Source: Candidatus Woesearchaeota archaeon (GTDB taxonomy: Archaea > Nanobdellota > Nanobdellia > Woesearchaeales > UBA9989). From it: a DNA stretch of 64,000 nt. Numbering within the stretch: the first letter of the stretch is position 1; every line of letters starts with the position of its first letter. Below, piece by piece: positions 1 to 64,000 of the stretch. The notes below the pieces were generated by a model, which searched no databases, was not told the DNA's origin, and saw only the letters and a program-made list of their open reading frames with translations. The stretch spans positions 2,514 through 66,513 of the forward strand of contig DUKZ01000038.1 in NCBI GenBank assembly GCA_013329045.1, read 5' to 3'. Position numbers and translations under genes: made by a program.

Positions 1-908
1 GTGGTTGCTGCCTCAAAATACTGGCCAACCATACTTTTCTCTATAAAGACCACATAGAAACTGTAAAAATATGCGGCACTTGTACCAAGAGCAATAAGGG
101 TGTCCATGTCTGCAGACCTGTTCTTTAGAGCATTCCATGCACCCTTATAGAACCTTGCCCCAACATAAAATTGGACCGGGGTTGCCAGAAGGAAGAGAAC
201 ATAGGATGCATAAGGGAACTCTAGGCCGAAGAAAAACAGGCCATCACTCATGAAAAACATCCCAATAATGAGGGCTGGAAGAGAGAAAACAAGACTTATG
301 AAAACCAGACGTTTGATGTCCCGACGCTCTTTCTTTTCCCTCTGTTCCTTTAACTTCGCTGGATCAATCGCTTTTGCCTTCGTGCCAGCGTGAACTGCGG
401 CTGATGAGGAATCACCAGCATCCAGCGGAAATGCCTGATAGCCCTTTTTTTCAATGGCTTTCACAAGATCATCAACGGATGCTTTTTTTTGATCGATGAA
501 CACTGTTGCTTTTTCAGTGGCATAATTCACATTCGCATTTTTTACGCCATTTACTTTTTTTAGCGCCCTGGTGATCACATTTGCGCAGCTGGCACAATGC
601 ATACCACCAATAGATATAGCGATCTCCTTTCCCGCAGCCTGACTTGATGATGCTTCTGCCGGACTTTTATCCACTGTTTTCTCCAACGAATAGGCCTGAT
701 AGCCTCTTTTTTCAATTGCCCTGACAAGGTCTTTCATTGATACCTTAGGGTCGATGGTCACTGTTGCCTGCTCAGTTGCATAATTCACATTTGCATCATG
801 CACCCCGCTCACTTTCTTCAATGATCTTGAGATGATATTTGCGCAGCTGGCACAATGCATACCACCAACAGATATCCTCACCTGCCTTCTCGTCTCATTT
901 TCTGCCAT
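1..908 (-). CDS. copA: Copper-transporting P1B-type ATPase, N-terminal part (runs off left edge)
   Basis: The first 302 residues of a heavy-metal P-type ATPase that pumps copper across the membrane. Two metal-binding HMA domains are visible, each with GMHCASC (Cys pairs at residues 18/21 and 104/107), then a charged linker (about 175-198) and the first membrane helices (about 199-220 and 232-250). MDTLIALGT at 267-275 is typical of CopA-type pumps. The CPC, DKTG and ATP-binding regions lie outside the window, so the ion specificity is inferred from the HMA motifs and neighbours. It begins 11 bases after the CopZ-like gene and is downstream of an ArsR gene, so it is probably copper-induced. 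The two HMA domains are nearly identical even at DNA level, which suggests a recent internal duplication. Confidence 0.93.
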   Translation of the reverse strand, partial: MAENETRRQVRISVGGMHCASCANIISRSLKKVSGVHDANVNYATEQATVTIDPKVSMKDLVRAIEKRGYQAYSLEKTVDKSPAEASSSQAAGKEIAISIGGMHCASCANVITRALKKVNGVKNANVNYATEKATVFIDQKKASVDDLVKAIEKKGYQAFPLDAGDSSSAAVHAGTKAKAIDPAKLKEQREKKERRDIKRLVFISLVFSLPALIIGMFFMSDGLFFFGLEFPYASYVLFLLATPVQFYVGARFYKGAWNALKNRSADMDTLIALGTSAAYFYSFYVVFIEKSMVGQYFEAAT

Positions 909-919
909 GTTCTTTCAAC

Positions 920-1135
920 TCATACACGTGTTACCTTATAATCCCCTTCAGCCTCGATTGCCTTACTCAAGATGCCAGGATCCTTGTCTGTCTCGACTGT
1001 TATGATACCAACCTGTTTTTTCTCATCAATTTTCATACTTATTACCTGTGCACCTTCATCCTCAAGAACATCCTGAATGAGCATCTTGCAGCTCTTGCAA
1101 TGCATCCCTTTGACTTCCAGTTTTATTCGTGCCAT
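920..1135 (-). CDS. CopZ-like copper chaperone (single HMA domain)
   Basis: A 71-residue single HMA-fold protein with the metal site GMHCKSC at residues 10-16. It would carry Cu(I) in the cytosol and hand it to the adjacent ATPase. The start is chosen at the ATG preceded by AGGAGG seven bases upstream; a longer reading to 1162 adds only a basic leader inside the ArsR gene. The chosen start still overlaps the ArsR coding end by 74 bases. The beta-alpha-beta pattern ends in a degenerate tail (GDYKVTRV). It lies between the regulator and the pump in one operon. Nickel, mercury or zinc cannot be excluded from the motif alone. Confidence 0.9.
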   Translation of the reverse strand: MARIKLEVKGMHCKSCKMLIQDVLEDEGAQVISMKIDEKKQVGIITVETDKDPGILSKAIEAEGDYKVTRV

Positions 1136-1451
1136 TTTTTTCCTCCTTTCGCGCAACAACACATTTGCAATAGGCGTCCATATGCTGGTGCATCATCTTC
1201 AATAATGGTTTGATCGTGGCGTTGTTGAGCTCGTAGTAGCGCTCTTTTCCCTTCCTTTTTACTGTCACGAAGCCACACTCTTCCAACCTTTTCAGGCTGT
1301 GTGAGACAGTAGACTGCTCATAGGGCAGAGCCTCAACAATCGATGTTACATTTTTTGTCCCCTGGGAGAGGAACTCGATGATTTCCAGGCGCACCTGGTT
1401 TGCCAGGGTGCCAAAAAACTGCCTGTATGGTTGTCTTAGTGCTTGCCTCAT
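1062..1451 (-). CDS. ArsR-family metal-sensing repressor
   Basis: A 129-residue winged-helix repressor. Residues about 10-85 show the ArsR pattern: FFGTLANQVRLEIIEFL, then a recognition helix around YEQSTVSHSLKRLEE and a wing with KRKGKERYYELN. The C-terminal part has His and Cys residues (MHQHMDAYCKC at about 87-97) suited to binding Cu(I) or a similar soft metal. The gene heads the unit arsR-copZ-copA, and a palindrome sits at its own predicted transcription start, so autoregulation and release by metal are likely. The C-terminal 24 residues are read from DNA that also encodes the chaperone start; this tail (ending QDAHSGCS) may be dispensable. Confidence 0.88.
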   Translation of the reverse strand: MRQALRQPYRQFFGTLANQVRLEIIEFLSQGTKNVTSIVEALPYEQSTVSHSLKRLEECGFVTVKRKGKERYYELNNATIKPLLKMMHQHMDAYCKCVVARKEEKNGTNKTGSQRDALQELQDAHSGCS

Positions 1452-1479
1452 CTTTCATAACTCATTTTTCTTATAGATG

Positions 1480-1508
1480 ACATATTTCACATATGTTATT
1501 TATACCAT
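1480..1508 (-). promoter_or_regulatory. TATA box and ArsR-type palindromic operator
   Basis: On the minus strand GGTATAAATAA (1498-1508) is a good archaeal TATA box. About 10-25 bases downstream lies the inverted repeat ACATAT-N5-ATATGT (1480-1496), where transcription should begin, 29 bases before the arsR ATG. Short AT-rich palindromes of this kind are typical ArsR-family operators. Repressor binding here would block RNA polymerase recruitment or initiation. The role is inferred from position. Confidence 0.6.
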
Positions 1509-1622
1509 ATATTTAAATGTTTTGTTTGATCTTTCGTTTGTTCTTTCCTGAAAAAAAGAACAAGAAAAGCTGCAGACATGCAGCCTCTAAAATAATTAAA
1601 TGAAGTATACGATGTATACAAT

Positions 1623-2147
1623 TTAAGTAACTACAATGTTTCCTCTCATGGACTGATGTCCAGCGCCGCAAGGTACATTGCAAAAATAGGTGAACTCGCC
1701 TGCCTTGTCTGCGACGAACTCAGCTGTTTTTTCTTCTCCTGGGGAGACTGGCTTGATTGATATGCCAAAGTCTGGCAGTGCAAAGCCATGCGTCCCTTCC
1801 CTGCTTGTCACAATCACTTTTACTGTGTCTCCTTTATTGATTGTTATTGGCTCAACATCAAAACCAAAGTTGTATGCAGTAATCCTGAGCTCTTTTACCG
1901 GGGCATCTGATCCACTTAGTGTTCCCTCTTGTCTGATCATCTCAACAGGGGGTTTTGCTGGCTGGCCATCAACAGACCCATCTTCAATTTGTGTGTCTGA
2001 AACAATAGTTTCTTGGACATTTGCATTCTCCGGTGCTGGCACCATCATATCTTGTCCTGCCACCCCAACATCAGCATTCTTCGTACTCGAGCAGCCCATT
2101 ACGAAGAGAAAGGCTACCAACACAATACCCATCAGCTTTGTATTCAT
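1623..2147 (-). CDS. Secreted cupredoxin lipoprotein with CuA-type (COX2-like) copper site
   Basis: A 174-residue secreted protein. The signal peptide ends in a lipobox-like VMGC (Cys19), followed by a low-complexity linker and a C-terminal cupredoxin domain (about 85-174). The ligand pattern is that of the binuclear CuA site of cytochrome oxidase subunit II and N2O reductase: an upstream His in THGFALPDFG, then C156-x3-C160-x3-H164-x2-M167 in FCNVPCGAGHQSM. No oxidase subunits are seen, and with copper-export genes all around, a copper-binding or copper-relay role outside the membrane is more likely than respiration. Electron transfer remains an alternative. Confidence 0.85.
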   Translation of the reverse strand: MNTKLMGIVLVAFLFVMGCSSTKNADVGVAGQDMMVPAPENANVQETIVSDTQIEDGSVDGQPAKPPVEMIRQEGTLSGSDAPVKELRITAYNFGFDVEPITINKGDTVKVIVTSREGTHGFALPDFGISIKPVSPGEEKTAEFVADKAGEFTYFCNVPCGAGHQSMRGNIVVT

Positions 2148-2260
2148 AGTTCATCACCTGCTTCATTGACTTATTGGTCAATGACTCGCTTTAATTTTTC
2201 CTCTACCTGTCTGCAACGTGTTCCAACTTGGCATCTTTAACCATATCTTGGTGAGCACCC

Positions 2261-2303
2261 CAAAGCCCTCACGCGCAAGGTTCTCTTGTGAGGGGAGGCT
2301 TTG
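2261..2303. repeat. Intergenic inverted repeat (hairpin) between the two cupredoxin genes
   Basis: CAAAGCC-CTCAC (2261-2272) pairs with GTGAG-GGGA-GGCTTTG (2288-2303), leaving a 15-base loop and a 4-base bulge. On the plus strand it is followed by a T run. It lies after the 2368-2874 gene in the direction of transcription and could limit read-through or stabilise the 3' end. Confidence 0.55.
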
Positions 2304-2367
2304 CTTTTTTAAATGATATGTTTAATGTTTTCTTGCAGCTATAGGTAGATTGGTTGGTGCTTCCATC

Positions 2368-2874
2368 TCACCCGCCACACCCACATCCTCCACCACTAGC
2401 GCCGCATGAGCCTCCTTGACCTGTAATGACTGGCTCTGGAGCAGCCTGAATCACACCAGCGCCATTTGCAACAGTAAATGAGCCTCTCCCCATGCCCATG
2501 GAACAGACTACCTGGAAGGTGCCGCTCTTATCTGGAATAAATTCTATAATATTATCTCCAGGAGAAACGCTTTTTCTCACGCCAAAGGATGGAATGGTAA
2601 CTGAACGCATGCAACCAGTGACAGTATTCGTATCAACGGTCATTCTCACAGGAACCCCTGGCTGCAAGGTTGAAGGAGTCATGACATATCCATACTTAGA
2701 GTAGCTCAGTGTCACTTCCTGCATCCCATTTGGGGCTGGAGCGGTTTTCAGCAAGGGCTGCGCTACATCCTTTTGTTTTACTGCTGAAGTATATGTGGTC
2801 ATTGTTGCAATCCCGACAAGCAGGACAATCACAATTGCACCGATTACTGGTAATGGCTTTATCTCTTTAAACAT
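2368..2874 (-). CDS. Membrane-anchored cupredoxin-like protein with Cys/Gly-rich tail
   Basis: A 168-residue protein with one N-terminal membrane anchor (about 9-28) and an external cupredoxin-like domain (about 50-137). Candidate metal ligands are Cys88 (TGCMRSV) and Cys124, Met126 and Met128 (VCSMGMGRG). The C-terminal tail carries Cys157, Cys164 and Cys166 among glycines, a form often seen in copper-binding secreted proteins. This C...CxMGM arrangement resembles the cupredoxin-1 domains fused to bacterial metal exporters. It starts 1 base after the Met-rich membrane protein ends and is surely co-transcribed with it. Function: extracytoplasmic copper binding, inferred. Confidence 0.8.
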   Translation of the reverse strand: MFKEIKPLPVIGAIVIVLLVGIATMTTYTSAVKQKDVAQPLLKTAPAPNGMQEVTLSYSKYGYVMTPSTLQPGVPVRMTVDTNTVTGCMRSVTIPSFGVRKSVSPGDNIIEFIPDKSGTFQVVCSMGMGRGSFTVANGAGVIQAAPEPVITGQGGSCGASGGGCGCGG

Positions 2875-2875
2875 C

Positions 2876-3787
2876 TTATCCTCCGACTAACACTGATTTT
2901 GGCCCAAAGACCATAATGGCAATGAGTATGAATGCTGCAATAATACAATATGAAGCAAATGTTGGCAGATCAATAGGTTTCTTTTTTATTTTTGTGTTGC
3001 CTTCGGCAACTTCCTCATAGAGCATATAGGAGAGGCCGGCAACAATCAGTATGTTGATGATCATATAGAACGGCATAAACCAGAGCAAGTGATCAGAAAA
3101 CATCATGACAGATATCATTGGACCCATCGTGCCGCCCATCAAGCCAGCCATCATCCCTTCCATGAGTCCCATAATGCCGCAGCACTTTCCTGTTAATGCG
3201 CCGATAAAGACACCAAGAAGCATTCCAGTCATTGATCCGACGAAGAATCCGTTCGTTGCGCCAATAATGGCACCTACCATCATGCCAGCCTGCATGCCAA
3301 AGGTCATGCCAACCATCATGCCCACCATACACGTGTATTTTGCATCATAAGCAAAGTAATGCCACAATGCTATTCCAATTGTTATGACAGATACACCAAG
3401 GTAAAACACCCACCAACCATACTGGATTGCAAAATTTGGGATGGTATTAAAAAAAAGCAAATAAGAGACGAGGATAAGAATCGCCAAGACCATTGCTGAC
3501 ATACCCGCATAATTTAATCCCTGAAGCTCGAGCTCATACTTTTGAGGGTTTTCTTTCATATCCCTCCTCCTTTCCCTGAATGATTTTCTTTCGAAAGGAG
3601 TAGTTGACGCGCGAAAACCAGCTTCTTTGATGATCTCGACTACTTCTTTTGGATTTATCTTATCGGTCGTCAAGACAACCGCATCCTTGCTGATCTGATA
3701 ATCATGTATGCCTCTCTTCTCAAATCTCTTCTTAAGGAGATTTACGCAACTGTCACATTCAATGTCTGGAACATAAATTGTCTCCAT
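2876..3787 (-). CDS. HMA-like head fused to a Met-rich membrane protein (putative copper transport/handling)
   Basis: A 303-residue protein. Residues 1-60 form an HMA-like domain with a Cys pair (ECDSC, Cys11/Cys14). After a basic linker there are about six membrane segments (about 93-113, 122-145, 153-172, 176-200, 232-258, 280-298). Between 153 and 239 there are about 19 methionines, many as GMM/MxxxM, plus Cys201-Cys202, suggesting a soft-metal path through the membrane. The start is the ATG of METIYV, with GGTGAG upstream. The fusion of a cytosolic metal-binding head to a Met-rich membrane part and its place beside cupredoxins suggest copper movement, but I do not recognise a named family. 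Confidence 0.75.
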   Translation of the reverse strand: METIYVPDIECDSCVNLLKKRFEKRGIHDYQISKDAVVLTTDKINPKEVVEIIKEAGFRASTTPFERKSFRERRRDMKENPQKYELELQGLNYAGMSAMVLAILILVSYLLFFNTIPNFAIQYGWWVFYLGVSVITIGIALWHYFAYDAKYTCMVGMMVGMTFGMQAGMMVGAIIGATNGFFVGSMTGMLLGVFIGALTGKCCGIMGLMEGMMAGLMGGTMGPMISVMMFSDHLLWFMPFYMIINILIVAGLSYMLYEEVAEGNTKIKKKPIDLPTFASYCIIAAFILIAIMVFGPKSVLVGG

Positions 3788-3870
3788 TCTCTCACCCACG
3801 GCATTTTTATGCCACATGCAGAGAAGAAGCGGTCCTTTAAATACCCTTTCTTGAATATTTCACCCCAAAG

Positions 3871-3910
3871 ACCGTTTAAGATGGCAAAATTTACTGCTTA
3901 CACCGTTTAA
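3871..3910. promoter_or_regulatory. Direct repeat ACCGTTTAA upstream of the Met-rich copper gene
   Basis: ACCGTTTAA occurs at 3871-3879 and 3902-3910, 31 bases (about three helical turns) apart. A TATA-like GTATTTAAAG lies at about 3837-3847, upstream of the 3787 start. The repeats sit just downstream of the winged-helix gene that ends at 3919 and could be its binding sites, but this is only positional evidence. Confidence 0.3.
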
Positions 3911-3918
3911 TTCGTGTT

Positions 3919-4449
3919 TTAGAACTCTTTTTTCAGGAATACTTGATTGGTCTTTCCTGAAGGCTTTTTTGCGATGATATCCCTCTCTTCTAACTCCTTG
4001 AGCATCAAGGACAAACTGGTCTTTGACATCCCGGCTTTTATCCTGAGAGTTTCCTGCTTTATGCCCTCCTGAGATTTAATGAGCCTGAGCACCTTTTGCT
4101 CATCTTCTGTGAAGCCTGAAAGGAATGCAAGGAATTCATCCTTTTGCTTGACCACTCTTAGTGCTGAAGAGACATTCTCGCTTTGTTGGGCTAGCAGCCG
4201 CTGGGTTTTGTCAAAGGCAATGAGATATATGCCAAGGATAATGAGGGAGGCTGCAATTACCCACCCTACAATATAGACAGTATAATCACGATCGCCGTGC
4301 AGACAGCTTCCATCTGTCAAATAACAGGTCCCTTTCTCATCAATATACTCATCAATGAGACTGTCTTCCCGATTCTTCGTAAAAAGCACAACGATAGAGA
4401 GAATTATTCCGAGGATGAGGAGGATGCCTCCAATCTGCCTTTGATTCAT
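3919..4449 (-). CDS. Membrane-anchored winged-helix regulator
   Basis: A 176-residue protein with two membrane helices (about 6-23 and 58-79) joined by a short outer loop with two cysteines (Cys42, Cys49), and a cytosolic C-terminal winged-helix domain (about 112-176: FTEDEQKVLRLIKSQEG...LSLMLKELEERDIIAKKPSGKTNQVFL). Membrane-bound MarR/ArsR-like one-component regulators of this layout are common in archaea. The outer Cys pair could sense metal or redox state, which would fit the copper genes downstream on the same strand. Ligand and targets are unknown. Confidence 0.7.
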   Translation of the reverse strand: MNQRQIGGILLILGIILSIVVLFTKNREDSLIDEYIDEKGTCYLTDGSCLHGDRDYTVYIVGWVIAASLIILGIYLIAFDKTQRLLAQQSENVSSALRVVKQKDEFLAFLSGFTEDEQKVLRLIKSQEGIKQETLRIKAGMSKTSLSLMLKELEERDIIAKKPSGKTNQVFLKKEF

Positions 4450-4518
4450 GAATTCTTTGTTTTGGCCATAAAATAAAAACTTATGCTTTTAAGCCAAGAC
4501 GAAGGCCAATGCATCCCT

Positions 4519-5058
4519 TTAAACAAACGTTTTTGCCTTTCGCTTTTCTGTCCTTTTCTGCTCGAGAAAACGATAGACGGTCTTGTGCATAGATCCGGTG
4601 AGGAGCTGGTCTATTGCTTTTCGCGCATTCATCACATCCTGCACTTCCCCAATAATGCTGATCGTCTTCCCATACACAGAGATATGGGTACTCGTGAGCT
4701 CTTCAATGTACTTCCTAGCTTTACCTTCCTCTCCAATCACCCTGCCTTTCAACCGTTGCAGGTGCTGCTTTGTCTTGACAAAATCACCAATGCTGATTGT
4801 CTCACAGGAATAATCTGACTTGAGCAACAAAAGAGCAATGTCTGGATTAAAGCCCCTGCCAATGGAGCGAACGATCTCCCTTGCAGTATACAGCTTTAGG
4901 TTGTCCCTGCCAGAAATGGAGACTTCACCTTCCTCAGAACTGATCTTGAGCGATGTCTCTGTTGCCTCCTCAATCTGCTTTTTAATCTCCCCACCGCTGC
5001 CAATCAGTATAGGGATCCTTTCTTTTGGAACCTTCAACTCATAATTAAACTCTAGCAT
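4519..5058 (-). CDS. Archaeal PNO1/Dim2-like KH-domain RNA-binding protein
   Basis: A 179-residue protein with two KH domains. The first (about 8-65) has the GxxG loop in LIGSGGEIKKQI; the second (about 98-158) has RVIGEEGKARKYIEELT. The C-terminus is strongly basic (QKRTEKRKAKTFV). Length and layout match the archaeal homologue of eukaryotic PNO1/Dim2, which acts in 18S/16S rRNA 3'-end maturation with the Nob1 nuclease; RIO kinases act in the same process. A RIO1 gene lies about 1 kb away on the same strand, which supports a small-subunit biogenesis role. Confidence 0.88.
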   Translation of the reverse strand: MLEFNYELKVPKERIPILIGSGGEIKKQIEEATETSLKISSEEGEVSISGRDNLKLYTAREIVRSIGRGFNPDIALLLLKSDYSCETISIGDFVKTKQHLQRLKGRVIGEEGKARKYIEELTSTHISVYGKTISIIGEVQDVMNARKAIDQLLTGSMHKTVYRFLEQKRTEKRKAKTFV

Positions 5059-5118
5059 GGAACATGAAGATGGAAAAACATTTTTAAAGGTTTGGAAAAT
5101 GGCTATTTACGTTGAAGG

Positions 5119-5265
5119 GTTTGAAAACAACAATAATGGCTTCGACGCCTTGCTTTGCAAGGCTATAAACCACCCCGAAAGTCCACCAAAAGCTTTGCTT
5201 TTTGGTCGCGAAAACAGGTTTTCACGGGCCAACCCTGGGTTTATCTCGCCATTGCTGTTTTCAAA
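5119..5265. repeat. Complex cruciform element (structured-repeat family, copy 1)
   Basis: The outer arms TTTGAAAACAACAATAATGGC-like (5120-5140) and GCCATTGCTGTTTTCAAAA (5248-5266) pair almost fully. Inside are several perfect hairpins: GCCTTGC-ttt-GCAAGGC, ACCAAAAGC-ttt-GCTTTTTGGT, GAAAAC-ag-GTTTTC and AACCC-t-GGGTT. It fills the gap between the KH gene and the end of the TPR gene. The outer arm shares CAAT..TGGC / GCCATTG with the copy at 31.4 kb. Confidence 0.7.
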
Positions 5266-5275
5266 AGTATTGAAG

Positions 5276-5920
5276 TTAGTTATAATATTCTGCAACCTTA
5301 TTGATGATGTTGAGATTGTCCTTTGCATGAGGGAATAAAGGATCATCTTCCAGGCACCTTTCAAAAAAAATCTTTGCGCCAAAGAGCAGGTCGCTTCTTA
5401 TCTCACCATTCTCTTGCCCCTGCTGGAAGAGATCAACACTCATGATCCCTGCATCGAACTGCGCGCCGGGGTTTGTCTGATCGAGATTTGCTGCAATCGT
5501 GATGTGATTGACCGCTTCAGCCAGCATTCCTTTCTCGAAATAGGCTAATGCTAGTGAATAATGAGCTTTGGCATACCCTGGATCGATCGAGATGGCAGTT
5601 GTGAAAGCAGCGATTGCCTCATCATTATTGCCTTCTTCGTGATACGCAGTCCCTAGGTTATGATATGCCTCCTTGAAATGCAGGGAGGAGACAATCGCCT
5701 TTTTGTATGCCAATTCTGCACTTGCCCAATCACCCTTTTTGCCAAATGCATTTCCGAGCTTGAAATAAAGGATTTCTGGGCTCTGCGCGATTGTTGCAAT
5801 AAACTGCTGGCCCACCTCCTCTGATGGGGCAATTACCTTCACCAGTGCTCCCTCTGCACTCACGAGACTTGCAATAAGAATGATGAATAGTGCATACATT
5901 ACATACAGCTCTTTTTTCAT
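5276..5920 (-). CDS. Secreted TPR-repeat protein
   Basis: A 214-residue protein with an N-terminal signal peptide (LYVMYALFIILIASLVSAEG, cut near residue 22) and tetratricopeptide repeats from about residue 48 to 210. Repeat signatures include AYHNLGTAYHEEGNNDEAIAAF and AHYSLALAYFEKGMLAEAV. TPRs bind partner proteins; here outside the membrane. Nothing indicates the partner. It precedes the KH gene and follows RIO1 with separate spacing, so operon membership is unclear. Confidence 0.8.
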   Translation of the reverse strand: MKKELYVMYALFIILIASLVSAEGALVKVIAPSEEVGQQFIATIAQSPEILYFKLGNAFGKKGDWASAELAYKKAIVSSLHFKEAYHNLGTAYHEEGNNDEAIAAFTTAISIDPGYAKAHYSLALAYFEKGMLAEAVNHITIAANLDQTNPGAQFDAGIMSVDLFQQGQENGEIRSDLLFGAKIFFERCLEDDPLFPHAKDNLNIINKVAEYYN

Positions 5921-5963
5921 GCCAATCCCCCGCTAGAAACACTCAAAGGAGGTATATAAATCT

Positions 5964-6665
5964 TTAGTTTACTAACTTATGCTTCTTTAGAACCTTTATA
6001 GTATCAACACCCTGCTTCTCAAATAATGTTGAGATATTCTTTAGATCCCTTGTCCAGTACTCCTTGCCATTTGGATCAGCAAAAGGGGTTGCTGTAGAGA
6101 AATCAATCAGGATCGGATGCTCATTATCATTCAACACATTAAATGGGGATAGGTCTGCATGGACAAGTCCGATCTTCTTTAGCTTTGCAATCTCTCTTAC
6201 CATAGCATCGAAGAATTTTGCCGGATTCTTCGGGGTTTGATTCTTTAATTTTGGCGCGGGAGCATCCTGGCCGATGAGCTCTTCAATGAGAACATTATTT
6301 ACGACCGCATAAGGCAGGGGGCATGCTACCTCTCCATTTCTTGCAGTGAGCAGATTCTTGTATTCTCGCTGGGCCCAGGCAAAGATGACTTTTCTTCGCT
6401 GCGCCTTTAACCCCTTGAACCTCGGGTCAGTCCTGATATATTCATACATCCTGTTGAAATCAGCAGACTCAAGACGGTAAATCTTGACGATTACCTTCTC
6501 ACCCCCCTTTGATGCGGTAAAGACATTCGATTCCTTGCCGATGGACACAGGGCTGATCAATTCGTCAAAGTGGTGCTGGCCCCTGAGCTTTTCGAGAGTG
6601 AGAATAGTAAAATTATCGAATACATTGTTGTACACCTTCCAGATCTCCTTTGACTTCTTTGCCAC
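5964..6665 (-). CDS. RIO1-type serine/threonine protein kinase
   Basis: A 233-residue RIO kinase. The ATP loop is GKESNVF (about 43-49) with VIVKIYR holding the ATP-binding lysine. The catalytic loop is VHADLSPFNVL (about 170-180) and the metal-binding Asp is in LIDFSTAT (about 187-194). The ESADFNRMYEYIRTDPRF segment matches the flexible loop of RIO1 rather than RIO2, and no RIO2 winged-helix domain is present. RIO1 works in late maturation of the small ribosomal subunit. It lies next to aIF5A and near the PNO1-like gene, forming an RNA/translation neighbourhood. Confidence 0.93.
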   Translation of the reverse strand: MAKKSKEIWKVYNNVFDNFTILTLEKLRGQHHFDELISPVSIGKESNVFTASKGGEKVIVKIYRLESADFNRMYEYIRTDPRFKGLKAQRRKVIFAWAQREYKNLLTARNGEVACPLPYAVVNNVLIEELIGQDAPAPKLKNQTPKNPAKFFDAMVREIAKLKKIGLVHADLSPFNVLNDNEHPILIDFSTATPFADPNGKEYWTRDLKNISTLFEKQGVDTIKVLKKHKLVN

Positions 6666-6713
6666 GAGAATGAATGTGATTATCCCAGTTAATAACCTTT
6701 TGCCTCCGCCGAT

Positions 6714-7088
6714 TCATCGTTTCTCCAACACCCGCACATTATTATTATAATCGATAAACGTGACCTGGTCACCTTCGTTTATCTCCTCCAAGAGTTCAGG
6801 ATCCGCGGTCGCCTCCAATGTCTCATAGGAATGCCCATCCATGATCTGGAGGCCTGCAGAAGTCTTTGCGATCACCTGTCCGGATTTTCGCATGATATCT
6901 AGCGCCTCGACGAAATCATGATGCTGAAACGTTGCCGTTTTTTCTCCTCCACCAGTGAAGGGCCTTAGGTAGACTTTCAGTTTCGAGTGGGAATGGGTGC
7001 CAAAGACAACCACTTCCTTCCTTGTCACCTGATGCGGCTCATTGTTGAACATGATATAACTGCCCTTCTTGAGTTCTTTTGCTTCCAT
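6714..7088 (-). CDS. Translation factor aIF5A, with Thr at the hypusine position
   Basis: A 124-residue aIF5A with an N-terminal SH3-like domain and a C-terminal OB domain (GQVIAKTSAGLQIMDGHSYETLEA...EGDQVTFIDYNNNVRVLEK). The factor helps ribosomes through difficult peptide-bond steps. The start is set at the ATG with GGGGTGA upstream; earlier codons to 7139 look spurious. In typical aIF5A the tip loop reads PGKHGxAK, where the first Lys becomes hypusine. Here the aligned loop is FGTHSHSK, read from codons GGC ACC CAT TCC CAC TCG AAA, so the modified Lys is replaced by Thr. The rest of the fold is intact, so this seems to be a hypusine-independent form and not a pseudogene. Confidence 0.9.
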   Translation of the reverse strand: MEAKELKKGSYIMFNNEPHQVTRKEVVVFGTHSHSKLKVYLRPFTGGGEKTATFQHHDFVEALDIMRKSGQVIAKTSAGLQIMDGHSYETLEATADPELLEEINEGDQVTFIDYNNNVRVLEKR

Positions 7089-7206
7089 GAGATTCACCCC
7101 ATGTTCGCCTATACACCGGGATATATTAAGATTGCGCAATTAAGATTGTGCAAAGGATGAGAGAGGAGATGTTATTTACTATATTGTAAAATAATAAAAC
7201 CCAACC

Positions 7207-7308
7207 TTTATATAATAGGAAGTTCCTCACCATGTTCTAAGCAGTTGTGCAAAAGAAGCCCGATTTTGGTTATAATCACGGTTATAACACCTAAAAAAGG
7301 TGTTTTTT
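7207..7308 (+). other. TATA box with downstream repeats and a terminator-like hairpin (possible small RNA or leader)
   Basis: TTTATATAAT (7207-7216) is a strong archaeal TATA box with no protein start within 30 bases. Downstream, ATAATCACGG occurs twice (about 7271 and 7311), GTTATAA...TTATAAC can form a hairpin, and ACACC-taaaaaa-GGTGT followed by T6 (7287-7308) looks like an intrinsic terminator. The hairpins overlap, so they could be alternatives. No coding frame is convincing. Confidence 0.4.
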
Positions 7309-7315
7309 GCATAAT

Positions 7316-7395
7316 CACGGCCCGATACGAGAGTACTCAATGGAGCTGACGATAAATTCAAGCAATGAGCTTGGGAGTTAGTATTTCGGGCCACA
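7316..7395 (+). ncRNA. Candidate H/ACA-type guide RNA
   Basis: GGCCCGA (7319-7325) pairs perfectly with TCGGGCC (7386-7392) and is followed at once by ACA (7393-7395). Inside is an unpaired pocket, then an upper stem (ACTC/GAGT) and a distal stem GAGC/GCTT carrying opposed TGA sequences (GCTGAcg and aaTGAgc) like a K-turn/K-loop for L7Ae. One hairpin plus ACA plus K-loop is the archaeal H/ACA plan for pseudouridylation guides. It sits between aIF5A and DnaG. The rRNA target is not worked out; a leader structure of dnaG is the alternative. Confidence 0.45.
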
Positions 7396-7610
7396 AACTA
7401 TTATAATCATTGGAAATCGTAAAAGAACGATTGTATCATCCCATTCATCCATTTAACGCCCTTTAATAAGTGAAAAGAGCGAAAAATAGCCAAAAGAGTC
7501 CTGTTTTGGCAACAGGGATTAATGTATACTCGTTCTAAAGCGGTACCAAACACAAAAGGCCGCAACTCTCAACTTGGCCTTCAAACAGACAACAACATAA
7601 GGTGATTACT
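7396..7610. other. Rest of the aIF5A-DnaG intergenic region: two small hairpins and the dnaG ribosome binding site
   Basis: The stretch has hairpins AATCGT-aaaaga-ACGATT (about 7407-7424) and CCTGTT-ttggc-AACAGG (about 7500-7516), a weak TATA-like CTTTAATAAG (about 7453-7462) and GGTGAT (7601-7606) four bases before the dnaG ATG. I see no protein gene in it. Confidence 0.4.
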
Positions 7611-8897
7611 ATGGCAAAAATCAGCCCAGTATCAGCAAAATACATCGTACATGCAACAATTGAAATTGAAGGGGTCGTTGACCGACCAGATGTCATTGGA
7701 GCCATTTTTGGCCAAACAGAAGGCCTTCTTGGCGCAGACTTAGAGCTTCGAGAACTCCAACGATCCGGAAGGATTGGCAGGATAGAAGTTAACGTCGACA
7801 CCAGAGGCGGGAAGACTGCGGGAGAAATCATTATCCCCTCATCACTCGACAAAGCAGAAACTGCAATCGTCGGGGCAGCGCTTGAGATCATCCAGCGCAT
7901 CGGCCCATGCAATGCCAAGCTGAAAGTAACAAAGATAGAAGACGTCCGAATCAGCAAGCGGGCATTTGTCGTTGAACGAGCAAAAGCACTCCTCAGATAC
8001 ATGATGGACAGCACCATGCCAGATTCTCAAGACCTGGCAGATGAAGTGCTCAATTCTGTTCGGGTGATGGAATGCATAGAGTATGGCAAAGACAGGCTCC
8101 CAGCCGGCCCTGCCATTGATGAAAGCGATGAGATCATCATCGTTGAGGGGAGAGCAGATGTCCTCACCCTCCTCAAACATGGATTCAAGAATGCCATTTC
8201 AATGAACGGCACGAGCGTGCCCCAGACAATCATCGACCTGACCCGCAAGAAAACCGTCACTGCTTTTGTTGATGGCGACCGAGGCGGAGACCTTAACATA
8301 AAGGAACTTCTCGCCGTCGCTGAAATAGATTTTGTCACGAAAGCCCCCGATGGAAAAGAGGTCGAAGAATTATCCAAGAAAGAGATTCATAAGTGCCTTC
8401 GAGCAAAGATTGCCGTCGAACAGGCAAACCTTGAGATGGGATCAAAGCAGGATAGCGGGAAGAAAGCTGAAATGGAAAGAAAACCTGCCCCCCGCTTTGA
8501 GCGCCGAGATACTCGAGATGATCGTCGCGACCCACGTGACAGAGGAGAGAGGGATCGAACTGTCAGGAATGACCGAAGAGAGTATAAGCCTTCTATCCCA
8601 AGAGCATCGGAGAAAGAGATCTCAACTTTTAAGGGCATCCTTGAAGACTCTATTGGCACTCATGGGGCAACCATCCTTGACCAGGACCTCAACATCCTTG
8701 GAAAAGTGCCGGTAACAGAACTGCCCTCAACATTGAAAGGACTGACAAATGCTTTCGCAGTCGTGCTTGATGGAAATGCTGATAGGAACCTCATATTATC
8801 TGCAGAAAAATCCCGGGTCAAACATATTGTCTGCATGGACAGCGCAGTCAAACAGGCAGAGACAAGCGTCAATATTGTTACATCCAGCTCCATTTAG
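7611..8897 (+). CDS. dnaG: Archaeal DnaG-like protein (exosome-associated TOPRIM protein)
   Basis: A 428-residue archaeal DnaG. The N-terminal part ([36 protein letters not shown]) is characteristic of the archaeal family. The TOPRIM core lies at about 170-245, with [15 protein letters not shown] and the acidic [10 protein letters not shown] motif. A charged, Arg/Asp-rich linker (about 285-325) precedes the C-terminal domain. In archaea this protein is mainly known as a subunit of the RNA exosome that favours A-rich RNA, with weak primase activity reported. The start follows GGTGAT; a GTG nine bases upstream is less likely. It ends in a 4-base tail-to-tail overlap with the next gene. Confidence 0.95.
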
Positions 8898-10270
8898 GAG
8901 CTATTTTTACATTCTTCTGCAAACTTGAGCACGCTTTGTTCTGTGAGAGATCCCTCACTTACCTTACCAGACCCTGCACAGACAAACTGAGGAAATCCAG
9001 GACGAAGAGAGAAACAATCCTCAATCACTTGTGAAGTATCAGTCCCGTCCTCTGCGATATAAAGCGGAATGCTCTGCCTCCTTGCAATCTCCGCCATCTG
9101 CTTGCATGGCGCACACCAGTCTTCTGTCGTTATATACAAGATGATGGTCTCAGGAGATAGCCCATACCCTTCGATGCACTCATCTTTTGCTTCCCCAATT
9201 GTGCTCTCAATCTGCTTGAGCATGACAATCTTTGATTTATTCTTGAGCTGATCAACATACTCTTTGCCCATCTGGGCCTGGAGAGGGGCGAGAAGTTCTG
9301 ATCTGAGCTGGTCCTTTATCTCTTCAAATGGGAGAAGGGGAAGCCTTTGGATAATATGAACACCAAACTGCGTTTGAACCGGCAATGACACTTCATCAAC
9401 GCCCAGAAGCTTTAGGGCATCCTCAAACTCTTTTACCATCTGCCCTTCCTGGAACATCCCAAGGTCACCGCCTTTTGCTGCAGAGACAGTATCCAAAGAA
9501 TACTGCTTTGCAGCGTCAGCAAATGACTTTCCGGCATCAAGGTCATCGAGGATTTGTTGTGCAGCCTCATTGTCTGCCACGAGGATGTGGGCTGCGCGCA
9601 GCTCTTTTGCATATTGTTCCTGCAAGGCTGCATCGTCTATTGCTATCTTGTTATATACCTCCTCTTGCAGGAGCTTATTGATGGTCATCTGCTTTTTTAC
9701 CAATATCCTGATATCATCAAATGAGGCTCCCTTGTCTTCGAGCGATTTTTTATATTCCTCAAGGGTTATGCCTGCATCATCGATGTTCTCTTCGATAAAT
9801 GCGCTCACTTCCTCATCACTCGTTGAAATGCCAAGGCGCATTGCTTCCCCCATCAGAATCTTTTCCTCAATCAAAGCCTGGAGAATCATCTCATCAGTTA
9901 GGAATGAACCGTACAGCGCCCTTGATCCTTCCGGCAATTGGCGAAGAAGAAACTCCTTTTGCCCATCAATTGCCGACTGATGGATGGGCTGCCCATCGAC
10001 CTTTGCCACAACGCCCTGTTTTTCTGCAAAGAGATCGCTTTGATAATAATACACCCCGACAGCCAAGAGCAAAAGAAGCACCAATACCCACATGCCGACT
10101 GGACGATGTTTTGGTGATGGCTTTTTTTCCTCACCAAATTCTTTCACATCATAAATCTCAACCGGGAGTTCTTTCTTTTCAGCCGCTTTTTTTTCCTGCT
10201 GCCTTAACTCACCAATCGTAGTTCCAGAAATCTTCTTCTTTTTCACAACCACCACCAGAGAGATATACAA
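8894..10270 (-). CDS. Membrane-anchored parvulin PPIase fused to a thioredoxin domain
   Basis: A 458-residue protein: short cytosolic basic start, one membrane helix (about 59-76), a SurA/PrsA-like chaperone region (about 85-215), a parvulin peptidyl-prolyl isomerase domain (about 224-312, [16 protein letters not shown]...[17 protein letters not shown]...[11 protein letters not shown]) and a C-terminal thioredoxin-like domain with active site WCAPC at 385-389. It should help fold secreted proteins and reshuffle or reduce their disulfides outside the membrane. The true start may be a GTG about eight codons in, preceded by GGTGGT. The window encodes many Cys-rich secreted proteins that could be clients. 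The fusion order is unusual. Confidence 0.85.
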
Positions 10271-10400
10271 CCAGAAAGGATATAAAGATTTCTAGTCTTG
10301 GAAGGATAGGTGGGGAAATACTACCTCTTGTTTCCTCTCAACAGAAACATTCTTAAAGACGTTTTGTTCTAGTGAGAAGAGAAAAAAGGGGACCTACTCT

Positions 10401-11720
10401 ATGTATAAGATAGTCATTGGCAGGAGCAAAGCAGACCAACAAAAGTATGGAACACTCGGCTCAATCTTTCTGGGCAAACAGTATGTAAAAATGGGAGAAA
10501 CACTTTCTTTATCAAATGAGATTTATCTGGATATAGCAAGATCCCATGTGGTGTATATCTGCGGCAAACGAGGAGGGGGAAAAAGCTATACCCTTGGCGT
10601 TGTCGCAGAAGGGGTGAGCGACCTTCCTCCTGAGATAAAGCAAAACATCGCAGTGTTAATGCTCGACACGATGGGGATCTATTGGCCAATGAAGTACCCC
10701 AACAAGAAAGAGGAAGACCTCCTCACAAAATGGGGCCTTAAAGGCAAAGGCCTCGATGTGACAATTTTTACCCCCGCAGGATATTTTAAGGCATACAAGG
10801 AGCAGGGCATCCCCACTGATTTTCCTTTTTCCATCAAACCATCAGAACTATCACCAAATGACTGGACAACAATCTTTGAGCTGGATGAAAATTCGCCACT
10901 TGGTGTCTTGACACAAAAAACGGTGACACGGCTCACCGAGCAGGGAAAAGACTATTCCATTGATGACATCCTTGCAATGATCCGAAAGGATGAGAACGCT
11001 GAGAGCCATGTGAAAGATGCAGCTGAATCCAGGTTCATCAACGCAAAATCATGGGGATTATTTGAAAAGGAAGGAACACCCCTTGATGCCCTTGTTAAAG
11101 GAGGGCAAGTCACCGTCCTAGATGTGTCCTGTTATGCAACAATGTCCGGGACAAACCAGCTTCGGGCATTGGTGATAGCTCTTGTTGCCCAAAAACTTTT
11201 CCTGAAACGAATGGTTGCCAGAAAAGAAGAAGAGTTCAAGGAGGTCCATCATTCAGTGCATTATTTTGGCGACCAGGAAGAAAAAAAACAGCATATGCCG
11301 GTCGTCTGGCTTGTCATCGATGAAGCCCATGAGTTCCTGCCCCGCGATAAGGATATTATCTCCTCCGGGCCATTGATAACGATTTTACGGGAAGGAAGAC
11401 AACCAGGGATCAGTCTGATCCTCGCAACACAACAACCAGCAAAAATCCATACGGATGTGCTGACACAGGCAGATGTACTGCTCTCTCACCGGATAACAGC
11501 GAAACTGGATACTGATGCCCTCGGCGGCTTGATGCAAAGCTACATGAGAGAAGGACTCGATAAGACACTCAACATGCTTCCTGAAGCAAAGGGAGCGGCG
11601 CTTATCCTGGACGATAACAACGAACGGCTCTTTCCTATCCAGGTTCGGCCCCGGTTCACATGGCATGGGGGGGAGAGCCCAGATGCTCTGCAGGGGGTAA
11701 AATTGAGGAAGGAAGAATAA
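10401..11720 (+). CDS. HerA/VirB4-like DUF87 ATPase
   Basis: A 439-residue P-loop ATPase of the HerA-FtsK superfamily. The Walker A motif is GKRGGGKSYT (55-64), Walker B is VVWLVIDEAHEF (about 303-314), and the sensor/arginine-finger region REGRQPGISLILATQQP follows. The N-terminal beta-rich part resembles a short HAS-barrel. HerA works with NurA in DNA end processing, but no NurA is nearby, and stand-alone members of unknown job are common in archaea. It starts after a GGGGACC region with a TATA-like sequence upstream and is followed 37 bases later by PRPP synthetase. Confidence 0.85.
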   Translation: MYKIVIGRSKADQQKYGTLGSIFLGKQYVKMGETLSLSNEIYLDIARSHVVYICGKRGGGKSYTLGVVAEGVSDLPPEIKQNIAVLMLDTMGIYWPMKYPNKKEEDLLTKWGLKGKGLDVTIFTPAGYFKAYKEQGIPTDFPFSIKPSELSPNDWTTIFELDENSPLGVLTQKTVTRLTEQGKDYSIDDILAMIRKDENAESHVKDAAESRFINAKSWGLFEKEGTPLDALVKGGQVTVLDVSCYATMSGTNQLRALVIALVAQKLFLKRMVARKEEEFKEVHHSVHYFGDQEEKKQHMPVVWLVIDEAHEFLPRDKDIISSGPLITILREGRQPGISLILATQQPAKIHTDVLTQADVLLSHRITAKLDTDALGGLMQSYMREGLDKTLNMLPEAKGAALILDDNNERLFPIQVRPRFTWHGGESPDALQGVKLRKEE

Positions 11721-11757
11721 CGATAACTACTTAAAACCAAATATCTTTCTTGCCCGG

Positions 11758-12717
11758 ATGGAAGAATTCGTCCTCTTGACTAGTGAACAAATGAAAGGGT
11801 TTGCTGAAAGGGTTGCTGAAGAGCTCAAAGTACTCAAGGCTACCTTTGCGTATAGCAGCGTTACTATCAGCACGTTCGCAGACAAAAGCAACGATGTCCA
11901 CATCCCTGTCAATGTACGAAAGAAAAACGTGTATCTGGTACACTCATTTTCCAACCCCAATGATGGATATATGCAACTCTTTTTGCTGAATGATGCCCTG
12001 AAACGTGCCAGCGCCGAACACATCGTGAATGTGCTGCCCTACATCCCCTATTCCAGGAAAGACTGGAAAGACAGACCACGGGTTCCAATCGCTGCAAAAC
12101 TCTTCGCCCAGCTCACCGAAGCATCTGGAGCAACAAGGGTCATCACAAACGACCTTCATGCTGCGCAAATACAAGGGTTTTATGATATTGCCGTCGATAA
12201 CCTGGAATCAGAACGGCTCCTTGCAGAGTATGTTAAAAAAGAATATTCTGCACAGCTTGGCTCAATGGTGGTGGTTGCTCCAGATACAGGAAGAGCAAAA
12301 TTGGCAAGAAATTTTGCACGACGTCTTGGATTGAACATTGCTATTATTGATAAACGACGGCTGAGAGTGAATGAAGCTGAAGTGATGCATATTGTTGGGG
12401 ATGTCTCAGGAAAGGTGTGTTTTATGCTCGATGATATGATTGATACAGGAGGGACCCTTGTTGAAGGGGCAAAGGCACTCTTGAAAAACGGGGCAATAGA
12501 AGTGTATGCTGCTTGCACTCATGCGATCCTTTCTGAGAAAAATGGCATTAAAGCTGAAGACAAGATCCTTTCATCTATCAAAGAGATTATTATTACCGAC
12601 AGTATTCCACGCTCTGATACTCATCCTCGAATAAGAGTCATGAGCCTTGCGGGCTTGTATGCCAACGTGATCTTTCGAACTGAAACGGGAAAGAGCGTGA
12701 GTGAACTGTTTTGTTGA
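11758..12717 (+). CDS. prs: Ribose-phosphate pyrophosphokinase (PRPP synthetase)
   Basis: A 319-residue PRPP synthetase making PRPP from ribose 5-phosphate and ATP. Seen are VLPYIPYSRKDWKDRPRVPIAAK (flexible loop and ATP region, about 95-117), NDLHAAQIQGFYDI (metal-binding His region), DTGRAKLARNFA and the PRPP-binding loop FMLDDMIDTGGTL (about 222-234). The length matches the archaeal family. PRPP made here feeds PyrE (about 45 kb) and PurF (about 54 kb). The TATA-like TACTTAAAACC about 30 bases upstream suggests a leaderless start. Confidence 0.95.
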   Translation: MEEFVLLTSEQMKGFAERVAEELKVLKATFAYSSVTISTFADKSNDVHIPVNVRKKNVYLVHSFSNPNDGYMQLFLLNDALKRASAEHIVNVLPYIPYSRKDWKDRPRVPIAAKLFAQLTEASGATRVITNDLHAAQIQGFYDIAVDNLESERLLAEYVKKEYSAQLGSMVVVAPDTGRAKLARNFARRLGLNIAIIDKRRLRVNEAEVMHIVGDVSGKVCFMLDDMIDTGGTLVEGAKALLKNGAIEVYAACTHAILSEKNGIKAEDKILSSIKEIIITDSIPRSDTHPRIRVMSLAGLYANVIFRTETGKSVSELFC

Positions 12718-12719
12718 TG

Positions 12720-13496
12720 TCACTGAAGCTGTTTTGCTGTTCTCCATTTCTCCTTAAAGAAAGAAACATATGAATCATATACTGCAGATGATTGAATAAC
12801 AAAGGCTGTCGGATAATCCTGAAGGTCGGTGAATATCACCTTTCCTTTATAGAAGGTAACACCAGTGGGGGTTGCCTCTTTGCACGAGCGAAGGTTTGAA
12901 TAAGGAATATCCTTGTGGATCTTTTGAAACACATCCTCGCTTCCCTTCTGGTATAAACCGTTGACAATGATCTTTTTTTCTGACCTTTTGAGATGAAAAT
13001 TCCTTAAGAACAAGATAATCCTCTCATTGCGGAGATAACTGCTTTGGATCTGGATAAAGTAATATTCTTCTTTTGGCTTCATCGTCAAGAGGATGTCATT
13101 AAATGCTGTCTGCAAGCCGTTGAACCCTTCGAATACCTGCGCAGATCTTCTCTCTGTTGGTTTCTCTAAAGCTTTTAAATCTGGCAGCATCCTTGATAAT
13201 CTTCGCTGCTTCTCATCGAGAAAAGAGAGGATTGTCTCCGGAGGCGCTGCCTGATAGAGCCTTATCTTGCCCCTAATGACAGATGTTGCAAGACCCTTTT
13301 CGATCAAAGACCCAATGACATGATAGACCGTGGAAGATTGCAGATGGGTATGGCCGATTATCTTACCTGACTTTGAAAGGCCAAGTTCAAGGAGAGCTAG
13401 ATAGACCCTTGCTTCTGCATGGGACAGGCCAAGTTCTTCGAGGAGTGATGTGTCCATATACCATGGCAAAAGGAGAGACCATATTAAACTTTCCAT
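12720..13496 (-). CDS. TrmB-family transcriptional regulator
   Basis: A 258-residue TrmB-type regulator. The N-terminal winged helix reads LLEELGLSHAEARVYLALLELGLSKSGKIIGHTHLQSSTVYHVIGSLIEKGL, followed by a coiled-coil stretch (about 85-115) and a C-terminal domain with phospholipase-D-like fold features seen in this family. Such proteins usually sense sugars and control sugar uptake or glycolysis. Two starts are possible: ATG at 13496 (about 21 bases after TATA-like AAATTATAAG, so leaderless) and ATG at 13457 (MDTSLLEEL), which fits the family start better. It meets the PRPP synthetase gene tail to tail. Confidence 0.85.
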   Translation of the reverse strand: MESLIWSLLLPWYMDTSLLEELGLSHAEARVYLALLELGLSKSGKIIGHTHLQSSTVYHVIGSLIEKGLATSVIRGKIRLYQAAPPETILSFLDEKQRRLSRMLPDLKALEKPTERRSAQVFEGFNGLQTAFNDILLTMKPKEEYYFIQIQSSYLRNERIILFLRNFHLKRSEKKIIVNGLYQKGSEDVFQKIHKDIPYSNLRSCKEATPTGVTFYKGKVIFTDLQDYPTAFVIQSSAVYDSYVSFFKEKWRTAKQLQ

Positions 13497-13567
13497 TATT
13501 GGAGAGTAAATTATCTTATAATTTCTTATTCTTTAGTAGTAATTATCAAAAAAAGAGGTGAACTACA

Positions 13568-14080
13568 ATAACAACAAAACAATTGGATGGAATAGTCCCA
13601 AAAACTATGCCAAGGAAAATCGTATTGGCTCTAGAGGATATTTATCATGAAAGAGGGCATAAGTTCATTGTCCGGTCGGAAGCAGATTATCACCTTCAAC
13701 CAGGAGAGACAATTGATGCCCATCCTAAAATGAATGCCCATGGACTCTATGTGTTTCCAGTATCCCGACTCGAAAATGGATACCATTCAGATATAGAGTT
13801 GCTTGCTCAATCGCTTAGGCCTCAAGAGAAAAAATGGAGTGAATACCCTGTAGGAGGTGGCAACATCTGGGTTTCCCAGAACGTTGTCTATTCAGGTTTG
13901 GTCTCAACAGACTTGGGGGGTGTCCCAAGAATAATCCATCAACAAATAGCGGAGATAATTGCAGAAGAACTCAGGTCTCAAGGAGTAGTTATCGATAGAG
14001 CGGAAGGGATAAGTTATACGACCTCGATGAATTCTACTTCTAAAAATCATTGGCTTTGCTTTGGCATTTATAATCAATAG
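13568..14080 (+). CDS. Hypothetical protein with a probable ATA start codon
   Basis: About 170 residues, family not recognised. The sequence is ordinary soluble protein, with a segment of aromatic and glycine residues (EYPVGGGNIWVSQNVVYSGLV) and a C-terminal region rich in Ser/Thr. The only standard start, TTG at 13583, is 22 bases from the strong ribosome binding site GAGGTGA (13555-13561). At the normal distance of six bases stands ATA (13568-13570), in frame, and an in-frame TGA inside the Shine-Dalgarno rules out an earlier start. The same layout recurs at 59137. It is followed 15 bases later by a secreted protein, probably in one operon. Confidence 0.6.
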   Translation: MTTKQLDGIVPKTMPRKIVLALEDIYHERGHKFIVRSEADYHLQPGETIDAHPKMNAHGLYVFPVSRLENGYHSDIELLAQSLRPQEKKWSEYPVGGGNIWVSQNVVYSGLVSTDLGGVPRIIHQQIAEIIAEELRSQGVVIDRAEGISYTTSMNSTSKNHWLCFGIYNQ

Positions 14081-14095
14081 AGAGGTATCAAAGGA

Positions 14096-14704
14096 GTGAA
14101 TAGTGTCCTGAAAAAGAACATGAACAAAATACAACAGTATATTATCGCTGGGGCGCTTGGCCTTGGCACAGTATTGCCTGCACGAGCACAAGCAACGTTT
14201 ACCCAGACAGAGGTCGCTACCCCAACACAGATTATTTCCAGATCAGAGATAGTCGCATCCGATGGCGACTTTGACCTCTATGCAACTGTGGAACTCGCTG
14301 AGAAAAATCTCGCAAATATCAGGCTCCAGTGGATCCCTCTGGATGCTGGGATCGTTTCTTTTGGCATTATTGGAAGATATTTTGGGAGCGAAGGAACGCG
14401 CAGCAGGGCAGCGTGGGGAGGGGTGGTTCGGGTAAAAGATAGGGTTGCGGGAGGCATTGCAAAAGGAGATATTAGATATTTTCCTGATATTGAAACATTC
14501 ACCACCTATGGATTTTGGAAATCAGGCAGTATTTTTGTTAATGTTCTTGGGTCCTATAATGTTGATAATGGCAGGTACATGGCAAGGCCAGGATTTGATG
14601 TCAATCTAGGGGAATTATCACTTGGCATTGAAGCGAAGATCTCAGGAAAAGAAGGGCATGCTCATGTTGATTATATCGGGCCAAGGGTGATGGGGAGTTG
14701 GTAA
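14096..14704 (+). CDS. Secreted beta-rich hypothetical protein
   Basis: A 202-residue protein with a signal peptide (YIIAGALGLGTVLPARAQA, cut near residue 32) followed by alternating hydrophobic strands and aromatic/glycine turns (FGIIGRYFGSEGTRSRAAWGGVVRV...YGFWKSGSIFVNVLGSYNVDNGRY), reminiscent of a small beta-barrel or jelly-roll. I do not recognise the family. The start is GTG with GAGGT nine bases upstream. It forms a pair with the preceding unknown gene. The AxA-type signal peptide and barrel-like strands look more bacterial than most of the window, so transfer is possible. It ends exactly where the convergent MFS gene begins its stop. Confidence 0.65.
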   Translation: MNSVLKKNMNKIQQYIIAGALGLGTVLPARAQATFTQTEVATPTQIISRSEIVASDGDFDLYATVELAEKNLANIRLQWIPLDAGIVSFGIIGRYFGSEGTRSRAAWGGVVRVKDRVAGGIAKGDIRYFPDIETFTTYGFWKSGSIFVNVLGSYNVDNGRYMARPGFDVNLGELSLGIEAKISGKEGHAHVDYIGPRVMGSW

Positions 14705-16126
14705 CTACCCTTTTTTCTTTCCCCTATGGATTGATTGGTATCCTTCTTTGAGGCTGTAGACCGATTTTGAAGCAGCTTTCTTGAGCCCAAGGATACCCCT
14801 ATTAAAGCCAGTGAATACCTCGTAACGTATCCCCTCATATGGAGCACCAACGAGGAAATAAAAAAATAAAGAGAACGTCTTGACTGACTCTACTTTCCGT
14901 ACTTCCCGGTATTTTGGAATAAAGATAATACACGTGAGAGCCCTTGTGACAAATGAGAAAATAAGAGCTAAGTAGAATGGATATTGCAGCCCAGACCAGG
15001 ACTGCCTCAAAAGCCATCCTCCCAGCAATGCGCCAAGGAGAGCACACCCTGCATTAAGGATGGAGATATATGCAAAAACACGGGCACGCTTTGAGGGCTT
15101 TACCGTGTCAAACACGAAATTTGACGATGCTAGGGTGAATGCCGCCCAAGCCATTCCCGCAAAAAAATTCCATAGAGTGAGGAACCAGAAATCTTTAGCA
15201 AAAAGCCAGGTGAATGGGATAAGAACAATAATAATCGAAGAGATAGTGAGCATCCTCTTATTACCAAAACGATCACTTAGCTTTCCCATGATTGACATGG
15301 TGAAAAATCCAGCAAGAACAGCGCTCCCTGTGATAACCATATACTGCAAATAGGAAAAGCCAAGATCCTCAAGCATGTACTGGGCAAAGAAAGGACCGGC
15401 AATGTTCACTGAGAATATTATGAGAGCACAATGAGAAACAAACAAGCCGTGGTTTGTTCTCCTTAAATATCCTAGATACTCATGAAAATTAAATTTATCC
15501 TTTTCTGCATATTGGTAGGGAGGATCATGCATTTTTGAAAGATAATACCAGGAAATTAGGCGGGCGAAAAAAGCAATGGCAAAAAGTATGATGAAGCCAT
15601 AAAGGATTATCCCCTGCTGTTCGAATTTATTAAGAATAAACCCCCCAATTACCAAAGAAAAAAATGAAACGATGCCAAGATACCTGTTTCTTTTCCCAAA
15701 GTAATCCCCCCGCTCATTAATATCAACAAGGTCCCCCATCATGGAGTTCCATGCAGGACCGGCAATGCTCCCAAAACTAAAATAGAGAATAGTGCAGAGA
15801 AAGAGAAGGGGGACTCTTAATGTTACAGGGAAAAGGAATGGGAGCAGAAGGATTGGACCTCTTGTCAGCGCTTGCAAGAACACCGGTATAAGGATGAGAG
15901 ACTTTCTTTTTTTTGTCTGGTCCAGGATTTTAATTGTTAAAAATTGGAATAATGAGCCAATGAATTGGGGAAAAGACATGAGAAAACCTATCTGGAGGGG
16001 GGTGGCGTTTAACACAACTGCGAGCGCGTTAAGGTAGCGGTCGGCAAACCCCTCGCCCACCGAAAACCATGCACCATCCTTGACTGAAGCATCCAGGCTT
16101 TTTTTGACCTTCTGGTCTTTTTTCAT
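14705..16126 (-). CDS. Major facilitator superfamily transporter
   Basis: A 473-residue membrane protein with about 12 predicted helices in two halves. Loop motifs include DQTKKRKS after helix 2 and GKLSDRFGNKRML after helix 8, the latter a good MFS GxLaDrxGrkR-type motif. The start VKDGAWFSVGEGFADRYLNALAVVLNATPLQIGFLMSFPQ resembles archaeal and bacterial permeases annotated as sugar or drug transporters. The substrate cannot be told. It is a single-gene unit, convergent with the secreted protein at 14096. Confidence 0.88.
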   Translation of the reverse strand: MKKDQKVKKSLDASVKDGAWFSVGEGFADRYLNALAVVLNATPLQIGFLMSFPQFIGSLFQFLTIKILDQTKKRKSLILIPVFLQALTRGPILLLPFLFPVTLRVPLLFLCTILYFSFGSIAGPAWNSMMGDLVDINERGDYFGKRNRYLGIVSFFSLVIGGFILNKFEQQGIILYGFIILFAIAFFARLISWYYLSKMHDPPYQYAEKDKFNFHEYLGYLRRTNHGLFVSHCALIIFSVNIAGPFFAQYMLEDLGFSYLQYMVITGSAVLAGFFTMSIMGKLSDRFGNKRMLTISSIIIVLIPFTWLFAKDFWFLTLWNFFAGMAWAAFTLASSNFVFDTVKPSKRARVFAYISILNAGCALLGALLGGWLLRQSWSGLQYPFYLALIFSFVTRALTCIIFIPKYREVRKVESVKTFSLFFYFLVGAPYEGIRYEVFTGFNRGILGLKKAASKSVYSLKEGYQSIHRGKKKG

Positions 16127-16219
16127 GCCTTATTGGCAAACTGAGAGGGTTTAAATAGGTTGTGGCGTGTTTTCATCCAGGAGACAAGAGAGAAAGGGAT
16201 GAATGCATGCCACCATCTC

Positions 16220-17041
16220 TCATTTACATTTCAGTGCAAAAATGTCCCCATAGACACTATTGAGAATCCGAGCGATATTATTCACATGAAGAGAATTTTT
16301 TCTGCTCTTTCTTAGGGTGTGGGTCGCTAAGCAGTACTTGTTAAATGCTGCTGCGTCAAACTTATAGAAGAGCTCATATGCATGCCTGAGCAGATTATTT
16401 ACTTCTTTTAGCTCGCTTCGATCATTGGATGATTCATGAAAATAATGATACTCATCACCAAGTTTCTCCAGCCGGTCCAAGAGCAGATAATATAATGGCA
16501 CCTTTTCGTATTCGGGGTGACCTTTCTTAATGAGTGTTCGCTGGCAATAATTTATGAGCTTGTCGATCGTCTTATCTATGGAGCTTGCCTGCTCATAGGA
16601 TATTGCATCTGCGAGCTCTAGGAGAAGAAGGAATATCCTTCTGAAAATAACCATAAAATCCTCATCCGATTCTTTTGTGATATCCTTGATTACAACCTGT
16701 TGTTTTGTCTGGGCTACAACCTCGTAACCGATGAGGTACTTATCGATGATATCCTGCACAGCCCCCAGCTTATCAAACGTATCGATTGTCAGACAGACTT
16801 CATCTACACCGGCGCGATACATGCTGGGAAGCACCTTGATGAGCGTGTCGGCATAATCTTTAATCTTAACTGCTGCACGGGCATCCTTCTTCTCAGAAAA
16901 GAGAACAATCTCATTGCCAACAACACACAGGTCTACCATCCTTTTCTCATCGAGATGGTGCTGCTTTACCCATTCGATCGGCAGGGTGATTGTAAAAGAC
17001 TGCCTACCTCTTGGACCCTGCCTTGTTAGCCTCTTTTCCAT
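16220..17041 (-). CDS. PhoU-like regulator with AbrB/SpoVT DNA-binding domain
   Basis: A 273-residue protein of the archaeal PhoU group. The N-terminal SpoVT/AbrB-like domain (about 1-50) has RLTRQGPRGRQSFTITLPIEWVKQHHL; the rest is helical and PhoU-like (for example FMVIFRRIFLLLLELADAI and RLEKLGDEYHYFHE). It probably senses phosphate status or interacts with a transporter, inferred from the family. The start is the ATG about 25 bases after the TATA box GTTATTTAAACTC (about 17060-17072), implying a leaderless message; ATG/GTG codons just upstream are alternatives. No Pst genes are present here. Confidence 0.82.
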   Translation of the reverse strand: MEKRLTRQGPRGRQSFTITLPIEWVKQHHLDEKRMVDLCVVGNEIVLFSEKKDARAAVKIKDYADTLIKVLPSMYRAGVDEVCLTIDTFDKLGAVQDIIDKYLIGYEVVAQTKQQVVIKDITKESDEDFMVIFRRIFLLLLELADAISYEQASSIDKTIDKLINYCQRTLIKKGHPEYEKVPLYYLLLDRLEKLGDEYHYFHESSNDRSELKEVNNLLRHAYELFYKFDAAAFNKYCLATHTLRKSRKNSLHVNNIARILNSVYGDIFALKCK

Positions 17042-17179
17042 GCGCATCACATTATTTGCAGAGTTTAAATAACTTTGTATTTCTTATTATATAATATTAC
17101 TAATATTTTGTTATAGGATTAGTTATTACAATTTTTTTCGCTAGTGAACCTGTGGATGAAAACATCCGGAGGGACAACA

Positions 17180-17740
17180 ATGCGAGAAACATTATGCGAG
17201 GCGCTGGAGGCAATGATGACCCCTGATATCGAGGCAAATGCATGCTATGGAACCATAGCGTATGATATCCACGGGTTCTACACCCAGCAGGGGATAGAAC
17301 AAGGGTGGCAAGGGCTCGATGACGTGCACCCACTAGACAAAGACACCCCCACTAACATGCGAAAGAATATCGATGCGGCAATCGCCCAGATCGGCTATTG
17401 GCTCACAATGGTGGATGTCTCATCTGAAGAGAGTGTGCTGGAAGCAATGGTTGCTGCAACTGAATTTGATACATCTAATCCCTTAGTGCAAGGAGCAGCA
17501 CTTCGTGCATGGGATCAGTGGCGAGGATTTGTAGCAACCTACCAAGCTGGGAGAATCACGCCTGGACATCCCCAATTTCGGGAGAGCAACCACAGGCAGT
17601 TTACAACACCATGGAAAGAACTACCAGCTGAGACACGCATGAAGGATTATGAGGTTGTGGCAATTGTTGCAGACAGGATGCTTGCACTGTCACAACCTGG
17701 CTATGAACCAAAGCATGCGATATATGATTTTGGGGGATAA
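17180..17740 (+). CDS. Hypothetical protein with a RyR-like C-terminal region
   Basis: A 186-residue protein. The start is set at the ATG with CGGAGGG six bases upstream; the longer reading from 17144 lacks a site. The N-terminal two thirds are not recognised. The C-terminal segment TTPWKELPAETRMKDYEVVAIVADRM resembles the RyR domain pattern (W-x-eL-p...R...), a weak match made by eye. It is rich in Trp and Asp. The stop codon lies in the loop of a strong terminator hairpin. Single-gene unit. Confidence 0.6.
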   Translation: MRETLCEALEAMMTPDIEANACYGTIAYDIHGFYTQQGIEQGWQGLDDVHPLDKDTPTNMRKNIDAAIAQIGYWLTMVDVSSEESVLEAMVAATEFDTSNPLVQGAALRAWDQWRGFVATYQAGRITPGHPQFRESNHRQFTTPWKELPAETRMKDYEVVAIVADRMLALSQPGYEPKHAIYDFGG

Positions 17741-17765
17741 ACCCCCTTTTCTTTTTATTTTTATC
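17732..17765 (+). terminator. Hairpin terminator overlapping a stop codon
   Basis: GGGGG (17732-17736) and CCCCC (17742-17746) flank ATAAA, which contains the stop TAA of the preceding gene; the run TTTTCTTTTTATTTTTAT follows. A G/C hairpin followed by a T tract is a good intrinsic-type terminator. Confidence 0.7.
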
Positions 17766-17806
17766 TCAGGTTTTTATCTCAGCGCAGGATTTACTTTGCG
17801 TACAAA

Positions 17807-17817
17807 AATTATATAAG
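17807..17817 (+). promoter_or_regulatory. TATA box for the leaderless gene at 17840
   Basis: AATTATATAAG lies with its centre about 28 bases upstream of the ATG at 17840, so transcription should start at or next to the start codon. Confidence 0.65.
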
Positions 17818-17839
17818 CTGTGGCCTGGTTTTTGTTGGC

Positions 17840-18271
17840 ATGGAGAACCTTTGCCAGTATAAAACGGGTTGCTTTGGGTGCTGCGGCTTTCGCTTTGGGG
17901 CAAAAGAAGTCATTTTCTCCGCTGTTGTCCAGCATAATTCAGAGTTTGAAGAGATCCTTGATAAAGAAGCATTTAGGGACAGGGCAGATACCTGGGACCT
18001 GAACCACGGCCTGTGCCGGAACTTTGGAAAGCTAAAGAACGGGACTCATGGATGCCTCATCTACCCAAAAGAAGGGGAGGCTGACCATCGGCGGGGGCAC
18101 TGCGACATCGGGTATGAATGCCAGACGCTCAAAACGTTCCTCTCCTGGCCAAAAGATAAACAAGCCAAATTCCAAGCTTTCCTTGAAGAAAAAGACCTTG
18201 ACCTGTATGACTATTCAACAGGGATGTTCAACGGGAGCCTTCTCAAGGAGTTTATTCATCATATAAAATAA
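17840..18271 (+). CDS. Cys-rich small protein, possible YkgJ-like metal or Fe-S binding
   Basis: A 143-residue soluble protein with nine cysteines in clusters: C5-x5-C11-x2-C14-C15 near the start, then single Cys in LCRNFG and GCLIYP, and a pair GHCDIGYEC. The CxxCC...C...C pattern resembles the YkgJ/UPF0153 group of putative zinc- or iron-chelating proteins, but this is a by-eye resemblance. The function is unknown. The start lies one TATA distance from AATTATATAAG, so it is leaderless. Its last 20 bases overlap the small convergent gene at 18252. Confidence 0.65.
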   Translation: MENLCQYKTGCFGCCGFRFGAKEVIFSAVVQHNSEFEEILDKEAFRDRADTWDLNHGLCRNFGKLKNGTHGCLIYPKEGEADHRRGHCDIGYECQTLKTFLSWPKDKQAKFQAFLEEKDLDLYDYSTGMFNGSLLKEFIHHIK

Positions 18272-18422
18272 AGACTGCACACTTGTTGAGGGCTGAACCC
18301 ATCACCCGGAAATCAACGATGCTCTTCCCATCATTTTGCAGGCGCCCTAGCTCCTCATTGATCTTCTCATTCATCTGGTTATACTGCACATTAAACAGGT
18401 CAATTACCAATACCTTCTTCAT
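18252..18422 (-). CDS. Small Cse60-like protein (56 aa)
   Basis: A short gene: 56 residues beginning MKKVLVIDLFNVQYNQMNE and ending CAVFILYDE. GGAGGTGA stands five bases before its ATG, a very strong ribosome binding site, and it overlaps the end of the membrane-protein gene by 23 bases, as in a translationally coupled operon. The beta-alpha-beta pattern (KVLVIDLF, helix NEKINEELGRL, SIVDFRVMG, CAVFILYDE) resembles the small Cse60-like family, a by-eye match. Function unknown. Confidence 0.7.
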   Translation of the reverse strand: MKKVLVIDLFNVQYNQMNEKINEELGRLQNDGKSIVDFRVMGSALNKCAVFILYDE

Positions 18423-19416
18423 CCGCCTCACCTCCAGAAAAAAACTGATCCCACAAGCTTTGATACCTAATGACTGTCTGAGTCTTTTGCAATGTCCTCA
18501 TCTTTGTCACATTCCGGGTCTCTTCTACTGGCCTCATCTCCTGCCTTGACTCTACCCTTTGAACCACTTTTAAGCGTGACGACTCGATTGTTATTGGCAC
18601 TCTTGTCACAACTTCCCTGTTGCCGCATACCGTCTTTGCCGTCTCCTCATTGATGAACAAAACAAAGTCTTTTCCTTCCTGGAACAATGTCCTCCATTTA
18701 TATGCACCGAAAATTTTACACTGGCTCGAGCCGACCTTGAAGTCAACATCCCTCCAGCAATCAAAGAAGTTCCCATTGTATACTTCACAAACATCAAGAT
18801 TTAGGTGGAGCACCCTGAGGCGTTCTTCATTGCAGAATTTCCACTGCTGCTGATAATATCCAGTCTTCAAAGGACTTTGCTCAAAATAGCCAACATCACT
18901 GCTGTAATTGTACTCTTTCTTCGACAAGTCTCCCAAGGGAGCAATGGTATATTGAAGGGGCTCTTCCCAGCACCCGTACTCCATTGATGACTCTTCGCGG
19001 TATGAGGACTCATTTATGGGAACATAGATTGTCTCGTTTACTGTGACATTCACCAAAAAAGGCTTGATTGTAGTAAAAGATTCCTCGACTACATATGGTT
19101 CTTTGAATGAAACAACCTTGGTTACCGTGTAGGGCACCTGATAGACACGAAGGAATACCACAATCAACAATATGATGACCAAGACAAGGAGAGTTATCAA
19201 GAGGCTGGGGCGAAGAGCCCTCCCCTTCTTTTGTTTTTGCTCTTTGACGACTTCCTTTTGGACAACAGGCGCGTTCCTTGGGTAGTGCTCTTGGGGAATG
19301 ACCTTTGGCTCATCTTGCACAACCTTCTCTTCTGGCCCTTTTGCCTTTGCCTGCAAAGCTTCATTCCTTGCAGTTCTCCTCCTTCGAGAGAGCCTCCCCT
19401 CAGAATCTTTCTTCAT
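18400..19416 (-). CDS. Single-pass membrane protein with Cys-containing external domain
   Basis: A 338-residue protein: a basic, Arg/Lys/Glu-rich cytosolic part (about 1-70), one membrane helix (about 71-92) and an external domain (about 93-300) with about seven Cys (for example GCWEEP, KFCNEE, DVCEVY, FDCWRD, SQCKIF, TVCGNRE) that could form disulfides. The end is charged. The start is the ATG after AAGAGGT; a TTG at 19446 is less likely. TATA TTTATATAATAG lies at about 19450-19462. I do not recognise the family. A small Cse60-like gene follows in the same operon. Confidence 0.7.
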   Translation of the reverse strand: MKKDSEGRLSRRRRTARNEALQAKAKGPEEKVVQDEPKVIPQEHYPRNAPVVQKEVVKEQKQKKGRALRPSLLITLLVLVIILLIVVFLRVYQVPYTVTKVVSFKEPYVVEESFTTIKPFLVNVTVNETIYVPINESSYREESSMEYGCWEEPLQYTIAPLGDLSKKEYNYSSDVGYFEQSPLKTGYYQQQWKFCNEERLRVLHLNLDVCEVYNGNFFDCWRDVDFKVGSSQCKIFGAYKWRTLFQEGKDFVLFINEETAKTVCGNREVVTRVPITIESSRLKVVQRVESRQEMRPVEETRNVTKMRTLQKTQTVIRYQSLWDQFFSGGEADEEGIGN

Positions 19417-19512
19417 ACAAACCTCTTTTTCCTCTATAACCACCAATACTATTATATAAACTTTCCTAAAGAGGGAAAAATAAGTTTACGTGCTTTTTAC
19501 CGGGTAACCTTC

Positions 19513-19599
19513 GCCAATACCGCCACTGGCAGCAAACCGTTTTTGCACTACAAAAACTTGGGCTTTGAGACCCAAGCCATTTGCGCCGGGGGTATTGGC
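19513..19599. repeat. Cruciform element (structured-repeat family, copy 2)
   Basis: The outer arms GCCAATACC (19513-19521) and GGTATTGGC (19591-19599) pair perfectly. The left inner border is CCACTGGCAGCAAACCG and the right TTTGCGCCGG, matching other family copies (ACTGGC...GCGCC). The inner hairpins are GTTTTTG-cacta-CAAAAAC and TTGGG-ctttgaga-CCCAA, with GCAAA/TTTGC as a middle stem. Confidence 0.8.
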
Positions 19600-19650
19600 T
19601 TTCATAATCAGCTAGGAAAAGCATATTAACTCCTGAAGGAACAAGACCTC

Positions 19651-20154
19651 ATGTACATCCGCACCAAAATGATATCCGGTCTGCCTTATGCTTACCTTGT
19701 CGATAATGAATGGACAAGTAAAGGAGCCCGCCAAAAGATAAGATCATATCTTGGACGGGTGCATGAGGTAGGGGAAGAGGTAGCCCTAGATTTCCTCTCC
19801 ACCCTCAAAGAGCCGATAGGAGGATATGTTCGGGGGAGTTCACGGAAAAAAATTGTTGATGAGCTTGTCCTCTTTGAATTAAAGAAGTGCGGCTTCTCAA
19901 AAGTGAAGAGAGGATATAAAAAAGGCAGGATCAGGCTCGATTATGGTGATGAGGGGTTTACCAAAAAGATTGTCCTGCAGATCAATGAAGGGCATTTGTG
20001 CAACCACACGATCCAGGAGATCATCTCTTTCAAGGCGATGGGGGATGAGCACAAGGATGGGTATGCCCTTGCTGAACGGTTTGTGCATGCGGGAATTGCC
20101 ATCCCAAAGGAACTATTTGTCGCGTATTTCCAGAAAAATCATTTGAAAGGATGA
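19651..20154 (+). CDS. Hypothetical protein with transposase-like N-terminal motif
   Basis: A 167-residue protein. The start MYIRTKMISGLPYAYLVDNEW...ARQKIRSYLGRVHEV resembles the YLVEn...gk.RQK...YLG motif found at the N-terminus of some IS transposases and related archaeal proteins. The catalytic transposase core is missing, so this is a free-standing domain with a basic middle part (KRGYKKGRIRLDYG). The C-terminal half is helical. GAAGGA precedes the ATG by ten bases. Function unknown; nucleic-acid binding is a reasonable guess. Confidence 0.6.
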   Translation: MYIRTKMISGLPYAYLVDNEWTSKGARQKIRSYLGRVHEVGEEVALDFLSTLKEPIGGYVRGSSRKKIVDELVLFELKKCGFSKVKRGYKKGRIRLDYGDEGFTKKIVLQINEGHLCNHTIQEIISFKAMGDEHKDGYALAERFVHAGIAIPKELFVAYFQKNHLKG

Positions 20155-20178
20155 TTGGGATAAGACCAAAAAAAGTGT

Positions 20179-21915
20179 TTACACGACCGTCACGCTCTTT
20201 GCCAAATTTCTCGGTTTGTCGATGGGCAGATTAAGAGATTTTGCCATCTCGTACGTGAGGATCTGCCCTATCAGGTTTGAGCAGAGAGCAAAGATGTATT
20301 CGTTCTCCACCGGGATGATAAAAGAGGCTTTTGCCTTGAATAGCGGTTCCTTGTTTGAGGTGATGATCGTGAATGCACCCCTTGATTCTACCTCTTTCAT
20401 GTTCGAGATGGTGAATTCCTCATTGTTGTAGAGGAAATTGATCACCGGCACGCCATCAGTAATCAGAGCAAGGGGGCCGTGCTTTAAAGACCTTGACTGG
20501 AGGCCCTCTGCATGGATGTAGGCGATTTCCTTGATCTTTAATGCAACTTCTAGTGCGATTGGCTCGTATAAGAGATTGCCCAACACGAACATGCTTTGCT
20601 TTGTCTTGATTTGCTCAGTTAATTTTTCAATGGGCTTTTGGTTCAGCGAGAGGGTCTTGTTAAATGCAGGTGGAATGGATTCGAGCTTTCCCTCAAGCCC
20701 CAGCTCTCTTGCGATGAGCAGCAAGGAGAGGCATTGATTAGTAAACGCCTTTGTCGAGGCAACACAGATCTCTGGCCCTGCCAAACATTCAAGGACCATG
20801 TCACTCATGCGCTGCAATGTGGAATAGGGAACGTTTAGGATGGAGACAATCTTCATTTCCGGATAGCGCTCCTTTAGGACTTTTAGCTCCTTGATAACAT
20901 CCATTGTCTCGCCTGACTGGGAGATGGGAATGACGAGCGCATCATCAGAATAGTAGACTGGTGAGATATCTGCTGCATTCTGGGCCATCGCATCGATGCC
21001 CAGCCTGGTGAACACTTTTTCCCCAAACTTTGCCGCATGATAAGAGGTACCGATACCGACCAACAAAACCCTCCCTGCAGCCTTAATCATTTTTGCAGCC
21101 TTGAAGAATTTTTCCTTCTGAGCTGTTGCTGCAGAATTGAGCAAGATCTGGGCCCTTTCCGGCTGCTCCATAATCTCTTTGATCATATAATGGGGATATT
21201 CTTTCTTTTCCCCCTCATTTGATGCAAACTCAAATTCGACAATCTCCTTTTTTATAGGTTGGAGCTTTTTATTAAAGATGCGGTACTCATTTCCAGAAAT
21301 AATGGCGCATTCATCATCATCAAAAAAGATCGCCTTTTGCGTTGTGTCGGCAAATGCGTATACATCAGAAGCCAGGATCATGTGGTTCTTTGCGAGCCCG
21401 AGGCATAAAGGGGAATCACGCTTGAACGCATAGAGATTCTGATCACCCTTAATTATTACAAGCAGTGCAAACTGGCCTTTGATATCATTGAAGAAATCAA
21501 CCATGATCTCCTGCATCTTCTTTGTCTTGAGCTGCTCTTCGATGTAATGGGCGAGCACCTCTGAATCCGTCTGTGAAGTGAAGATGTGGCCTTTCTTTTC
21601 GAGCTCTGCCTTGAGCTCGATATAGTTGTCGATGATACCATTATGGACTACTGCCACTTCCTTGTTTTCTGTCACGTGCGGATGGGCATTTGCCTCTGTG
21701 ACCCCTCCATGGGTGCTCCATCTCGTGTGGAGTATTGCAATCTTTGTCTTCTTGTCGATATCGGGGATCTGGATCGCCCCGACTTTCTTTATGAGAAGGT
21801 TGCCATCAAAATACCCAAAAGAATCATAGCCACGGTATTCGAGCTTTTTTAATCTGCCGAATGCCTCTTTCAAGGTAAATTCCTGTTCTGCCACCATTCC
21901 AATAATGCCGCACAT
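20179..21915 (-). CDS. glmS: Glutamine-fructose-6-phosphate aminotransferase
   Basis: A 578-residue enzyme making glucosamine 6-phosphate from fructose 6-phosphate and glutamine. The catalytic Cys2 is in MCGIIGMV; the glutaminase domain continues with RGYDSFG, HTRWSTHGG and TDSEVLAH. Two SIS sugar-isomerase domains follow (GIGTSYHAAKF, ISQSGETMDVI, ASTKAFTNQ), ending in the classic KPRNLAKSVTV. It is the last gene of the operon glmM-glmU-glmS, two bases after glmU, and starts the UDP-GlcNAc pathway that the operon completes. Confidence 0.96.
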   Translation of the reverse strand: MCGIIGMVAEQEFTLKEAFGRLKKLEYRGYDSFGYFDGNLLIKKVGAIQIPDIDKKTKIAILHTRWSTHGGVTEANAHPHVTENKEVAVVHNGIIDNYIELKAELEKKGHIFTSQTDSEVLAHYIEEQLKTKKMQEIMVDFFNDIKGQFALLVIIKGDQNLYAFKRDSPLCLGLAKNHMILASDVYAFADTTQKAIFFDDDECAIISGNEYRIFNKKLQPIKKEIVEFEFASNEGEKKEYPHYMIKEIMEQPERAQILLNSAATAQKEKFFKAAKMIKAAGRVLLVGIGTSYHAAKFGEKVFTRLGIDAMAQNAADISPVYYSDDALVIPISQSGETMDVIKELKVLKERYPEMKIVSILNVPYSTLQRMSDMVLECLAGPEICVASTKAFTNQCLSLLLIARELGLEGKLESIPPAFNKTLSLNQKPIEKLTEQIKTKQSMFVLGNLLYEPIALEVALKIKEIAYIHAEGLQSRSLKHGPLALITDGVPVINFLYNNEEFTISNMKEVESRGAFTIITSNKEPLFKAKASFIIPVENEYIFALCSNLIGQILTYEMAKSLNLPIDKPRNLAKSVTVV

Positions 21916-21917
21916 CG

Positions 21918-23081
21918 TTATCCCCCGTTTTCCACATCTTTTTTTATGATCTCTCCTGGGAGCGTTGTGGTGTTTGGCCAGAGTTTCCTTCCAGGATAAA
22001 TGATCGTATTGACACCTGTCTTTGCATGATCACCAATCACGACACCGAATTTCCTTCTTCCTGTGTCTTGCAAAGAGCCATGTACCATGCTCTTTACGTT
22101 TCCATTGTCATGCCTGAGATTTGCGACGATGGTACCAGCCCCAAGGTTGACATGCTCACCAATGATGGAATCGCCAAGGACGTTGTGATGGGGGATAGTT
22201 GCTTTTTCCATCAGAATGCTGTTTTTTACTTCGCAAAACGCACCGATCTTGCACCCTTTACCTATATACGTCGATCCTCGGATATAGCAATGAGGACCGA
22301 GAATGGCATCATCATCGATGATCACTTTTCCTTCTATGATGACCCCCTCCTTTATCGTCACATTTTTCCCTTTTCTTATGATCCCTGACTTATCTGCTTT
22401 CATAGCCCTCATGAGCGCTTCTTGCCCATCGATCAAACTCCAGGGATAGCCAATGCTCATCCAGAAAGAGGATTTTACTATATGAATATCATGGACCCTT
22501 GCACATTGTGAAACTGCATCAGTGAGCTCAATTTCTCCCCTCGTTGAGGGCTTTTGCTTTTCTATGAGAGGGAAGATATCGTCTGATAGGAGATATGAAG
22601 AGGTGTTACCCTGTGTTGATATCTTTTCCTTTGGCTTTTCGATGATCTGCTGGAGAAGATCTCCTTTTGCTTTGAGTATGCCGAATTGTTCATGCTCTTT
22701 TGTTTCGAATGAGAGGATAGCGTTCTTGTGTTTGAGCATCTCCTTTAGGTCCTCGGTGCAGATAAGGTCATCACCACTGAGCACAAAGAAGTTGCCTTTC
22801 ACTTTTCCTTTAGCTGCAAGAAGGGCGCCTCCTGTTCCATCCTGTACTTTTTGGGTGATATAGGTGAGCTTGATTCCTTTGTACTTGGATCCAAGATGCT
22901 CTTTGATCATCTCTGCCTTATAACCCACGACAATGATCGCCTCATCAGTCAAGGGCTGGAGCTGGGAGAGGATGTATTCGATAATGGTTGTTCCTGCCAA
23001 TGGGAGGAGAGCTTTTGGCCTCGTCAGGGTGAGTGGATATGTCCTTGTTGATTTTCCGGCTGCCAGGATCACTGCTTTCAT
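21918..23081 (-). CDS. glmU: Bifunctional sugar-1-phosphate nucleotidyl-/acetyltransferase (GlmU-like)
   Basis: A 387-residue archaeal GlmU-type enzyme. The N-terminal nucleotidyltransferase domain begins MKAVILAAGKSTRTYPLTLTRPKALLPLAG; the C-terminal half (about 240-385) is a left-handed beta-helix of hexapeptide repeats (VTIKEGVIIEGKVIIDDDAILGPHCYIRGSTYIG) with the late segment GAGTIVANLRHD. It should acetylate GlcN-1-P and join it to UTP. The start is the ATG that overlaps the glmM stop by four bases (ATGA), so the two are translationally coupled. Confidence 0.93.
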   Translation of the reverse strand: MKAVILAAGKSTRTYPLTLTRPKALLPLAGTTIIEYILSQLQPLTDEAIIVVGYKAEMIKEHLGSKYKGIKLTYITQKVQDGTGGALLAAKGKVKGNFFVLSGDDLICTEDLKEMLKHKNAILSFETKEHEQFGILKAKGDLLQQIIEKPKEKISTQGNTSSYLLSDDIFPLIEKQKPSTRGEIELTDAVSQCARVHDIHIVKSSFWMSIGYPWSLIDGQEALMRAMKADKSGIIRKGKNVTIKEGVIIEGKVIIDDDAILGPHCYIRGSTYIGKGCKIGAFCEVKNSILMEKATIPHHNVLGDSIIGEHVNLGAGTIVANLRHDNGNVKSMVHGSLQDTGRRKFGVVIGDHAKTGVNTIIYPGRKLWPNTTTLPGEIIKKDVENGG

Positions 23082-24442
23082 ACGCCAATTTCCTCCTGCA
23101 ACGCATCCAGGATAATTTTTGCCAGGCGACCTAGCTTTGCTTTGTCTTTGCCTTCGAGCATGAGACGGCATTTGCACTCAGTCCCGGAATAGCGAAAGAG
23201 AGTCCTCCCTTCCCCATTTAGCTCCTCTTTTGCCTCTGCCATTACCCGTTGCACTTTTGGCATCTCCTCAAAAGGCTTTTTTTGCTTCACTTGTATACTC
23301 TTTATCACCTGTGGATAAGGGTTTAGATGCGCAATGAGCTCTGATACCTTCTTTTTCTCCCGAATCATCACATCCAGGACTGCCAATGAAGTAATGATAG
23401 CATCACCAGAAGTGACAAAATCCCCAAGGATGATATGACCTGAAAACTCACCACCAAGGTTATACCCTGATTTTCCCATCTCCTCAATCACATACCGATC
23501 ACCATTTTCTACCCGTACAACCTTCCCTCCAAGCTTTCCTAGCTCCTCATCAACAAACATATTGGAATAATCAGTGACGACCAACGTATCTTTTTTGAGT
23601 TTGCTGCGTCCAAGCATGTCCTTTGCAAGCAGCACCATGATCTTATCACCGTTGACTTCCCTGCCTTTCTCATCGCAAATGATGACACGGTCACCATCAC
23701 CATCAAGAGCTATTCCTATATCCGCATGATTCTCGACGACTGTCTTCATCAGCCGTTCTGGATATTGCGCCCCGCACTCCTTATTGATATTCAACCCGTC
23801 AGGGGAATTGTTCAAGATGATGAGCTCTGCCCCTAGCTCCTTGAATATCTCCGGGGCGATGTAGTAGCCGGCCCCATTTGCAACATCAAGGACAATCTTC
23901 AAACCAACAAGGCTCCTGTTATTGATCGAAAATTTCGCAAATGCGATGTACCTGCCCCGTGCATCTTCTATCCTTGTTGCCTTCCCAATAAGGTCAGCCC
24001 TGATATGATCTGCATGAAACTCTTCCCTGTTGAGATACTCCTCGATCCGAAGTTCCATATCATCACTGAGCTTGAAGCCATCGCCATCAAAGATCTTGAT
24101 GCCATTATCCTCTGCAGGGTTATGTGATGCGGTGAGCATTATTCCTGCCGCACAATTCATTGATTTTGCCATGTGGCCAAGTGCTGGCGTTGGCACGGGA
24201 CCGACGAGGAGGACATCAACACCCATCGAGAGAATTCCAGCGGTGAGGGCAGATTCAAGCATATATCCTGAGAGACGGGTGTCCTTGCCAATGACAATCC
24301 TTGGCTTGCCGGATGTCTGTGTTTTCTTAAAGACGTGAGCGACCGCTTTTCCGACGCGAAGCGCCATCTCTGGCGTCATTGGGAAGACATTTGCAATCCC
24401 CCTGATTCCATCAGTCCCAAATACTTTTCTTGACCCATTCAT
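23078..24442 (-). CDS. glmM: Phosphoglucosamine mutase
   Basis: A 454-residue alpha-phosphohexomutase converting GlcN-6-P to GlcN-1-P. Seen are FGTDGIRGIAN (start), the phosphoserine loop TASHNPAEDNGIKIF (about 95-109), the metal site DGDGDR (about 233-238), the sugar loop GGEFSGH and the phosphate-binding RYSGTECKCR near the end. The start is the ATG with GAAGGT seven bases upstream; a GTG five codons earlier is less likely. First gene of the glm operon. Phosphomannomutase activity cannot be excluded, but the operon favours GlcN. Confidence 0.95.
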   Translation of the reverse strand: MNGSRKVFGTDGIRGIANVFPMTPEMALRVGKAVAHVFKKTQTSGKPRIVIGKDTRLSGYMLESALTAGILSMGVDVLLVGPVPTPALGHMAKSMNCAAGIMLTASHNPAEDNGIKIFDGDGFKLSDDMELRIEEYLNREEFHADHIRADLIGKATRIEDARGRYIAFAKFSINNRSLVGLKIVLDVANGAGYYIAPEIFKELGAELIILNNSPDGLNINKECGAQYPERLMKTVVENHADIGIALDGDGDRVIICDEKGREVNGDKIMVLLAKDMLGRSKLKKDTLVVTDYSNMFVDEELGKLGGKVVRVENGDRYVIEEMGKSGYNLGGEFSGHIILGDFVTSGDAIITSLAVLDVMIREKKKVSELIAHLNPYPQVIKSIQVKQKKPFEEMPKVQRVMAEAKEELNGEGRTLFRYSGTECKCRLMLEGKDKAKLGRLAKIILDALQEEIGV

Positions 24443-24457
24443 ATTCAATACCTTCAC

Positions 24458-24834
24458 TCAACTAGTATACCGTTTAGTATATTTCCTGTGTGTTTGTGAG
24501 AGGGGATTTAGGCACCAGTTTCTGGTTTCCTCTTTTGCATTCGCTGCCATGCATCTCTCATGACCTTATCGACGTTGAAGAGGATGTTTAAATAGTTAAT
24601 GCAAAAAAAAGTCGAACCGCTAAAATGATTGCTCACTTATTTCTTCCCAAATGATCAAAAGGCCACTCATCAGGGAGGGAGAAACAAAAGGAAGTGAAAC
24701 AAGCGAGATTATTAGCATCAAAGGGAGCAGTTCCCTAATTAGATGAATGATTATTCTCTATATTCTTAGAATATTACTAATTTTTTCATAATATTTGATA
24801 AATTTTATATATTCACCCTCACTTTTCCTGCAGT
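24458..24834. other. glmM leader and divergent promoter region
   Basis: A 377-base gap between divergent genes. On the minus side a TATA-like CTATTTAAAC (about 24586-24595) lies about 29 bases before an ATG that opens an 17-codon reading frame (24508-24561, starting MRDAWQRMQKR), ending 65 bases before glmM; it may be a leader peptide or chance. The leader also holds the hairpin ACCAG-aaa-CTGGT. On the plus side TTTTATATATTC (24805-24816) is the TATA box of the leaderless gene at 24835. Nothing else is seen. Confidence 0.45.
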
Positions 24835-25755
24835 ATGAAGCATTACCTGACCATAGAAGATGAAAAGGGACGCTCAGTTCTCTCTTCGAAGGTGATCAGA
24901 GGGGGAATAAAAGTATCTGCCACGGAGGAACAAATCCTCAGAGAACTCACTTTTTGCCCACAGTACCCTGCACAACTCGCAAAAAAGCTTGGCATTCCCG
25001 AGCAAAAAGTGTATTATCACATCAGCCGGCTCCAGAACCAGGGGATGCTTGAGGTAGTCGAGAAAAAAGAGATTAGGGGCACGACCGCCCGCCTTTTATC
25101 CCCGACGGCAGAGAGTTTCACTTTGGCTTTAAAGGAGAAAGGGAACCCTGAAGCCCTCCTGAGAGAGGAAAAAACGGACAAACTCTCACTTTTCCTTGCC
25201 TCTCTCGTCGATAAAGGGGTTTTTATGGGAAACATTGTTGTTGGGAACCCTGATCCTCACGGGCCCTTCAAAGCAAGAGCAAGGGATGGGCATTATGCCA
25301 TTGATTTAGCCCTTTTTTTGGGGAAAAGGGCAACTAGTAAGGATACCGTTAGTCTCCTTGACACCCAGGTCAACTTGAACTCTCACTTTTCCTCATTGCT
25401 TATCGTCGGTGGGCCTGTCACGAACCAGCTCGTCGAGGAATTCAACCCCTCCTTGCCAGTCAAATTCTCCCAGGACAAGCCATGGGGGCTCATTAGTGAG
25501 AGAACTCACCAGCACTATACCGACGATGCAGTAGGGCTGATCGCACGCGTGCCAAACCCTCACTTTCCCGATAAGATAGTAATTATCCTTGCTGGAATCA
25601 GGTATTCTGGGACGAGAGCGGCCATACTCGGGGTGATCAAATATGCGGATGTTGCCCTGTCTCGGTTTACCGGGCAAAAACGGTTTGCCAGCGTCGTCCA
25701 GGGGGTGGATATGAATGGGGATGGGGAAATTGATACAATAGATTTGCTGGAGTAA
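24835..25755 (+). CDS. Winged-helix regulator with an S-layer-type C-terminal domain
   Basis: A 306-residue protein. Residues about 25-85 form an ArsR-like winged helix (EEQILRELTFCPQYPAQLAKKLGIPEQKVYYHISRLQNQGM). The C-terminal domain (about 130-290) has LLIVGGPVTNQLVEEFN, GLISERTHQHYTDDAVGLIARVPNP and IIILAGIRYSGTRAAILG-type segments, seen in archaeal S-layer-associated domains; here without a signal peptide. The tail DMNGDGEIDTIDLLE is a dockerin/EF-hand-like calcium motif. It probably links a cytosolic sensing fold to DNA control of surface genes, which is inference. Leaderless promoter. Confidence 0.75.
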   Translation: MKHYLTIEDEKGRSVLSSKVIRGGIKVSATEEQILRELTFCPQYPAQLAKKLGIPEQKVYYHISRLQNQGMLEVVEKKEIRGTTARLLSPTAESFTLALKEKGNPEALLREEKTDKLSLFLASLVDKGVFMGNIVVGNPDPHGPFKARARDGHYAIDLALFLGKRATSKDTVSLLDTQVNLNSHFSSLLIVGGPVTNQLVEEFNPSLPVKFSQDKPWGLISERTHQHYTDDAVGLIARVPNPHFPDKIVIILAGIRYSGTRAAILGVIKYADVALSRFTGQKRFASVVQGVDMNGDGEIDTIDLLE

Positions 25756-25819
25756 AAAAAGTGAGAGCTCACCGGTTTCATAATGTTTAAATATCCTTCA
25801 ATGAAAAAAAAGGCAGGGG

Positions 25820-26668
25820 ATGGGAATAATACATTTTTTTAAAAAAGAGAAAAAAGAACAGCATGAGACAGCTCTTGCTCACATCCACACTTCACTCTCC
25901 CATGCATTCTCAAAAGTCCGCCAGGAGATGCACTTGCTGTTTGCCTGGATCCATTACTTCAACCACCGCCATGACCAGCATGAGTCCAATCACGCACTTT
26001 CAGTCCAACGGTTTTCAGAGCATCGATCCCTCATCCAGGAGATGGATGCCAAGATCAGGGAGGTGGAAAAGGAACTCGCTTCCCTTCGGGAGGATCATGA
26101 TACTCTTCGACGAGAAAATACTTTGCTTACTGAAAAGAGCAGTACGGATCCGAACCTGAACCGGGCAAGTACGGACCCGGGTACGAACCTGAGTACGAAT
26201 CCGAACCTGGTACGAATCCGAACTAGCTTTATCGACGACAAAAGAGGTTCTGAAAAGGTGAAGTACGAACCTGAACCGGGCAAGTACGGACCCGGGTACG
26301 AACCTGAGTCCGAACTCCAGTACGAACCTGAACCAGAGACTTATCGACGAGAAAAGCCAATTGAAGCAGAGGAGGATGAATCCGAACCTGAACTGCCCAG
26401 GAAAAAGAGCAAAGTGGGAAGAATGCTAGAAGAAAAGATCCTCCAGAAGGTTCGCACGAATAAGAAAGAGTACATCCTCCAGCAGATGCTCAAGATGATA
26501 GAAGAAGGCTCTTATACCACAAAGGAACTTGAATTGGAATTGGTCCAAAAGAAGGGGTATTGCGGCAGGACCGCTTTCTATTCGTATCTGAAGGAACTTC
26601 GCGACAAGGGCCATATCCAACGCTCAGATAGCCTAGGAGATGGACTTATTCTTCGCCATGCGCGGTAG
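25820..26668 (+). CDS. Coiled-coil protein with a nucleotide repeat read in two frames and a C-terminal winged helix
   Basis: A 282-residue protein. The N-terminal half (about 1-110) is helical with His-rich and coiled-coil segments (IQEMDAKIREVEKELASLREDHDTLRREN). The middle (about 110-180) is low-complexity: first STDPNLNRASTDPGTNLS, then KYEPEPGKYGPGYEPE. Both come from the same 44-base DNA repeat read in different frames. The C-terminal part (about 205-282) looks like a winged helix (EEGSYTTKELELELVQKKGYCGRTAFYSYLKELRDKGHI). Possibly a DNA-binding or regulatory protein; the family is not recognised. TATA TGTTTAAATA lies about 30 bases upstream. Confidence 0.65.
   Translation: MGIIHFFKKEKKEQHETALAHIHTSLSHAFSKVRQEMHLLFAWIHYFNHRHDQHESNHALSVQRFSEHRSLIQEMDAKIREVEKELASLREDHDTLRRENTLLTEKSSTDPNLNRASTDPGTNLSTNPNLVRIRTSFIDDKRGSEKVKYEPEPGKYGPGYEPESELQYEPEPETYRREKPIEAEEDESEPELPRKKSKVGRMLEEKILQKVRTNKKEYILQQMLKMIEEGSYTTKELELELVQKKGYCGRTAFYSYLKELRDKGHIQRSDSLGDGLILRHAR
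26103..26360 (+). repeat. Direct repeats inside the coiled-coil gene
   Basis: A 44-base sequence is perfectly repeated at 26151-26194 and 26266-26309 (offset 115, not a multiple of three). Around it a looser unit starting TCGACGA recurs at about 26107, 26232 and 26345. The array therefore has two full units and a partial third. Confidence 0.85.
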
Positions 26669-26909
26669 AGAAGCTGGGGCTTTTTAGCAATTGAGCAGAC
26701 TTTCTTAGAATTTTACGATGAAAAGTGAGAGATGAAATGGTAAAAAGTGCTGAAATGATTGAATTTTGACCTTCTAGACTATATCCTAGGTGTTATTGAG
26801 AGTAAAGGAAAGGAAGATGGGGGGGTTTTCTGGTGCCTAAAAACAAAGGTGAGATTGGCGCATTTGTTGAAAAAGGAAGCCTTAAAAAGGTCATTATTAA
26901 CAAGAGGGT
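26669..26909. other. Intergenic region without a recognisable gene
   Basis: 241 bases between the coiled-coil gene and the dihydrolipoamide dehydrogenase. Short open frames exist but none has a good ribosome binding site or recognisable sequence. A short AGAGGGT lies just before the lpd ATG. Confidence 0.4.
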
Positions 26910-28322
26910 ATGCAATCGACAGACATCCTTGTCATTGGAGCAGGATTTGGTGGGTATGTTGCGGCGCTTCGCCTAGCCCAGGCGGGGAAAAAGGTGATCA
27001 TCGTCGAGAAAGATCCCTTTCTTGGAGGGGTATGCCTCCATAAAGGCTGCATCCCGACAAAATCTCTTGTGACCATCTCTGAGCTATATCATGCGATCAG
27101 CCACTCGGAGCATATGGGCATCCATGGGGAGGGGGCTCTTAATGAAGAAGGCATTCGCGCATGGAAAGACAAACTTATCGATAAATTGAGCAAAGGAATA
27201 TCATTCCTCTGCACTCATCAGAACGTGACTATCATGCAGGGGAAAGGGCGATTTACCAGCCCAACTACTGCAGTCGTTGCCCTTTCTTCTGGAGAGGATG
27301 AGATTAGCTTCCAGCAGGCAATCATCGCCACTGGCTCTCTTCCCCGGGAGATTCCTGGCTTTTCTTTTGAACATGACAAGATCTGGAGCTCGGATGATGC
27401 TGTCAATTTGCCCTGCATCCCCGGCCACCTGACAATTATCGGGGGAGGGTATATTGGAATAGAACTGGGAATCTCGTTTCGAAAACTTGGCAGTCAGGTG
27501 CATGTTTTGGAAGCTGGGAATCGATTATTGCCACTCGTGGAAGAGGATTTGACCTTGCCAGTCATCGATTCATTGAATTCTTTGGGAGTTGCATCTACCG
27601 TTTCAGCAAAGGCTACTTCATGGAAGGAAGAAAACGGGAAAGTGATAGTGGCTGTGGAAGGCCCTGAAGGGGCATTTACGATAACGACTGATAGAGTCCT
27701 TGTGGTCGTTGGCAGGGTGCCTGCCACAAAAGATCTTGGACTCGAACTTGCCCTGGTGAATGTTGATGACCATGGTTTTATTGCCGTGAATGATCGGTTC
27801 TCTACATCCCAGCCGCACATTTTTGCCGTCGGGGATGTTATTGGGGGGCAGATGCTTGCCCATAAGGCACGAATGGAAGGAAGAACTGTTGCGGAAGTGA
27901 TCATTGATGATCTCACTCCAGCATCATTACTGCCTATCCCCTGGGTGATTTACAGCGACCCGGAGATTGCATCTGTTGGCATTTCTGCTGAAAAAGCAAG
28001 GGGAAAAGGAATCGAAATAGAAGTGAGCACGTTTTCGTTTTCAGTCCTTGGCCGGGCATTGACCCTCGACCAGCCAAAAGGATTTCTCAAGCTGGTGAGT
28101 GAGAAGCATACAGGAAAAGTGATTGGGGTGCACTGCGTTGGGGCCAATGCGTCTGAGATCATCGGAGAAGCCACACTCGCTGTGCGGCTTGGGGCATCAG
28201 TTACTGACCTTGCGGATACTATCCATGCCCATCCCACGATGGCAGAAGCATTGCTCGAGGCGAGCGAAGAGCCAGCTGGAAAACCGGTGCATTCTCTTGG
28301 AAAGAAAGAGCAGCAGATTTGA
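26910..28322 (+). CDS. lpdA: Dihydrolipoamide dehydrogenase
   Basis: A 470-residue FAD/NAD flavoprotein of the disulfide oxidoreductase family. The FAD site is ILVIGAGFGGYVAALRLAQAG (about 6-26); the redox-active pair is GGVCLHKGCIPTKSL (Cys about 43 and 48); the NAD site is LTIIGGGYIGIELG; the second FAD motif is IFAVGDV; and the C-terminal base motif is HAHPTMAEALLEA with the catalytic His. It reoxidises lipoyl groups of a 2-oxoacid dehydrogenase or glycine cleavage system. No partner E1/E2 or lipoyl protein gene is in the window, so its complex is unknown. Confidence 0.94.
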   Translation: MQSTDILVIGAGFGGYVAALRLAQAGKKVIIVEKDPFLGGVCLHKGCIPTKSLVTISELYHAISHSEHMGIHGEGALNEEGIRAWKDKLIDKLSKGISFLCTHQNVTIMQGKGRFTSPTTAVVALSSGEDEISFQQAIIATGSLPREIPGFSFEHDKIWSSDDAVNLPCIPGHLTIIGGGYIGIELGISFRKLGSQVHVLEAGNRLLPLVEEDLTLPVIDSLNSLGVASTVSAKATSWKEENGKVIVAVEGPEGAFTITTDRVLVVVGRVPATKDLGLELALVNVDDHGFIAVNDRFSTSQPHIFAVGDVIGGQMLAHKARMEGRTVAEVIIDDLTPASLLPIPWVIYSDPEIASVGISAEKARGKGIEIEVSTFSFSVLGRALTLDQPKGFLKLVSEKHTGKVIGVHCVGANASEIIGEATLAVRLGASVTDLADTIHAHPTMAEALLEASEEPAGKPVHSLGKKEQQI

Positions 28323-28359
28323 TTAGACTTAATAATTGATGATGCTTGAGTGATTACTT

Positions 28360-30384
28360 TTACTTCTTCTTCGTCAAATCCTGATGGAGCTTGAGGAGAT
28401 CCTTGTACATCTGGTTCTTCTTCTCGCCTGCGGGCATGTCCTTATACATCTTATGGAGCTTTTCATAGAGTGCTGTTGCCACGGCCATGTCCTTTTTCTC
28501 GTGTGCTTGTTTTGCCTTTGCTAAGAGTTCGCTTGCCTCATCTCCTTCCACCTTCTTTTGTGTGGTTGGATCATCAAGGGCCAAGACCATATCATCGTCT
28601 TCGGATACCTTGGCTGTTGTCCTCTTAAACGACAAATGTTTGAGCTTGTCTTTTAGCGGGATGAGGCGCTTGAATGAGTGCAGGAGCACGTTCTTCCTTG
28701 CCATCTTATAGACAACCAAAATAAGAATGATCATGATCAGCGAGTACAGGATCAATGTTTTTATCTCAACTCCAGTCCCCTGAAGGCCGGTTGTAAAGAG
28801 AAGTATCTTCTTCAATAATGCCTCTGAGACGACAAAGGGATTTAAGTTTGCCAGCGTGACAAATGATTCTGGCATGTTCTCTAAGGGCAGGATCAGGCCG
28901 GAGAGCAAGAGCATCACTGATGATATGGACACGCCAGCGATGGTGACTGTCTCTTCTGAATGGAATATGAATCCAATGAGGATCCCAAAGAGAGTAAAAA
29001 AGGTGACGATCAGGAGCATTCCCAGCATCAGCGGCCAGAACGCATGGAATATTTCAGTCTTAAAAAATAATGAAGCGATGGCAAGGATAATGAAGACCTG
29101 CACCATAACAATGATGAGGTTTGTGAAATAAACCGCCAAGAACTGGATGGAGTCAGGGGTTGGAGTGATCAAATTCCTGAAATAGGAGTCAGATGATTTT
29201 TCCATCACAACGATTGTTGAGCTTAAGATGACACTGATAAACATAACAATGAGAACAATCAAGCTTGGGAAGATATAGTTGAGGTGGGTCTTTTCAGGAA
29301 CGATAGGCTTGATTGTTGTTGAAATAGGATTGACAATCTGAGCAGCGGATGTTACCTGGATAGAATTAATGTTTTGGTTGATCTTGTTGAGGGAGTTTTG
29401 GAGGGCCAGAATATGTGCGAGAGAAGAATCGACAATATTATTCACTTCACCAATCCTTGCCACAAGAACAGTCCTGTCCTTGTCTGCTTTCTCGAGCCGT
29501 GCCTGGATGAGGCCGATATTTGTCTGAACCCGCTCAAAGATACTGTCCACCGAGTCGGTCCTCTCTGCATTATACTGCCCATTAATGGCATCCTTGATCT
29601 GGTTGAGATCGATAATGACGTCAGTTACGACACTGCTGAGCGTTGGGGAATTTTCGTCATCACTAATGAGCATTGTTCCCGCTTTTTCATCAACAAAGTC
29701 CAGGATTGAGAGAGCACGATCAATAGCCTTTGTCCCCTGATCCTTCAGGAAATCGGTCTTTTGCTTCAACGCATCAAAATCAAGATCCTCGCCCTCAAAT
29801 TTCAAGTCCATTGCAACCAGGTCCTTACTTATCTGCTCTAGGTTTGACTTGATATTCGTGTTCTCAGTCGTTAAGTCGATGAGCAGATTCTTCCTGTTGT
29901 GGAGCTCTGCCTGCGTCTCCTGAAGCTTTGACAAGAGAACTGACGTTAAATTAAAACTGACATCGGTTGTTGTCCTCGAGACCCTCTCTGTTATCACATC
30001 CAGGATGGTGTAGACCAGATTGATCTTTGAATAATCCACATAGAACATTATCTCATTTGTCCGCTCATTTGACACTTGCATATCGGGAGGAAAGATGATA
30101 CAGACATGAGTCCTGCCCTGCTTGATCTCGCTGAGACAATAATCCTCAGAAGACATCTTTGTTGTCTTCATCTCATTGACATTCAGATTATTGATGAACT
30201 CCTCTGTGAGGGGGGAGTATTTGTCAGAATAGACACCGATGTTGATATTGTATAATGAGGAATTATCAAATGCGAGGCCGACGAGGAGGATAATTAAGAG
30301 AGGGCCGAAAATGACAATCAACGAGGAAGTCTTGCTCCTCATAATGATCTTCAGGTTCTTCTTTACTAATGTTGTAATCTTCAT
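28360..30384 (-). CDS. ABC-2-type exporter permease with long coiled-coil loop
   Basis: A 674-residue permease. An N-terminal helix (about 21-40) is followed by a large extracytoplasmic region (about 45-365) containing heptad-like coiled coil (TQAELHNRKNLLIDLTTENTNIKSNLEQISKDL), then five to six helices (about 370-575). The cytosolic tail ends in a helical segment (ASELLAKAKQAHEKKDMAVATALYEKLHKMYKDMP) of a kind I associate with DPANN proteins. This is the ABC-2/YhgE-like plan, with an ATPase gene overlapping by four bases upstream. Substrate unknown; drug, lipid or polysaccharide export are options. Confidence 0.85.
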   Translation of the reverse strand: MKITTLVKKNLKIIMRSKTSSLIVIFGPLLIILLVGLAFDNSSLYNINIGVYSDKYSPLTEEFINNLNVNEMKTTKMSSEDYCLSEIKQGRTHVCIIFPPDMQVSNERTNEIMFYVDYSKINLVYTILDVITERVSRTTTDVSFNLTSVLLSKLQETQAELHNRKNLLIDLTTENTNIKSNLEQISKDLVAMDLKFEGEDLDFDALKQKTDFLKDQGTKAIDRALSILDFVDEKAGTMLISDDENSPTLSSVVTDVIIDLNQIKDAINGQYNAERTDSVDSIFERVQTNIGLIQARLEKADKDRTVLVARIGEVNNIVDSSLAHILALQNSLNKINQNINSIQVTSAAQIVNPISTTIKPIVPEKTHLNYIFPSLIVLIVMFISVILSSTIVVMEKSSDSYFRNLITPTPDSIQFLAVYFTNLIIVMVQVFIILAIASLFFKTEIFHAFWPLMLGMLLIVTFFTLFGILIGFIFHSEETVTIAGVSISSVMLLLSGLILPLENMPESFVTLANLNPFVVSEALLKKILLFTTGLQGTGVEIKTLILYSLIMIILILVVYKMARKNVLLHSFKRLIPLKDKLKHLSFKRTTAKVSEDDDMVLALDDPTTQKKVEGDEASELLAKAKQAHEKKDMAVATALYEKLHKMYKDMPAGEKKNQMYKDLLKLHQDLTKKK

Positions 30385-31340
30385 TTTTCCAGTTTCTCGA
30401 ATATCTCCCGCAGATAGGGCTTGTGGACCTCTAATACGAGCATGGTCTCTTTTGAGCTCCTAAGGGTGCCGAGCAATTTTACCACGGTCTTCTTCATATC
30501 TTTTGTTTTGAAAATTATCTGAGGGCCTTCTTCTCTCACATCATAGATGCCAAGCGCTTTTGTCCCCAGCTTCTTCATGAGCGATTTATAGTCGCCCGGC
30601 ACTGTCTGGAGATGGACTTCTTCTACGGTGGAAAACCTCTTGCTGAGGTCCGATGGAGCGCCGATATAGGAGAGATCACCTGCATGCATCGTGCCAATCC
30701 TTGTTGCCACCAGCTCGATCTCATCGAGGAAATGGGATGCGATAATGATCGTTGTCCCTGACTTATTTATCCGCTGAATGAGATCCCACATCTGCTTTCG
30801 GAGGATAGGGTCCAGATCAGCTGTCGGCTCGTCAAGAATGAGGACTTTTGGATTATGGACAAGAGAACAGGCAATATCCAAACGTTTTTGCATGCCGCCG
30901 GAAAGGTTCTGGCCAAGCGCTTTTGCATCCTGGTCCAGGCCCACCAACTTGAGGAGATTGGCGATATTCTTTTCCTTTGTCTCTGGCTTTAGGTTATACA
31001 GCGTTGCAAAATAATCCATGTTCTCCTGGACGGTGAGCTTCATGTAAAAGGAGGGCTTTTGAGCAGAAAAACCAAAAGCGCGCATGACATCATTCCTATT
31101 CTTGAAGATAGAGAAGAGAGCAGGCTGGCCTTTGGTGTTTGGAAGCTGGATGAGAACGTCGCCTTCATCTGGCTCATAAAAGCCAATTAACGTGTTTAGG
31201 AGGGTTGTCTTACCAGAACCAGACGAGCCGATGATGCCGAACACATCGCCTCTAAAGATGTCTAGATTGATACCTTTGAGAACTTTCTTTTCCCCGAAGG
31301 ACTTTGTCACCCCTTTTAAAGTCAAGAGCGGTTCGCTCAT
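30381..31340 (-). CDS. ABC transporter ATP-binding protein
   Basis: A 319-residue ABC ATPase. Walker A is GSSGSGKTT (about 39-47), the Q-loop is in FGFSAQKPSFYM, the signature is LSGGMQKRLDIA and Walker B is LILDEPTADLDP, followed by the switch His in IIIASHFLDEIE. A C-terminal extension of about 90 residues follows. It pairs with the overlapping ABC-2 permease (ATGA junction). The start is MSEPLLTLKG, about 25 bases after TATA ATTTATAAAC (31361-31370), so leaderless; the longer open frame to 31484 runs through a repeat element and is rejected. Confidence 0.93.
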   Translation of the reverse strand: MSEPLLTLKGVTKSFGEKKVLKGINLDIFRGDVFGIIGSSGSGKTTLLNTLIGFYEPDEGDVLIQLPNTKGQPALFSIFKNRNDVMRAFGFSAQKPSFYMKLTVQENMDYFATLYNLKPETKEKNIANLLKLVGLDQDAKALGQNLSGGMQKRLDIACSLVHNPKVLILDEPTADLDPILRKQMWDLIQRINKSGTTIIIASHFLDEIELVATRIGTMHAGDLSYIGAPSDLSKRFSTVEEVHLQTVPGDYKSLMKKLGTKALGIYDVREEGPQIIFKTKDMKKTVVKLLGTLRSSKETMLVLEVHKPYLREIFEKLEK

Positions 31341-31360
31341 GAGATTGCCGTGGAAAAAGG

Positions 31361-31370
31361 TGTTTATAAA
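31361..31370 (-). promoter_or_regulatory. TATA box of the ABC exporter operon
   Basis: Minus-strand ATTTATAAAC centred about 25 bases before the ATG at 31340. It lies directly beside the cruciform element at 31409-31497. Confidence 0.6.
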
Positions 31371-31408
31371 TGTTTTGATGGACAGCGAAAGGAAATGATC
31401 CCTCATTT

Positions 31409-31497
31409 GGGAAAAGCAGGAACAATGGCAAGAAACCGATTTACTTCGTAAATCTGCCCTCAGAGACCTCGGGCTTTCTGCCATTGCTGTTTTTCCC
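31409..31497. repeat. Cruciform element (structured-repeat family, copy 3)
   Basis: The arms GGGAAAA...CAATGGCA (31409-31430) and TGCCATTGCTG...TTTTCCC (31479-31497) pair with a bulge. Inside are the perfect hairpin GATTTAC-ttc-GTAAATC and a second arm GCCC-N10-GGGC; AGAAA/TTTCT forms the middle stem. It stands between divergent promoters. Confidence 0.75.
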
Positions 31498-31612
31498 TTG
31501 ATAGGAAAGACGTGTTTGGCTCATTTTTCCTTACTGTTTAGTAACAATTTTTAGAAAGATTTTTATACCCCTCCAAACTCTTTCTCCCCATCATACTCAG
31601 GAGATGATAGGT

Positions 31613-32314
31613 ATGTCAGATCCCATCATGCATCTTCGAGGTGTTGTTGAACCTTACCAGTTTGGAAAATTAGATCTTCTTGATCGGATGGAAGAAATTG
31701 ATGTACGAGTTTCTCCTGACATGGTCGAGATTGGCAATTGGTATGATTACCGGCCAGAAAATGTGCATGGAGACTGCGGCGAGTTGATGGCAAAGGCGTA
31801 TCGGAAAATTAGGGAGACGTTTCCTCATCTTGCCATTGAAGCCTGCTGGGGGTATGATACTCAACTGTTTACTCAGTTTGTTGGACGGCATGCATTTCTT
31901 GTTGTTCGAGAGAACCAGGAGGGACCTGGGATTCTCGTCGATCCTGCCCTTAAGAGAATTGAACCCTTCGATGAGAGTGGATATCTGATTGAAGAGATAG
32001 AGAGTCCCTTTTTTGTTGAAGGAAAACTTGCATCCGAGCGTGCCCCTTTGTTCCTCAATGGAGAAGAAGTATCCCTTCTCGGAATTGATGAGAGAACAGG
32101 ATTGATCTGTTATATAGGAATGAATTGTGGCAATGGAACAGATGATATGCTGAGCCTTACCACCCTCAAACACTTCCCGCCTGAATACAGTGAATTTTTT
32201 CCACCAGAAAAAAGAACATTTCCTATTTCTCCTTGCCCAGAAGAAATCCTCAAGCAGGTACCCTATTTTGCCTTAGCGCATCAGTTAGAAATAATAGCTG
32301 CGGCGCACAGGTGA
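31613..32314 (+). CDS. Putative Cys-His-Asp enzyme (transglutaminase/papain-like fold)
   Basis: A 233-residue cytosolic protein. Three segments have the order and spacing of a papain/transglutaminase-type triad: VHGDCGELMAKAY (Cys), VGRHAFLVV (His) and GILVDPALK (Asp), within residues about 55-120. This is seen in transglutaminase-like, NlpC-like and arylamine N-acetyltransferase folds. The C-terminal half is not recognised. The start is the ATG nine bases after GGAG; the ATG at 31604 is too close. Leader TATA TTTTTATAC at about 31558-31566. Substrate unknown. Confidence 0.65.
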   Translation: MSDPIMHLRGVVEPYQFGKLDLLDRMEEIDVRVSPDMVEIGNWYDYRPENVHGDCGELMAKAYRKIRETFPHLAIEACWGYDTQLFTQFVGRHAFLVVRENQEGPGILVDPALKRIEPFDESGYLIEEIESPFFVEGKLASERAPLFLNGEEVSLLGIDERTGLICYIGMNCGNGTDDMLSLTTLKHFPPEYSEFFPPEKRTFPISPCPEEILKQVPYFALAHQLEIIAAAHR

Positions 32315-32941
32315 TTAAGATGTTTTTCTCCCATACCACCATCTAGCAACACTGATGAGGAGGAGCGTGATCAATGCACCGATGATAAACCAGACCCAGG
32401 CATCTGGAGAGACTAGCGTTGATGCAGGAGGGATTTGGGTTGAAGAAAGTGACCTTGCTGCTGCCGGGGCTGCTTCCATCATTGCCAGATCTTGAGCCGG
32501 CTGGGCAAGAGACTTTGCCATCGGCGCACCCACTGCGGTGATGGACCTTGATCCTAGCACCTTTAGGAGAATACCCCCAAGAGCAATGCCAAAGACTGAA
32601 GGGAGGAGCTTTGCGATCTTCTTCATCATCGTCTCCGGAGGGTTTTCCGGCGCAATGATGATGCACTTGTTTGCCAGCTTATAGTGGGGGACTTCCCGGC
32701 CTTTTTCTGAATAATGGAATTCCTCTACGACAACGAGCTTTACTGCCATGAGGTGGCCGATGTTGTACGTGACTGTCGAGAGTGGAATCTGGAGCTGTTG
32801 TGCAATCTCTGTTGCTGTCTTTTCTCCCTGGGTGAGGAGATTAAGGATCTTTCTGGTCGTCTCGTTTGCCAGGACCTTTGCCAAATCTTTTGTCTTTTCC
32901 TCATTCAGGTTGACGAGGACGAAGGATTCCTGCTTTGCCAT
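32315..32941 (-). CDS. ArsR-like winged-helix protein with C-terminal membrane anchor
   Basis: A 208-residue protein. The winged helix (about 15-85) reads LAKVLANETTRKILNLLTQGEKTATEIAQQLQIPLSTVTYNIGHLM. Next come a hydrophobic segment (about 113-127), an Ala/Pro-rich linker and a C-terminal membrane helix (about 181-198), so the DNA-binding part sits at the inner membrane face. Membrane-tethered regulators of this type are common in archaea. It abuts the gene at 31613 tail to tail with no gap and shares a short promoter region with MBF1. Target genes are unknown. Confidence 0.8.
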   Translation of the reverse strand: MAKQESFVLVNLNEEKTKDLAKVLANETTRKILNLLTQGEKTATEIAQQLQIPLSTVTYNIGHLMAVKLVVVEEFHYSEKGREVPHYKLANKCIIIAPENPPETMMKKIAKLLPSVFGIALGGILLKVLGSRSITAVGAPMAKSLAQPAQDLAMMEAAPAAARSLSSTQIPPASTLVSPDAWVWFIIGALITLLLISVARWWYGRKTS

Positions 32942-33014
32942 TCGGATGATGAGAGTATTGTTCTTTATAAAGGTAAAGGAAATGTTTAAAAGAATTTGAA
33001 GTTATTCTAATGAT
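32942..33014. promoter_or_regulatory. Divergent leaderless promoters (membrane ArsR-like gene and MBF1)
   Basis: In 73 bases, minus-strand CTTTATAAAG (about 32962-32972) lies about 25 bases before the ATG at 32941, and plus-strand ATGTTTAAAAG (about 32980-32990) about 30 bases before the ATG at 33015. The two core promoters overlap, so one factor could control both genes. Confidence 0.6.
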
Positions 33015-33482
33015 ATGGCAAGCTGTGAGATGTGCGGAGAGAACGACGCGGAGTTTTTGGTACAAATTGAAGGGGCCCAGATGAATGTGTGCGGGAAATG
33101 CAAAGCGTATGGCACCGTCATGAAAAGAGCTGGCCCCACCTTCACCAGACCAGCTGCGCCTATCTCTTCTCGACCATCACCGATGCCCCCACAAAAAGAA
33201 CGGCTACTTATCATCAAGGAGGACTTCGCTGAAAAGATACGGTCTGCCAGGGAGAAGATGAACGTGACACAAAAAGATTTTGCACAGCAGCTCAATGAGA
33301 AAGAATCAGTGGTGCATGGCCTTGAGACAGGAAAGCATGAACCAAATATTTCTTTGGCAAGGAAACTGGAGAAAATGCTGCGCATCTCACTTGTTGAAGA
33401 AACTGAAGTCGAAGCGACACATATGCAGGCTACAACTGATGAAGTGACAATTGGGGACTTTGTGAAGATAAAGAAACGCTAA
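33015..33482 (+). CDS. Multiprotein bridging factor 1 (aMBF1)
   Basis: A 155-residue aMBF1. The N-terminal zinc ribbon has CEMCGEND and VCGKCKAYG (two CxxC pairs, about 4-29), then a Pro-rich linker and a Cro/C1-type helix-turn-helix (about 72-130, KIRSAREKMNVTQKDFAQQLNEKESVVHGLETGKHEP). The family binds TBP in eukaryotes and associates with ribosomes in archaea, so a transcription/translation coordination role is likely. Confidence 0.93.
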   Translation: MASCEMCGENDAEFLVQIEGAQMNVCGKCKAYGTVMKRAGPTFTRPAAPISSRPSPMPPQKERLLIIKEDFAEKIRSAREKMNVTQKDFAQQLNEKESVVHGLETGKHEPNISLARKLEKMLRISLVEETEVEATHMQATTDEVTIGDFVKIKKR

Positions 33483-33483
33483 C

Positions 33484-34815
33484 CTACTTCTTTTCTGAAA
33501 CAATCATCCTGCACCTTCCATCAGTCTCATCAAAGGTTGGCGGGTTGCGGGCGCTGACACTGCTGATGAATGCATCTACCTTGCTCCTGCATAACAACCC
33601 ATCATCTTTGCAGATGAGATCGCAGGAGTTGATAATGATAGTTACTGGATTGGCAAGATCACTTGTCCTTTTGTCCAAACGCTCTGCTGTCACAAAAGGA
33701 TAATAGAGCAACACTGCCTTCTGGTCACTTGCCAGCACATAATAAGGGTTTGATGTCCAAAGCTCCCCTTTTGCCGGCTGAATAACAGGGGGCTCTTTAT
33801 AACTGAGGGGGGATGCCCTGAGAACCGGCAGGAAAAGAAGAATGATCAGGAATACGATGAGTGTCTGGGTGAGCCTCGGAGAAATGGCATTGGCTGATTC
33901 CATGCCCAGCCCTATCACTGCTGCAATGATAAGGGAGAGGTAGGGAATGAAGAGGAGCATGAAGCGGTCTTCCTTATGGGCTGCAAAGGAAAAAAAGATG
34001 AGGAAAACAAAAAACAAGATGAACGGCAGATAAAGGGATTTTCTCGCTTTCTTCATGAATAGGGCAGGAATGAGAAGAAGAGATATGTAGGATTGATAGA
34101 ACAGTTCTTTGAAATAAAACCACCAGGGCATAGCCCAGTACGGATCCGTACTCCTGACGAGTTCGAACTGGAGCAGGAATGGGTAAAAGAGGTTTTTGTA
34201 GACAAAGAGATTGATAATAAGGTAAGGGATAACAAGGGCAAAGAAACCAATAATCACTTGAGAGCAGCCCTTTTTTCTTGTGAAAAGGATGATTGCCAGG
34301 ACACCAAAAATAATACCCTGGTAGAACCTTGTCAGGAATGAGACGCCAAGAACCATGCCCGCTGCCCAGTGCTGATTTTCTAAGAACAAGTAGAGGGCGA
34401 TGAGACCAAAGAATGCCGAAAGGATATCTGTCAAAGGAACAGAGGCATACTGAATGAAGACAGGAGTAGTTGATAATAAGAGTGCTGCGATTATGCCTTC
34501 CCTTCTGCCAAGAAGCCTTTTTCCGATAAGATACGTGAAGATAACGCAGCCAATAGATGATAGAAGCGCAATAGTCCTTCCAGCAATGACAGGATCCCCC
34601 AGCCTCCACGCTGCACCTAAAAGGATGGGCAATACCGGCGGCCTTGCAGCCTCCCAGAACCCTGCTGTGCCAAATGAGAAAAGATATTTTCCCATCCCTA
34701 CATACACTGCCGTATCCCAGGGCACTCCTTTTGACCAAAACAAGAGAACTAGCAAAATGGTGATTGAGGACAACAACAAGATATCAAGTTTGGCTGCTTT
34801 TTCGTTGGGAGGCAT
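33484..34815 (-). CDS. Membrane glycosyltransferase, GT39/PMT-like (ArnT-type)
   Basis: A 443-residue protein with about 10-12 membrane helices and a soluble C-terminal domain (about 335-443, with Cys411, Cys415 and Cys422 region). The first outer loop WSKGVPWDTAVYVGMGKYL carries the acidic residue expected for lipid-linked sugar transferases, followed by EAARPPVLPILLGAAWRLGD, typical of the ArnT/PMT_2 family. It likely moves a sugar from a polyprenyl carrier to a surface acceptor. Last gene of a five-gene overlapping operon for surface glycosylation. Confidence 0.85.
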   Translation of the reverse strand: MPPNEKAAKLDILLLSSITILLVLLFWSKGVPWDTAVYVGMGKYLFSFGTAGFWEAARPPVLPILLGAAWRLGDPVIAGRTIALLSSIGCVIFTYLIGKRLLGRREGIIAALLLSTTPVFIQYASVPLTDILSAFFGLIALYLFLENQHWAAGMVLGVSFLTRFYQGIIFGVLAIILFTRKKGCSQVIIGFFALVIPYLIINLFVYKNLFYPFLLQFELVRSTDPYWAMPWWFYFKELFYQSYISLLLIPALFMKKARKSLYLPFILFFVFLIFFSFAAHKEDRFMLLFIPYLSLIIAAVIGLGMESANAISPRLTQTLIVFLIILLFLPVLRASPLSYKEPPVIQPAKGELWTSNPYYVLASDQKAVLLYYPFVTAERLDKRTSDLANPVTIIINSCDLICKDDGLLCRSKVDAFISSVSARNPPTFDETDGRCRMIVSEKK

Positions 34816-35620
34816 TTTTCAGGATCGCAGTGAGGTTTTTGATGCTTTTATTATGGATCGTCCCATTCAGTGGAACGATGCTCTCATTCATCATGACTGA
34901 TTGATTCTGGGTCATGTTCAAATAGGGAATGCAAAGGTTGCCGGGAGATTTATATTGCGAGCACACCTCCTTTAAGATATCCTCCTTTGAAACAAATCCC
35001 TCATACACCCGATCACCAATGATAATTGTCGGATAAGAGGTGACATTATAGCTGGACTTGAGTATTGTTATCATCGGCTCATCCTCCCTCCGACCATCCA
35101 ATGCAAAGTTGAGGAGCTTGTCATCAAGGAGTTTCTTTAGGTAGGTTAAGATGAATGCCTGCTGGTCACAATCAGGACATTCCTTCTTTGTCGAAAAAAA
35201 GTAGATAATCGGGACGATGTCATTGTTGCAAATTTGCTTTGACCGCTTGGCAAAGAGCCAGAACCGGACCTGAGCCAGCGTATATTCCCCTTCCATCGCT
35301 TCAAAGTCCTGCTTATTGATCGTATTGGCATTTTGGGTGTAATACTCAAGCTTTAGCCGAGAGTTCTCCAAACTTTCAACAGCACGATCAAATGCCTTTA
35401 GAAGAGCAGGACAATTCTGCTCGAGGCTGAGCTGATCAACATATTGGTATTGGAGCTGGAGGCTGGAAAACTCGATCTGCTGCTGGTGATTCTGGCGCTG
35501 GATTGCAGTTACCCTCTCATTCTCAATTACCAAACCAAGAAGAACCCCTAATAAGAAGACGAGCACTGTTATGACCGCAGCTGCCACATACCTGCTTGAC
35601 CGAAAACGCTCTCTTACCAA
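34784..35620 (-). CDS. Membrane-anchored thioredoxin-like protein (CPDC motif)
   Basis: A 278-residue protein: an N-terminal anchor (about 12-32), an outer coiled-coil region (about 38-100) and a thioredoxin-like domain (about 125-220) with the redox pair ECPDCDQQ and the cis-Pro segment TSYPTIIIGDRVYEG. The C-terminal 50 residues hold many N-x-S/T sequons (NMT, NQS, NES, NGT, NKS, NLT, NAS), unusual in density. The start is TTG with AGGAG nine bases upstream, overlapping the GT2 stop. It sits inside a glycosylation operon, so it may act on cysteines of proteins being glycosylated or be itself a glycosylation target. Confidence 0.8.
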   Translation of the reverse strand: MVRERFRSSRYVAAAVITVLVFLLGVLLGLVIENERVTAIQRQNHQQQIEFSSLQLQYQYVDQLSLEQNCPALLKAFDRAVESLENSRLKLEYYTQNANTINKQDFEAMEGEYTLAQVRFWLFAKRSKQICNNDIVPIIYFFSTKKECPDCDQQAFILTYLKKLLDDKLLNFALDGRREDEPMITILKSSYNVTSYPTIIIGDRVYEGFVSKEDILKEVCSQYKSPGNLCIPYLNMTQNQSVMMNESIVPLNGTIHNKSIKNLTAILKNASQRKSSQT

Positions 35621-36861
35621 CTTGCCCTTCTCCTCGCGATTAAGCTAATTGTTACTCCCATCCATACAACCCCCAGGAGGATGTAATAAAAAAACATAAA
35701 TCCTATGAGGGGGATGAGGCCATGCTTTGTTATGTGCTCTTTTGTGAATTTGTGGGCATTCCAAAATATGAGGGATGACACCAGGAAAATGATGCTCATC
35801 ACGATCAGTTTATAATAATTGATGTCCAGTAATGAGTAGTTGAATACAAAATTCCTTATTAATGTTATGATATCGAAGTCAATCAATGAAAATTTCACCC
35901 ATACCTCATACAGGGGGTGAATGATATTTTCGATAAGGATGAGAAGGATGAGGAGCAGGGAGATAAAGCCGGCTGAGAGGACGATTGGCAACTGGAACAT
36001 CCCAAAATCACCATAATCACGCTTGAGCATCATCGCCCGATAATCCCAGGCATTGAGAACTGAGCCCATGTTCCAGCGTTTTCTCTGATAATACAGATCC
36101 TTTAGATTGTCTGGGGGATTCGTGTAGACAATGGCATCGAGCAGCTGCACAATCTTATATTGGGCATTTTGGATGCGAAGGGCCATCTCGAGGTCTTCAG
36201 TCTTATGCCCTTCCTTAAATCCTCCCAGCTCATCGACCACTTTTCTCCTATACAATGAGAAGGGGCCTGGGGCCACATGGATACAGTTGAGATAGCTCAT
36301 GATGCGCTTATAGAACATGTTTACCAGGTACTCGTGGAACTGGATCTTTTGCAGGAAATTCTTTGGATTGGTGACCTTCATTAGAGGAAGGACTATTGCC
36401 ACGTTCCCATGAAGGTAGGGAACCATCTCCTTTAAGGCTCCAGGGTCGATGAAAGAATCTCCATCAAGGCAGGCAAAGAGCTCTCCTTTGGCATGCAGGA
36501 GAGCTGCATTCATCGCTTTGTATTTCCCCATGTTCTTCTGGGAGATAATCGTGATATTCCTGTCCTTGTGCTTTGCCTTGACTTCCTCTGCCTTTGCTCT
36601 CGTGGCATCAGTAGACCCATCATCTATGACAATCAGATGGAGCTTTTCCTTTGGATAGTCGAGCGCCAGGACTGATTCCATCGAATTCTTAATGCCTTCT
36701 TCCTCATTATATGCAGGAATGATGATATCAACGGTTGGCGGGGTTTTGGGATATTTCCTTTCCTCTTTGCGGTCATCTACCAGCGTCAAGAGCCAAAAGA
36801 TGGTATAGAATAATGTGATCACATACAAACATGCCAAGATAACACTACTTACGGTTAGCAT
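35614..36861 (-). CDS. Family 2 processive membrane glycosyltransferase
   Basis: A 415-residue GT2 enzyme: an N-terminal membrane helix (about 5-27), a GT-A catalytic domain (about 45-280) and C-terminal helices (about 305-330, 352-378, 388-410). Motifs seen are VDIIIPAYNEEEGI, VIDDGSTD, CLDGDSFIDP (DxD-type), the acceptor-region KTEDLEMALR and YYQRKRWNMGS (QxxRW). This set is typical of processive synthases such as poly-GlcNAc or hyaluronan synthase. It could use UDP-GlcNAc from the glm operon. Overlaps both neighbours. Confidence 0.9.
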   Translation of the reverse strand: MLTVSSVILACLYVITLFYTIFWLLTLVDDRKEERKYPKTPPTVDIIIPAYNEEEGIKNSMESVLALDYPKEKLHLIVIDDGSTDATRAKAEEVKAKHKDRNITIISQKNMGKYKAMNAALLHAKGELFACLDGDSFIDPGALKEMVPYLHGNVAIVLPLMKVTNPKNFLQKIQFHEYLVNMFYKRIMSYLNCIHVAPGPFSLYRRKVVDELGGFKEGHKTEDLEMALRIQNAQYKIVQLLDAIVYTNPPDNLKDLYYQRKRWNMGSVLNAWDYRAMMLKRDYGDFGMFQLPIVLSAGFISLLLILLILIENIIHPLYEVWVKFSLIDFDIITLIRNFVFNYSLLDINYYKLIVMSIIFLVSSLIFWNAHKFTKEHITKHGLIPLIGFMFFYYILLGVVWMGVTISLIARRRASW

Positions 36862-38248
36862 CTTTCACCTGCCATATTTCCATACCATTCGAATCATACA
36901 CCTTTGCAAATGCCTGATTATTCCGGAGCAAAAACAATAATCCCTGGTCCGGCTTTGCCCACACTTTTCCCTCCTTCATGTCTTTGGAGATAAATATAAA
37001 GGAAATCTTGTTCTGGTCCAATGTCTGCCTTGTATCCTCCAGGTTTCGTGAGTAGAATAAAAAGGATGTGGTGTTCTGCCTCTCCTGGACCTGTGGAGCA
37101 TATAACGGGGCATTATCCATAAACACTTCATGCTGGCCAATAGACGTGATCAAAAACCCATAATCCGGATGGGAAAACACAATACCTGGAGGGAGAGACT
37201 GGAGAAAGACCATCGCATCCCGCTCTTTTTCAAGCGGGAAGTACTGGCCGTATGCACCAGCCTGCTGGACAAGGTTGAGCGATATGATGACAAGGAAAAG
37301 GATGCTGACAAGAGGAATCTTCCAGGGCCTTCTAATAAAATGAGCGAATGCAAAGCCGGCAAAGCCGGCAACAAACAATTGGGCATAGATGCGCATCGTT
37401 GGCAAGATAATCGCCAGGTATGCCATGATGAGAGTTGCCATGTACGCCGGCAGGTATGCATATTTTTTTTTTCTAGTTAAAAAAAGCCCGATACCACACA
37501 AGAGCACCATGAACAAAGGAAAACCCATCGTCGCCCCAAAATCAGTGATGAGATGCTGCAAAGCAAAAGGTTCTGAGAGCGTTGCCATCTCTGGCATGCC
37601 GAGCGGTGAATAGACCATGATCATGACCAGAAGGATTGAGGATCCAAGGAAGAGGGCGGGCAAGGTTATTGTTGTCTTCTTCACATAGAAATAAAAGAGC
37701 CAGAGGCCAAGAGCGCAGGCAATGGCTGATTTTATGGAGATGAAGGGAATAAGAAAAAAGAGGGGGACAGAGAGGAATTTTGATCGTTCAAGAAGGAAAA
37801 ATGCCAAGATGGAGCATGCCAATGCCAATCCTTCAGGCGAGGGAATCAGCCAGGTGTACAAGAAGAGGGGAGAGACCACATATAAGGATACCATAAGCCC
37901 ATTCAACAATGAATCCTCATGGTGATGCTGGAGCATTGCAAAAAGCAAAAAGACTGTCAACAGCGCGCTTACTAATGACGCCCCAAGCATTGCCTTCTGC
38001 CTCTCTTCTCTTGGCACCTGATGAAAAAAGTAATAGTACAGGCTGAATGGGACAGGGCGGCCGCCATACCCGAGCGCATCATGCATGACCGGGAAGGATA
38101 CTTCCTGCTCAGTTAATTCAAGATGGTACTGGCCATCCTTGCTTAGCTCGCCAAAAGGGACGTTGAAAAACAGGAAGGGTGATGCGAGGATGAGCACAGC
38201 TAGAAAAATGATACCAGCTACTGCACCGTTGCTTATTCGAGATGACAT
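36845..38248 (-). CDS. Multi-pass membrane protein, STT3/GT-C-like
   Basis: A 467-residue protein with about 11 membrane helices and a soluble C-terminal domain (about 345-467). The first outer loop has GELSKDGQYHLELTEQEV then MHDALGYGGRPVPFSLYYYFFH, which resembles the paralogue upstream (DSESYFVMRQVEHI, NDPLSYGGREYQFLPFFHY). This acidic loop and GT-C topology suggest an oligosaccharyl- or lipid-linked glycosyltransferase. The C-terminal part holds VFSHPDYGFLITSIGQHEVFMDNAPLY, a segment common in these archaeal proteins. Acceptor unknown. Confidence 0.75.
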   Translation of the reverse strand: MSSRISNGAVAGIIFLAVLILASPFLFFNVPFGELSKDGQYHLELTEQEVSFPVMHDALGYGGRPVPFSLYYYFFHQVPREERQKAMLGASLVSALLTVFLLFAMLQHHHEDSLLNGLMVSLYVVSPLFLYTWLIPSPEGLALACSILAFFLLERSKFLSVPLFFLIPFISIKSAIACALGLWLFYFYVKKTTITLPALFLGSSILLVMIMVYSPLGMPEMATLSEPFALQHLITDFGATMGFPLFMVLLCGIGLFLTRKKKYAYLPAYMATLIMAYLAIILPTMRIYAQLFVAGFAGFAFAHFIRRPWKIPLVSILFLVIISLNLVQQAGAYGQYFPLEKERDAMVFLQSLPPGIVFSHPDYGFLITSIGQHEVFMDNAPLYAPQVQERQNTTSFLFYSRNLEDTRQTLDQNKISFIFISKDMKEGKVWAKPDQGLLFLLRNNQAFAKVYDSNGMEIWQVKDANRK

Positions 38249-39714
38249 TCTACCTTATACACTGGAGGATTCCTCCATACCTCACGAAAACAATTCCTGT
38301 TCTGCGCAAAAGGCACCCTCTCTATGTTAAATTCTTCCTTTGCCCGGTCTGTTATTATGAGAAAGGTGACATTGTAGGTTTGCAAGATACGTATGGTGTT
38401 GATATCAGAATTGATCCTATACACTGACCGTATATCATTGTAGCGCTGATCGATACTTCTCACCTGTATGAAATTCGTGTCCATCACAACACTCCTGTTT
38501 GCCACTTTTGTGATGATGTGACCATCTTCCGGCGATGCCATGACAACCGCATCTGCAGGGGATATCCTCTTTAGGTATTCCATTGCCTGCAAAAACTGGC
38601 TTGAAGGCGACATTTCCAGGGAAGCATTTGCAAGGACAATAGACGGGAGAACACTGGTTCCAATAAACAAGATGATGAGGGCGATGATAAGGAGGTTTTT
38701 GTATTGGGAAACCTTTGTCTTTTCAACGAATTCCAAAAATAAAATGAAAAACTCCCCGAACAAGAGGACGAGGACGACACTGAGGAAGCTGAGGCCAACT
38801 GTTATGGGGATGAGCTTGAAATAAAGTATTGCCATGGTGGTGAGAGCAAAAGAAATGAGGAGAGTGGTTGGCTTTCTTTTGGTGATGAAGCTTTCCCGGT
38901 AGATAATGTAGACTGTTGCGAGGAAGAGGATTGGACCTACCTGATAGACTGCGTTAATGATCGAGAAGTCAGCAAAGTAATTGTTTAATATCTGCTTTGG
39001 GATATTTTGCCAAATGAAGGCAATGCCATGCATGAGGAATGCTCTCTTTGAGATGGTGAGAAGGACAAAAAAGGTGAAAAATGCAGAAAACAAGATCAGC
39101 TCCAATTCCTCTTTCTTGATATCCAAGTCATCAACCTTTCTCAATGCGATATAGACAAAAAATCCGGTGACTAATAAGGCAGCATAGTAATGGGTGAGAG
39201 CCAGGATGACTGATCCTGCAATGAAGAGATACGTGTGCGCAGGGGAGTCTGCCTTCAAGAGCAAGTAGAGCAAGAGCACGATCATTGGCATGATGAAGGA
39301 TAAAGGAGAGAGACCCAGCGTTGATGCAAAGAAAACAGGGATAAAGCCGGAGATGAACGAAGAGAAGAGAGCTGCCAGGATGTCTTTTGTGAACTCCTTG
39401 ACGAAGAGATAGACGAAGATGACTAATGAAGAGGCAAACAACTGGGGAATTACCCTATAGACAAAGTCTAGGGGCAGAATAAAACTTATTCCAGCCAGCA
39501 AGTAATGAAAAAAAGGAAGGAATTGGTATTCCCGGCCGCCATAGCTGAGCGGATCATTGTATAAAGGAAGGCCGGTTGCCCTGATATGCTCTACCTGGCG
39601 CATGACAAAATAACTTTCTGAATCAAACGTGTTTGAGGTGAGGGTGAAGGAGAGCCTCGCGGCAAGAGTGATCATGAAGATCAGGAAAATGATGAGCTTC
39701 TGATTCTTTACCAT
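38233..39714 (-). CDS. Multi-pass membrane protein, STT3/GT-C-like (paralogue of the next gene)
   Basis: A 493-residue GT-C-type protein with about 12 helices. The outer loop 1 signature FDSESYFVMRQVEHIRATGLPLYNDPLSYGGR carries the acidic and aromatic residues expected for the catalytic loop, and the C-terminal domain has MASPEDGHIITKVANRSVVMDTNFIQ, matching the paralogue downstream. First gene of the operon GT-C, GT-C, GT2, thioredoxin-like, GT39, all overlapping by 6-32 bases. Likely role: assembly of a surface glycan. The annotation as true N-glycan transferase is not supported, as no WWDYG-like motif is seen. Confidence 0.78.
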   Translation of the reverse strand: MVKNQKLIIFLIFMITLAARLSFTLTSNTFDSESYFVMRQVEHIRATGLPLYNDPLSYGGREYQFLPFFHYLLAGISFILPLDFVYRVIPQLFASSLVIFVYLFVKEFTKDILAALFSSFISGFIPVFFASTLGLSPLSFIMPMIVLLLYLLLKADSPAHTYLFIAGSVILALTHYYAALLVTGFFVYIALRKVDDLDIKKEELELILFSAFFTFFVLLTISKRAFLMHGIAFIWQNIPKQILNNYFADFSIINAVYQVGPILFLATVYIIYRESFITKRKPTTLLISFALTTMAILYFKLIPITVGLSFLSVVLVLLFGEFFILFLEFVEKTKVSQYKNLLIIALIILFIGTSVLPSIVLANASLEMSPSSQFLQAMEYLKRISPADAVVMASPEDGHIITKVANRSVVMDTNFIQVRSIDQRYNDIRSVYRINSDINTIRILQTYNVTFLIITDRAKEEFNIERVPFAQNRNCFREVWRNPPVYKVECHLE

Positions 39715-39805
39715 GAGAGAAAGAGGGGAAGAATGGTATTTAAAGGTAGTGGAAAAGAGTTTTAAAAGGGCACATGGGAGGATGCGCGCCAGGTAATTCC
39801 TCTGA

Positions 39806-39824
39806 GCAACAGCACTACTGGCAG
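39806..39824 (+). repeat. Left-end fragment of the cruciform family (copy 4, partial)
   Basis: GCAACAGCACTACTGGCAG matches the left end of the full copies at 57.2 and 58.4 kb (GGCA-ACACCACCACTGGCA), but no right end follows. It lies at the left border of the toxin-antitoxin island. Confidence 0.55.
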
Positions 39825-39859
39825 AAGAATTCCACGATAAAGGCGAAGATTGAGCTTTT

Positions 39860-40360
39860 TCATTTTGTGATTAATTCTTCAGTCTTATTGATAAAATCCA
39901 ACACCCTGTTCTCATATCCCTCTATCGTTTCATTCTGAAATCTTATATTTGTTGCGTAACTCGCATCATGCCGGTCATCTTTTAGCTGGGTGTAGAGTTC
40001 AGCATCTTCCTTGGATATTGAGAGCTCCTGTAATAACTCTGCTTCGTCCCTTCTTATCATATACTCTCTTATGAGCAGGAGAATTGTTGCATAATGGTTC
40101 TTTGATGAATATTTTTTATGTGTGATTAACGCTAAAGCTGAATGATATAATGAGTAGTAAAGAGTCACAACGAGCCAGTCATTGAATTTATGCTGATTTT
40201 TATTCAATTTGTAGAATTCTAGGTTATGCCTTGCTTTTTTTAGGTGTGATTGGGCCAATTCAGCATTATTATTAATTCTCCTTATATGCTTCTTCGTAAT
40301 GAAAAACTGCACTTCCTGATCCAGATAGTTCTTGTCTGAAAATAACTTGTCAATGTCCAT
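39860..40360 (-). CDS. HEPN-domain protein (probable toxin of an MNT/HEPN pair)
   Basis: A 166-residue all-helical protein. AQSHLKKARHNLEFYKLNKNQHKFNDWLVVTLYYSLYHSALALI matches the HEPN pattern, with an outer helix, a central YYSxYH helix and a late DDRHDASY segment near the usual RNase or partner site. HEPN toxins are RNases held in check by MNT nucleotidyltransferases. It overlaps the upstream nucleotidyltransferase gene by 11 bases. The classical Rx4-6H motif is not exact, so RNase activity is uncertain. Confidence 0.75.
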   Translation of the reverse strand: MDIDKLFSDKNYLDQEVQFFITKKHIRRINNNAELAQSHLKKARHNLEFYKLNKNQHKFNDWLVVTLYYSLYHSALALITHKKYSSKNHYATILLLIREYMIRRDEAELLQELSISKEDAELYTQLKDDRHDASYATNIRFQNETIEGYENRVLDFINKTEELITK

Positions 40361-40922
40361 CTACTATTGCCTCGTAAAAGTTTTGTTCTTTGTATATTGG
40401 AAAACCTGTCTTTCTTGCCTGCATGACAATATCATCCTTGTTTTCTTTGAACTGAGTGATGGTTGCATTGAACAGTGAAAGGGGGTATTTTGCAGTCAGC
40501 TGCGCCTCTTTTTTATTTTTGGATAGATCTGGTCGTTTATTGGAGATTATCAGAAGGTCTATATCACTATCTTCCTGCTCCTCTTTTCTTGAAACAGATC
40601 CAAACAGGACAACTGTGTAGACATCTTCAGGCATGGCCTTTAAAAAATTCCTTAAAGGAACTTTTATAACGGTGCTTAGGTCATTGAATTTTTGCATTGC
40701 TATTTCTGAGAACTTTAAGGCAAAAAGTTTTTTGTCTTTTATATGATAGTAGGTGTTTGACTTGGTCTTTTCCTGTACTGTAATCCCATTTTTGACAAAT
40801 TTGGCTAACGTGCTAGCGAGCGAGCTGTCTGAGAGTTTTGATAGCTCCTTTATCTCATTGAAATAAAGAGATTGCTTTTTGCTCTCAAAATATGCTCTGT
40901 AAACCTTATCTTCAGGCTTCAT
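40350..40922 (-). CDS. Nucleotidyltransferase with N-terminal winged helix (MNT-type antitoxin)
   Basis: A 190-residue protein. Residues about 1-75 form a winged-helix domain (YFNEIKELSKLSDSSLASTLAKFVKNGI); the rest is a minimal nucleotidyltransferase with VVLFGSVSRKEEQEDSDIDLLI, the GSxxR...SDxDLL signature of MNT antitoxins that modify HEPN toxins with AMP. The DNA-binding part could bind the 17-bp direct repeats upstream of its TATA box. Leaderless ATG 28 bases after the TATA box. Confidence 0.85.
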   Translation of the reverse strand: MKPEDKVYRAYFESKKQSLYFNEIKELSKLSDSSLASTLAKFVKNGITVQEKTKSNTYYHIKDKKLFALKFSEIAMQKFNDLSTVIKVPLRNFLKAMPEDVYTVVLFGSVSRKEEQEDSDIDLLIISNKRPDLSKNKKEAQLTAKYPLSLFNATITQFKENKDDIVMQARKTGFPIYKEQNFYEAIVDGH

Positions 40923-40945
40923 TTTACACTTGTTATGAGAGATAG

Positions 40946-40992
40946 TTTATAAATACTTCTATTTTTGGAGTGATTACTTCTAATTTTGGAGC
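40946..40992 (-). promoter_or_regulatory. TATA box and 17-bp direct repeats of the first MNT/HEPN pair
   Basis: Minus-strand TTTATAAAC (about 40946-40954) is the TATA box for the gene starting at 40922. Directly upstream of it are two near-identical 17-base direct repeats, ACTTCTATTTTTGGAGT (40955-40971) and ACTTCTAATTTTGGAGC (40976-40992), spaced 21 bases, i.e. two turns on one DNA face. They are likely sites for the wHTH part of the antitoxin. Confidence 0.6.
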
Positions 40993-40998
40993 TTATAA

Positions 40999-41209
40999 TG
41001 CCCAACATTGTACTGTCATTTGATGTTGCTAATTGGAGGGCGTTCTTTAACGATGAGTTTTGGATATTTTATGAGGTTTGACTTTGAGAGACAAGGAAAT
41101 GTCCCATTTCCTGTGCCCACAAAATATTCTATTTTTTGGGCAAAGTCGTCTGCGCTAAGTGGTGTTGCTTGTATAACAAAGGGATATCTGCGCTAATATT
41201 GCTGCCTTG
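40999..41209. repeat. Degenerate cruciform element (copy 5) between toxin-antitoxin units
   Basis: The right part carries TGCGCTAAGTGGTGTTGC (41151-41168) followed after 20 bases by TGCGCTAATATTG, an arrangement shared with the copy at 42.5 kb. Inside are hairpins GGAAAT-gtccc-ATTTCC (about 41092-41109) and GCCC...GGGC. The left end is not clear. The rest of the 384-base gap 40923-41306 shows only the promoters; no gene is seen. Confidence 0.5.
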
Positions 41210-41248
41210 ATGCTTACACTATAGCTCTTTTGTATGCAAAGGAGCAAA

Positions 41249-41294
41249 ACGTTTAAATACTTATTATACTTACTAAAGGATAATATTATCCTTT
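41249..41294 (+). promoter_or_regulatory. TATA box and 20-bp perfect palindrome operator of the second pair
   Basis: CGTTTAAATA (about 41249-41259) is a TATA box; 25 bases on, at the expected transcription start, stands the perfect palindrome AAAGGATAATATTATCCTTT (41275-41294). AGGAG and the ATG at 41307 follow. A repressor bound here would block initiation; the wHTH part of the first gene is the natural candidate. Confidence 0.7.
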
Positions 41295-41306
41295 TAGGAG
41301 TATAAA

Positions 41307-41933
41307 ATGGAGATTCATGCAGAAGAGCTGAAAGTGATTGACTTGTTTAGAAAGAACATTCTTTGCACATTCACACTCAAACAGATTATGAAGAAGCTGA
41401 ACAAAAAGTCATATAATTGGACCTATAAAGCGACAGAGAAACTTAGTAAAGGGATACTCATCAGTGAGCGGGTGGGAAGGACAACAGTCATAAAACTCAA
41501 TATCATGAGCAATAAGACGCTTATGCATTTACTCTATTTGGATAAAAAAGAAGCGTATGCAAAGAATGTTCCCCTTGTGGATGAGATCATTGCAAGCTGC
41601 TCAAAGCTGACGCCTTTTTTTACCCTTCTTGTGACTGGAAGTTATGCAACAGGAACACCTAGGAAAACTTCCGATATTGATATTGTCATTATTACTGAGG
41701 ACAATAACACCAAGACAGGCATTAAACCATACATCCGAGAAGCAACCAAGCTCTCAGGAATAGCTGTTGATGACCAGGTGTTTACCAAGGAAGAATTTTA
41801 CCGCATGCTTGTTTCTGACAATGAAAATTTTGGCAAAGAAGTCTTCAGAAAACACCTGCTGTTCTATGGAAATGAAGCATATTACCAAATCGTACGGGAG
41901 GCAATTCAGAATGGTTTACCGAACAAAATATGA
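41307..41933 (+). CDS. Nucleotidyltransferase with N-terminal winged helix (second pair)
   Basis: A 208-residue protein. The N-terminal region (about 1-70) is a winged helix (FTLKQIMKKLNKKSYNWTYKATEKLSKG); the nucleotidyltransferase core follows with LLVTGSYATGTPRKTSDIDIVIIT (GS...SDxD). The C-terminal part is helical. As for MNT antitoxins, it should modify the HEPN protein encoded by the next gene, which it overlaps by 23 bases. AGGAG lies seven bases before the ATG. Poor similarity to the first pair shows separate origin rather than recent duplication. Confidence 0.82.
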   Translation: MEIHAEELKVIDLFRKNILCTFTLKQIMKKLNKKSYNWTYKATEKLSKGILISERVGRTTVIKLNIMSNKTLMHLLYLDKKEAYAKNVPLVDEIIASCSKLTPFFTLLVTGSYATGTPRKTSDIDIVIITEDNNTKTGIKPYIREATKLSGIAVDDQVFTKEEFYRMLVSDNENFGKEVFRKHLLFYGNEAYYQIVREAIQNGLPNKI

Positions 41934-42489
41934 GTACCTGCATGATGCACAAGAACTTGCAAAAGAGATAGAAAAACACAGGAAAGCGGGAAGCATTTTC
42001 GAGGAGATAAGACTTGACATGCCACAGATCAGACTTAACTTTGACCGGGCAGAAAATGAATTAAAGCATGCTGAAACAATGTTCAGGGTATCATCCAACA
42101 ATACTTTGAAAAAAGAACTTGAACTGCTTGAGAGTGATACATTTTATAGTGGCGTTATTAGCCATGCCTATTATGCAATATTTTATGCTACGAAAGCGGT
42201 ATTACTAAAGGAGAAGACAAGAACAAAAAGTCCAAACGTTCATAAGGCAACATTAGACTCTTTTGCCTATTATTTTGTTATCAACGGAAAACTGGATAGT
42301 GAGCTTCTGAGAATCTATAAGTCGGCAATCATCAAAGCGGACTCACTACTTGGCTTATTTCTCTTTGAAAAGGACAAACGGGGGGAATTTACCTACCAAA
42401 AACTGCCAGATGCAAATAAAGAACCTGCTGATGAGTCAATAAAAAATGCAATAACATTCCTGACTCATGTAAGGAAGCTCACTTCGTGA
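41911..42489 (+). CDS. HEPN-domain protein (second pair)
   Basis: A 192-residue helical protein. FDRAENELKHAETMFRVS...SGVISHAYYAIFYATKAVLLKEKTRTKSPNVHKATLDSF is the HEPN core: an early helix with the acidic patch and the HAYYAIFYATKA helix, followed by a His/Lys segment. The start is MVYRTKY, 14 bases after GGGAGG; the longer frame from 41767 only shadows the nucleotidyltransferase. A probable RNase-type toxin or a substrate-binding partner of the nucleotidyltransferase. Confidence 0.78.
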   Translation: MVYRTKYEYLHDAQELAKEIEKHRKAGSIFEEIRLDMPQIRLNFDRAENELKHAETMFRVSSNNTLKKELELLESDTFYSGVISHAYYAIFYATKAVLLKEKTRTKSPNVHKATLDSFAYYFVINGKLDSELLRIYKSAIIKADSLLGLFLFEKDKRGEFTYQKLPDANKEPADESIKNAITFLTHVRKLTS

Positions 42490-42496
42490 AGGAAGC

Positions 42497-42598
42497 GGGC
42501 AAACAGGTTATTCTCTGCAAAAAAAATCTGGCTAGATACTTTTGTGTTTGCGCTAAGTGGTGTTGCCTAGAATAGAACGGGTGTGCGCTGGTGTTGGC
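42497..42598. repeat. Cruciform element (copy 6), left arm eroded
   Basis: GGGCAAACAGGTTATTCTC...CTGGCTAGATAC (about 42497-42540) aligns by eye with the inner left half of the copy at 57.2 kb (GGCAAGCAGACCGGTTTTC...GCGTAGATAC), and TGCGCTAAGTGGTGTTGC (42549-42566) is its right end, followed by a second, shorter right end TGCGCTGGTGTTGGC (42584-42598). Confidence 0.65.
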
Positions 42599-42612
42599 TA
42601 TTTTCTGAAAAA

Positions 42613-42933
42613 TCATATCCCCAATTTTCTCCTTTCGTTTTCGTAGTATTTGTGCTTGTCCAAGAATAAAGCGATAAAGTATTCATTCTTCTTTTTCGTT
42701 AAAATTGCCCTAAAATTAGTGTCCCTGAAGCGAAGGATGAACGCAAGCAGGTCTTTTTCCTTGTCAGAGGCAAGCGAGTATTGTTTTCCATCCCTGCACT
42801 CCTCGATCCATTGGATAAGCTGCTCCTGACGGGTCTCTTTTAAGTTGTCAAAGACCATATCAAAATGACCGTCAAAGCTAATGGTTGTTCCCAGAATAGC
42901 TTCTATCTCCTTTTTTACCTCGTCATGCAACAA
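42613..42933 (-). CDS. RelE/ParE-like small protein (probable toxin)
   Basis: A 106-residue protein. The C-terminal half FRDTNFRAILTKKKNEYFIALFLDKHKYYENERRKLG has the pattern of RelE/HigB-type mRNA interferase folds (basic strand, fyialFldKH). The N-terminal half is helical. It is the second gene of an operon after a nucleotidyltransferase-like protein, with an 11-base overlap. Pairing of a RelE-like toxin with a nucleotidyltransferase-fold partner is not the usual antitoxin choice. Confidence 0.6.
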   Translation of the reverse strand: MLHDEVKKEIEAILGTTISFDGHFDMVFDNLKETRQEQLIQWIEECRDGKQYSLASDKEKDLLAFILRFRDTNFRAILTKKKNEYFIALFLDKHKYYENERRKLGI

Positions 42934-43792
42934 TCTCTTTTGCCTCCTTGTAGGTTTGGTTGTATATCTGCCAGTTTTTTTGTACTTTTCCTCTTTCTGG
43001 GAGAGAGTTCTTTTCTATGAAATTTGTTAACGTTTTTTTTATAATTGCGGGAGGATATGCGTTTATTATCATTGCTACCACATATTTACCAATGACCTGG
43101 ATTGGATTCTTTGACTTTGTTATCTTCTCTGTGATGATCTTTAACTGCAGAGAGCTCAAGATTACCCTGCCTGATACATATTCCAGTCTTAAGACAAGAT
43201 CCCTGAGTTCCTGCAGGTAATCGTCTTTCTGGATAATTAAAAGGATTACCACCTCATACAGGTGGAGCAGATCACTGAGATTGAACTCTTCTTCGACTTT
43301 GTTATTTAGAGTAAAATTAGCGATGCTAATTGCGCTGATAGACTGGAAGAAAAGCGTTTTTTCTACACTTTCTGGCAGGAAGTTTATATGAATTTTGCCT
43401 TCTCTATAATACTCTTTCTTGTATTTTGAGATGACAAAGACATCACAATCATTGTAGGCTTCATTGTACAGGAAAGAGCCGGAGATGAGGAGTTTTTGGT
43501 TTTTGTGCTTTCTTGCATATTTCTTTAGAATGGAGATGGCCTTCTTTAACCGGTCTTTTTTGATGTATTCTTTACCTTTGATGTTTTCATCTATATTTAA
43601 GAGGTTGAATATCCCTTGGAGTTTCTTCTTAATGAAGTGGTTGTAGTAATACTGCTCGTTTTTGGTGAGTTTATTTCCCCTTATCTTTGCTTTTAATATT
43701 CGGTAATAGTTCTCTGAGAAGATACAGGGAACTACTTGTTCTTTTGCCGCCTCGAGATTGTCCTGGGTGAGGTAGGATTCTAATCTTCTCAT
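42923..43792 (-). CDS. Nucleotidyltransferase-fold protein (third pair)
   Basis: A 289-residue protein. The central LLISGSFLYNEAYNDCDVFVISKY (about 110-133) has the GS-x(n)-DxDxF signature of the DNA polymerase-beta-like nucleotidyltransferase fold, with the first metal-binding position as D118/D120-type residues. The N-terminal 100 residues and C-terminal part are helical and basic, unlike the short MNT proteins. The next gene is RelE-like. The promoter has a TATA box and the palindrome GTATAT-N4-ATATAC, so autoregulation is expected, though no clear HTH is visible. Confidence 0.65.
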   Translation of the reverse strand: MRRLESYLTQDNLEAAKEQVVPCIFSENYYRILKAKIRGNKLTKNEQYYYNHFIKKKLQGIFNLLNIDENIKGKEYIKKDRLKKAISILKKYARKHKNQKLLISGSFLYNEAYNDCDVFVISKYKKEYYREGKIHINFLPESVEKTLFFQSISAISIANFTLNNKVEEEFNLSDLLHLYEVVILLIIQKDDYLQELRDLVLRLEYVSGRVILSSLQLKIITEKITKSKNPIQVIGKYVVAMIINAYPPAIIKKTLTNFIEKNSLPERGKVQKNWQIYNQTYKEAKEIVA

Positions 43793-43795
43793 TTG

Positions 43796-43822
43796 GTATA
43801 TTAAGATATACTATTATTTAAG
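43796..43822 (-). promoter_or_regulatory. TATA box and palindrome of the third pair
   Basis: On the minus strand CTTAAATAATA (about 43812-43822) is the TATA box, 25 bases before the leaderless ATG at 43792. Between them lies GTATAT-CTTA-ATATAC (43796-43811), an inverted repeat placed at the transcription start. Confidence 0.55.
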
Positions 43823-43963
43823 GGTTGTGGTGGGGGAGAAAAAGTTAGAGGTTGGTGGTTGGTAAAGTCTCCGATTATGATGTGCGAAGCACTGCCCCCC
43901 AACTCTTTTTTTGTTTCTTTAAGCGAAAATTCGATTGATTTTAACAAAAGTCATACAAAGGAT

Positions 43964-44818
43964 CTACCCTACCATTCCAATCTCTTCTTTCAACTTCTTC
44001 ATGGCCCTGACTGCTGCTCCTGCGAAGTCGGTAGAGCCTTCCTTGAGGTAGGCGTAATTGATGGCTGATGAAGAATTGATTCTGTGAAGGTACAAAGGAT
44101 TATGGGTTTTCTTGAGGATGGCGACAACCTCCTGAGCAGAACCACCCTGAGAGCCAACACCGGGTATAAGAAGAGGAATGTGCTTACCGGACTTGACAAA
44201 GAAATGGGAGAGGGATTCGAGTTCCTCCGGATATGTTGCTCCAACAACTGCTCCAATGCCTTCTCTGTGCCAGGAATGAACAATATGGGAAGCGGTCACT
44301 TCATATAATTTCTTTCCGGACTTTGTCTCAATATCCTGCAAATCTTTTGCGCCATTATTTGATGTTCTGGTGAGAACATACACCCCCTCCCCGGACTTGC
44401 AATACTCAGTAAAAGGACCAATGGAATCAGCACCCATGTAGGGAGCAACGGTCATTGCATCAGCACCCCACACCTCAAAGATTGCTTTTGCATACGCAGC
44501 AGATGTTGTTCCAATATCCCCCCTCTTGGCATCAATCAACACCATGACATTTACTTTCTTGAACATTGCAATAATTTCTTTTAATGCCTGCATGCCTTCA
44601 AAGCCATACTGCTCAAAATACGCACTGTTTGGCTTTGCCATTGCTGGCAAAATCTTTTCTTCGAGCATGGCCTCGAGCATTTCAGCATAGAAATGGACAA
44701 TCTTTTCTTTTATCGATCCTTCCTTTATGGGGATTTTTTCGAGCACTGGATCAATGCCCAGGCAAATGATGTTTTCTGCATGATGAGCAGCCAGCTTTAA
44801 TCGTTCACAATAATCCAT
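43964..44818 (-). CDS. pyrF: Orotidine 5'-phosphate decarboxylase (long form)
   Basis: A 284-residue OMP decarboxylase, last step of UMP synthesis. Seen are IICLGIDPVLEKIP at the start, LIDAKRGDIGTTSAAYAKA with the catalytic Lys and Asp, and GIGAVVGATYPEEL and LLIPGVGSQGGSAQEV for the phosphate site. The length and motif spacing match the longer PyrF type common in bacteria, not the short archaeal type. It starts one base after pyrE and is last in the UMP operon. Confidence 0.94.
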   Translation of the reverse strand: MDYCERLKLAAHHAENIICLGIDPVLEKIPIKEGSIKEKIVHFYAEMLEAMLEEKILPAMAKPNSAYFEQYGFEGMQALKEIIAMFKKVNVMVLIDAKRGDIGTTSAAYAKAIFEVWGADAMTVAPYMGADSIGPFTEYCKSGEGVYVLTRTSNNGAKDLQDIETKSGKKLYEVTASHIVHSWHREGIGAVVGATYPEELESLSHFFVKSGKHIPLLIPGVGSQGGSAQEVVAILKKTHNPLYLHRINSSSAINYAYLKEGSTDFAGAAVRAMKKLKEEIGMVG

Positions 44819-44819
44819 A

Positions 44820-45503
44820 TCACCACACCAAGGGCACTGTACCGTACTCCTTAAAGTAGTTTTCTACAGCAGCAATGATTTCCTGCTTTGGGTGCACTTT
44901 TTTCCTTGCCAAAGGAAGAATTTCATGGGCGCCAGCAAGGAAATAATAAGGAATTCCTTCCTTTTTGAGCTTTTCTTCTACTGATACAGTGTCGTCACGA
45001 CGCTCCATCCTGTTGACGAGGCCAATTGCTCCCACAACATCTATTCCTGCCTCCCTTAAGCTTGCAAGCGTTGTAAGGAGGCTGCCACCAGTCGTTGTCA
45101 CATCCTCGAGAATGATGACCTTGTCACCTTTCTCTGCTGGCCCCAGAAAATACTTATCCTTTGGGGCGCCATGGTCTTTTGGCTTGCCTCTTCCATAAAC
45201 AAGCTTTGCATCATTATTCCCCTGAGCTTTTGCTTTCTCGTAATTCAGAAGGATAGCAAAACCAGTTGCCCCTTCCGGGACGCCATAGTAATAATCAGGG
45301 TGAAGGTTCTTTTCTTTCGTGAACGCGAGGAGAAAGGAGATGAGCTGCTCTGTTACACCATACCTTCCCCAGAGATTCCTGCAATTAACGTACCATTGTG
45401 AGATTCTGCCAGACTTGAGGGTTATTGGCTCGTCAAAAAAACCGATGACGTCCTGGTTGAGAATAAACATACAATATGCTTTTTTATCAAATGCTTCGCT
45501 CAT
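44820..45503 (-). CDS. pyrE: Orotate phosphoribosyltransferase
   Basis: A 227-residue PRTase joining orotate to PRPP. The PRPP loop is VIILEDVTTTGGSLLTT (about 129-145), and the flexible loop YGRGKPKDHGAPKD (about 102-116) holds catalytic residues. YGVPEGATGFAILL matches the N-terminal region. It overlaps pyrC by 17 bases and is followed by pyrF. PRPP would come from the synthetase at 11.8 kb. Confidence 0.95.
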   Translation of the reverse strand: MSEAFDKKAYCMFILNQDVIGFFDEPITLKSGRISQWYVNCRNLWGRYGVTEQLISFLLAFTKEKNLHPDYYYGVPEGATGFAILLNYEKAKAQGNNDAKLVYGRGKPKDHGAPKDKYFLGPAEKGDKVIILEDVTTTGGSLLTTLASLREAGIDVVGAIGLVNRMERRDDTVSVEEKLKKEGIPYYFLAGAHEILPLARKKVHPKQEIIAAVENYFKEYGTVPLVW

Positions 45504-46782
45504 AAGTCACCTCACTGCCTGTATGGCCTTCAATAATCTCACCATCAAAAATGATATTTCCCCTTGCGAGGGTCATGACCGGCCAACCCTTTACCTTCAT
45601 CCCATCATAGGGGGTCCATGCACATTTTGAATATTGCTCTTCATCTTTAATACTATGGACACGCTTCATATCAACGATGACGAGGTCTGCATCACTTCCA
45701 GGAGACACCATGCCTTTGCCCTTTATCCTGAACAACCTTGCCGGGTTCTTGCTTGTCAGGCTGACAAGATTCCTGAGAGTGATCTTTCGCTTATTGACTG
45801 CATCTAAGAGCAATGGAAGCATTGTCTGTACGCCTGGAACACCAGAAGGGGCTTTCCAATAATCCTGCTGTTTTTCCTCAATTGTATGAGGGGCATGGTC
45901 TGTTGCAATAGCCGTTATCCTGCCGCCTTTTAGCCCCTGCCAGAGGGCTGCCTGATCAATTGACGATTTCAGGCTGGGGTTCATCTTGCCAAAATTACCC
46001 AGGCGCTTGACATCATTCTTGTTCAAAAACAAATAATGAGGACAGGTCTCTGCCGTCACGTTTGACGGAGCCCTTTTGAGGAGATCTAGCTCTTCTTTTG
46101 TTGATACGTGGGCAATATGCAGGCGAGTTGTCTTACCGGCCAGGTGAATTGCAAGCTTTGATGCCCTTGCGCACACCTCATTGCTCCTGACAAGATTATG
46201 GATGAAGGGCTCATGATGGGACTTATACTTTTCAGCATTCAGCTTCATCAACGCCTCATCCTCGGCATGGACAAGCACGGGAATCGTTGCTGCCAGCATC
46301 GCCTTCTCTATCACTTTGGGATCATCTGTCAGCAGCGAGCCGGTTGTCGATCCCATATGGATCTTGATGCCGGCCACGTTCCTTGCGCCGGCAATCTCTT
46401 TGATATTATCATTCGTCGCACCAAAATGAAAGCCATAGTCAATCAAGGACTTTTTTGCGCACTCGCGTTTGAGCAAAAGAGAATCCTGAGACGTTGTTGG
46501 CGGATTGGTGTTTGGCATATCAAGAACAGTTGTCACCCCACCAGCGGCTGCTGCATAGCTTCCGGTCTTCCAGTCCTCCTTATGAGGAAACCCTGGCATT
46601 CGGAAATGAACATGCTCATCGATCAACCCTGGAAGAACAATCTTTCCCCTGATATCAATACGCTTTTCTGCCGCGATCCTTCGAGAGGAGATTTTTTCAA
46701 TCCTGCCTTCCCTGATATAAATATTCCTTGTCACAAAGGTGTCATTTTGCAAAAGCTTTGCATTGATGATTGCCTTATCCAT
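45487..46782 (-). CDS. pyrC: Dihydroorotase
   Basis: A 431-residue amidohydrolase, closing the third step ring. The metal-binding DEHVHFRMPGFPHKEDW is at about 55-71 and GGVTTVLDMPNTNPPT follows; further metal ligands are in HAEDEAL, LHIAHVST and ITAIATDHAPH. This is the type I (allantoinase-like) dihydroorotase. It overlaps pyrK by eight bases and pyrE by 17. Confidence 0.95.
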   Translation of the reverse strand: MDKAIINAKLLQNDTFVTRNIYIREGRIEKISSRRIAAEKRIDIRGKIVLPGLIDEHVHFRMPGFPHKEDWKTGSYAAAAGGVTTVLDMPNTNPPTTSQDSLLLKRECAKKSLIDYGFHFGATNDNIKEIAGARNVAGIKIHMGSTTGSLLTDDPKVIEKAMLAATIPVLVHAEDEALMKLNAEKYKSHHEPFIHNLVRSNEVCARASKLAIHLAGKTTRLHIAHVSTKEELDLLKRAPSNVTAETCPHYLFLNKNDVKRLGNFGKMNPSLKSSIDQAALWQGLKGGRITAIATDHAPHTIEEKQQDYWKAPSGVPGVQTMLPLLLDAVNKRKITLRNLVSLTSKNPARLFRIKGKGMVSPGSDADLVIVDMKRVHSIKDEEQYSKCAWTPYDGMKVKGWPVMTLARGNIIFDGEIIEGHTGSEVTYERSI

Positions 46783-47578
46783 ACATCACCTTCCTCCCCT
46801 GCCTGTCCCGATGATATTTCCCAAATTCCTTTATCTGAAGAGCAAGATCACCTGAAATGACCGGGCCTTCCTTGCACATACGAATGCCAAGATCATCAAC
46901 ACAGCACTGCCCGCATACCCCAAAGCCGCATTTCATGTAGCGCTCCATTGAAATCTCGCAGGGAATGTTTTGCTCTTGGCACATCTTTGCCACGTAATAC
47001 ATCATCATCTCGGGGCCGACAGTCATGACAACATCCGGCCTGGAATTTTTGATAAGATCAGCTAATGCGTCTGTAGTCCTCCCCTTCAACCCAGCAGAAC
47101 CATCATCAGTTGTAATAATAACATTCATTCCAGCAGCTTTTACTTTTTTCGCAAACAAGATGCTCTCTTTTTTCCTCGCTCCGACAATGAAGTCGACACT
47201 GCATCCCTTTTCTTTTGCCTCTTTTGCCACCCATGCAAGAGCAGCTGCCCCGTAGCCTCCACCAACGGTTGCCAGATGCTGATTTTCAGGAATAGAAAAT
47301 GATGTTCCATAGGGTCCAAAATAGGAGAAGGTATCGCCAATCTTCTTTTCAAAGATTTTCTCTGAAAAAGGGCCAACTTTGCAGACAGTCACAGAAAACC
47401 TTGACCCATCACAAGAGGAAATGCAAAAGGGCTTTGCATCCATCCCGGGAATCCATGCAAGAATGAACTGGCCGGGCAAGGCTTCCATTTTGGAAGAGAT
47501 GAAGAAAGATTCTACATCCTGGCACTCTTCCTCAATCCTGACAATCTTTCCATGCTTTGGAAGCTCATTTGTGTGCAA
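46775..47578 (-). CDS. pyrK: Dihydroorotate dehydrogenase electron-transfer subunit
   Basis: A 267-residue FAD and [2Fe-2S] protein that passes electrons from the PyrD subunit to NAD. The FAD domain (about 1-100) holds GPYGTSFSI; the NAD domain has ATVGGGYGAAALAW; the iron-sulfur ligands are in MKCGFGVCGQCCVDDLGIRMCKEG. It forms a two-subunit 1B-type enzyme with PyrD, whose gene it overlaps by 14 bases. Confidence 0.93.
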   Translation of the reverse strand: MHTNELPKHGKIVRIEEECQDVESFFISSKMEALPGQFILAWIPGMDAKPFCISSCDGSRFSVTVCKVGPFSEKIFEKKIGDTFSYFGPYGTSFSIPENQHLATVGGGYGAAALAWVAKEAKEKGCSVDFIVGARKKESILFAKKVKAAGMNVIITTDDGSAGLKGRTTDALADLIKNSRPDVVMTVGPEMMMYYVAKMCQEQNIPCEISMERYMKCGFGVCGQCCVDDLGIRMCKEGPVISGDLALQIKEFGKYHRDRQGRKVMYG

Positions 47579-48476
47579 GGCCCACCACCTCTTTTACTGA
47601 AGTAAAACCTTCTTTTTCCAAGACTACGTCCATCTCCCTGCACACCTTCTTGAACACATCAATATCACGCCAATAGACAGCAGACCCGATACCCACCACC
47701 GTTGCTCCTGCCATCATCATCTCAATTGCATCCTGTCCTGTCATGATGCCCCCTGTACCGATGATGGGGATTTTTACTGCCTCATAAATATCATACACGC
47801 ATTTTAATGCGATTGGCTTTATTGCAGGGCCAGAGAGGCCGCCGGACTTATTGAAAAGGATGGGGGACCTTGTGTGAATATCAATCATCATCCCAGGGAC
47901 GGTATTGATCGCGGTGATGGCGCTTGCGCCCGCAGCTTCCACTGCCTTTGCGATTTCCTGGATATTTGGAACATTTGGCGTGAGCTTGACAAATAAAGGG
48001 ACGGCAGCATATTCTTTGCAGGCAGCAGTTGCCTTTGCAGCAGTAATTGGAGAACAGGAAAAAGGCTTGCCAAATTCATCATCACAATTAGGGCAGGAGA
48101 TATTAATCTCAATAGCATCAATTTGCGCTTTGTATAATTGCTTTGTCAATTCAGCGAATTCATCAACGGACTGTGCAAAAATACTTGCAAACAATGGGGC
48201 GCTGCACTGTTCTTTGAATTCCTTTATTTCCTCAAGGGTTTCTTTGATGCCCTTATTGGGAAGCCCTACCGCATTGAGCATGCCACCATCAAATGTTATT
48301 GCTATGGGGTTTGGATGGCCCGTTTTTCCTTCTGTATTAATAGACTTCATCGTAATGGCGCCAGCGCCATTCTCTGCAATAAGCCCCATTGAAGAAGCAG
48401 TAATCCCCATGATACCAGAAGCCAAAACCGTCGGATTAGAAAGCTTGATGCCGCACAGTTCTGTTTGCAGCCTCAT
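47565..48476 (-). CDS. pyrD: Dihydroorotate dehydrogenase catalytic subunit (type 1B)
   Basis: A 303-residue FMN TIM-barrel enzyme. Seen are NPTVLASGIMG, NAVGLPNKGIKETL, INISCPNCDDEFGKPF with the catalytic Cys, VKLTPNVPNI with the FMN-binding Lys, and IIGTGGIMTGQDAIEMMMAGATVVGIGSA. A Cys base and a neighbouring PyrK mark class 1B, which uses NAD. Four-base overlap with pyrB. Confidence 0.95.
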   Translation of the reverse strand: MRLQTELCGIKLSNPTVLASGIMGITASSMGLIAENGAGAITMKSINTEGKTGHPNPIAITFDGGMLNAVGLPNKGIKETLEEIKEFKEQCSAPLFASIFAQSVDEFAELTKQLYKAQIDAIEINISCPNCDDEFGKPFSCSPITAAKATAACKEYAAVPLFVKLTPNVPNIQEIAKAVEAAGASAITAINTVPGMMIDIHTRSPILFNKSGGLSGPAIKPIALKCVYDIYEAVKIPIIGTGGIMTGQDAIEMMMAGATVVGIGSAVYWRDIDVFKKVCREMDVVLEKEGFTSVKEVVGLAHK

Positions 48477-49384
48477 TTCAGCGCTCCAGACACCATGCTG
48501 AGGAGAGCCATTCTCACGGGGATGCCATTATGGGCTTGCTGAAAATAAATGCTTTGTGGCAGGTCATCGAGCTCGTGATGAAGCTCGTCTACCCTGGGAA
48601 GAGGGTGGAGGATTTTGAGGGTTTTTTTCCCTTTTGCAATCATTGCCTTATTGATGACATAAGAGCCTTTGACGTGCTCATAATCCTTTGGGTCAAGAAA
48701 ACGCTCTTTTTGCACTCTTGTCACATACAACACATCGAGCTGAGGCATGATCTTTTCCAAGTCATCCGTCTGCTCATAAAATATCTTTTTCTCATCCAGC
48801 TCCTTTAAGTATTTTCCCGGCATGCGCAAAGAGTCTGGAGAGATGAAGTAGAGCTTTATATTAAAGAGGGAGAGGGCGAAGCTGAGGGAATGGACGGTTC
48901 TGCCAAATTTCAAGTCACCAACAAAACCAATGCTGAGGCCATCGAGCTTGCCCAAATTCTTGTGAATGGTATACAAGTCAACCATTGTCTGGGTGGGATG
49001 CTCATTTGTCCCATCACCACCATTGATCAAGGGAACAACAGAGACTGACGCAGCCTCGGCAGCAGAGCCGGCCTGAGGATGCCTCATGACAAGAATATCA
49101 GCATACCCATTGAGAATTTTTATGGTATCTTTCAATGTTTCTCCCTTTGAAACTGAGGTGATTGTTGGATCAGCAAATCCTATGACGCTCGCTCCAAGCC
49201 TATGAGCTGCTGCTTCAAAGCTCAGACGAGTCCTTGTTGAGGGCTCAAAAAATAACGTGCCAATAATCTTTCCATCAAGCAGCTTTCCATACCGATGCCG
49301 CTCTGTCTCCATCGAGCGCGCCCGATCAATGATCCTCATGAGATCATCCTTACTATAGTCCCGTATAGATATGATATGCTTCAT
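48473..49384 (-). CDS. pyrB: Aspartate carbamoyltransferase catalytic chain
   Basis: A 303-residue enzyme, first committed step of pyrimidine synthesis. The carbamoyl-phosphate site is FEPSTRTRLSFEAA (about 47-60); the loop with catalytic Lys/Ser is TSVSKGETL; RHPQAGSAAEAA, INGGDGTNEHPTQTMVDL and HPLPRVDELH complete the active site. The family usually pairs with a PyrI regulatory chain in archaea, but pyrI is not in this operon or window, so feedback control may be absent or located elsewhere. Confidence 0.95.
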   Translation of the reverse strand: MKHIISIRDYSKDDLMRIIDRARSMETERHRYGKLLDGKIIGTLFFEPSTRTRLSFEAAAHRLGASVIGFADPTITSVSKGETLKDTIKILNGYADILVMRHPQAGSAAEAASVSVVPLINGGDGTNEHPTQTMVDLYTIHKNLGKLDGLSIGFVGDLKFGRTVHSLSFALSLFNIKLYFISPDSLRMPGKYLKELDEKKIFYEQTDDLEKIMPQLDVLYVTRVQKERFLDPKDYEHVKGSYVINKAMIAKGKKTLKILHPLPRVDELHHELDDLPQSIYFQQAHNGIPVRMALLSMVSGALK

Positions 49385-49390
49385 CCTGCC

Positions 49391-52300
49391 TCACATGTAT
49401 TCATCCCATGCTTTGATAGATAAATGTTTTCTTTCCTGCAACGATTGCACGAACAATATCGCGACCTGGATATTAGTGATGAGAGAAACAGAAAAATCAA
49501 TCGCATGCCTCCTGATCAGGTATTTATCCTCATGATGATTCGGATCGAGCTCATCTGGAATACTGATGACGAGCTCGCAGCGCTTTTCCCTGATAAGCGA
49601 GAGGACATCTGGCTTTGCGTTGAGGCGGGAGAATGCCCTCCTTACCACTGAAGGAGCAGTTGGCTTGGTGACAAGGATGCTTGGCACGTTATATCTTCTC
49701 AGGAAATTATACGTATTGTTCGTCGCATACAATATGTAGCCTTGATCAATGAGCCTTTTTGCCTCCGGCAGAAATTTCGTCCTGTTCTGGATGCCTGAAA
49801 TGCTCAGGAGGATGAATTTTTCCGGAATCATCAACCCTGTTGCCTCCAAGCTTTTTAACAGGGCATCCCCCAAAGAATCACCAATGCAGGCAACCTCACC
49901 AGTTGAGGCCATCTCAACAGAGGCAGTCGGGTCTACCCCTTTCAAACGCTGGAAGGAGAACTGGGGAGCCTTCACACCAACATAGTCAAGATCAAATACT
50001 GCCTTGTCCACCCGCTTTACGGCCCTGCCCATGATAGCCTTTGTTGCCACTTCCACAAAATTAAGCTTATACACTTTAGAAACAAAAGGAAAACTCCTTG
50101 ACGCACGCAGGTTGCACTCAATCACCCTAATATTGTTGTCCTTTGCAAGAAATTGGATGTTAAAGGGACCGGTAATGAATAAAGCGCGGGCAATGTTTCT
50201 TGCTATTGCCTTAATCCTTCTTGTTGTTTCAAGATACAATTTTTGTGCGGGGAGAACCATTGTTGCATCGCCAGAATGAACGCCTGCATTTTCTATATGC
50301 TCTGAGATGGCATAGCAGATAATCTCTCCTTTACTGGCAACAGCATCGATCTCAATTTCCTTTGCGTTCAGGATGAATTTTGATATTACCACCGGATGCT
50401 CTTTTGACACCTCAGTTGCCAGGGTTAAATATTCCTTTAAGGCTTTTTCATCAAAGGCAACATTCATCGCAGCACCGCTGAGCACATAGGAGGGCCGGAT
50501 GAGAACAGGATAATCGACAGCCGCTGCAAATTCCAATGCATCCTCTGTCGTTGTGAGCTCTTTCCATTCCGGCTGGTCGATCTCCAATGCATCCAAAAGC
50601 TTTGAAAATTTGTTCCGATCCTCGGCATTATCAATATGCTCTGGCCTTGTACCAAGAATTTTTACGTGATCCTTAATCCCACTAATAAGGTTTGTTGGAA
50701 TCTGGCCGCCCATCGAAACAATGATTCCTTCCGGGGACTCTAGCTCGTAAATATCTCTTACTGTTTCACTGGAAAGCTCATCAAAGTACAGCTTGTCGGT
50801 TTCATCATAATCCGTTGAGACGGTCTCTGGGTTGTAATTGATAAGAATAGTAAAATACCCTAGTTCCCGCAGGGTTTTCACACAATTGACAGCGCACCAG
50901 TCAAACTCAACGCTCGAGCCGATCCTGTATGCACCAGAACCCAAAACCATAATTTTCTTTTTTTCCTTGAAGGTAATATCGTGTTCCTGCCCATGATACG
51001 TAAGATAAAGATAATTTGTCTTTGCTGGAAACTCCCCTGCCAATGTGTCGATTTGCTTGATGAATGGCACAATATTGTTCTTTTTTCGCATCACGCGCAC
51101 AGCATCTTCCTGCATTTGGGCAAGAGAAGCGATTTTTTTGTCAGAACACCCATGCTTTTTTGCCTGCATCAAGAGTTCAGGAGTGAGCTTTTCTTCTAAG
51201 AGCCTTTTTTCTATGGTGATTATGGATTCGAGCTTTGCCAGGAACCAATTATCTATCTTTGTTATCCCTGCAATCTCTTCTCTCGAAATGCCTTGCTTTA
51301 TGGCCTCTGCTATTGCAAACAACCGGACATCTGTTGGATTCTTTAATTCCTTTCGCACATCTTCAATATCCACTTTTGCCGTGATGCCATCCATTCCCGT
51401 ATCCAGCATCCGGACCGCCTTTTGAATTGCTTCCTGGAACGACCTGCCAATGGCCATCACTTCACCTACGGATTTCATCTCACTCCCAATAACACGGTCA
51501 ATACGGCGAAACTTTTTCATGTCCCATCTTGGCATTTTGACAACAATATAATCCAAAGCTGGCTCAAAGCAGGCAGCAGTCACCTTTGTTATGCTGTTTG
51601 GGATATCCGGCAGGAGCTGGCCAAGAGAAAGCTTTGCTGCAACAAATGCCAATGGATACCCTGTCGCTTTTGATGCCAGAGCCGAACTTCTCGAGAGCCG
51701 GGCATTGACTTCTATGACGCGATAGTCGTCCGAATCCGGACTTAGTGCGAACTGAATATTACACTCCCCAACAATACCTAGATGGCGAATTGTCTTGATC
51801 GACACATCACGAAGAAGCTGCACCTCATGATTATTGAGCGTTTGGACGGGAGCTACCACAATGCTCTCACCAGTATGGATCCCCATCGGATCAACATTTT
51901 CCATATTGCAGACAGTGATGCAATTATCAGCTTTGTCCCTTACAACCTCATATTCGATTTCCTTCCAACCGACTAAACATTCCTCGATCAGGATCTGATT
52001 TGTGAAAGAAAATGCCTTCTTTGCCTGGGCGATGAGGTGGGACTCATTCTGAATGATGCCAGAGCCTCTCCCGCCAAGCGCGTATGCAACGCGCATCATG
52101 ATCGGATAGCCAATCATCCTTGCTGCCTTCTGCGCATCTTCCACTGTACTGACTGCTTTTGATTTTGGCACCTTGATATCAATCTCAGCTAGTTTCTTTA
52201 CAAACAAATCCCGGTCCTCCGTGTCTTTAATGGTTTGTACCTGCGTGCCGAGGACTTTTACCCCATACTTATCAAGAATCCCCTGGTCATGGAGCTCAAC

Positions 52301-52630
52301 ACCACAATTCAGGGCAGTTTGGCCGCCAAAAGACAAGAGGATGCCATTAGGATGCTCTTTCTTGATGACCTCCTCTACATATGATGGCTTGATCGGAAGA
52401 AAATATATCTTGTCAGCCAGATACTCGGATGTCTGGATCGTTGCGATGTTCGGATTTATGAGAATTGTTGTTATGCCTTCTTCTTTTAATGCCTTGATGC
52501 ATTGGGAGCCTGAATAATCAAACTCTCCAGCCTCTCCAATCTTTAATGCGCCAGAACCCAAGATGAGTATTTTCATCTTTTTTTTCGCTTCATCCTTCTT
52601 CTCTTTCTTTTTACCTGGCTTTTTTTTCAT
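49391..52630 (-). CDS. carB: Carbamoyl-phosphate synthase large subunit
   Basis: A 1079-residue synthase of normal full length with two homologous ATP-grasp halves and a C-terminal MGS-like allosteric domain (from about 940). Motifs include ILGSGALKIGEAGEFDYSGS and, in the second half, VLGSGAYRIGSSVEFDWCAV; ATP-grasp loops such as RVAYALGGRGSGI and RPSYVLSGAAMNVAF are clear. The start is the ATG with GGTGAGG seven bases upstream, which adds a Lys-rich 18-residue extension before the conserved MKILILGSG and overlaps carA by 20 bases. Confidence 0.97.
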   Translation of the reverse strand: MKKKPGKKKEKKDEAKKKMKILILGSGALKIGEAGEFDYSGSQCIKALKEEGITTILINPNIATIQTSEYLADKIYFLPIKPSYVEEVIKKEHPNGILLSFGGQTALNCGVELHDQGILDKYGVKVLGTQVQTIKDTEDRDLFVKKLAEIDIKVPKSKAVSTVEDAQKAARMIGYPIMMRVAYALGGRGSGIIQNESHLIAQAKKAFSFTNQILIEECLVGWKEIEYEVVRDKADNCITVCNMENVDPMGIHTGESIVVAPVQTLNNHEVQLLRDVSIKTIRHLGIVGECNIQFALSPDSDDYRVIEVNARLSRSSALASKATGYPLAFVAAKLSLGQLLPDIPNSITKVTAACFEPALDYIVVKMPRWDMKKFRRIDRVIGSEMKSVGEVMAIGRSFQEAIQKAVRMLDTGMDGITAKVDIEDVRKELKNPTDVRLFAIAEAIKQGISREEIAGITKIDNWFLAKLESIITIEKRLLEEKLTPELLMQAKKHGCSDKKIASLAQMQEDAVRVMRKKNNIVPFIKQIDTLAGEFPAKTNYLYLTYHGQEHDITFKEKKKIMVLGSGAYRIGSSVEFDWCAVNCVKTLRELGYFTILINYNPETVSTDYDETDKLYFDELSSETVRDIYELESPEGIIVSMGGQIPTNLISGIKDHVKILGTRPEHIDNAEDRNKFSKLLDALEIDQPEWKELTTTEDALEFAAAVDYPVLIRPSYVLSGAAMNVAFDEKALKEYLTLATEVSKEHPVVISKFILNAKEIEIDAVASKGEIICYAISEHIENAGVHSGDATMVLPAQKLYLETTRRIKAIARNIARALFITGPFNIQFLAKDNNIRVIECNLRASRSFPFVSKVYKLNFVEVATKAIMGRAVKRVDKAVFDLDYVGVKAPQFSFQRLKGVDPTASVEMASTGEVACIGDSLGDALLKSLEATGLMIPEKFILLSISGIQNRTKFLPEAKRLIDQGYILYATNNTYNFLRRYNVPSILVTKPTAPSVVRRAFSRLNAKPDVLSLIREKRCELVISIPDELDPNHHEDKYLIRRHAIDFSVSLITNIQVAILFVQSLQERKHLSIKAWDEYM

Positions 52631-53702
52631 TATTTTTCCTCACCACATCCAGAAAATCATCAAATAAAAACGAGGTATCATTCGGCCCAGGCATTGATTC
52701 TGGGTGCGCCTGAAACCCGAAGAACGGTTTTGCATTGTGACGAATGCCCTCATTTGTCTTGTCATTCGCATTCCTAAACCAGGGTTTCCATCCTGCGGGA
52801 AGAGTTTTTTCATCAACTGCAAAGCCATGATTTTGAGTGGTGATGTAGCACCTTTTTGTGTCGAGGTTTATTGCCGGCTGGTTTTGGCCGCGATGGCCGT
52901 ACTTGAGCTTATATGTGTTGGCACCTGCCGCCAGAGCCAACAGTTGGTTGCCAAGACAGATGCCAAAGATGGGAATCTCCCTTTTTATTGCGGCCTTAAT
53001 TGTCTTAATGGTCTGGTGGCACATTTTGGGGTCGCCTGGACCATTGGAAATGAGGATGCCATCATACTGAGCATTTGTGAAGATATCGTAATCCCAGGGA
53101 ACTCTTGTGAGTGTTGCCCCCCTTTTTATGAGAGAGAAGATGATATTGTTCTTGACACCGCAATCGATGAGGGCAATGTGCGGCGTCTTATTCTTGTACG
53201 TGATCGCCTTTTTTGTGGATACCTGCTTTACCAGATTATTCTGGTTTGGATCAAAGAATTCTTTGTCATCAGTAATGATTATTTTTCCCAGCATGACCCC
53301 TTTTGATCGCAGACGCTTTGTGAGTGCCCTTGTGTCAATACCAGTGATTGCAGGAATGTTGTTTTCTTTTAGCCAGTCACCCAGAGACTTCTTTGCCTCA
53401 TGATGGCTGTAGGTTTCTGAATACTCCTGAATGATAAGACCTGAAATGTGAACCTTGCTTGATTCAAAATGATGGTCTAGATCATACTCCTGCTTTGTTT
53501 GGGGAATACCATAGTTGCCGATCAAGGGGTAAGTGAGGACAAGAATCTGGCCTTCATAGCTTGGGTCAGTAAAGCCTTCCGGGTAGCCGGCCATCCCCGT
53601 GTTAAAGACAACCTCTCCTGCAACTGATACCTCTTTGCCAAATGAAAACCCATCAAAGGAGGATCCATCCTCGAGAACAATTTTTGCCGGAATTCGTTTC
53701 AT
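52611..53702 (-). CDS. carA: Carbamoyl-phosphate synthase small (glutaminase) subunit
   Basis: A 363-residue class I glutamine amidotransferase subunit. The catalytic Cys is in IFGICLGNQLLALAAG (about 240-255) and the His/Glu pair in GFQAHPESMPGPND near the end; the N-terminal domain has VFNTGMAGYPEGFTDPSY. It delivers ammonia to CarB. The start is MKRIPAKI, about 28 bases after TTTAAA; the longer frame to 53780 covers the promoter. First gene of the eight-gene UMP operon. Confidence 0.96.
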   Translation of the reverse strand: MKRIPAKIVLEDGSSFDGFSFGKEVSVAGEVVFNTGMAGYPEGFTDPSYEGQILVLTYPLIGNYGIPQTKQEYDLDHHFESSKVHISGLIIQEYSETYSHHEAKKSLGDWLKENNIPAITGIDTRALTKRLRSKGVMLGKIIITDDKEFFDPNQNNLVKQVSTKKAITYKNKTPHIALIDCGVKNNIIFSLIKRGATLTRVPWDYDIFTNAQYDGILISNGPGDPKMCHQTIKTIKAAIKREIPIFGICLGNQLLALAAGANTYKLKYGHRGQNQPAINLDTKRCYITTQNHGFAVDEKTLPAGWKPWFRNANDKTNEGIRHNAKPFFGFQAHPESMPGPNDTSFLFDDFLDVVRKNNEKKAR

Positions 53703-53727
53703 CAAAAAGAAAAAGGGGCTGGAAATC

Positions 53728-53739
53728 GTTTTTAAAGTT
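53728..53739 (-). promoter_or_regulatory. TATA box of the UMP operon
   Basis: Minus-strand ACTTTAAAAACG (53728-53739) is centred about 30 bases before the carA ATG, so the operon message is leaderless or nearly so. The divergent purF starts at 53914, leaving about 210 bases for control of both. Confidence 0.55.
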
Positions 53740-53913
53740 TTATCCTGCAGAACATAGAGATTTGAGTGGTTATGACGCATATTGGAAAGGGATAAAAAGA
53801 AGATAGGACTGCCTGGAAGAGAAAAGAGATGGAAAGTAAATCCAATCTGACTCGGGCGACCATCACCCTTGATACTGTTATACCATCATTCCATATTTCT
53901 CCTGGAGCCTATC

Positions 53914-55317
53914 ATGAGTGAATACATCACAGATAACTGTGGCATGTGCGTGACTCACTCCATCCACGATGCGTTTAGTTTTCTCAAATCACTCAACCAC
54001 CGCGGCCATGATGCAGCAGGGATTGGGGTTGTGAACCATAAAGGCATCAATGTTGTTAAATGGCTTGGGATGGTGCCAGACATTAACCTAGAAGTTTTAC
54101 ACCGAGTCCTTGGGAATGATTATCACACAGTTATTGGGCATGTACGGTATCGAACAAAGGGTGGCCTTGATACCCTTCTTGATGGGGCGCATCCTCATAC
54201 GATTGGCGGGAGGGTTATTGAGCAGGGGAACCATCGCATCATCCTTGGCGCCCGCATGGCAATTGTCCATAATGGGCAAGTTGATGAAAGATATTTGGGT
54301 GATGTGAGCTGTGAGGGCCTCCAAAGCGACTGTGACACGGAGAGATTGCTGCATTATTACTCCCTTTTTGGAGAAGATGCACTCATGAGAAATGTTCCTG
54401 GATCATATACTCTTGCTATTGCAGATATTGCAAGGGATTCTGTTATCGTGATGAGGGATAGGGCAGGAAACAAACCAGGAGCTCTTGGAAGAAAAGACGG
54501 GAGGAAAGTGGTTGCTTCTGAGAGCATTGCTATTGAAGAAAATGGGGGAAAATTTTTGGAAGATTTAGAACCAGGCACAATTTATTATATTGGCCAACAG
54601 GGAGGGATGCGAAGAGAACCAGTCCTCATTGCCTCAAAAGGATTCTGTTTCTTTGACAATAACTACTTATCCCGCCCAGAGAGTGTCAATGATGGGGTGC
54701 ACGTTGATACACTAAGAAAATACTATGGAGAGATTCTTGCAGAAGAGAACAGAGGCATTAGAGCAGATATTGTCACCTATCTTCCCAACTGCCCAGAAAC
54801 CGCTGCGTGGAGCTTTGCTCATGCACAGGGGACTACCTTTGAGCACCTTTTCTATAAGATGAGCGTCCGACGAGCATTCTTGGGATCAACCACTGAAGAA
54901 CGGCGAATATCCATCGAGCAAAATCTTCATCTTTATCCTAACAATGCCAATCTTATTCAAGGAAAAAGGGTTGTTGTTATTGATGATAGCATTGTCAGAG
55001 GAAATAATGTAAAGTATGGGGTAGAACTTCTTCTTAATGCGGGAGCCGCATCAGTCATCGTTCTTTCCTATACCCCACCCGTTGGAATTATTGGATCAGA
55101 CGAAAAGCCAAGAGGGTGCGACCTTGGAGTCGATATGCCTGCTGATGACAATTTTATTGCCCGTGGAAAAACAATTGAAGAGATAAGCGCTGAAGTAGGG
55201 GCAGAAGTGAGATATCTTTCACTCCAAGGATTAGCAAAGGCATACAGCCGTTTTGGGGTATCAATGAATGAACTGTGCTTCTATTGCATTGGGGGGCCGC
55301 ACCCCTATGATCCTTGA
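53914..55317 (+). CDS. purF: Amidophosphoribosyltransferase-like protein
   Basis: A 467-residue protein with an N-terminal class II glutaminase and C-terminal PRTase. The nucleophile is Cys9 in DNCGMCVTHS, exposed after removal of an eight-residue propeptide, followed by SLNHRGHDAAGIG and GHVRYRTKGG. The PRPP loop is VVVIDDSIVRGN (about 361-372). The C-terminus (CDLGVDMP, LCFYCIGGPHPYDP) follows the PurF plan but is divergent, so a related amidotransferase is possible. The start is the ATG six bases after GGAG. It is the only purine gene here. Confidence 0.88.
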   Translation: MSEYITDNCGMCVTHSIHDAFSFLKSLNHRGHDAAGIGVVNHKGINVVKWLGMVPDINLEVLHRVLGNDYHTVIGHVRYRTKGGLDTLLDGAHPHTIGGRVIEQGNHRIILGARMAIVHNGQVDERYLGDVSCEGLQSDCDTERLLHYYSLFGEDALMRNVPGSYTLAIADIARDSVIVMRDRAGNKPGALGRKDGRKVVASESIAIEENGGKFLEDLEPGTIYYIGQQGGMRREPVLIASKGFCFFDNNYLSRPESVNDGVHVDTLRKYYGEILAEENRGIRADIVTYLPNCPETAAWSFAHAQGTTFEHLFYKMSVRRAFLGSTTEERRISIEQNLHLYPNNANLIQGKRVVVIDDSIVRGNNVKYGVELLLNAGAASVIVLSYTPPVGIIGSDEKPRGCDLGVDMPADDNFIARGKTIEEISAEVGAEVRYLSLQGLAKAYSRFGVSMNELCFYCIGGPHPYDP

Positions 55318-55396
55318 GAGTAATCACCACTCCATAATGCTCAATAAAGTTTTAATACTAGTCTTTCAGCATTACTTAAAAAAGGGGGATTAAAAG

Positions 55397-55990
55397 ATGT
55401 TAAATTTCTTTAAGAAAAGGAAGAATACTGATGAGCTAGATATACCGCCGCCACCGCCACTGCCAGGGGCACCATCTTTTGATATTCCAGAAATTAGGCC
55501 CTCACGCATGAACTTTTCTGAGGAGCCTTTTCCTGAAGAAGAACTCCCGCCTCCACCATTCATGGCGCAGCCACCGCTCATGCCACCACCAGTAAAGCAT
55601 GAAGAAATGATCAAGAAAGAGATCATGCCCCCAGAGCCCAGGCCATTTCCTACATTCACGCCACCTCCGTTCTCAAAAGCACCAAAGCTTCCTGACGTAT
55701 CACTACCAAAAGAGCCTGCCAAGAGAGAAACACCACCACCAGCAATGGCTGCCCGAAAGATCATCCAACAGCATGAAGGGCCGGTATATCTTCGCGTCGA
55801 TAAATACCAAGCAGTCCTCTCCTCACTTGATAACATCAAAGAGAGCCTCAATGAGGTTGACATGGTCATTGACCGGCTCAATGACTTGAATGCTGGTGAA
55901 GAAAAAAAATTCCAGGACTGGCAAACAAAGCTTGAGAGCATCAGGAAGAAGCTTGCCTATATTGACAATTCCGTATCAGAGGTGGCATGA
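55397..55990 (+). CDS. Pro-rich protein with C-terminal coiled coil
   Basis: A 197-residue protein. After a basic start, residues about 15-125 are Pro/Glu-rich and disordered (IPPPPPLPGAPSF, EELPPPPFMAQPPLMPPP). The C-terminal 75 residues form a helical hairpin (VYLRVDKYQAVLSSLDNIKESLNEVDMVIDRLNDL). This end matches the whole of the next protein, so the operon holds a duplication. GGGGG-rich site before the ATG; TATA TACTTAAAAA about 20-25 bases upstream. Family not recognised. A cytosolic scaffold is a reasonable guess. Confidence 0.7.
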   Translation: MLNFFKKRKNTDELDIPPPPPLPGAPSFDIPEIRPSRMNFSEEPFPEEELPPPPFMAQPPLMPPPVKHEEMIKKEIMPPEPRPFPTFTPPPFSKAPKLPDVSLPKEPAKRETPPPAMAARKIIQQHEGPVYLRVDKYQAVLSSLDNIKESLNEVDMVIDRLNDLNAGEEKKFQDWQTKLESIRKKLAYIDNSVSEVA

Positions 55991-56217
55991 TGGGTACTGT
56001 ACCAATCTATCTAAAAATTGAAGAATACAAAGATCTTGTGGCAATCATGAATGCTATCAAGGACTCAATCGCGAAAGCTGAGACATTGATCGATGATGTC
56101 AACCAGCTCCGTGATGAAGAAGATAAGGAGCTCTCCGGATGCATCGACCTCCTCACCGAAGTGAAGGACAAGATAGCATCCATCGATGCGGTCATCCTCA
56201 ACCCAGAAGGAATGTAA
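55987..56217 (+). CDS. Small coiled-coil protein, paralogue of the previous C-terminus
   Basis: A 76-residue helical protein (IYLKIEEYKDLVAIMNAIKDSIAKAETLIDDVNQLRDEED...KIASIDAVI). It aligns by eye over its full length with the C-terminal domain of the preceding gene, and overlaps it by four bases (ATGA). The two probably form a heteromeric helical bundle. Function unknown. Confidence 0.7.
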   Translation: MMGTVPIYLKIEEYKDLVAIMNAIKDSIAKAETLIDDVNQLRDEEDKELSGCIDLLTEVKDKIASIDAVILNPEGM

Positions 56218-56220
56218 ACC

Positions 56221-56631
56221 ATGGCAAAAGAACAGCCACAGGAAGTGTACGTCGGCTTTAGCCAGACTGGAACCCTGCGAAAGGATATCCTCGAAGCGCT
56301 CAAACAGGTCATCCATGGACTGCAGACATATGAACGGCTCAGACCCCTTCGCGAAGAGAAATCTAAGAAGATGAATGATCTTGAAGTGGAACTGGCAAAG
56401 ATTGCCAAGTTGAGCAATAAATTGAATACCTTCTTTCCACGTTCCCGGCTGAAGGATATCATGACCGAGCAGAAAAAAGCAGAGAATGAACTCAAGCTTG
56501 CCGTGAAGGATGTGCTCTCGGATGCTCCTATAAAGGGAAAAGTAAAAAAAGTTGCCGTTGAAGAGAAAGAGATTTCTGCACTTGAGCGAGAACTTTCTGC
56601 GATAGAAGCAAAACTATCAAACCTTGGATGA
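56221..56631 (+). CDS. Coiled-coil protein
   Basis: A 136-residue, highly charged helical protein with heptad spacing (LREEKSKKMNDLEVELAKIAKLSNKLNTFF; EKEISALERELSAIEAKLSNL). It begins three bases after the previous stop, so it belongs to the same three-gene unit. It resembles prefoldin-like or tether proteins only in its general coiled-coil form. The start segment VYVGFSQTGTLRKDILEALKQVI may bind its partners. Confidence 0.7.
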   Translation: MAKEQPQEVYVGFSQTGTLRKDILEALKQVIHGLQTYERLRPLREEKSKKMNDLEVELAKIAKLSNKLNTFFPRSRLKDIMTEQKKAENELKLAVKDVLSDAPIKGKVKKVAVEEKEISALERELSAIEAKLSNLG

Positions 56632-56673
56632 AGCAGATTCTTCATACTCTTTTTTTCTCATTTCTTAACCATT

Positions 56674-56763
56674 GCGACAATACCACTGGCGCAAACGAAA
56701 TGCCTCATTTCGAAGTTTTTCTGAAAGAAAAACAGTTTTTCCTGCCAGTGGTGGTATTGTTGC
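56674..56763. repeat. Cruciform element (copy 7)
   Basis: The arms GCGACAATACCACTGGC (56674-56690) and GCCAGTGGTGGTATTGTTGC (56744-56763) pair with a three-base bulge. Inside are the perfect hairpins CGAAATG-cct-CATTTCG and GTTTTTC-tgaaa-GAAAAAC. It follows the coiled-coil operon and precedes the tRNA. Confidence 0.8.
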
Positions 56764-56820
56764 TAAGCTAGAGAGTTATTGTTGGATGAGAACTAGCCAG
56801 AATAGGCCTTTGCGAGTAAC

Positions 56821-56829
56821 CTTTTTAAA
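56821..56829 (+). promoter_or_regulatory. TATA box of the tRNA-Leu gene
   Basis: CTTTTTAAA lies about 30 bases upstream of the first tRNA base, the normal archaeal distance. Confidence 0.6.
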
Positions 56830-56856
56830 CAGCCCCTCTTTCTTTTCCTCATACCC

Positions 56857-56999
56857 GTGGGGGTACCGAAGTCTGGTCAAACGAGCTAGACTCAAGAAAT
56901 TTGAGTGCTGAAGGTGCGAGATGATGTACCACAGACTGCCCATTAGTTGAGGAATCTAGTCCCTTAGTGGGTTCAGGGGTTCGAATCCCCTCCCCCACA
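56857..56999 (+). tRNA. tRNA-Leu(CAA) with a 37/38 intron
   Basis: Acceptor GTGGGGG (56857-56863) pairs with CCCCCAC (56992-56998), followed by discriminator A. The T arm is AGGGG-TTCGAAT-CCCCT and the long variable arm CCC-TTAGT-GGG marks a class II tRNA. The anticodon stem CTAGA (56886-56890) pairs with TCTAG (56955-56959) only if about 57 bases (56897-56953) are removed, giving the loop CT-CAA-GA. CTCAA of the loop pairs with TTGAG in the intron with a GAA bulge on each side: a bulge-helix-bulge motif for the archaeal splicing endonuclease. The D stem is short, with a C-A mismatch at 10:25. Confidence 0.88.
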
Positions 57000-57058
57000 T
57001 TATAATTCTTGATATAATCCTTGAGAGAATTAAGAGATGATGGGGAGGGGATTCGAAC
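56979..57058. repeat. Inverted repeat formed by the tRNA 3' end and a downstream reverse copy
   Basis: GTTCGAATCCCCTCCCC of the tRNA (56979-56995) recurs in reverse orientation as GGGGAGGGGATTCGAAC (57042-57058). The inner part TAATTCT...AGAATTA also pairs, so the 80 bases could form a long hairpin containing the tRNA T arm and acceptor strand. Confidence 0.75.
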
Positions 57059-57068
57059 ATATGAATAA

Positions 57069-57146
57069 CAAAAACCCGTCGCTCGGAGCTCACCTTGCCC
57101 TCAAGGGCAGGGTATTGCGCTCCTCGCCTTGATAGACGGGTTTTTG
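57069..57146. repeat. Cruciform element, second type (copy B)
   Basis: CAAAAACCCGTC (57069-57080) pairs perfectly with GACGGGTTTTTG (57135-57146). Inside are GGAGC/GCTCC and the hairpin TTGCCCT-ca-AGGGCAGG. It shares AAGGGCAGGGTATTG with the next element. Confidence 0.8.
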
Positions 57147-57148
57147 AA

Positions 57149-57198
57149 ATTGAAAATTTCGGCCTAAAGGCAGGGGTATTGAACCCGAAATTTTCAAT
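57149..57198. repeat. Inverted repeat, second type (copy C)
   Basis: ATTGAAAATTTCGG (57149-57162) pairs with CCGAAATTTTCAAT (57185-57198) over 14 bases. The loop has GCC-taaa-GGC and then AGGGGTATTG, related to copy B. Confidence 0.8.
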
Positions 57199-57232
57199 AA
57201 ATTAATACTGATATCTTGTGTATTCCCCTTCT

Positions 57233-57318
57233 GGCAACACCACCACTGGCAAGCAGACCGGTTTTCTTTCAGAAAACCTTTGCGTAGATACTACGCGATC
57301 TGCGCCTGTGGTGTTGCC
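57233..57318. repeat. Cruciform element (copy 8, best example)
   Basis: GGCAACACCAC (57233-57243) pairs perfectly with GTGGTGTTGCC (57308-57318). Next come ACTGGC on the left and GCGCC on the right, a middle stem GCAGA/TCTGC and two perfect hairpins, GGTTTTC-tttca-GAAAACC and GCGTA-gatac-TACGC. The result is a three-way cruciform of 86 bases. Confidence 0.85.
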
Positions 57319-57362
57319 TATCAAAAAGATTCTGCAGTTTTCAATAAAAAGAGAAAAAGAAA

Positions 57363-57707
57363 TTATTGTGCTCCTGCGTAGATGACTTTGCAGCAGGTAT
57401 TTCTTGCTTCACAATTCTTCTGGCCAGCATTGGTGACAAGGTAACCAGGGCCTAGTTGCTTGCCTCCTATTGAAAATGGTTGTACCCCTGCATCATTTGA
57501 TAGGCCGTTTTGGCACTGAGAAGCATCAAGATCAGTCGGATCATGAGTAACACATTTTGCATTCCCGAGCGACGCACAACTCTGCGTTGTTGCGCCAAAT
57601 TCTCCTGCACTCTTGCCGAACATGACCAGAATGACGACCATCACGATAATAACGATGATGGCGATGATAATCACATTCAAGGGAAGGGAAGCAGCTTTCT
57701 TATCCAT
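57363..57707 (-). CDS. Type IV pilin-like small protein 1
   Basis: A 114-residue protein with a class III signal region MDKKAASLPLNVIIIAIIVIIVMVVIL (basic start, Ala-Ser junction, hydrophobic helix), the mark of archaeal pilin-like proteins processed by a PibD/FlaK-type peptidase. The outer part has five or six Cys, ending NTCCKVIY. The start is the ATG of MDKKAA, overlapping the next pilin gene by eight bases. One of three similar neighbours; probably part of a thin surface filament or its assembly. Confidence 0.75.
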   Translation of the reverse strand: MDKKAASLPLNVIIIAIIVIIVMVVILVMFGKSAGEFGATTQSCASLGNAKCVTHDPTDLDASQCQNGLSNDAGVQPFSIGGKQLGPGYLVTNAGQKNCEARNTCCKVIYAGAQ

Positions 57708-57954
57708 TTGTATCACCTGTATCATAAACGACCTTGCAGCAGACATTCGGACTCTCGCAGGCGAAGGGAAGCTTTGCTTCATTGCCGGCGCAGGAGGGCT
57801 GGCAGATGCCATTATTGTCCGAGCAGCTGTTTGTCGCCTCACCAAACATCTTCATCTTCCCGCCAAACAAGACGAGAATGACAACCAAGACGATCAATAC
57901 CAGGACCGCGACAACAATGACATTTAGCGCTAAGCTTGCCCCTTTTTTTTCCAT
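57700..57954 (-). CDS. Type IV pilin-like small protein 2
   Basis: An 84-residue protein. MEKKGASLALNVIVVAVLVLIVLVVILV is a class III-type start with KKGA-S processing region and a hydrophobic helix. The outer part has Cys in NSCSDNNGICQPSC, FACES and NVCCKVVY. It is a paralogue of the next gene by layout and shares the final CCKV-Y motif. The ATG at MEKKG is chosen over 57978, which lies inside the upstream gene. Confidence 0.75.
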   Translation of the reverse strand: MEKKGASLALNVIVVAVLVLIVLVVILVLFGGKMKMFGEATNSCSDNNGICQPSCAGNEAKLPFACESPNVCCKVVYDTGDTNG

Positions 57955-57956
57955 GT

Positions 57957-58247
57957 TCAAATGTTTTTTAGGCAGCATTTATAGCCAGGACCAAAGTTCT
58001 GATCAGACCTGCACCCTGCAGTCCCGCCGATGTTTTCTCCACCATAAGGGCTATTCCCAGCATCATCTGTAAACGCCCTGCAGCTTTCTGCTGCAACACA
58101 TTCTCCACCAGAATTGTCACAGCTGTCTACACCTTTGCCAAATGTGCCGATCCTCGATGTAAAAATAATCGCTAAAACCACCAACACAAGCAATGCTAAT
58201 GCGGCAATGACAATGATATTCATGGACATATCCCCTCTTTTCCTCAT
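57957..58247 (-). CDS. Type IV pilin-like small protein 3
   Basis: A 96-residue protein. MRKRGDMSMNIIVIAALALLVLVVLAIIF has a basic start, a Gly/Asp junction and a hydrophobic helix typical of archaeal pilin-like subunits. The outer part has Cys in DSCDNSGGEC, ESCRAF, AGCRSD and GYKCCLKN. GAGGTG stands six bases before the ATG. First of the three small Cys-rich genes; the Cys pairs suggest disulfide-stabilised heads. Confidence 0.75.
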   Translation of the reverse strand: MRKRGDMSMNIIVIAALALLVLVVLAIIFTSRIGTFGKGVDSCDNSGGECVAAESCRAFTDDAGNSPYGGENIGGTAGCRSDQNFGPGYKCCLKNI

Positions 58248-58357
58248 GCAAGCCACCTCATTTGGTAATAGGCTGACAATGCAGGTTCTGGTATTTAAAG
58301 GTTACGATGGGTTGGGGGGGAAGAATGACAAGAGTTTGTTTCTCTTTTCTTCATTTT

Positions 58358-58450
58358 GGCACCACCACTACTGGCAGGCAGACCTGTTTTCTCTCTTCGT
58401 TCGAAAACCTTCGCTCAGATACTTAAGCGATCAGCGCTCGTGGCGGTGCC
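58358..58450. repeat. Cruciform element (copy 9)
   Basis: GGCACCACCAC (58358-58368) pairs with GTGGCGGTGCC (58440-58450) with one mismatch; the change of CAAC to CACC on the left is matched by GTTG to GGTG on the right, a compensating change against copy 8. The inner hairpins are TTTTC/GAAAA and TCGCT...AGCGA with AGATAC. It abuts the stop codon of the pilin-like gene at 58451. Confidence 0.85.
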
Positions 58451-59137
58451 TCATCTGCACAATTCCAGCTTGACGACGATTGGCGATAACTGCGAGGGGA
58501 TGATGAAATGCATGGACTCCATATCGCCTGGGCATTGAGAGACTCCATTGTTTGCAGGGTTTGTGGGATCTGAGGGAGAAGAAATGACCCCTTCACTGCC
58601 AGCAGGATAAGATCTTAATAAGGCACCCCCAATATTAGCGCTATAGAAGGGATTACTCCAAGGAAGATTTGTTGTTGCATCCCTAAAGACATATTTTGTA
58701 TGATCACTTGCATCCGATCCGGTAAATATCCTTAAGATATATTGGCGGCTGAACTGCTCATCCTCGAAGGTCCTGCTCATGATATAATGCAATGTTTGAT
58801 ATGCATAGATGCAAGAATCAAAGGTAGTCCCTTGATATGTGCCAAGCGTTCCTCCGGCAATGCTCATATCACAATCAATAGTATGAGAGGGGCCAAGACA
58901 GTCGGAAAGGAGTTCGGACACCTTCACCTTGTTGCATTTTGTCTCCGTCTGGAGCATGGTCTGGAGGAATGAGGTGACCTGCTGGGATGATTGGAAGTTC
59001 TGTCTTACTGTAGAGGGCTTCTTTGTCATGGAGATGCCGATGACAACTGTCATGATGATGGAGAGGAGGAGGACTACGATGACTAGGCCAAACATCTCCA
59101 TCTGCCCGCTTTTCTTCCTGATTATTGATCTAGCTAT
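58451..59137 (-). CDS. Type IV pilin-like protein with a probable ATA start
   Basis: A 228-residue protein if read from ATA at 59137. This start gives xARSIIRKKSGQMEMFGLVIVVLLLSII: a basic leader, KKSG cleavage and a hydrophobic helix, the full class III signal. GAGGTGA stands six bases before ATA, and an in-frame TGA lies inside it. No ATG, GTG or TTG occurs between that stop and the ATG at 59101, which would lose the leader. The outer domain (about 45-228) has Cys in TKCNKV, SDCLGPS, IDCDMS, DSCIYA, SQCPGD and LELCR. Overlaps the previous gene by eight bases. Confidence 0.75.
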   Translation of the reverse strand: MARSIIRKKSGQMEMFGLVIVVLLLSIIMTVVIGISMTKKPSTVRQNFQSSQQVTSFLQTMLQTETKCNKVKVSELLSDCLGPSHTIDCDMSIAGGTLGTYQGTTFDSCIYAYQTLHYIMSRTFEDEQFSRQYILRIFTGSDASDHTKYVFRDATTNLPWSNPFYSANIGGALLRSYPAGSEGVISSPSDPTNPANNGVSQCPGDMESMHFIIPSQLSPIVVKLELCR

Positions 59138-59762
59138 ACGTCGTCACCTCTATGAATGCAAAATATTTCTGGACAATATCAGGGTGGCCGGCTGGAAATG
59201 GGATTGGATTATAGAGGATAATTGGGATGCGAGAGACGAAGGAGTTTTTGGCGTTTGGAAGCACCCTACTATAGATTGCAGAGCTGTCTTTTGGAGGAAG
59301 AGCATTCGAATCTTCTCGAAACAGAAGATTCTGGTCTGGGGAAGAGAATCCCTGGAGGATTGTTGTTCCAGGAAGATTGCATCCAGGCGCACTTGCATCA
59401 AGACAGAGGTTTGGATAAATAACTTTCACTCTGACCTCACTATACCCTAGATACTGAAAGTAATACTCACGCGCTTTTTGCATGTTAATAGAGTTGTTTA
59501 CCAGATTAAAAAATCCCAAAGCCTTAAACATATCAACACAATTCTCGATCTTGACACCATTTTCTGAGCAGGAGAGTTCGGGGAGGTCGAGAGCATTTTT
59601 TGCGATTTCCACAGATTTGAGCTGCCTTGTCTCCTGGAATTTTGTCGTGAGAGACTGCTTGGACACCATGCCGTAAAAAATCAAGCCCATGGCGATGAGA
59701 AAGAAGAAGATGAACAGTACCATGATCGTTTCTCCCATTTTGAGCTGCGCTGTCTTTTTCAT
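59130..59762 (-). CDS. Pilin-like membrane-anchored surface protein
   Basis: A 210-residue protein with a short basic start, MKKTAQLKMGETIMVLFIFFFLIAMGLIFYG, a membrane helix and an outer domain with Cys in LSCSENG, ENCVDM, LCLDAS and GCNLPG. The GETI start is unlike the usual class III junction but the layout matches neighbours. The three larger proteins (58451-61536) may be minor pilins or assembly components. It sits two bases before the gene at 59764 in the same operon. Confidence 0.7.
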   Translation of the reverse strand: MKKTAQLKMGETIMVLFIFFFLIAMGLIFYGMVSKQSLTTKFQETRQLKSVEIAKNALDLPELSCSENGVKIENCVDMFKALGFFNLVNNSINMQKAREYYFQYLGYSEVRVKVIYPNLCLDASAPGCNLPGTTILQGFSSPDQNLLFREDSNALPPKDSSAIYSRVLPNAKNSFVSRIPIILYNPIPFPAGHPDIVQKYFAFIEVTTYS

Positions 59763-59763
59763 G

Positions 59764-60792
59764 TTAGTAGAGGAGACCGCAGGATTTGGTCTCTGAAATG
59801 CTATTGAATAGGCTCCATTGGTTTACATCTCCAGTCACACCACCTGAGGCGGAAATGGATAGATGGGGTGTTGGGAATGTGCTGGTATATATTGAGTAGC
59901 ACACATTCGTTGGAAGGAAATTTCCCTTCATCACTGATTTCTTTGTTTCTGTAATGATCAGCAAGTTCTGCAACCGGTTATTCACCCTTCCAACTGCACA
60001 CGCATAGAACTCCGGGTCGTCTGAAAAGATGGCGCCAAAGAGCATGGGAAGGCCGACATATTTTGCTGTTCCTACCTGAACGAATCCAGTCCCTGCAGCA
60101 TTGGAGCGATAAAATGTCAGATCGCCATAAATCTCTTGCTTAGAGGGGGCGATGGTGATAGGAGATGGTGTTCCAATCTTTACTGCAGTGATTCTTGCCA
60201 ATGGTGTGCTCTTCTTGACAGTGGTTAGAATTGATGGGTCTGGATCTGCATTGAATGAGATGATCCTCACCCGGTAACTGCTCTTCTCATATAAAGCAGT
60301 GTTCCAATCGGTTGATACCTCCTCTGGAAGGCCTACCTGGTGGGGGATCTCGCCTTTGATGCGTTTCTGAAATGCATCAGAGCCATCCCCATCAAAAATA
60401 TACCTTACACCAGGCGAAGTCATATAAACAAGGTTCATGATACGAAATGGCATGTCATATTCTAATGTCCAGACGATGAGCTTGTCATCTTTAATTGATG
60501 AAGGGGCAAAATAAGCCCTCTCCACCGGCGCCTGGATATCACTGATCCTATACCCATCACAGGAAAAAGAGGTCTCGAGCTTTGGAAAATCGAGCGTCTG
60601 GACTGTCCCTGCGGACGTCTGCGAACCGGCGATGATGGTATCGAGCTTCTGGAGGACATCGGTTGCCATGTTCTTTTCTGCCGTCACTTTTGCTTTTGAG
60701 ACAAGCGTCACAAAGAACAAGAGAATCAGGGCGCCAGCTATCAGGACAAATACCCAATTAAACTGCACTTCCACCTGAGCTTTTTTTGACAT
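59764..60792 (-). CDS. Large pilin-like surface protein
   Basis: A 342-residue protein: MSKKAQVEVQFNWVFVLIAGALILLFFVTLV is a class III-type start (KKAQ-V junction and helix), followed by a beta-rich external domain of about 300 residues with few Cys (SFSCDGY, YACAVGR, NVCYSIY, KSCGLLY). The frame upstream of this ATG runs into the cruciform element at 60850 and is rejected. A role as a filament tip or adhesive subunit is possible, inferred from size. Confidence 0.7.
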   Translation of the reverse strand: MSKKAQVEVQFNWVFVLIAGALILLFFVTLVSKAKVTAEKNMATDVLQKLDTIIAGSQTSAGTVQTLDFPKLETSFSCDGYRISDIQAPVERAYFAPSSIKDDKLIVWTLEYDMPFRIMNLVYMTSPGVRYIFDGDGSDAFQKRIKGEIPHQVGLPEEVSTDWNTALYEKSSYRVRIISFNADPDPSILTTVKKSTPLARITAVKIGTPSPITIAPSKQEIYGDLTFYRSNAAGTGFVQVGTAKYVGLPMLFGAIFSDDPEFYACAVGRVNNRLQNLLIITETKKSVMKGNFLPTNVCYSIYTSTFPTPHLSISASGGVTGDVNQWSLFNSISETKSCGLLY

Positions 60793-60849
60793 CGCATTAT
60801 TGTTAGGGATTGACTGTAACGTTCCCTGTCTCTGAACTGTTGGATATGA

Positions 60850-60989
60850 CAACAATACTACTGGCCACAAACCGTTTTTCTTCGCTTTGCTCAGAAAAAC
60901 TCCGCTTAGATACTAAGCGGTTTGCGCCACTAAAAATTGCTTTGCAATTTTTGTGCAATAAACCTCTGGTTTATTTGCATTATTGTTGC
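60850..60989. repeat. Cruciform element (copy 10, with two extra hairpins)
   Basis: CAACAATA (60850-60857) pairs with TATTGTTG (60981-60988). Inside, ACTGGC, ACAAACCG...CGGTTTGCGCC and GCTTAG-atac-TAAGC match the family; GTTTTTC/GAAAAAC is the other inner hairpin. Two more hairpins, AAAAATTGC-ttt-GCAATTTTT and AATAAACC-tct-GGTTTATT, are inserted between GCGCC and the right arm. Confidence 0.85.
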
Positions 60990-61014
60990 TTTACGCTATT
61001 GTAATTATTTCACC

Positions 61015-61536
61015 CTAGCTGACAGGGTCTTGTATCATCACTTTATTCCCCTTCCCTTCTAACTTAATGTTTACCTGCCCGCCGGCAACTTTATGACATA
61101 CTTTTGTTATATCATTGACAATGATCTCACCGACATTCGTCTGGTGCTCAATTGTTCCACCATTGATATTTCCCGAAGCATCAACGGTTACCCGTTTCAT
61201 CACAAACATGTTGTCTTTTGCTCCAGATTGAATCGTTGACTTTACCATGGGGGGAAGATAATAGCTATCAATGGGAGGGGATGATGCTGTTGGACCATAA
61301 AAACAAATATACTCGATCCCTGCTGGTGGATAAAACACTTCTGTCCTTGTGGAGCCGACATCGCCTTTCATTGCCTTTATCGCGTTATACATGTCTTTTT
61401 CAAAACTGATGACTTTGGCCTGTTCTGCCTGCGAGCCAATGCTTTTAATACCCCTATAGCCAATAATGAGAATGAGAGACATGATAATTAATCCAAGGAT
61501 GTAGAAGAATACCTGGGTCTGCACTTGTCCCTTCAT
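61015..61536 (-). CDS. Type IV pilin-like protein
   Basis: A 173-residue protein. MKGQVQTQVFFYILGLIIMSLILIIGYRG shows the KG-Q class III cleavage and a hydrophobic helix, the clearest pilin start in the window. The outer domain (about 35-173) is beta-rich with two Cys (EYICFYG, KVCHKV). It overlaps the large surface-protein gene by four bases and is followed by the cruciform element. Confidence 0.78.
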   Translation of the reverse strand: MKGQVQTQVFFYILGLIIMSLILIIGYRGIKSIGSQAEQAKVISFEKDMYNAIKAMKGDVGSTRTEVFYPPAGIEYICFYGPTASSPPIDSYYLPPMVKSTIQSGAKDNMFVMKRVTVDASGNINGGTIEHQTNVGEIIVNDITKVCHKVAGGQVNIKLEGKGNKVMIQDPVS

Positions 61537-64000
61537 TTTTTCTTCACCCCTGGTCCTGCAATATGATCACCTAGCTCAAAGAACACTTCGGAAATGTGCT
61601 CCTTTGAAACGACACCCTCCTGCTCGAGCTCGAAGAGCAACTGAGAGAGATCGCTCTTGGCAAGCTTACCTTTCTTGATCAGGTGCGAAAGCAGAGTCTT
61701 GAAGACATTTGATGTCAGCTTTGATTCTTTTGATAGCTCCTGGAACATATTCACGATGTCCTTTGTCTTTGCGTTCTCAGGGAGGGTGTTTGCCTTATTC
61801 TTCACTGACGCTGAAAGCTCCTGGATTGCCCTATCCAGAGGGGAAAGCCTAGAATCTGGCATTGGGGAAGATGGCTTTTTCCTTGTTCGCGTTTCTAGCT
61901 TATCGCTTAGCTTATCTACTGATCCTTTCTTCTGATCGGCTTTTTTCGAAGGAATAGATTTTCCCATTTTCAGGATGGCATCATCGAGCTTTGAGAGTGT
62001 TTTATCTTTTTTCTTTGCGGTGATCAGTGCAGGCTTTTTCACATCAGGAGCAGGCTTTTTCGAAGATTCCTTTGCAAGAGAGGATAGCCGCTCAATTGCC
62101 TTTGCAGAGGACTTGTTCTTTCCTGCCTTTGCCCCAACAGATGCCAAGGTTTCAAAGACAGAAGCCTTTTTCTTCTCCGCACTCTGAGGAATGCCCCCCA
62201 CCCTTGCCTTTGCTTCATCAAGGGTCAAGTACCCTAAGGATTCTTTCTTTTTTTCCTCTTCAGGCAAACTTTCACTGGCAGTCTCAGTTTGCTGCTTGAC
62301 ATCACCAAAAATTTTTAGCATGTCTTCGCGCTGTTTTGCCTTCTCCTCTGCCCGCTTATTAAAAACATTAATTGAAGGGTCTGCTTTTACTTGAGGCTTC
62401 CCTGATTGTTGGATACCTGCAGGAGCCAGAGGACTGCCAGGCATTGGCCTTTGCATTGGTCTTGACATTGGTCTTGACATTGGTCTTGACATTCCTGGAG
62501 AAGGGGGAACATTTTGAGGCTTTGATTTATTCTTCTTCTGATATAAATAAAATCCGATACCCCCAATCAGTATAATGAACAGAAGGATAAAGATCCACCA
62601 GAGCCCGCCTGGCTTGGAATTTGGATCCAGGGGGTCTGTTTCTTTCCTTACTTCAACACCATCAGAGGCACCATCGCTATCCGTGTCCGGGTCTGCTGGG
62701 TTGGTCTTTCTCTGGAATTCTTCAGCATTCGTCAGGTCATCATCATCCTTATCCAACGCGGCATCCGCAGGATTGTTTGGATCAAATCCATACTGCTGCT
62801 CCCAGGTATCGGGCATGCCATCCCCATCTGTGTCCTTGTTCCTATCAACAGTACATTTACCTCCCTGGCAGGACCCTGACTGGCAGTCATCATTTGACTT
62901 GCATTTTTTCCCATCAAGGCACAGCTGGCAATTATTACCACAATCAACATCAGACTCATTGCCATTTTGCACCGTGTCGGTACACAAAGGAGCCTGGCAG
63001 ACTTTATTAGCACAAACCTTGCTTTCACAGTCATTATTCGCATTGCATGTCTTTCCCGCATCACACCCAGAACATCTCAAGCCACCACAATCGACATCAG
63101 ACTCGTAGCCATTCTTCTTTGTATCAGTGCATGAAGGGGACTTGCACAATTGAAACGAGGGATCACAATACCCTGACAGACAATCATTGCCAGCCTTGCA
63201 TTCAAGATCATTTTCACATTTTTGGCATCTTGTGCCACCACAATCAATATCCGTCTCCGTCTCATCTTTAATGGCATTGCCGCAATGATCCGCCTCGCGG
63301 CACCTGCCAGAGACACAATTTCTCGAAGTACAATCAACATTCACCAAGCAGGTTGCATTTACACCACCAGGAGGACACTTTGACCCTCCAACATCCACAT
63401 CTGTCTCATCACCGTTCTGGATCCCATCAGAACAGGTCGGAAGGATTGCACATCTGCTCTCAACAATGATCGGTTGGCTGATTGCCCTGGGACCGATATT
63501 GCCCACCTTATCTACCGCCTCTATCACCCAATACACAGCCAGCTTTGAGGAAAGATTAAGGCGGGGTATTGTTGCCCTCGAATCTGATGTCTCAGTGAGA
63601 TTGACAATATCCGCAGTCCCTAATGTTGATGAGCTTATCCCATATAGATACTTGTCTATACCAGAACGGTTGTCAGCTGCAGAAAATCCTGCTGAAAGGA
63701 TGTAGTTCCCATCAGCCGGACACGTGGAATTTTTTGACAGTGTGATCGTTGGGAGCCTGGGAGGAGACGTGTCCACTTCAAAGGCGGTCTCCACCATCAC
63801 CTCTTCGCCAGTTGCAATCGCACTGCAGATAACCTGCACCGAATACCTTTTTTCCTCCTGGAAATATGATGATTGGTAATACGAGCGGCTGGCATGTGTG
63901 GTGTTTGGCGCAACACTGATCCCTATCCTACTTCCCTCTACCTGAGCTTCACACATCGTCTTTTTTGTTGTCCTTACATCAAACGGGACAGTCTCCCCAT
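61533..64000 (-). CDS. Large multi-domain cell-surface protein (start outside window)
   Basis: The C-terminal 822 residues or so of a large surface protein; the frame stays open to the right edge. Order: Ig/fibronectin-like beta domains, four Cys-rich repeats of the form C-x-D-x4-NG-x-E-x-DVDCGG-xx-C-xx-C (the first lacks a Cys, VDVGG), calcium-type repeats (DTDGDGMPDTWEQQYGFDP and DPDTDSDGASDGVEV), one membrane helix (WWIFILLFIILIGGIGFYLY) and a cytosolic tail of about 350 residues with Pro/Met repeats, Lys/Ala-rich helices and a folded end (about 60 residues). Such proteins attach cells or form surface layers. It leads the pilin-like operon. Confidence 0.85.
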   Translation of the reverse strand, partial: GETVPFDVRTTKKTMCEAQVEGSRIGISVAPNTTHASRSYYQSSYFQEEKRYSVQVICSAIATGEEVMVETAFEVDTSPPRLPTITLSKNSTCPADGNYILSAGFSAADNRSGIDKYLYGISSSTLGTADIVNLTETSDSRATIPRLNLSSKLAVYWVIEAVDKVGNIGPRAISQPIIVESRCAILPTCSDGIQNGDETDVDVGGSKCPPGGVNATCLVNVDCTSRNCVSGRCREADHCGNAIKDETETDIDCGGTRCQKCENDLECKAGNDCLSGYCDPSFQLCKSPSCTDTKKNGYESDVDCGGLRCSGCDAGKTCNANNDCESKVCANKVCQAPLCTDTVQNGNESDVDCGNNCQLCLDGKKCKSNDDCQSGSCQGGKCTVDRNKDTDGDGMPDTWEQQYGFDPNNPADAALDKDDDDLTNAEEFQRKTNPADPDTDSDGASDGVEVRKETDPLDPNSKPGGLWWIFILLFIILIGGIGFYLYQKKNKSKPQNVPPSPGMSRPMSRPMSRPMQRPMPGSPLAPAGIQQSGKPQVKADPSINVFNKRAEEKAKQREDMLKIFGDVKQQTETASESLPEEEKKKESLGYLTLDEAKARVGGIPQSAEKKKASVFETLASVGAKAGKNKSSAKAIERLSSLAKESSKKPAPDVKKPALITAKKKDKTLSKLDDAILKMGKSIPSKKADQKKGSVDKLSDKLETRTRKKPSSPMPDSRLSPLDRAIQELSASVKNKANTLPENAKTKDIVNMFQELSKESKLTSNVFKTLLSHLIKKGKLAKSDLSQLLFELEQEGVVSKEHISEVFFELGDHIAGPGVKKK
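62455..62490 (-). repeat. Three perfect 12-bp tandem repeats in the surface-protein tail
   Basis: ATTGGTCTTGAC is repeated three times on the plus strand (62455-62490), encoding MSRP repeats in the cytosolic tail. Degenerate copies (MQRP, MPG) follow. In-frame variation in length by slippage is likely. Confidence 0.85.

Follow-up and report, generated by a model that had tools for sequence, protein, structure and literature searches.

A putative superfamily of branched palindromic DNA elements in an archaeal order, comparable to bacterial REPINs

The 64,000-nucleotide stretch of Woesearchaeales DNA analyzed here (hereafter, the window) contains, within positions 56632-57362, two full copies of a palindromic repeat with a tRNA-like gene between them. 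What are these repeats, and is the molecule that folds DNA or RNA? Our preferred answer, to which we assign a probability of about 0.6, is that they represent a superfamily of palindromic DNA elements, short, non-autonomous and hitherto undescribed, that belongs to this archaeal order and is comparable to the REPINs of bacteria.

Copies in the window and in the genome

The type I unit consists of approximately 90 bases of palindromic DNA that is able to fold as a three-way branched hairpin. In an alignment of 13 clean genome copies, which were collected by reading ten sites in the window and by a strict pattern scan of the genome, the outer stem was typically GGCAACACCACT/AGTGGTGTTGCC (approximately 12 bp). 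Inward from this stem lie a three-nucleotide 5' bulge (ACT), the pairs GGC/GCC, a second 5' bulge (AG) and the inner stem GCARA/TYTGC. The inner stem leads through CC to a T-rich hairpin, from which one T separates a second hairpin, capped by a G(ANN)C triloop. We built a covariance model (R1) from the 13 copies using a hand-written structure and searched the window with the filters off. The training set included the window copies at 57232, 19512, 58357 and 56674, and the copies at 60850 and 31411 were outside it.

The original prediction had listed ten look-alike cruciforms in the window. Seven of these were full copies, six found by R1 and one by R2, a second covariance model based on the type II elements described below; this last copy (5122..5263) was absent from the R2 training set. 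When the seven were folded as single-stranded DNA, z ranged from -2.3 to -8.2 relative to shuffled sequences (Table 1). The remaining three sites (39806, 40999 and 42497) were relics, half copies or decayed copies. At the site 40999 only a right arm was found, near 41149-41168, and the R1 match at 42494 (11.2 bits, E 1.3) was not significant. The copy at 56674, the seventh in the original list, is oriented opposite to its neighbor 470 bp away.

Table 1. Elements and element remnants in the window (R1 and R2, covariance models; z, single-strand DNA fold relative to shuffles)
Feature	Position	Strand	Evidence
Full type I element	57232..57320	+	R1 E 6.3e-25; z -8.2
Parts of this element: outer stem GGCAACACCAC/GTGGTGTTGCC, bulge, GGC/GCC, inner stem GCAGA/TCTGC, T-rich hairpin, triloop hairpin	57232..57320	+	
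Full type I element	56674..56762	-	R1 E 2.4e-17; z -6.0
Full type I element, pilin-like genes on either side	58357..58452	+	R1 E 1.5e-18; z -2.3
Type I element; two extra hairpins separate GCGCC from the distal right arm	60850..60990	+	R1 60850-60943, E 3.5e-11; fold of 60850-60996, z -7.3, arms close at ~60988
Full type I element, divergent gap	19512..19601	+	R1 E 6.3e-19; z -5.1
Diverged type I element	31411..31496	+	R1 E 4.5e-10, outside training; z -4.6
Longer multi-hairpin member, arms GAAAACAACAATAATGGC/GCCATTGCTGTTTTC	5122..5263	+	R2 E 4.8e-8; z -3.6
Left-arm relic GCAACAGCACTACTGGCAGA	39805..39826	+	Pattern match, 1 mismatch; no covariance-model match
Two tandem right-arm relics (CTGCGCTAAGTGGTGTTGC, CTGCGCTAATATTGCTGCC)	41148..41206	+	Repeat D16, half-motif scan, sequence
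Decayed copy (model match 42494-42554) and another right-arm relic	42494..42610	+	D16

Several other features of the window were recorded. The tRNA-like gene between the two elements (56857-57000) has a probable intron and was not called by ARAGORN in default mode; an inverted, 83% identical copy of its 3' end lies 36 nt later, at 57037-57065. At 39860-42489 lie two oppositely oriented toxin-antitoxin-like modules of the HEPN/nucleotidyltransferase (MNT) kind, and decayed element arms flank both modules and sit between them. Additional hairpins inside the fold were seen at 60850-60990 and, outside the window, in loci L254 and L255 of genome G341 and at L178 5076, as if they had been added modularly. 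Short tandem repeats of the AGTACGGACCCGGGTACGAACCTGA type lie within a predicted open reading frame at 26151-26331.

The 1.74-Mb genome (G000) carries approximately 50 copies in both orientations. R1 gave 59 matches at E <= 0.1, some of which represented the opposite strand of one copy, and merging left 51 places in the examined loci. The association with pilin and toxin-antitoxin genes noticed earlier is a local one, and the copies are spread over most contigs. In contrast, the claim that the elements lie only between genes held genome-wide: 50 of the 51 places overlapped called genes by no more than 20 bases (genes were called with a simple hexamer-based caller written for this analysis), whereas 13% of random 85-mers were intergenic. 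The flanking genes of 47 copies were arranged in tandem (29), divergently (12) or convergently (6), in the same background proportions as gaps of 85 bp or more in general (105, 51 and 23, respectively). There was therefore no preference for promoters, gene ends or positions within operons, which disfavors a terminator or a 3'-end RNA. Neighboring copies tended to point the same way (19/26, permutation p 0.012), and orientation correlated weakly with GC skew (p 0.02), both of which are weak hints of a lagging-strand bias.

The closest copies, L125 and L165, were 92% identical over the exact length of the element, and their flanks were unrelated. Except for this pair and the copies of genome G118 (see below), copies were approximately 70-85% alike, and recent movement is thus thinly documented. 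The flanks of the copies showed no consistent target-site duplication or conserved target motif: matches of at least 5 nt occurred in 6 copies compared with 3.9 expected, and the mean match was 2.7 compared with 2.1 +/- 0.25 in shuffles. Pairing of the flanks with each other, which would be a sign of nested insertion, did not exceed that of shuffles. L161 does look like a nested insertion.

Distribution across the order and inverted pairs

R1 matched 26 genomes among the 353 of the order. A second form, type II, emerged from members in other families. Its outer and inner stems are those of type I (inner stem GCAGAC), its first hairpin often shows, on the complementary strand, a mismatch of two purines, and its second hairpin has the form CACCCCGNAAGGGG..CCCCC. 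R2 matched 93 of the 353 genomes, and the union of the two models comprised 95; 10-12 candidates per genome were scored in these order-wide searches. G000 carries both types, and the subfamilies are genome-specific. In a phylum sample of 371 genomes, whose split inside and outside the order was not listed, all 50 positive genomes belonged to the same order, and none of the matches listed fell outside it. A covariance-model search of this kind had been proposed with the original prediction, whose assignment of the archaeon to DPANN is plausible; covariation was far above that of controls (see below), and the search yielded further copies, also in related genomes.

Pattern scans for type I in named genomes and viruses returned 20 genome contigs and one viral contig, all chance matches; the best by covariance model, from Alcanivorax (E 4e-4), has poorly pairing arms. 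The type II half pattern occurred in more than 100 viral stretches, and the model confirmed none of the 80 examined. The window had no Rfam match at gathering scores, and one copy of each type gave only chance-level matches. Together with open-access literature searches, in which no match was found either, this agrees with the earlier statement that no named archaeal element has this plan.

Among loci scanned with R2, after removal of duplicates, neighbors less than 30 nt apart always formed convergent (plus-then-minus) inverted pairs, 23 in all, three of which were orthologues of others, and no divergent (minus-then-plus) pair within 30 nt was found. The spacer was mostly 6-24 nt, about 10 nt. 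The pairs occur in relatives and are mainly type II or mixed (G059 combines types I and II); the full copies in the window are single.

Comparison of orthologous gaps, which had also been proposed, gave a mixed picture in the sister species G051 and G233. Units L155/L235 and L402/L407 are common to both. We also searched G233 for the flanks of a further six G051 sites. Those of L400 are contiguous there, and this empty site (L400/L420) differs in its flanking bases too; the L404 site is without a block of approximately 360 bp that holds a pair. Neither difference is a clean insertion, and the direction of change is therefore unproven; presence and absence between the sisters could also reflect deletion. 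The L401 site carries a different hairpin repeat instead of the element, and the remaining sites are rearranged or contain longer intervening DNA. Orthologues of G051 and G233 also showed a compensatory change, from CTGAC..GTCAG to CTGGC..GCCAG. In G119/G120 orthologues the hairpins were rebuilt, with whole arms altered on both sides, a pattern expected from template switching or from exchange among copies.

The sister species retain orthologous pairs, and in G051/G233 unit A is more conserved than the adjoining intergenic DNA. These observations would fit chromosomal hairpins or cruciforms that are presently immobile, bound by protein and selected, with a role in nucleoid organisation or in the control of replication forks or recombination. 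The conservation of bulges, mismatches and the junction, the mostly Watson-Crick pairing and the lack of positional preference relative to genes are also compatible with such sites. However, the elements are distributed patchily (95/353 genomes) in genome-specific subfamilies, relics lie beside full copies and presence differs between sisters. We consider this explanation rather unlikely.

Covariation and the folding molecule

The type I alignment had a covariation score of 0.414, compared with 0.148 +/- 0.016 for shuffles, and 61 two-sided changes, compared with 16; such changes were seen in 20 of 34 pairs. Pair counts exceeded those of all shuffles on five measures, and pairing dropped to approximately 40% in controls in which the partner was slid. 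The type II consensus fold had two-sided changes in 23 of 36 pairs. Thus the earlier observation that the stems are kept while their bases change was borne out, and of selection on structure and active spread, which had been offered as alternatives, the constraint and the dispersal are both supported.

Structured RNA tolerates G.U pairs far more than A.C pairs. In 53 good rows, the type I stems contained 1630 Watson-Crick, 28 G.T and 48 A.C pairs, 14 of the last in one column beside an ambiguous bulge, whereas tRNA stems from the same loci and genomes contained 195, 16 and 1, respectively. The wobble rate differed between elements and tRNAs whether the displayed strand (Fisher p 9e-6) or the other strand (0.0016) was considered. 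Since wobble was much rarer than in tRNAs, these counts point to folded DNA and not RNA. A mixed set of 112 rows contained 3579 Watson-Crick, 36 G.T and 94 A.C pairs, which on the complementary strand become 94 G.T and 36 A.C. Type II likewise had more A.C than G.T, with 26 of its A.C cells in two junction columns. Further, recurrent T.C/C.T mismatches read as G.A on the complementary strand. As the residual wobble and the G.A mismatches both favor the complement of the displayed strand, we read the folding molecule as single-stranded DNA of that strand.

The same strand would be the one transcribed if the elements were structured RNAs, such as UTR elements, processing or stability sites or small RNAs. 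The elaborate three-way junction, the conserved G.A mismatches and the three-way covarying type II tract described below would suit an RNA, which would also show a tolerated wobble such as the 94 G.T against 36 A.C. However, wobble stayed well under the tRNA control on either strand, and much of the type II excess lies in the two junction columns. Gap types at background proportions, the lack of preference for promoters or gene ends and the lack of an Rfam match also speak against RNA, as do the convergent pairs, because any transcript would carry one member of each pair in the wrong sense. Structured RNA is accordingly improbable, and a structured 3'-end RNA, one of three roles suggested earlier, is disfavored by the wobble counts, the absent 3'-end preference and the inverted pairing. 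Of the other two roles, a non-autonomous mobile element fits best, and a protein-bound cruciform or hairpin is compatible.

In type II, the strands of a hairpin vary together with a third tract: in most cases CTCC/GGAG is accompanied by CCTC, TCCC/GGGA by CCCT, CCCC/GGGG by CCCC, and GCCC by CCCA. These combinations stand in the mirror relation required by a pyrimidine-motif intramolecular triplex. We predict that the tract CTCC-GNA-GGAG..CCTC may form an intramolecular triplex, whose strands would covary as T.A-T and C.G-C; shared descent of the subfamilies could also produce the three-strand covariation. As the covariation is almost only Watson-Crick, the family provides a natural data set on selectable secondary structure of DNA rather than RNA.

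Comparison with known systems and candidate enzymes

REPINs and BIMEs are paired REP elements of bacteria, associated with RAYT transposases and laid out as an inverted pair with a short spacer (PMC3116915, PMC3733652). The archaeal elements resemble them as short, dispersed, intergenic palindromes with many copies, genome-specific families and a patchy distribution, and in their inverted pairs with a short spacer, as homo- and heterodimers (PMC3116915, PMC3733652). In contrast to the 20-40 bp single hairpin of REPINs, the unit measures 85-140 bp and has a three-way junction; in contrast to REPINs and BIMEs, the elements are archaeal, show one pair polarity only and lack a RAYT link. The GTAG/CGTC tag of REP elements seemed promising in type II, since GTAGG occurs in 57 of 87 type II copies and 2 of 51 type I copies. 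We rejected it: type I is without the tag; type II copies have a variable linker, and base pairs of two helices take up both of their G's. The family is thus order-wide and REPIN-like in architecture and dynamics, and by the features tested it is not a member of REP/RAYT.

With MITEs that have terminal inverted repeats (reviewed in PMC10969869), the elements share non-autonomy, intergenic location, lack of coding capacity and inverted termini, here the outer stem of approximately 12 bp. They differ in lacking a clear target-site duplication, in having a conserved branched fold as the internal region and in termini that vary among copies yet stay complementary. Near-identical copies in G118 had the appearance of fresh transposition but lie inside a longer repeated unit. 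This unit of approximately 155 bp (G118 L218-L221) has the terminal repeats GGGCAGTATT/AATACTGCCC and is apparently a MITE that picked up an element.

Archaeal integrons exist (PMC9668308), and the elements could be attC sites of dispersed gene cassettes, with which they share recognition by single-strand structure kept over sequence, extrahelical bases in asymmetric bulges and variable terminal hairpins. However, the elements are dispersed in both orientations and not in cassette arrays, and at their outer ends the boxes RYYYAAC and GTTRRRY were absent from all 51 type I copies and occurred together in 4 of 87 type II copies; we consider this identity very improbable. Equally far-fetched is the idea that template-switch repair alone keeps the palindromes perfect, without function or mobility. 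Such repair would account for arms that change jointly, even wholesale as in G119 and G120, and for the mostly Watson-Crick pairing. The ACT and AG bulges (retained in orthologous copies), the tandem mismatches and the invariant core would not survive it, however, nor would it create dispersed copies and ordered pairs.

Under the preferred reading of a mobile, REPIN-like DNA element, the folded single strand, probably the complement of the displayed one, would be recognized in trans by a recombinase or transposase when the DNA is single-stranded, for example on the lagging strand during replication, and the enzyme would move the unit. The match between the arms may be maintained by templated repair inside the palindrome together with exchange among copies. 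By analogy, an HUH/Y1-type (IS200/IS605-like) enzyme would be the likeliest class. A stronger version, in which branched single-strand folds form an order-wide, structure-defined class of mobile DNA that moves as inverted pairs through a new archaeal recombinase reading the three-way junction and the predicted triple-stranded tract of type II, is a speculative possibility that we hold doubtful. If the preferred reading is correct, REPIN-like elements, so far defined in bacteria, extend to a large uncultivated archaeal order, in a version with a more elaborate fold that affects roughly a quarter of its genomes; identification of the enzyme would reveal, in small-genome archaea, a new recombinase of single-stranded DNA.

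G000 contains two tyrosine recombinases and two Y1 transposase genes, one of which represents an IS200 copy that has ends of its own (L171). The elements resemble IS200/IS605 in having subterminal hairpins that are read as single strands; in contrast, their sequence is unrelated to the resident IS200, which carries the simple hairpin GGGGCAGAGCCCCGGGGTAT at either end. Y1 was present in 50 of 95 genomes with elements and 75 of 258 without (p 6e-5, with genome size and kinship ignored). Y1_Tnp had no match in 10 of the 22 genomes with at least nine R2 matches, including G051 and G003, which are 96-97% complete, and R2 had no match in the scanned Y1 loci, which were a part of all Y1 loci. Tyrosine recombinases were uninformative as partners because they are nearly universal in the order. 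This survey of Y1 and tyrosine recombinases tied no resident enzyme to the element.

A second family of hairpin repeats was noted at window positions 57074-57200 and in L171 (7070-7100, 7570-7600 and 8360-8465). In these repeats, longer palindromic arms enclose a self-complementary core and, directly after it, GGGGTAT or GGGTAT. The motif flanks an IS200-type TnpA gene (L171 7100-7528), and the repeats look like IS200 ends or derivatives. The repeat found at the L401 site of G233 resembles this second family.
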